In this document: piece after piece, positions 1-13,648 of the stretch
Layout: the number at the start of each line of letters is the position of its first letter
Numbering within the stretch: the first letter of the stretch is position 1
Source: Candidatus Zipacnadia bacterium
Lineage (GTDB): Bacteria; Armatimonadota; UBA5377; JALGUK01
Direction: 5' to 3'
NCBI GenBank assembly: GCA_029820875.1
Contig: JALGUK010000020.1
Location: 1-13,648 of the forward strand
DNA length: 13,648 nucleotides
The notes under the pieces: generated by a model
What the model saw: the letters and a program-made list of their open reading frames with translations, nothing else
What the model was told of the DNA's origin: nothing
Database searches by the model: none
Made by a program: the position numbers and the translations under genes

Positions 1-688
1 ACTGTTATGGTTGACCTTCGACCCGATGAAATTGCAGACCGAAATCTCCGCCAACCGCCCGTCACGGATGACCGTGATATAAGCCGTAACCTTCTCTGGC
101 ATCTCCGAGGCGATGGGGCCAAGTACGAGCGCCACGGCCACTGCGTTGATTCCAATTTGCTCCGCCAGGCGCAGCATCGAGTCCACGAATGGATCGGAGA
201 AGACAACAACAACCACCGCACCCGCAAAAAGCGCCAGCCCCGCCTTCAGCAGGCGCCCTCTGGATGGAGGGTTCCGCACCGTTCCGGAGAAACCCCGTGC
301 TTCGCGTGCGACGTGGTAAATGTACATCCCGAACAGGGCCAGGAGAACGCCTGCGTCTTTAAGGTCGAATCCCCCCCCCTCCCAGGCCAACAAAAGGGCG
401 ACAAGGGCCGTCACCAGCAGGTAAATCGCATCAATTTGTGTCGCCTTGGACAACTCGACGGCTTTCACTGGATGCCGACTGACGCGGCTGGTGGCCAATA
501 GCACAACCGAACCGTACCCGAGGGTCACCAGCAGCGTACATGCGCGGCAGTGTTGTAATCAGGCCAAGGAGGATGCTCCCCGCGAAGTTGCGTCCATATT
601 TCTCCGCAAAAGTTTCCGCCCCATAGCTCAAAAGCCACGCGGCGCTCGCAATAATAAGCAGCAGGGCCGTAAACTCAAATGCGACCAT
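1..688 (-). pseudogene. Sodium/calcium exchanger-family membrane protein, internally deleted and frameshifted, cut by the left edge
   Basis: Intact CaCA-family exchangers swap cations across the membrane through two alpha repeats. The ATG at 686-688 follows a good AAGGAG ribosome site 6 bases upstream. The first 48 residues read as an N-terminal hydrophobic helix leading into the alpha-1 motif GLITTLP. That frame then leaves the family pattern and stops near 431. From about position 543 the next frame continues the protein (TLLVTLGYGSVVLLATS and further hydrophobic segments) to the window edge without a stop. It includes an alpha-2 motif with GPIASEMPEK and GSKVN. The alpha-1 acidic residue after LP and the glycine/asparagine half of that repeat are absent, so the junction at about 538-547 looks like a deletion with a frame change, not a simple one-base indel. 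It lies 35 bp after rtcB, probably in the same transcript. An assembly error is the alternative. Confidence 0.75.
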
Positions 689-723
689 TCAATGCTCCTT
701 AGAGCGCTGCATCTCAAAACGCC

Positions 724-2193
724 TTATCCTTTTACGACCCCAAGGGGCCGCATTTTGCATACAATGCGCGCGATTCCGGCCCCATCGCAAACATCCACCA
801 CATCGCTGACGTTCTTGTACGCATCAGGTGCTTCCTCGGCCAGAGTCTTTTTCCCTGTAGCCATCACCACGATGCCCTGGGCGCGCAACCGCTCGTAAAC
901 CTGACCGCTCGAGGCCTTCCGCAACGCCGCCGACCGGCTCAACTCGCGGCCCGCCCCGTGACAGGCGGAACCAAACGTCTCCGCCATCGCCTGCTCAGTC
1001 CCGACAAGAAGATAGGACGCGCGCCCCATGTCGCCGGGGACAATGACCGGCTGACCGATGTCGCGGTACGGCTCGGGCACATCAGGATGGCCGGGCGCGA
1101 ACGCACGCGTGGCACCCTTGCGGTGGACGCACAGGCGGCGCAGTTTCCCGTCTACAGTGTGCTCCTCGATTTTGGCGATGTTATGTGCGACATCGTATAC
1201 CATCTGCAGGCCCAGCTTGGCGGCTCCCAGCTTGAATGTGCTCTCGAACGCCTCGCATACGCGGTGGGTGATTACCTGGCGGTTCGCCCAGGCATAATTG
1301 GCGGCGCAGGCCATCTGAGCCAGATACATCTTCGCCTCAGGCGAGTCAAGAGGTGCGCAGGCAAGTTGGCGGTCCGGCAGGTGGATGCCGTACTTCTTCA
1401 CCGCCCGCTGCATGATGACCAGGGAATCGTCGCAAACCTGATACCCGAAGCCGCGCGAGCCTGTGTGGATCATGACGGTTATCTGACCTTCGTCGAGAAT
1501 GCCCATCGCCCGCGCCTTGGCGGGATCTTGAATCTCCTCGACAACCTGCACCTCGAGGAAGTGGTTGCCGGAGCCGAGGGTTCCGAGTTGCGATTGAGCG
1601 CGCTTGCGGGCCTGCGGGCTCAGCCCCGCCGGGTCGGCACCCGCCAGGCGCCCTCCTTCCTCCGTCACATTGAGATCTTCGCGCACCCCGTAGCCATGGG
1701 TAACCGCCCAAGATGCTCCCTCAACCGTCACGGCGTCCAATTGCGCGTTCGTCAGATGTATGGCGCCCTTAGACCCGACTCCAGCCGGTACGAATTCGTA
1801 CAGAGCGGTTATCAGCGCATCTAACCGCGGTTGAACATCCGCCAGATTGAGGTCTGTTCTGAGAAGTCGCACACCACAATTGATATCATACCCCACTCCG
1901 CCTGGCGAGACGACCCCTGTGTCCATGTCCATCGCCGCCACACCGCCGATGGGAAAGCCGTAGCCGTAATGAATGTCGGGCATTGCCAGAGAGGCCTTGA
2001 CAATACCCGGCAGGCAGGCGACGTTCGCGACTTGCTGGGGGGAGTTGTCCGATTGGATCTTGGCCATCATCGCTTCATTGGCGTAAATGATTCCGTCAAC
2101 GGACATCCCCTCTTGATACGTCCGGGGGATGCGCCAGCGGAATTCATCGAGCCGTTCCATTTTACCCCTGAAGCCTTTTGTGCCATTGCCCAT
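724..2193 (-). CDS. rtcB: RtcB family 3'-phosphate RNA ligase
   Basis: RtcB joins RNA ends carrying 2',3'-cyclic or 3'-phosphate to 5'-OH ends, using GTP and Mn2+ in the cytoplasm. It acts in RNA repair or tRNA splicing. The 489 residues match the usual length. Key residues of the family are all visible: metal-binding Cys106 in GYDINCGVR, Asn210-His211 in GSGNHF, His243 in IHTGSRG, His337 in VYDVAHN, and the guanylylated His412 in GSACHGAGRE. The start at 2193 has a strong GAGGAGGG site 7 bases upstream. Family alignment would also allow the ATG at 2160 (MERLDEFRW), which is nearer the usual N-terminus. The gene starts 17 bp after the dciA-like stop and is probably co-transcribed with the replication genes. 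No archease gene or rtcR-type regulator is visible. Identity is secure; only the exact start is open. Confidence 0.96.
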   Translation of the reverse strand: MGNGTKGFRGKMERLDEFRWRIPRTYQEGMSVDGIIYANEAMMAKIQSDNSPQQVANVACLPGIVKASLAMPDIHYGYGFPIGGVAAMDMDTGVVSPGGVGYDINCGVRLLRTDLNLADVQPRLDALITALYEFVPAGVGSKGAIHLTNAQLDAVTVEGASWAVTHGYGVREDLNVTEEGGRLAGADPAGLSPQARKRAQSQLGTLGSGNHFLEVQVVEEIQDPAKARAMGILDEGQITVMIHTGSRGFGYQVCDDSLVIMQRAVKKYGIHLPDRQLACAPLDSPEAKMYLAQMACAANYAWANRQVITHRVCEAFESTFKLGAAKLGLQMVYDVAHNIAKIEEHTVDGKLRRLCVHRKGATRAFAPGHPDVPEPYRDIGQPVIVPGDMGRASYLLVGTEQAMAETFGSACHGAGRELSRSAALRKASSGQVYERLRAQGIVVMATGKKTLAEEAPDAYKNVSDVVDVCDGAGIARIVCKMRPLGVVKG

Positions 2194-2200
2194 CTCTTAC

Positions 2201-2208
2201 CCCTCCTC
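2201..2208 (-). promoter_or_regulatory. Ribosome binding site favouring the upstream rtcB start
   Basis: GAGGAGGG on the minus strand sits 7 bases before the ATG at 2191-2193. It is much stronger than the AGGGG close to the alternative ATG at 2160, so I chose the longer protein. Confidence 0.6.
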
Positions 2209-2209
2209 G

Positions 2210-2833
2210 TTACGTCTCCGGCTCCACATTTTCCGGAACGTCAGGGGTACGGCGCGTCGCTATGCGGCAACACACACATTCATCGCCCCCGAAGACCAGT
2301 TCGCCGCACCGAACACACGGGCGCCAGCCGTGTTGCTGACGCCACCTATCCAGGCGCATCTGTGCCACAAGAAGACGCTGGACCATTGGGGCCAGCTCAG
2401 GCGCAGTGGCCTTCGCCGCTTCAGCAACAGCGGCTTTTTCCTCATCAGTGAGCGCGACGGCCTCAAGTTCCTCGCGCGCAGGATGAGGCGCTGCTCTCTC
2501 CTGCTCGTCCTGCTCGCTGGACTGCACCCGGCCGCGTGTGCTGAACCGTATCTCGCGGACTACGTTACCGCCAAGCTTGTCATTCAGCCGCTGACGTATC
2601 TCGCCTTCGTGCAGCGCAAGCTCCTGGGCCCACGCCGCACCTTGCGTCTTTACATAAAGAACCCCGCGGTCTACCCGGATGACTTCCGTCTTGGCGGCGA
2701 CCGCCTTCCCTACTACATCTTCCCACACAACCGCCGCCTGCTCCTGTCGTGCCCTATCCCACAATCCCAGACCGCGCAGAAGGCCCTGGACGGCTTCTCC
2801 GGCGGTACCTACCCGGCTGTCCCGCTTCAACAT
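2210..2833 (-). CDS. DciA-like protein (DUF721) with a C-terminal zinc ribbon
   Basis: DUF721/DciA proteins take part in loading the replicative helicase DnaB in bacteria that lack DnaC or DnaI loaders. Residues about 12-100 carry the DUF721 pattern: a helical start with LGL, VVWEDVVGKAVAAKTE, the strand segment GVLYVKTQGAAWAQEL and an NDKLGG ending. An acidic, alanine-rich linker and a helical segment follow (about 105-168). A four-cysteine cluster then follows: C173 and C176 in CVRC, and C186 and C189 in CVCC, as in a small zinc ribbon. At 207 residues it is longer than a minimal DUF721 protein. The start ATG lies in ATGTTGA, overlapping the recF stop by 7 bp, so translation is probably coupled. 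The neighbourhood (recF, dnaN, dnaA) supports a replication role. The domain call is good; helicase loading is inferred from the family. Confidence 0.85.
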   Translation of the reverse strand: MLKRDSRVGTAGEAVQGLLRGLGLWDRARQEQAAVVWEDVVGKAVAAKTEVIRVDRGVLYVKTQGAAWAQELALHEGEIRQRLNDKLGGNVVREIRFSTRGRVQSSEQDEQERAAPHPAREELEAVALTDEEKAAVAEAAKATAPELAPMVQRLLVAQMRLDRWRQQHGWRPCVRCGELVFGGDECVCCRIATRRTPDVPENVEPET

Positions 2834-3948
2834 GTCCGTTCCACCCGTCCTTGCTCCACCTGAAACACCGCCATCGCGCGAGTAGCCGGGTCGTCGAGAA
2901 CGTGTGCGTCCGTCGCAGTCAGCAACACCTGGTCGGCTGTATCGGCCAACTCCAATACGCCCATGGCGCGCCGCTGGTCCAGCTCTGAAAGGACGTCATC
3001 AAGCAAGAGCACAGGAGCCTCCCCGAGCCGCTCATCTGCAAGTTGAAACTGCGCCATCCGCAGCGCGATTGCAGCGGTTCGCTGCTGCCCTTGTGAGGCG
3101 AAACGCCGACCGGACCGCCCCCGGATATAAATTCCAAAATCGTCCCGGTGCGGACCGAGGATGGTCATGCCACATCTCAACTCCTGCAAGCGACGTGCAG
3201 CCAGTTCCTCGACGAGACGCTCAGCCGCAGCAGATGGCGCCTCTTGTGTATCAACGCTGAAGCTCGGTCGGTACCTCAGTGTCAGCGTCTCACTTGCTCC
3301 TGCGAGTCTTTGATAGACGGAGGCCGCTGACTTCTCCAGAGCGCCCAAGAACTCCATTCGTGCGGATACCAGCGCAACGGCATACTTCGCCAGCTCGCAG
3401 GTATAAGCATCCAATGCCGTCGTATCGCCTCGGCCTTCGGCAACGTGCCGTAGCATCTCGTTTCGCTGTCGGACGACCCGCCGGTAGCGGGCAAGATCGT
3501 CACAGTACCTCGCAGACAGCTTGCTAATCTCAACATTGAGCATCCGCCGGCGAACGGCCGGCGCTCCTCGAACAATCTCTACGTCCATAGGGCTGAAGGA
3601 GATGACCGCTGCCTGCCTCATCACTTGCGAAAGTTGCCTGGCCGGGGTCCCATTGACCGCAAACGACTGTCGAGAGCGCTTCGAAATGCGGACGCTCAGC
3701 TCAACGGTGGCCCTCTGCTTCCTTTGAAAACGCGCGTATACGGCTCCCTCATCCCGGCCCCATTGTACAAGCTCCTCGGGGCGTGCTCCGCGTCCGGATC
3801 GAGTCGTTGAGGCGACCTCAACAGCTTCCAGTAAGTTGGTCTTACCTTGCCCGTTCGCACCGACTATGAGAACCACACCCGGAGGAACCTCAAGCACGAG
3901 GTCGGCGTAGTTGCGGAAATTATGGAGCTTCAGGCGGTCAAGAACCAT
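2827..3948 (-). CDS. recF: DNA replication and repair protein RecF
   Basis: RecF is an ABC/SMC-like ATPase that binds gapped DNA and helps RecO/RecR load RecA during recombinational repair. The 373 residues fit the family. They show a Walker A motif GANGQGKTN at about 30-38, right after the typical start LDRLKLHNFRNY, then SFSPMDVEIVRGAP at about 118-130 and GPHRDDF at 265-271. The ABC signature region SQGQQRT lies at 285-291, and the Walker B/D-loop segment LLLDDVLSELD at 314-324. The gene begins 57 bp after dnaN and its stop overlaps the next gene by 7 bp, placing it in the dnaN-recF-dciA unit. gyrB, often found next in other bacteria, is absent here. Nothing suggests damage. Confidence 0.97.
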   Translation of the reverse strand: MVLDRLKLHNFRNYADLVLEVPPGVVLIVGANGQGKTNLLEAVEVASTTRSGRGARPEELVQWGRDEGAVYARFQRKQRATVELSVRISKRSRQSFAVNGTPARQLSQVMRQAAVISFSPMDVEIVRGAPAVRRRMLNVEISKLSARYCDDLARYRRVVRQRNEMLRHVAEGRGDTTALDAYTCELAKYAVALVSARMEFLGALEKSAASVYQRLAGASETLTLRYRPSFSVDTQEAPSAAAERLVEELAARRLQELRCGMTILGPHRDDFGIYIRGRSGRRFASQGQQRTAAIALRMAQFQLADERLGEAPVLLLDDVLSELDQRRAMGVLELADTADQVLLTATDAHVLDDPATRAMAVFQVEQGRVERTC

Positions 3949-4005
3949 ACCTTCAGCCCCAGGGGCCAGTGCTTGGAAAGCATTTGACGTGATAGGGCCC
4001 TAATA

Positions 4006-5112
4006 TCATATAATTTGCATCGGCATCAGGACGTAAACATACCCAGACTCATCAACAGGCCGAACCACGCCGGGGTTCAGCGCTCCGGTAAGCTCTATCT
4101 GCACTTGTTCTGAATCGAGAATCTCCAGAGCCTGCAGGAGATACCGCCCATTGAACGCAATCTCAATATCCTCACCCTCCAACTGTACCGGGGTCTCCTC
4201 ATGGGCCGAGCCGACATCCTGGCTGTCCGCGTTCAGAGAAAGAGTCTCGCCATCAGTTCTGAAGATAACCCGGTTTGCATCCTCACGGGCCACCACTATG
4301 ACCCGCCGGAGGGCATCCTGCAGCGTTTCCCGATCAATAGTGAGTTTCTTGTCCCAGGAACTTGGAATCACCTTCTCATAATTTGGGAACTGCCCCTCAA
4401 TCAGCCGCGACCATAGCGTGACATGCGGCAGCTCAAACTTGACATGCGTCGCACCGACACTCACGCTCACTTCCTCATCCGCATCCTCATCCAGAATACG
4501 AGCAAGTTCGGTAAGCGCACGGACAGGGACAATTACTCTGCGTTCCTCCTCCACCTGCACATTTCCCTCTGCTTCAGTAAGAGCAAGCCGATGCGTATCC
4601 GTAGCCACAACATGGAGACGCTCAGGTGCCAAAACGAAAAGTGCACCTGTAAGAATCGGCCGCGTTTCATCGGCTGAAGCTGCAAAGGATGTCTGCTCAA
4701 TCGCCCGCCTGAGTGCCCCTTGCGTAATGGTAAAAGTTGCACCCTCATCCACATCCGGCACCGTAGGAAATTCCTCTGCAGGTAGGCCCCTTATAGCATA
4801 GTCTGACCGCTCGCATGTAATCTTTGCAGTACTGGAATCGTCCACTTCAATGGTCACAGAGGCCTCGGGCAGATTGCTAATAACCTCGAGAAGTATTCGC
4901 GCTGGAAGTGTCACCGCACCGGACTTCTGGATATCCGCATCCACACTCGCGCTCATGCCTATTTCCAGATCTGTCGCAACCAAGCGCATTCCTTCGCCGG
5001 CGGCATCTATCAGAAGGTTAGTCAGAACTGGAAGAGTAGTTCTGGATGAGACGGCTCTCGCAACAGTCTGCACGCCCCCAAGAAGCACGTTGCGATCACA
5101 AGCGACTTTCAT
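4006..5112 (-). CDS. dnaN: DNA polymerase III beta subunit (sliding clamp)
   Basis: The beta clamp is a ring-shaped dimer that tethers DNA polymerase III and many repair proteins to DNA. The 368-residue protein has the usual three-domain length. It starts MKVACDRNVLLGGVQTVARAVSSR, contains TLPVLTNLLI and the ATDLEIGMS stretch of domain I, and has ATDTHRLAL in domain II. It ends with VYVLMPMQII, a variant of the conserved C-terminal MPMRL-type peptide that helps form the partner-binding pocket. The ATG at 5112 has G-rich Shine-Dalgarno-like sequence upstream, but its spacing is not ideal. A 290-bp spacer separates it from dnaA, and recF follows after 57 bp. A sigma70-type promoter candidate sits just after the dnaA stop, so dnaN need not depend on dnaA transcription. 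Confidence 0.97.
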   Translation of the reverse strand: MKVACDRNVLLGGVQTVARAVSSRTTLPVLTNLLIDAAGEGMRLVATDLEIGMSASVDADIQKSGAVTLPARILLEVISNLPEASVTIEVDDSSTAKITCERSDYAIRGLPAEEFPTVPDVDEGATFTITQGALRRAIEQTSFAASADETRPILTGALFVLAPERLHVVATDTHRLALTEAEGNVQVEEERRVIVPVRALTELARILDEDADEEVSVSVGATHVKFELPHVTLWSRLIEGQFPNYEKVIPSSWDKKLTIDRETLQDALRRVIVVAREDANRVIFRTDGETLSLNADSQDVGSAHEETPVQLEGEDIEIAFNGRYLLQALEILDSEQVQIELTGALNPGVVRPVDESGYVYVLMPMQII

Positions 5113-5169
5113 TGCCTGCCGTGACCCCCCTTGAAGCTATTGCGGTCTTCAAATAAGCTATACCGTGAA

Positions 5170-5178
5170 TTATCCACA
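5170..5178 (+). promoter_or_regulatory. Perfect DnaA box TTATCCACA
   Basis: It is identical to the high-affinity E. coli-type DnaA box. It lies between dnaN and dnaA and is followed about 22 bp later by the AT-rich tract. A chance match is unlikely at this location but not excluded. Confidence 0.75.
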
Positions 5179-5366
5179 GACCAACTGCTGTACTACGACG
5201 TTTCTAACAGCTATATATAAATACCATCGTAGACACCGTAGAGCTTGTGGAAAGGGACAACAACTGGTGTCCGAGGCTTATTTGCAGGTAGTGTGTGTTG
5301 TTAGTAACTATTGAGGAAGCAGTGTAAAACGTCGGCTTTGTCAACAGGGCCTGTATCAACATGCTT

Positions 5367-5395
5367 AGTTTACACAGCCTTCCCCAAAGAGTCAA
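5367..5395 (-). promoter_or_regulatory. Candidate sigma70-type promoter for dnaN
   Basis: Reading leftward, TTGACT (5390-5395) is separated by exactly 17 bases from TAAACT (5367-5372). It sits 8 bp after the dnaA stop and about 250 bases before the dnaN start. The -10 hexamer overlaps a one-mismatch DnaA box (5368-5376), so DnaA could repress it. The -35 has five of six and the -10 four of six consensus bases. Confidence 0.5.
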
Positions 5396-5402
5396 CAAGT
5401 TG

Positions 5403-6803
5403 TTAGGAGCCACGTAGTCTTGCCCGCAAGTCCATTATCTGGCTGCGAAAATTGGGGTCCGAGTCAATCATCTCGCGAATTTTGTTGTAGCTATGTAATA
5501 CCGTTGAATGATCTCGGCCTCCAAATGACGCACCAATATCAGGCGTTGAACTGTCAGTCAGCTCTCTGGTGAGGTAGATGGCGACTTGACGCGCCAAAGC
5601 AATCTGTTTGTTCCGCCGTTTCCCCTTGAGGTCCTCCGTGTCCAGGTGATAGTACTCGCTGACAACACGCTGAATGTTGTCGATTGAGGCATGTTCAGAA
5701 TTCTCGCCGGTCGAGTAGTCCCGCAATATCTTCTCAGCTATTTCCAGCGTAACTTGGGTATTGTTCAACGAGGCATAAGCAATTACCTTTGTCAATGCAC
5801 CTTCAAGAATTCGGATATTGGACTGAACCAGGTCAGCAATGTAATCGAAGACCTCGCTGGGGATGTCCACCAACTCCCCTTCGGCCCTCTTTTCCAGGAT
5901 TGCGCGCCGCAACTCGCGGTCCGGGCGGCCGATATCGGCTACGACACCCCATTCGAAGCGGGAGCGGAGGCGATCATCCAGTAGTTGAAGGTCCTTGGGC
6001 GGCACATCGCTTGAGACTACAATCTGCTTGTTGGTCTCGTAGAGGGTGTTAAATGTATGGAAGAACTCCTCCTCCGAGCGCGTCCCCTCTCTGGCCGCGA
6101 TGAACTGGATGTCATCCACGAGCCAGATGTCCACGTTGCGGTACTTGCTCCTGAAAGCACTGGTCCGCTTTTCCCTGATAGCGGTGACAACGTGGTTGAC
6201 GAAGTTCTCACCTGATATATACACAACGGTGAACTCAGGATGCTCAGCCAGGACATGATGGCCTATTGCTTGCATCAGATGCGTCTTGCCGAGGCCGACG
6301 CCACCGTGGAGAAAGAAGGGGTTATAGGAGTCGGAGGGGTTCTGTGCAACGGAATGTGCAATTGCGTGGGCGAACCGGTTGCTTTTCCCCACGATGAAGT
6401 TCTCAAAAGTGTACCTCGGATTGAGACCCATCGAGGGAAACGCATCGCGGGCTGGAGCTGCTTGCTTTTGCTGTGGAACCTCGGTATCTAGTGGTGCGGG
6501 AGTGTCTTCGGGTGGCTGTTCGCCCGGGCTTACCACGAAGTCGACCGTAACGGAGTTCCCGATAAGTTCACTGAGACAAGCCGCCACCAGGGATGCGTGA
6601 CGTTCTTCCAGCCAGTTCTTGGCCAGCTCGCTACTGACACCCAGTACGACCCGGTCATCATCAAACACAAGCGGCACTGCATCTCGCAGGTAGGCATCGA
6701 ATGTGACCCGGCTCATTCGGTTCTCTAAAGCCCGTAGGGCTGAGTACCACACATCCCGGGCTCGTTTCTCGGTTCCAGTATCTGCTCCCGCCACAATCAT
6801 CAC
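5403..6803 (-). CDS. dnaA: Chromosomal replication initiator protein DnaA
   Basis: DnaA binds DnaA boxes at oriC, oligomerises with ATP, melts DNA and recruits DnaB. The 466 residues show all domains. Domain I is at about 14-90 (VWYSALRALE through NWLEERH). A short proline/glutamine-rich linker follows at about 92-128. The AAA+ domain has Walker A GGVGLGKT (167-174), Walker B WLVDDIQF (227-234) and RLRSRFEWG (278-286), which contains the arginine-finger region. The C-terminal DNA-binding domain has the signature GASFGGRDHSTV (424-435). After Walker B the stretch AAREGTRSEEEFF appears about two residues longer than the common AGKERTQEEFF. The start is uncertain: GTG at 6803, the adjacent ATG at 6800, or GTG at 6794. 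A GGAAGG site lies close upstream and best fits 6794. An ATPase-HTH gene precedes it by 113 bp. Confidence 0.97.
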   Translation of the reverse strand: MMIVAGADTGTEKRARDVWYSALRALENRMSRVTFDAYLRDAVPLVFDDDRVVLGVSSELAKNWLEERHASLVAACLSELIGNSVTVDFVVSPGEQPPEDTPAPLDTEVPQQKQAAPARDAFPSMGLNPRYTFENFIVGKSNRFAHAIAHSVAQNPSDSYNPFFLHGGVGLGKTHLMQAIGHHVLAEHPEFTVVYISGENFVNHVVTAIREKRTSAFRSKYRNVDIWLVDDIQFIAAREGTRSEEEFFHTFNTLYETNKQIVVSSDVPPKDLQLLDDRLRSRFEWGVVADIGRPDRELRRAILEKRAEGELVDIPSEVFDYIADLVQSNIRILEGALTKVIAYASLNNTQVTLEIAEKILRDYSTGENSEHASIDNIQRVVSEYYHLDTEDLKGKRRNKQIALARQVAIYLTRELTDSSTPDIGASFGGRDHSTVLHSYNKIREMIDSDPNFRSQIMDLRARLRGS

Positions 6804-6916
6804 CTTCCCGTAGTAAAGCGGATGGACAAGACGCCGGTGCGCGGCGTCCGGGCAGCACGTCGAGTGACGCCTAATGTTGCGTTTTCTTGGCTCCCTCCTT
6901 GTGAGTTTGGATTAGA

Positions 6917-7732
6917 TTACTCGCCTCCGCGAATCAAAAGCTCGAAGTTGGCCAGTGCATACTCCGACAACTCGCGCTTGCCCTTGGAGCCTGTGACCAC
7001 CAGACCCATTCGTTCCAGTTTCTCCAGCAGCCGGTGGGCCGTGCTGATACTGACTCCCAGCGCCTGTGCCGCTGCGCTCGGACCCCCTTTCTGCTCCTCC
7101 CCCAGGAGCAGGAGGACCTTCTTCTCGCGCTCCGAAAGCTCAGTGGGTGCGAGTTCCGAGGCCCTCGCACGATTTGGGGCTGTCCCGCTCAGCTTTACCA
7201 CAGTTCCCCCACCGAGATTATCGTCGATACTGAGAGCCCCGCCGTCGGCGGCTGCACTCTCGCGGGCCAACGGAAGGCCGGCCCCGACGCCTCGAATATG
7301 CTCCCTAAGCGACGCCGTCGCCGTAGTGTAGCCCGGCAGAAGCGCCTTTTCCTTGTCGGCGATCCCCGGCCCGCGGTCAGTGACGATGACCTCGTTGCCC
7401 CCTTCGGTGACGATGATGGACGCATCGCGAAAGTCCGCATGAAACAGATTCGATATAATCTCCCGCAGCGCCACCATTGACACTTGCCCGCCCAGTTTGG
7501 TCGCAATTTCGAGGACCACGCGCGTGGCCCTCTCAACAAATGAGTCAAGCGGGGCCACAGGGACATCCGTAATGTGGACTTTTTCGGAGGGTGACTGGCA
7601 AGCGGCGACTCTGACCACGCCATACGATGGCTCAAGCTTTGGGTTGCCGTGGCGAACGACTCGGACCGTTGCCTTTCGTATTGCCTGGACAGGTTTCCCG
7701 CGTTTCGTCACAACCATTCGGGGTTTTCCCAT
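6917..7732 (-). CDS. GHKL-type ATP-binding protein fused to a helix-turn-helix domain
   Basis: I do not recognise a characterised protein. The first 60 or so residues are basic and strand-like, with no membrane segment or signal peptide. Residues about 62-183 form a HATPase fold of the GHKL group (histidine kinases, anti-sigma kinases, MutL, gyrase). The N box is at REIISNLFHAD (E91, N95), the G1 box at TDRGPGI (D119, G121, G123) and the G2 box at GVGAGLPL (148-155). GGGTVVKL closes the fold. No HisKA domain or obvious phosphoacceptor histidine is present. Residues about 195-262 look like a winged helix-turn-helix (LSEREKKVLLLL, then SAAAQALGVSISTAHRLLEKLERMGLV). The start ATG at 7732 is the first in its frame after a stop; its GGAGG lies 14 bases away, which is long. 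Its position between the putative origin and dnaA suggests a regulator of replication or a cell-cycle switch; that is inference. Confidence 0.85.
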   Translation of the reverse strand: MGKPRMVVTKRGKPVQAIRKATVRVVRHGNPKLEPSYGVVRVAACQSPSEKVHITDVPVAPLDSFVERATRVVLEIATKLGGQVSMVALREIISNLFHADFRDASIIVTEGGNEVIVTDRGPGIADKEKALLPGYTTATASLREHIRGVGAGLPLARESAAADGGALSIDDNLGGGTVVKLSGTAPNRARASELAPTELSEREKKVLLLLGEEQKGGPSAAAQALGVSISTAHRLLEKLERMGLVVTGSKGKRELSEYALANFELLIRGGE

Positions 7733-7800
7733 CGAAGGCTTCTCATCCTCCGCGAAAAGGGCTTGAATTCAGCCTGAAACAGGAGTGGAAAACCGGCAGT

Positions 7801-7809
7801 TTTTCCACA
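7801..7809 (+). promoter_or_regulatory. DnaA box TTTTCCACA
   Basis: Perfect match to TTWTNCACA, 68 bp upstream of the ATPase-HTH start. It lies within the likely leader of that gene, so it may regulate the gene as well as belong to the origin. Confidence 0.7.
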
Positions 7810-7856
7810 GAAGATTCGCGGCAGATAGTGAAAACTTTTCAGGTGCAGAAAAGTGC

Positions 7857-7885
7857 TATTTAGCCTGTGGAAAAAGGAATGTCAG
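7857..7885 (-). promoter_or_regulatory. Weak promoter candidate for the ATPase-HTH gene, spanning a DnaA box
   Basis: Reading leftward, CTGACA (7880-7885) and TAAATA (7857-7862) are 17 bases apart. The -35 has five of six and the -10 only three of six consensus bases. A perfect DnaA box (7866-7874) fills the spacer, so DnaA binding would block RNA polymerase if the promoter is real. Confidence 0.3.
7866..7874 (-). promoter_or_regulatory. DnaA box TTTTCCACA (reverse)
   Basis: TGTGGAAAA on the plus strand is the exact reverse complement of the box at 7801-7809. It lies 56 bp from that box, facing it, inside a weak promoter candidate. Confidence 0.7.
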
Positions 7886-7942
7886 GCGCTCTGCAAAAAA
7901 GCCCATGAATCGGAACTAAATGGGTTGCGTCTGAGGGGCTTT

Positions 7943-7952
7943 GACCGCGGTC
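7943..7952. repeat. 10-bp perfect palindrome GACCGCGGTC
   Basis: A self-complementary 10-mer in the middle of the box-bearing region, 51 bp before the main DnaA box cluster. It could be a dimeric regulator site. A single copy in GC-rich DNA may also arise by chance. Confidence 0.35.
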
Positions 7953-8003
7953 GGCGGGTGCGATGGATGCTGCGATAAGCCGTTGAATGCGGCGCCGGGG
8001 ACG

Positions 8004-8035
8004 TTTTCCACACAGTTTTCCACAAGTGTGGAAAA
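8004..8035. promoter_or_regulatory. Cluster of three DnaA boxes, two as a perfect inverted pair
   Basis: TTTTCCACA occurs at 8004-8012 and 8016-8024 on plus, and its complement at 8027-8035. The last two lie in a perfect inverted repeat with 10-bp arms and a 2-bp centre (8015-8036). Three exact copies in 32 bp is far from random and is typical of a DnaA-loading site. Confidence 0.85.
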
Positions 8036-8041
8036 CATACC

Positions 8042-8053
8042 GGAAGGCCTTCC
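8042..8053. repeat. 12-bp perfect palindrome GGAAGGCCTTCC
   Basis: It starts 6 bp after the last DnaA box of the cluster. It does not resemble the ParB parS site. It may be a binding site for a dimeric origin regulator; function unknown. Confidence 0.45.
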
Positions 8054-8157
8054 AAGACGCAACCGAGTATAGCAGAATTCATGCTACACCTCAACCCCAC
8101 CGGGCAAAAAAGATGCCGTCATTCACTCAGCGGCCATGCCAATTGCGGGCCGGCGCG

Positions 8158-8186
8158 TTGACCACGCTGTGCCCCTGTGGTAGAAT
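8158..8186 (+). promoter_or_regulatory. Sigma70-type promoter of glmU
   Basis: TTGACC (8158-8163), a 17-base spacer, then TAGAAT (8181-8186). Both hexamers have five of six consensus bases. Transcription would start near 8193, leaving a leader of about 20 bases before the ATG at 8215. The AGGAAGGG ribosome site (8201-8208) lies inside that leader. Confidence 0.8.
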
Positions 8187-8214
8187 CGGCCAACCCAATG
8201 AGGAAGGGATATCT

Positions 8215-9627
8215 ATGAGAGGGTTGCAATGTGTTATCCTGGCGGCAGGACAAGGGAAGCGGATGAAGTCGAAGCTCCCGAAGGTGCTTCATCCCTTGAT
8301 GGGGCGGCCGCTTATAGAGCGCGTGCTCGGGGCTGCTAATGCGCTGGAGGCGGAAAAAACGGTTGTGGTTGTGGGCAAGGACGGTGAAGCGCGGATTCGG
8401 GCGGCGCTTGCGACTCGCGAAGGCCTGCAGTTCGTCCTTCAGGACCCTCCGCTGGGGACAGGCCACGCGATGACACAGACAAGGCCGTTTGTCGGTGACG
8501 GCGATGAGGACCTGGTTGTGCTGTGCGGCGATGCGCCTCTTTTGACTCGGGAAACGCTGATGCGGCTGGTAAAGCACCATCGCGCCACACGGGCGGCATG
8601 TACCGTGCTGACCGCCATGCCTGCGGACCCGTTCGGATACGGCCGGATCGTGCGCGACGAGGCGGGTCGCGTCCTGCAAATCGTCGAACACCGGGACGCC
8701 ACGCAAGAGCAACTATCCATTCGTGAAATCAACACCTCGATTTACTGCTTCCGCTCCGCCGACCTGTTTGACGCCCTCGAGACACTGCGGCCGGACAATG
8801 AACAGGCTGAGTATTACCTTACGGACGTAATCGCCGCCCTTGTAGCCTCCGGGAAACCCGTTGAAGCCTTAATGACGCAGGATTCGGACGAGGCCGAGGG
8901 CATCAACACACGCGCACAGCTCGCGCGGGCCGAGGCAGTGCTGCGCCGTAGAATCAACGAGGGGTTGATGCTTTCCGGGGTCACCATCGTTGACCCGGAC
9001 AATACCTACATTGAGGACAGGGTGACAATCGGGCGCGACACCACCATCCTGCCGGGTACCGTTCTGAAGGGGCACACGAGCATCGCTGAGGATTGCCAGA
9101 TCGGGCCGTATTGCACGCTCGAAGACGTCATCGTCAATGAGTGCTGCCAGGTGAAGGCCTTCTGCGTCCTCGAGGGCGTGAGGCTCAGCCCGGGGGCGCG
9201 AGTCGGGCCGTTTTCGTATCTGCGCCCCGGCACGGTCATCGGCGCGGAAGCCCACGTAGGCGCGTCTGTTGAGATTAAGAACGCAATCATCGGCGAGCGG
9301 GCCAGGGTTATGCATCTGAGCTATTTGGGCGACTGCGAGGTCGGCCCCGACACCAATATCGGTGCCGGGACAATTACCTGCAATTATGATGGTCGCACCA
9401 AGCACCGTACGCACATCGGCAAGCAGGCGTTTATAGGCAGTGATACGATTCTGGTGGCCCCGGTAAGCGTCGGAGATGGGGCCATGACCGCTGCGGGGTC
9501 CGTAATCACTCATGATGTGCCCGACGACTCACTGGCAATCGCGAGAGAGCCGCAGACAAACAAGGAGAACTGGGCCCGCCGCTGGCGTGAAGCCGCTGAG
9601 AAGAGAGGCAAGGGCAAGAACCAATAG
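8215..9627 (+). CDS. glmU: Bifunctional GlmU: glucosamine-1-phosphate acetyltransferase / UDP-GlcNAc pyrophosphorylase
   Basis: GlmU makes UDP-N-acetylglucosamine in the cytoplasm for peptidoglycan and other glycans. It acetylates glucosamine-1-phosphate and then adds UMP. The 470 residues have the normal length. The N-terminal pyrophosphorylase has LAAGQGKRMKSKLPKVLH (9-26), DPPLGTGHA (77-85), metal-binding D106 in LCGDAPLL, and N231 in EGINTRAQ. The C-terminal left-handed beta-helix runs from about 255. It contains YLRPGT, the catalytic-type His367 in HLSYLGD, GAGTITCNYDG (383-393) and LAIAREPQ. The ATG at 8215 has AGGAAGGG 6 bases upstream; the open frame extends further upstream to 7987, but without family similarity. 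It is divergent from the ATPase-HTH gene across the putative origin and is followed after 34 bp by a Gfo/Idh/MocA gene. Confidence 0.97.
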   Translation: MRGLQCVILAAGQGKRMKSKLPKVLHPLMGRPLIERVLGAANALEAEKTVVVVGKDGEARIRAALATREGLQFVLQDPPLGTGHAMTQTRPFVGDGDEDLVVLCGDAPLLTRETLMRLVKHHRATRAACTVLTAMPADPFGYGRIVRDEAGRVLQIVEHRDATQEQLSIREINTSIYCFRSADLFDALETLRPDNEQAEYYLTDVIAALVASGKPVEALMTQDSDEAEGINTRAQLARAEAVLRRRINEGLMLSGVTIVDPDNTYIEDRVTIGRDTTILPGTVLKGHTSIAEDCQIGPYCTLEDVIVNECCQVKAFCVLEGVRLSPGARVGPFSYLRPGTVIGAEAHVGASVEIKNAIIGERARVMHLSYLGDCEVGPDTNIGAGTITCNYDGRTKHRTHIGKQAFIGSDTILVAPVSVGDGAMTAAGSVITHDVPDDSLAIAREPQTNKENWARRWREAAEKRGKGKNQ

Positions 9628-9642
9628 ATGCCCAATTATTGT

Positions 9643-9654
9643 AAGGAAAGGAAG
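9643..9654 (+). promoter_or_regulatory. Ribosome binding site that selects a TTG start
   Basis: AAGGAAAGGAAG ends 7 bases before the TTG at 9662-9664. No in-frame ATG or GTG lies at a suitable distance, and the protein family begins right at this codon (IKIGLVGL). Confidence 0.7.
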
Positions 9655-9661
9655 CGAAAAG

Positions 9662-10534
9662 TTGATAAAGATTGGGCTGGTCGGACTCGAATCCTCACAT
9701 GCTGACCGGTACAGCGAGCTATTGAATCTCGAGGACGCCCCGCCTGAAAAGCATCTCGAGGGAGCGCGTGTCACCCACCTGTGGCACTGGGATCCTGCGG
9801 ACGAGGCCCGAACACGCGAGTTGCAGGAGCGTTACGGGATTGAGAGCGTCTGCAAGGACCTGACGGAGATGCTCGGCGCGGTTGACGCCGTCATGGTCCT
9901 CACCCGGGACGGCAGCCGCCATCGCGAGCAGGCAGTTCCATTTTTGGATGCGGGCATTCCGACGTATGTGGACAAGCCGTTCGCCCATTCCATGGAAGAC
10001 GCCAAAGCGATGGTGGAGGCCGCCCATAAGCGCGGCACACCGCTTATGTCGTGCTCCGCGCTCCGGTATGCCGTGGAGCTTGAGCCGTTGCGCGCGAGAA
10101 TGGACGATGAAATCGGAGCAATACGCTCGGCCCTCAGCACCGGCCCGGGCGACTTATTCTTTTACGGCATCCATGCCGCGGAGCTGCTGCATGTGGTTTT
10201 AGGCCCCGGAGTCGACTGGGTCTTCGCCGCGCTGGATGAGAACAATGACGTGATTACGGTTAAGTGGACCGACGGCAAGACCGGGGTCGTCAATCTCAAC
10301 CGCAACGGGACATCGGTGTTCCACTTCGCTGTTTTCGGGGAGAAGGGGTGGTATCAGACCGCGCTTTCCGACTCCCGGTGGTATCGGGAAACACTCCGCG
10401 CATTCCTCGAGATGGTGCGCACCGGCGAGGAACCGATAGACCTGGAGCACACCCTTGAGATTATCGCGATCCTCGTCGCCGCCGAGCGTTCCGGGCAGAC
10501 GGGGAGCGTCGTGAAGCTGGCTGACGTGCGGTAG
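9662..10534 (+). CDS. Gfo/Idh/MocA-family oxidoreductase, variant nucleotide-binding loop
   Basis: Members of this family are NAD(P)-dependent sugar or inositol dehydrogenases and related enzymes. The 290-residue protein, read from TTG, opens with a Rossmann strand and loop IKIGLVGLESSH (2-13). The family's usual GxGxxG is replaced by GLESSH. Residues about 100-110 carry the lysine motif as VDKPF (K105) in place of EKP. YGIHAAELL (168-176) has a histidine (H171) where catalytic histidines often sit. A C-terminal alpha/beta region ends with EEPIDLEHTLEIIAILVAAERS, a typical family tail. It is shorter than the usual 330-380 residues. It follows glmU by 34 bp and is probably co-transcribed. The substrate cannot be told from sequence, and cofactor binding may be altered. 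Confidence 0.88.
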   Translation: MIKIGLVGLESSHADRYSELLNLEDAPPEKHLEGARVTHLWHWDPADEARTRELQERYGIESVCKDLTEMLGAVDAVMVLTRDGSRHREQAVPFLDAGIPTYVDKPFAHSMEDAKAMVEAAHKRGTPLMSCSALRYAVELEPLRARMDDEIGAIRSALSTGPGDLFFYGIHAAELLHVVLGPGVDWVFAALDENNDVITVKWTDGKTGVVNLNRNGTSVFHFAVFGEKGWYQTALSDSRWYRETLRAFLEMVRTGEEPIDLEHTLEIIAILVAAERSGQTGSVVKLADVR

Positions 10535-10540
10535 GCCCTG

Positions 10541-11293
10541 TTATCGGGGTTTTTGGGCCAGGATGAGCAACTTCCGATGGCTGTCGAGAAACGGCCGCTG
10601 GTCATAGTCGCCGTACAGCTCCAGAACCCTCAGGCCTGCTGCGGCGAACATGTCCATGAACTCCTCAGGCGAATAGAGTCGGATGGCGGACTCGGCATAG
10701 AGTGTCTCCGGAGGCCCGATTCGCGTCCAGCGGCTCTTTAGTTGGCGGGAAACCGGGTCGTAGAATACCCGCACGAGCGCCTGGTCGCCGTCGGCCAGCC
10801 GCGTTGGCGCGCTGAAGGGCACTCCCGCGATCTGGAAATTCTTGTTACGCGTCTCCAGCAGGAGCCGTCCGCCCGGCCGGAGGCACCGGGCCATCTCAGC
10901 GAGCGCGCGGCGGTCGTCGGCGGGGTCGTCGAGGTAACCGAAGCTGTTGAAGAGGTTGAGAACGATTGTGAAAACGCTGCGGAACGGAATCTGCCGCATG
11001 TCCGCGCGCACGATGAAGGGATAACCGCCGGCCGCGGGCTTCTTGGCGGCGGCCTCGCGTGTGAACGCAACCGAGCGGTCAAGCCCCACAACGCGTAGAC
11101 CCGCATCGGCGAGAAGATGTGCGTGGCGGCCGTCCCCGCAGCATACGTCGAGGATAAGGTCCGAGGAGCGGGGCGTAAGCAGCTTGAGAAGGGACTCCAC
11201 TTCCCAGAGCGTTTCCGCCGCGTCGGGGAATACCCCCAGTTCCCGACAATCGGGAAGCTCAAAGAAATCTTGCCACCATTGTCGTTCCGGCAT
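10541..11293 (-). CDS. Class I SAM-dependent methyltransferase
   Basis: A predicted soluble methyltransferase of unknown substrate. The 250-residue protein has motif I as LDVCCGDGRHAHLLAD (48-63), the acidic end of strand 2 at VVGLDRS (68-74), RADMRQIPF (96-104) and the post-motif LRPGGRLLLET (138-148). The strand 4 region reads FTIVLNLFNSFGYLDD, where many relatives have an acidic residue before the strand. I start at the ATG at 11293 (MPERQWWQDFF), 10 bp after the response regulator stop. A longer reading from 11338 overlaps that gene and adds a non-conserved leader. The weak ribosome site suggests translation following on from the upstream gene. It converges with the Gfo/Idh/MocA gene, the two stops being only 6 bp apart. 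Confidence 0.88.
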   Translation of the reverse strand: MPERQWWQDFFELPDCRELGVFPDAAETLWEVESLLKLLTPRSSDLILDVCCGDGRHAHLLADAGLRVVGLDRSVAFTREAAAKKPAAGGYPFIVRADMRQIPFRSVFTIVLNLFNSFGYLDDPADDRRALAEMARCLRPGGRLLLETRNKNFQIAGVPFSAPTRLADGDQALVRVFYDPVSRQLKSRWTRIGPPETLYAESAIRLYSPEEFMDMFAAAGLRVLELYGDYDQRPFLDSHRKLLILAQKPR

Positions 11294-11303
11294 CGCGCGG
11301 TCC

Positions 11304-12311
11304 CTAATGCGTTTCGAAGAGGTCCTCCATGGCGACAAACTCGTCGGACGGGCGGTTCATGTCAGGTGTGGTATCCTCAGCCGGTGCGGTGAGCACACCC
11401 GCGGCCTGTACCGCCAGGACGTTCATCAGGTCGGCATCGTCCCCCGTGAACGGTCTGGACGCCTTGTCATAGAGGCTTAAAGCCCCTGTGACCCGGCCGC
11501 GCATCACAATTGGAACGACCAGTATCGAAGACGGGTGTCCGGGCGGTAGCGGGCTGGCCGTGTCCGTGAGCTGGTTGTCCACAACCACCCGCGCCAGCCT
11601 CGCTGCTTCGGTCGCGAGCCGGAGAGCTTCGTCAGCGGTTCCGTGCGGCCCTCCCGCAAGATAGCCGCCGCAAGCGACGCGCGCCGTCAATGAGCCATCG
11701 GGTTGCATTTGGAAGATATGGCCGCCCGCAGCGCCGGTGAGCGCACATGCACGCTGCAGAATCAGACTCAATAGCTCGCCCGCATCCGAGTTGCCGGCCA
11801 TGTGTTTGCCAAGCTCAATCAGGGAAGTAAGCTCTTCGGTGGCAACCTCGAACTTCTCTTCCAGGCGTTTCTTGTGTGTCATCAACTGCCGGGTGGCGTC
11901 CTGCAGCTCCCGCAGCAGGCGGACGTTCTCCATCGCCAGGCGCTGCCTCTCCAGCCCGCGCTCGACAATCCTGACCATGTCATCGGCGTCGAACGGCTTG
12001 CGAACGTAGTCGTAAACTCCGTGCTTGACCGCCTCAACCGCCGACTCCAGGTCCGCATAACCGGTTATAACGATGACGCAGGTGTTCGGGTCGGCAGCCC
12101 GCAAGGCCACCACTACTTCCATGCCGTCCATGTCGTCCAGGCGCAGGTCCACCAGGCCGACGGCGAATCGCCCTGGCCTTATCTCGGTGATGGCAGCGCC
12201 GCCGGTTGCGGCTTCCACCACTTCGTAGCCACGCTCTGCGAGGGCCTCGTGGCACACTTCGCGCACGGCAGCGTCGTCGTCCACCAGTAGAACAGACGCA
12301 GGTCGGTCCAT
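11304..12311 (-). CDS. Response regulator with receiver, coiled-coil and GAF domains
   Basis: A two-component signalling protein. The receiver domain (about 5-120) has the acidic pair LLVDDD (8-13), phosphoacceptor D55 in GLVDLRLDD, T83 in ITGYAD, and K105 in VRKPFD. A helical, charged stretch (about 112-168, ENVRLLRELQDATRQL and onward) is probably a coiled coil. A GAF domain follows (about 170-305), with LSLILQRACALTGAAGGHIF and VVPIVMRGRVTGALSLYDK. No DNA-binding, cyclase, EAL or kinase module follows; the last 30 residues look unstructured. It therefore probably acts through protein partners or ligand sensing. The ATG at 12311 begins at the receiver; the frame is open upstream to 12467, but that stretch has no receiver similarity and overlaps queH. 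No sensor kinase is visible in the window. Confidence 0.9.
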   Translation of the reverse strand: MDRPASVLLVDDDAAVREVCHEALAERGYEVVEAATGGAAITEIRPGRFAVGLVDLRLDDMDGMEVVVALRAADPNTCVIVITGYADLESAVEAVKHGVYDYVRKPFDADDMVRIVERGLERQRLAMENVRLLRELQDATRQLMTHKKRLEEKFEVATEELTSLIELGKHMAGNSDAGELLSLILQRACALTGAAGGHIFQMQPDGSLTARVACGGYLAGGPHGTADEALRLATEAARLARVVVDNQLTDTASPLPPGHPSSILVVPIVMRGRVTGALSLYDKASRPFTGDDADLMNVLAVQAAGVLTAPAEDTTPDMNRPSDEFVAMEDLFETH

Positions 12312-12359
12312 CCGGCACCACCGCTCTTTGCACACTGCAATACAGGGGCGCTGACGGGG

Positions 12360-12388
12360 AGTGTAGCGCACCGGCGGGGAAAAGTCAA
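12360..12388 (-). promoter_or_regulatory. Sigma70-type promoter of the response regulator gene
   Basis: Reading leftward, TTGACT (12383-12388) is 17 bases from TACACT (12360-12365). The -35 overlaps the queH stop codon. Transcription would start near 12353, about 42 bases before the ATG at 12311. This supports 12311 over the longer start, which lies upstream of the promoter. Confidence 0.6.
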
Positions 12389-12954
12389 TTGCGTCGGGAT
12401 GCCATGCGGCGATTGCGTTCACGGAGGCTGTAGACGCAGCCGCAGTAGTCCTGCCGATACAGCCCATATTGCTTGCTGAGGGCCACGCTCTTCTGGAAAC
12501 CGCCGTCCTTCTTGAAGTCGGCTACGACAAAGCTCAGGCCGCGGTCGGCGGCAAGCTGGGTTCCTATGCGGTTAATCATCTGTGCGTCCTTGTGGGGGCT
12601 CACCGAGAGGGTTGTTGCAAAGCACTCGAACCCAAGCCGTTTGGCTAAGTCAGCCGTACATTCAAGCCGCAGCCGAATGCAAACCTCGCACCGACGCCCG
12701 CGCTCCGGCTCGTGTTCGAGACCCTCGACCGCCTTAAACCAGCGGTCCGGGTCATATTCCGCCACAATGATGGGCGTTGCGGTCTCGCGCGCAAAATGCT
12801 CTGCATCCTCGAGCCTGCGGCGGTACTCTTGCTCCGGGTGGATGTTGGGATCATAGAAGTGGAAGGTCACGGCATAGTCGTCTCTGAGCACGCTGAGGAC
12901 GTGCGTCGAACACGGGGCGCAACAGACATGCAGCAGCAGACGCGGCTTTTCCAT
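12385..12954 (-). CDS. queH: Epoxyqueuosine reductase QueH
   Basis: QueH carries out the last step of queuosine synthesis, reducing epoxyqueuosine to queuosine in tRNA. It is unrelated to the cobalamin-dependent QueG. The 189 residues match the family (formerly DUF208). They show HVCCAPCSTH (9-18, C11 and C12), YDPNIHPEQEYRRRL (34-48), a second cysteine pair CEVC (C89, C92), FATTLSVSPHKD (112-123) and the end motif YRQDYCGCVYS (C171, C173). The paired cysteines are the expected iron-sulfur and metal ligands. The ATG at 12954 has GGAAGG close upstream. No other queuosine genes are nearby, so the rest of the pathway must be elsewhere or the precursor salvaged. It precedes the response regulator by 73 bp, but that gene has its own promoter. 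Confidence 0.93.
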   Translation of the reverse strand: MEKPRLLLHVCCAPCSTHVLSVLRDDYAVTFHFYDPNIHPEQEYRRRLEDAEHFARETATPIIVAEYDPDRWFKAVEGLEHEPERGRRCEVCIRLRLECTADLAKRLGFECFATTLSVSPHKDAQMINRIGTQLAADRGLSFVVADFKKDGGFQKSVALSKQYGLYRQDYCGCVYSLRERNRRMASRRN

Positions 12955-13072
12955 GGCCTTCCACTCGATTCGCGCGGCGACTCATTGCCGCGGATGAAGG
13001 TCATCTGAACGATATCATCGAAGGTTAACAACAAACTAAACGGGACTTACTCTCCCATCCGGAGGGCGCGTA

Positions 13073-13648
13073 ATGCTTGGAAGAAGATTTTTCCCCGGCG
13101 TTTTTGTTGTAGCTATCATGATTGCGGGCTGCCAGACGCATGCTGATATGGCGGGCCTGAAGCTGGACTTTGATACGAACAACCCAGCACTGAAGCTTCA
13201 TAACGGCGCACAAATCGTTCAGGCCGACTTGCCCATTGAAACTCTTGGCGGCGTCCGCCTGGAGGCACGCGTGCGCCTGCAGCGACCCGGGCCGGGCCAG
13301 GTGCCGATCGGGCGGCCGGGGGCGTGTATGCTTTACATTGACGGGGCTTGCAAGCCCAGGTGGATTGTGTGGACCCAGAAAGGAAGAAGCAGCTACGCGA
13401 GCGACCAGCCCCTTCAGGTGGGGCGGTGGCATCACCTCGTTTTCAACTACCGCAACGACGGCAACGCAGCGATAATCGTGGACGGCAAGACGGTCGCTAT
13501 GAGGCCTGCGGCAGGACCGCTCGCAGACAGCGGACGCGAGTGGACAATCGGGCGCTACGAGTGGGAAGAGGACGGGAAACGCAACTACAGTTACTTTACC
13601 GGCCAGATAGACGAGGTCGTTGTAGCTGCCCCCATGGAGGACTCAAAA
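13073..13648 (+). CDS. Lipoprotein with a LamG/concanavalin-like domain, cut by the right edge
   Basis: The visible 192 residues have no stop before the window ends. The protein begins with a short basic n-region (LGRR), a hydrophobic helix FFPGVFVVAIMI, and a lipobox IAGC with the lipidated cysteine at residue 20. It is therefore probably anchored in a membrane facing outward. The rest resembles a concanavalin A-like LamG domain: VRLEARVRLQ, then GRWHHLVFNY, VDGKTV and FTGQIDEVVV, the usual motifs for a sugar- or protein-binding jelly roll. Such domains are common in surface proteins that bind glycans. The ATG at 13073 follows GGAGG by 7 bases. It is divergent from queH, with 118 bp between, where I see no strong promoter. 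Substrate and full length are unknown. Confidence 0.85.
   Translation, partial: MLGRRFFPGVFVVAIMIAGCQTHADMAGLKLDFDTNNPALKLHNGAQIVQADLPIETLGGVRLEARVRLQRPGPGQVPIGRPGACMLYIDGACKPRWIVWTQKGRSSYASDQPLQVGRWHHLVFNYRNDGNAAIIVDGKTVAMRPAAGPLADSGREWTIGRYEWEEDGKRNYSYFTGQIDEVVVAAPMEDSK

Follow-up and report, generated by a model that had tools for sequence, protein, structure and literature searches.

Where does replication begin at this locus, and what part is played in it by a cluster of DnaA boxes that lies between divergent genes, one gene away from dnaA? An earlier note had taken the interval 7784..8053 for a probable chromosome origin. The window, i.e., the whole stretch of DNA analysed here, comprises 13,648 bases, and its genes were assigned from open reading frames (ORFs) together with Pfam and NCBIfam. 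With the DnaA of the window as the query, the closest relatives are found in Candidatus Zipacnadia and other Armatimonadota MAGs (~50–53%), which places the window close to Ca. Zipacnadia (Armatimonadota) as judged by DnaA. The reading we favour, with a probability of about 0.62, is that of an origin region of the bipartite kind in a deep-branching Zipacnadia-like bacterium, in which the region of the boxes would be the control half and the gap between dnaA and dnaN the half that opens.

Gene order, DnaA boxes and putative promoter upstream of dnaA

The leftward genes of the window encode a Na/Ca exchanger, truncated by the window edge, RtcB, DciA (DUF721; 2210..2833), RecF (2827..3948), DnaN (4006..5112), DnaA (5403..6803) and a protein combining a GHKL-type ATPase domain (HATPase_c) with a winged HTH (HTH_IclR), whose gene (816 bp, 6917–7732, minus strand) is the first of a putative dnaA operon. 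Past the boxes, glmU (8215..9627, plus strand) and a gene for a Gfo/Idh-type oxidoreductase run rightward. The ORFs thus bear out the earlier statement that all genes left of the boxes run leftward and the two immediately to the right run rightward. The switch is nevertheless local as a sign of an origin, since leftward ORFs resume at 10.5–13 kb: after the oxidoreductase come, in order, a methyltransferase (10541–11338), a response regulator (11304–12467) and a further ORF (12385–12954), and the switch does not distinguish the interval of the boxes from the dnaA–dnaN gap. The latter two ORFs lie on the same strand and share 83 bp (12385–12467); the true start of the response regulator is probably further inside its ORF. 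The dnaA–dnaN–recF block described as adjacent is present, along with dciA, but the gene at 6917–7732 separates the boxes from dnaA. Rfam and tRNA scans of the whole window gave no matches.

The interval contains a near-match box TTTTCCACT at 7784..7792 (minus strand), exact boxes TTTTCCACA at 7801..7809 (plus) and 7866..7874 (minus), and a conserved triple at 8004..8035, composed of exact copies at 8027 (minus), 8016 (plus) and 8004 (plus), which reads forward-11-reverse-12-reverse on the dnaA strand. All five exact copies in the window lie within 7801–8035, with none elsewhere in it; 0.05 are expected in the whole window, and none of 200 dinucleotide shuffles of it contained at least five, so the reported five exact boxes and one near match in ~250 bp hold good. 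Boxes with at most one mismatch number 13 in the window vs 2.26 expected, a clustering beyond chance of the type that characterizes oriC regions. The 7784 and 7801 boxes also form an inverted repeat with a terminator-like score on the minus (dnaA) strand (7808–7785), which falls within the predicted operon leader; one such repeat was found vs 0.7 expected, and it is either an attenuator or a product of chance.

Beside the boxes (8035–7784) lies a promoter-like site at 8066..8094 on the minus strand (TTGAGG-17-TATACT, its −10 preceded by TG), reading into the 6917–7732 gene and dnaA. This is the arrangement of an autoregulated dnaA promoter, in which the predicted transcript would run through the boxes. 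On the plus strand, a second promoter-like site, TTGACC-17-TAGAAT (8158..8186), reads into glmU.

The conservation of the triple was assessed in dnaA loci from 46 class genomes, giving 49 rows once the window and a second copy each from G025 and G036 are counted; G045, G019, G008 and the second G036 row (G036b) were left out of the count, having too little upstream sequence. Using the pattern forward-11-reverse-11..13-reverse with at most six mismatches across 27 positions, a triple was found upstream of dnaA in 34 of 45 rows (32 of 43 genomes, the window and the second G025 row), and in each of these 34 rows none of 100 shuffles matched as well. The 11 genomes (of 43) in which it is absent are G012, G013, G014, G015, G018, G020, G021, G022, G032, G033 and G044, three of which still outdo most shuffles (G032 and G033, 0/100 as good; G021, 2/100). 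In 31 of the 34 rows, the 60 bp upstream of the triple include a TATACT-like −10, nearly always preceded by TG as in an extended −10, at a distance of 28–45 bp, compared with 22 of 1398 control stretches; no match was found within these 60 bp in G006, G007 and G040. Since the triple is downstream of the −10, the boxes would sit in the leader of the transcript that runs from the HATPase–HTH gene to dnaA. The distance from triple to dnaA is 1.1–1.25 kb in the window and four other genomes that carry the GHKL–HTH gene, and 219–610 bp in the other rows. One of the two dnaA loci of G025 (L132) is near-identical to that of G004 (L131), and G025 is perhaps a mixed bin.

Exact TTWTCCACA boxes, counted in contigs of eight relatives, amount to 26 in the 40 kb that lie no more than 2.5 kb from a dnaA start vs 11 in the remaining 1,062 kb, with G005 the one relative that has none within 2.5 kb of its dnaA start; an equal density of the 9-mer elsewhere, which would have spoken against an origin, is thus not what these genomes display.

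The boxes could be taken to mark a single-site origin in the glmU–HATPase intergenic region, with DnaA opening the duplex at 7784–8053, which is the chief competitor of the bipartite reading although we consider it unlikely. Five exact boxes within 250 bp, the AT-rich stretch 7822–7921 between them, which is among the least stable of the window (top 0.8%), and the flanking divergent genes are in its favour, and it must be conceded to it that the upstream half surpasses the gap in both the number and the quality of its boxes. Against it, the array is missing in the 11 of 43 genomes listed above, a scarcity that also weighs on the bipartite reading, and further objections come from the gap.

The dnaA–dnaN gap

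The gap between dnaA and dnaN (5113..5402), the proposed unwinding half, can be aligned to the trio-bearing gaps of some relatives. Bases 7–271 of 293 align with the trio-bearing gap of G036b at a score of 71 (best of 200 shuffles, 36), and the scores of 70 with G037 and 44 with G003 were each reached by none of 200 shuffles. Of the 15 relatives' gaps tested, seven more give 2–12 shuffles as good out of 200, while the window gap has no clear similarity to the remaining five (29–112 of 200), which counts against the favoured reading. The relatives' gaps present DnaA boxes and then CTA repeats, mostly 3 nt later, with usually 12 nt between the better box and the trio; box, spacer and DnaA-trio is the arrangement published for the basal unwinding system (BUS) in the available text of PMC8287927. 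In the window, the box CTTTCCACA (5246..5254, minus strand, one mismatch) is placed by the alignment as the first box of the relatives' unwinding element and is accompanied by an eroded trio stretch (5224..5245, minus strand), in which two CTA units remain with other triplets between them; on the far side of the element lies the box TTATCCACA (5170..5178, plus strand). A forward/reverse pair of gap boxes 72–76 bp apart is found in the window and also in L001, L004, L006 and L008.

By nearest-neighbour energy, no 100-bp stretch of the window is less stable than 5131..5230, which lies in the gap; the gap also contains the second least stable 50 bp, and gaps are less stable than the upstream array in 26 of 30 rows, which argues against opening at the array. 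Thus, as in bipartite origins, an unstable element lies in the dnaA–dnaN gap and boxes lie on both sides of dnaA (7784–8035 upstream; 5170 and 5246 downstream).

The rule given for the BUS in PMC8287927, as far as the available text states it, asks for three or more NAN trios no further than 16 bp from a DnaA box that has two mismatches at most. It yields zero candidates in the window gap, in which no three-triplet NTN run was found near a box; only two CTA units are left, with other triplets interspersed, and the strict test thus finds nothing. Three trio measures were applied, i.e., an either-strand run score, an in-phase score and a scored published-style rule with a threshold of 4 of the author's own; they disagree row by row, and the scored rule is the one counted here. 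By this rule, 28 of 40 rows with dnaN beside dnaA have a trio element in the gap, vs 1 of 30 array regions scanned on both strands, which is a second objection to a single-site origin at the array. The 12 rows below threshold are the window, G002, G004, G005, G006, G024, G025b, G026, G029, G030, G031 and G046; ten of them display, by eye, interrupted, GTA-type or poorly boxed repeats, and the window and G006 (L139) lack a trio repeat even by eye, a point against the bipartite reading. Because its own trio is eroded, the unwinding site of the window is placed by homology and low stability.

One clade of the DnaA tree, comprising 11 rows, mostly has GTA in place of CTA in the trio, in the same phase after the box. 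The GTA-type gaps are those of G004 and G023–G031 (L109, L111, L118, L124, L129, L131, L134–L136 and L222), and lone GTA units are also seen in G007, G008, G009, G011 and G034.

The eroded trio favours a single-site origin, and it also allows the doubtful proposal that in the lineage of the window unwinding has moved, or is moving, from the gap to the box-rich, AT-rich dnaA-promoter region. The product of such a move would be an origin without trios, in which initiation, dnaA transcription and the GHKL–HTH regulator would be wired at one site.

Genomes with dnaA and dnaN apart, and GC skew

In nine genomes (G009, G010, G011 and G018–G023), which occupy three places in the DnaA tree, dnaN was not found beside dnaA; contig ends in G020 and G022 mean that the two genes may not be truly apart there. 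The trio repeat lies upstream of dnaN in eight of the nine (G009, G010, G011, G018, G019, G020, G021 and G023); the G011 locus ends before a box is visible, and the contig of G022 ends ~230 bp upstream of dnaN. In G023, dnaA precedes the repeat by 2.4 kb, and dnaN follows it 1.8 kb further on. The six separate dnaA contigs that were scanned (G009, G010, G011, G018, G020 and G021) yielded no trio element. The triple is kept beside dnaA in four of the nine (G009, G010, G011 and G023) and missing in G018, G020, G021 and G022, while G019 had too little upstream sequence. This behaviour indicates that the triple is tied to the dnaA promoter, and the trio element to dnaN. An array that remains with dnaA where dnaN and the trio element are elsewhere further weakens the case for a single-site origin.

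The same four genomes, in which the triple stays with dnaA and not with the trio element (2.4 kb apart in G023), together with the −10 that 31 of 34 rows have at 28–45 bp from the triple, would also suit a reading in which the upstream half is an autoregulated dnaA-operon promoter and nothing else, the gap alone being the origin. We regard this as improbable, since the available text of PMC6669920 states that B. subtilis needs both origin halves in vivo, and that of PMC7561715 describes opening of C. difficile oriC2 in vitro only with oriC1 present.

The cumulative GC skew of the window has its minimum at 7537, after a plateau from ~5.0 kb. The minimum is closer to the upstream half than to the gap, a point for a single-site origin and against the bipartite reading, yet skew cannot separate the two halves in the window. 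Among relatives, seven contigs extend 20 kb on each side of dnaA (that of G014 falls short, with 3 kb on one side), and the skew right minus left of dnaA is positive in six of these seven, the exception being G016. The minimum within 60 kb lies 1.7 kb (G005) and 2.2 kb (G001) downstream of the dnaA start, 6.6 kb upstream of it in G038 and 22–58 kb away in G016, G006, G012 and G007; in G014 it coincides with the contig edge. On short contigs of the genomes with separated genes, skew rises from left to right across the trio element in four of four (G009, G018, G021 and G023) and across dnaA in none of three (G009, G011 and G018). Skew therefore backs the origin region loosely, and this looseness is to be held against the favoured reading. 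Box density, the dnaA–dnaN–recF–dciA neighbourhood and the skew rise in six of seven testable relatives together support an origin region well; this part of the earlier claim of a probable origin stands, whereas opening within 7784–8053 lacks such support, the interval being read instead as a dnaA-operon promoter with a box operator. That the boxes merely control dnaA while replication starts elsewhere is very improbable: G016 lacks a skew rise and the minimum of G005 over 400 kb falls at 271 kb, 88 kb past dnaA, but that minimum closes a flat low stretch starting near dnaA, the other six contigs show a skew rise across dnaA at 20 kb, boxes are dense near dnaA, and the conserved gap is still beside dnaN in the window.

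The gene in front of dnaA and the probable kind of origin

At an E-value of 1e-8, the GHKL–HTH gene is present in four of the 46 class genomes (G002, G005, G006 and G007; L081 and L089–L091), and in all five carriers, including the window, it lies between the triple and dnaA. Two of the four carriers besides the window, G006 and G007, are among the rows without a −10 match, which is evidence against the favoured reading. Among the matches listed from 291 phylum genomes, with no more than 8 candidates scored per genome, the closest HATPase–HTH protein is 48% identical; two 87%-identical proteins, P0002 and P0003, are represented solely by database entries. By source names, homologues occur in Actinomycetes, Coriobacteriales and Thermoleophilia, under labels that vary from anti-sigma regulatory factor and histidine kinase to HTH regulators, with most entries nameless. 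Invariant in 30 aligned relatives are E86, N90, H93, D114, G116, G118, G143, G145 and G147, which we take to be the N and G boxes of GHKL ATPases. The protein matches no NCBIfam model at the curated cut-off. Its predicted structure (mean pLDDT 81.9, pTM 0.57) matches ATPase domains of the histidine-kinase type as well as a protein from C. diphtheriae with no named function; structure comparison gave no good full-length match, and the near match G051 covers the ATPase part alone.

In the DnaA tree, the carriers are five of the six deepest-branching class rows, and the gene is absent from a derived clade of 42 rows. An insertion in the lineage of the window was considered and dropped, since all five carriers fall outside this clade, for which an old gene lost once is the simpler account. 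Long branches in the tree speak against a single loss, as do the four label changes, a count matched or undercut by 64 of 500 shuffles and one that scores as lacking the gene both the outgroups and G008, whose contig begins inside dnaA. From the position of its gene, first in the putative operon and ahead of dnaA, one would naturally guess that the protein regulates either initiation or the expression of dnaA; among the papers listed, none was relevant to such a gene with dnaA, dnaN, oriC or anti-sigma factors.

Taken together, the locus is most likely an origin region of an already known, bipartite kind, with the interval 7784..8053 as its dnaA-promoter half. The available text of PMC6669920 for B. 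subtilis and of PMC7561715 for C. difficile describes unwinding in the dnaA–dnaN gap with participation of the upstream cluster, and PMC8203912, in its available text, describes regulation by DnaA of its own promoter in several bacteria. By analogy, the interval would most likely be both the control region of the dnaA operon and the upstream half of a bipartite-type origin: the stretch 7784–8094 would provide the promoter and leader of an operon from the GHKL–HTH gene to dnaA, DnaA bound downstream of the −10 probably represses or paces its own synthesis, and the same half may also act in the origin by looping. The DNA itself would most likely open ~2.5 kb from these boxes, at ~5130–5255 in the gap, where DnaA would load from a box and open the AT-rich duplex.

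The likeness to oriC of B. subtilis and C. difficile, where oriC1 precedes dnaA and oriC2 occupies the gap, lies in boxes on both sides of dnaA, a gap that is the least stable site, boxes at the dnaA promoter and, in relatives, trio elements in the gap; unlike in these origins, the window has the GHKL–HTH gene between the upstream half and dnaA, glmU flanking that half, an eroded trio, and a box triple of near-fixed spacing downstream of the −10. Relatives with boxes and CTA repeats resemble the basal unwinding system, from which the window departs in having no three consecutive trio units and one clade in having mostly GTA (3′-CAT-5′) instead of CTA (3′-GAT-5′). Boxes in the dnaA promoter region are shared with the autoregulated dnaA promoters of E. 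coli and B. subtilis described in the available text of PMC8203912, whereas here the triple lies downstream of the −10, dnaA is the second gene after the promoter, and the regulation is putative. The window protein is akin to other GHKL-type ATPases with a winged helix in its HATPase_c and HTH_IclR domains and differs in the placement of its gene before dnaA.

Little literature was found on Armatimonadota origins, and what was found on Zipacnads makes no mention of dnaA or an origin of replication; for Fimbriimonas, a partly available source describes few boxes and a scattered placement of dnaA, dnaN and recF. Genomes of the class in which the dnaA-promoter boxes and the unwinding element are naturally separated bear on the purpose of the upstream half of a bipartite origin.
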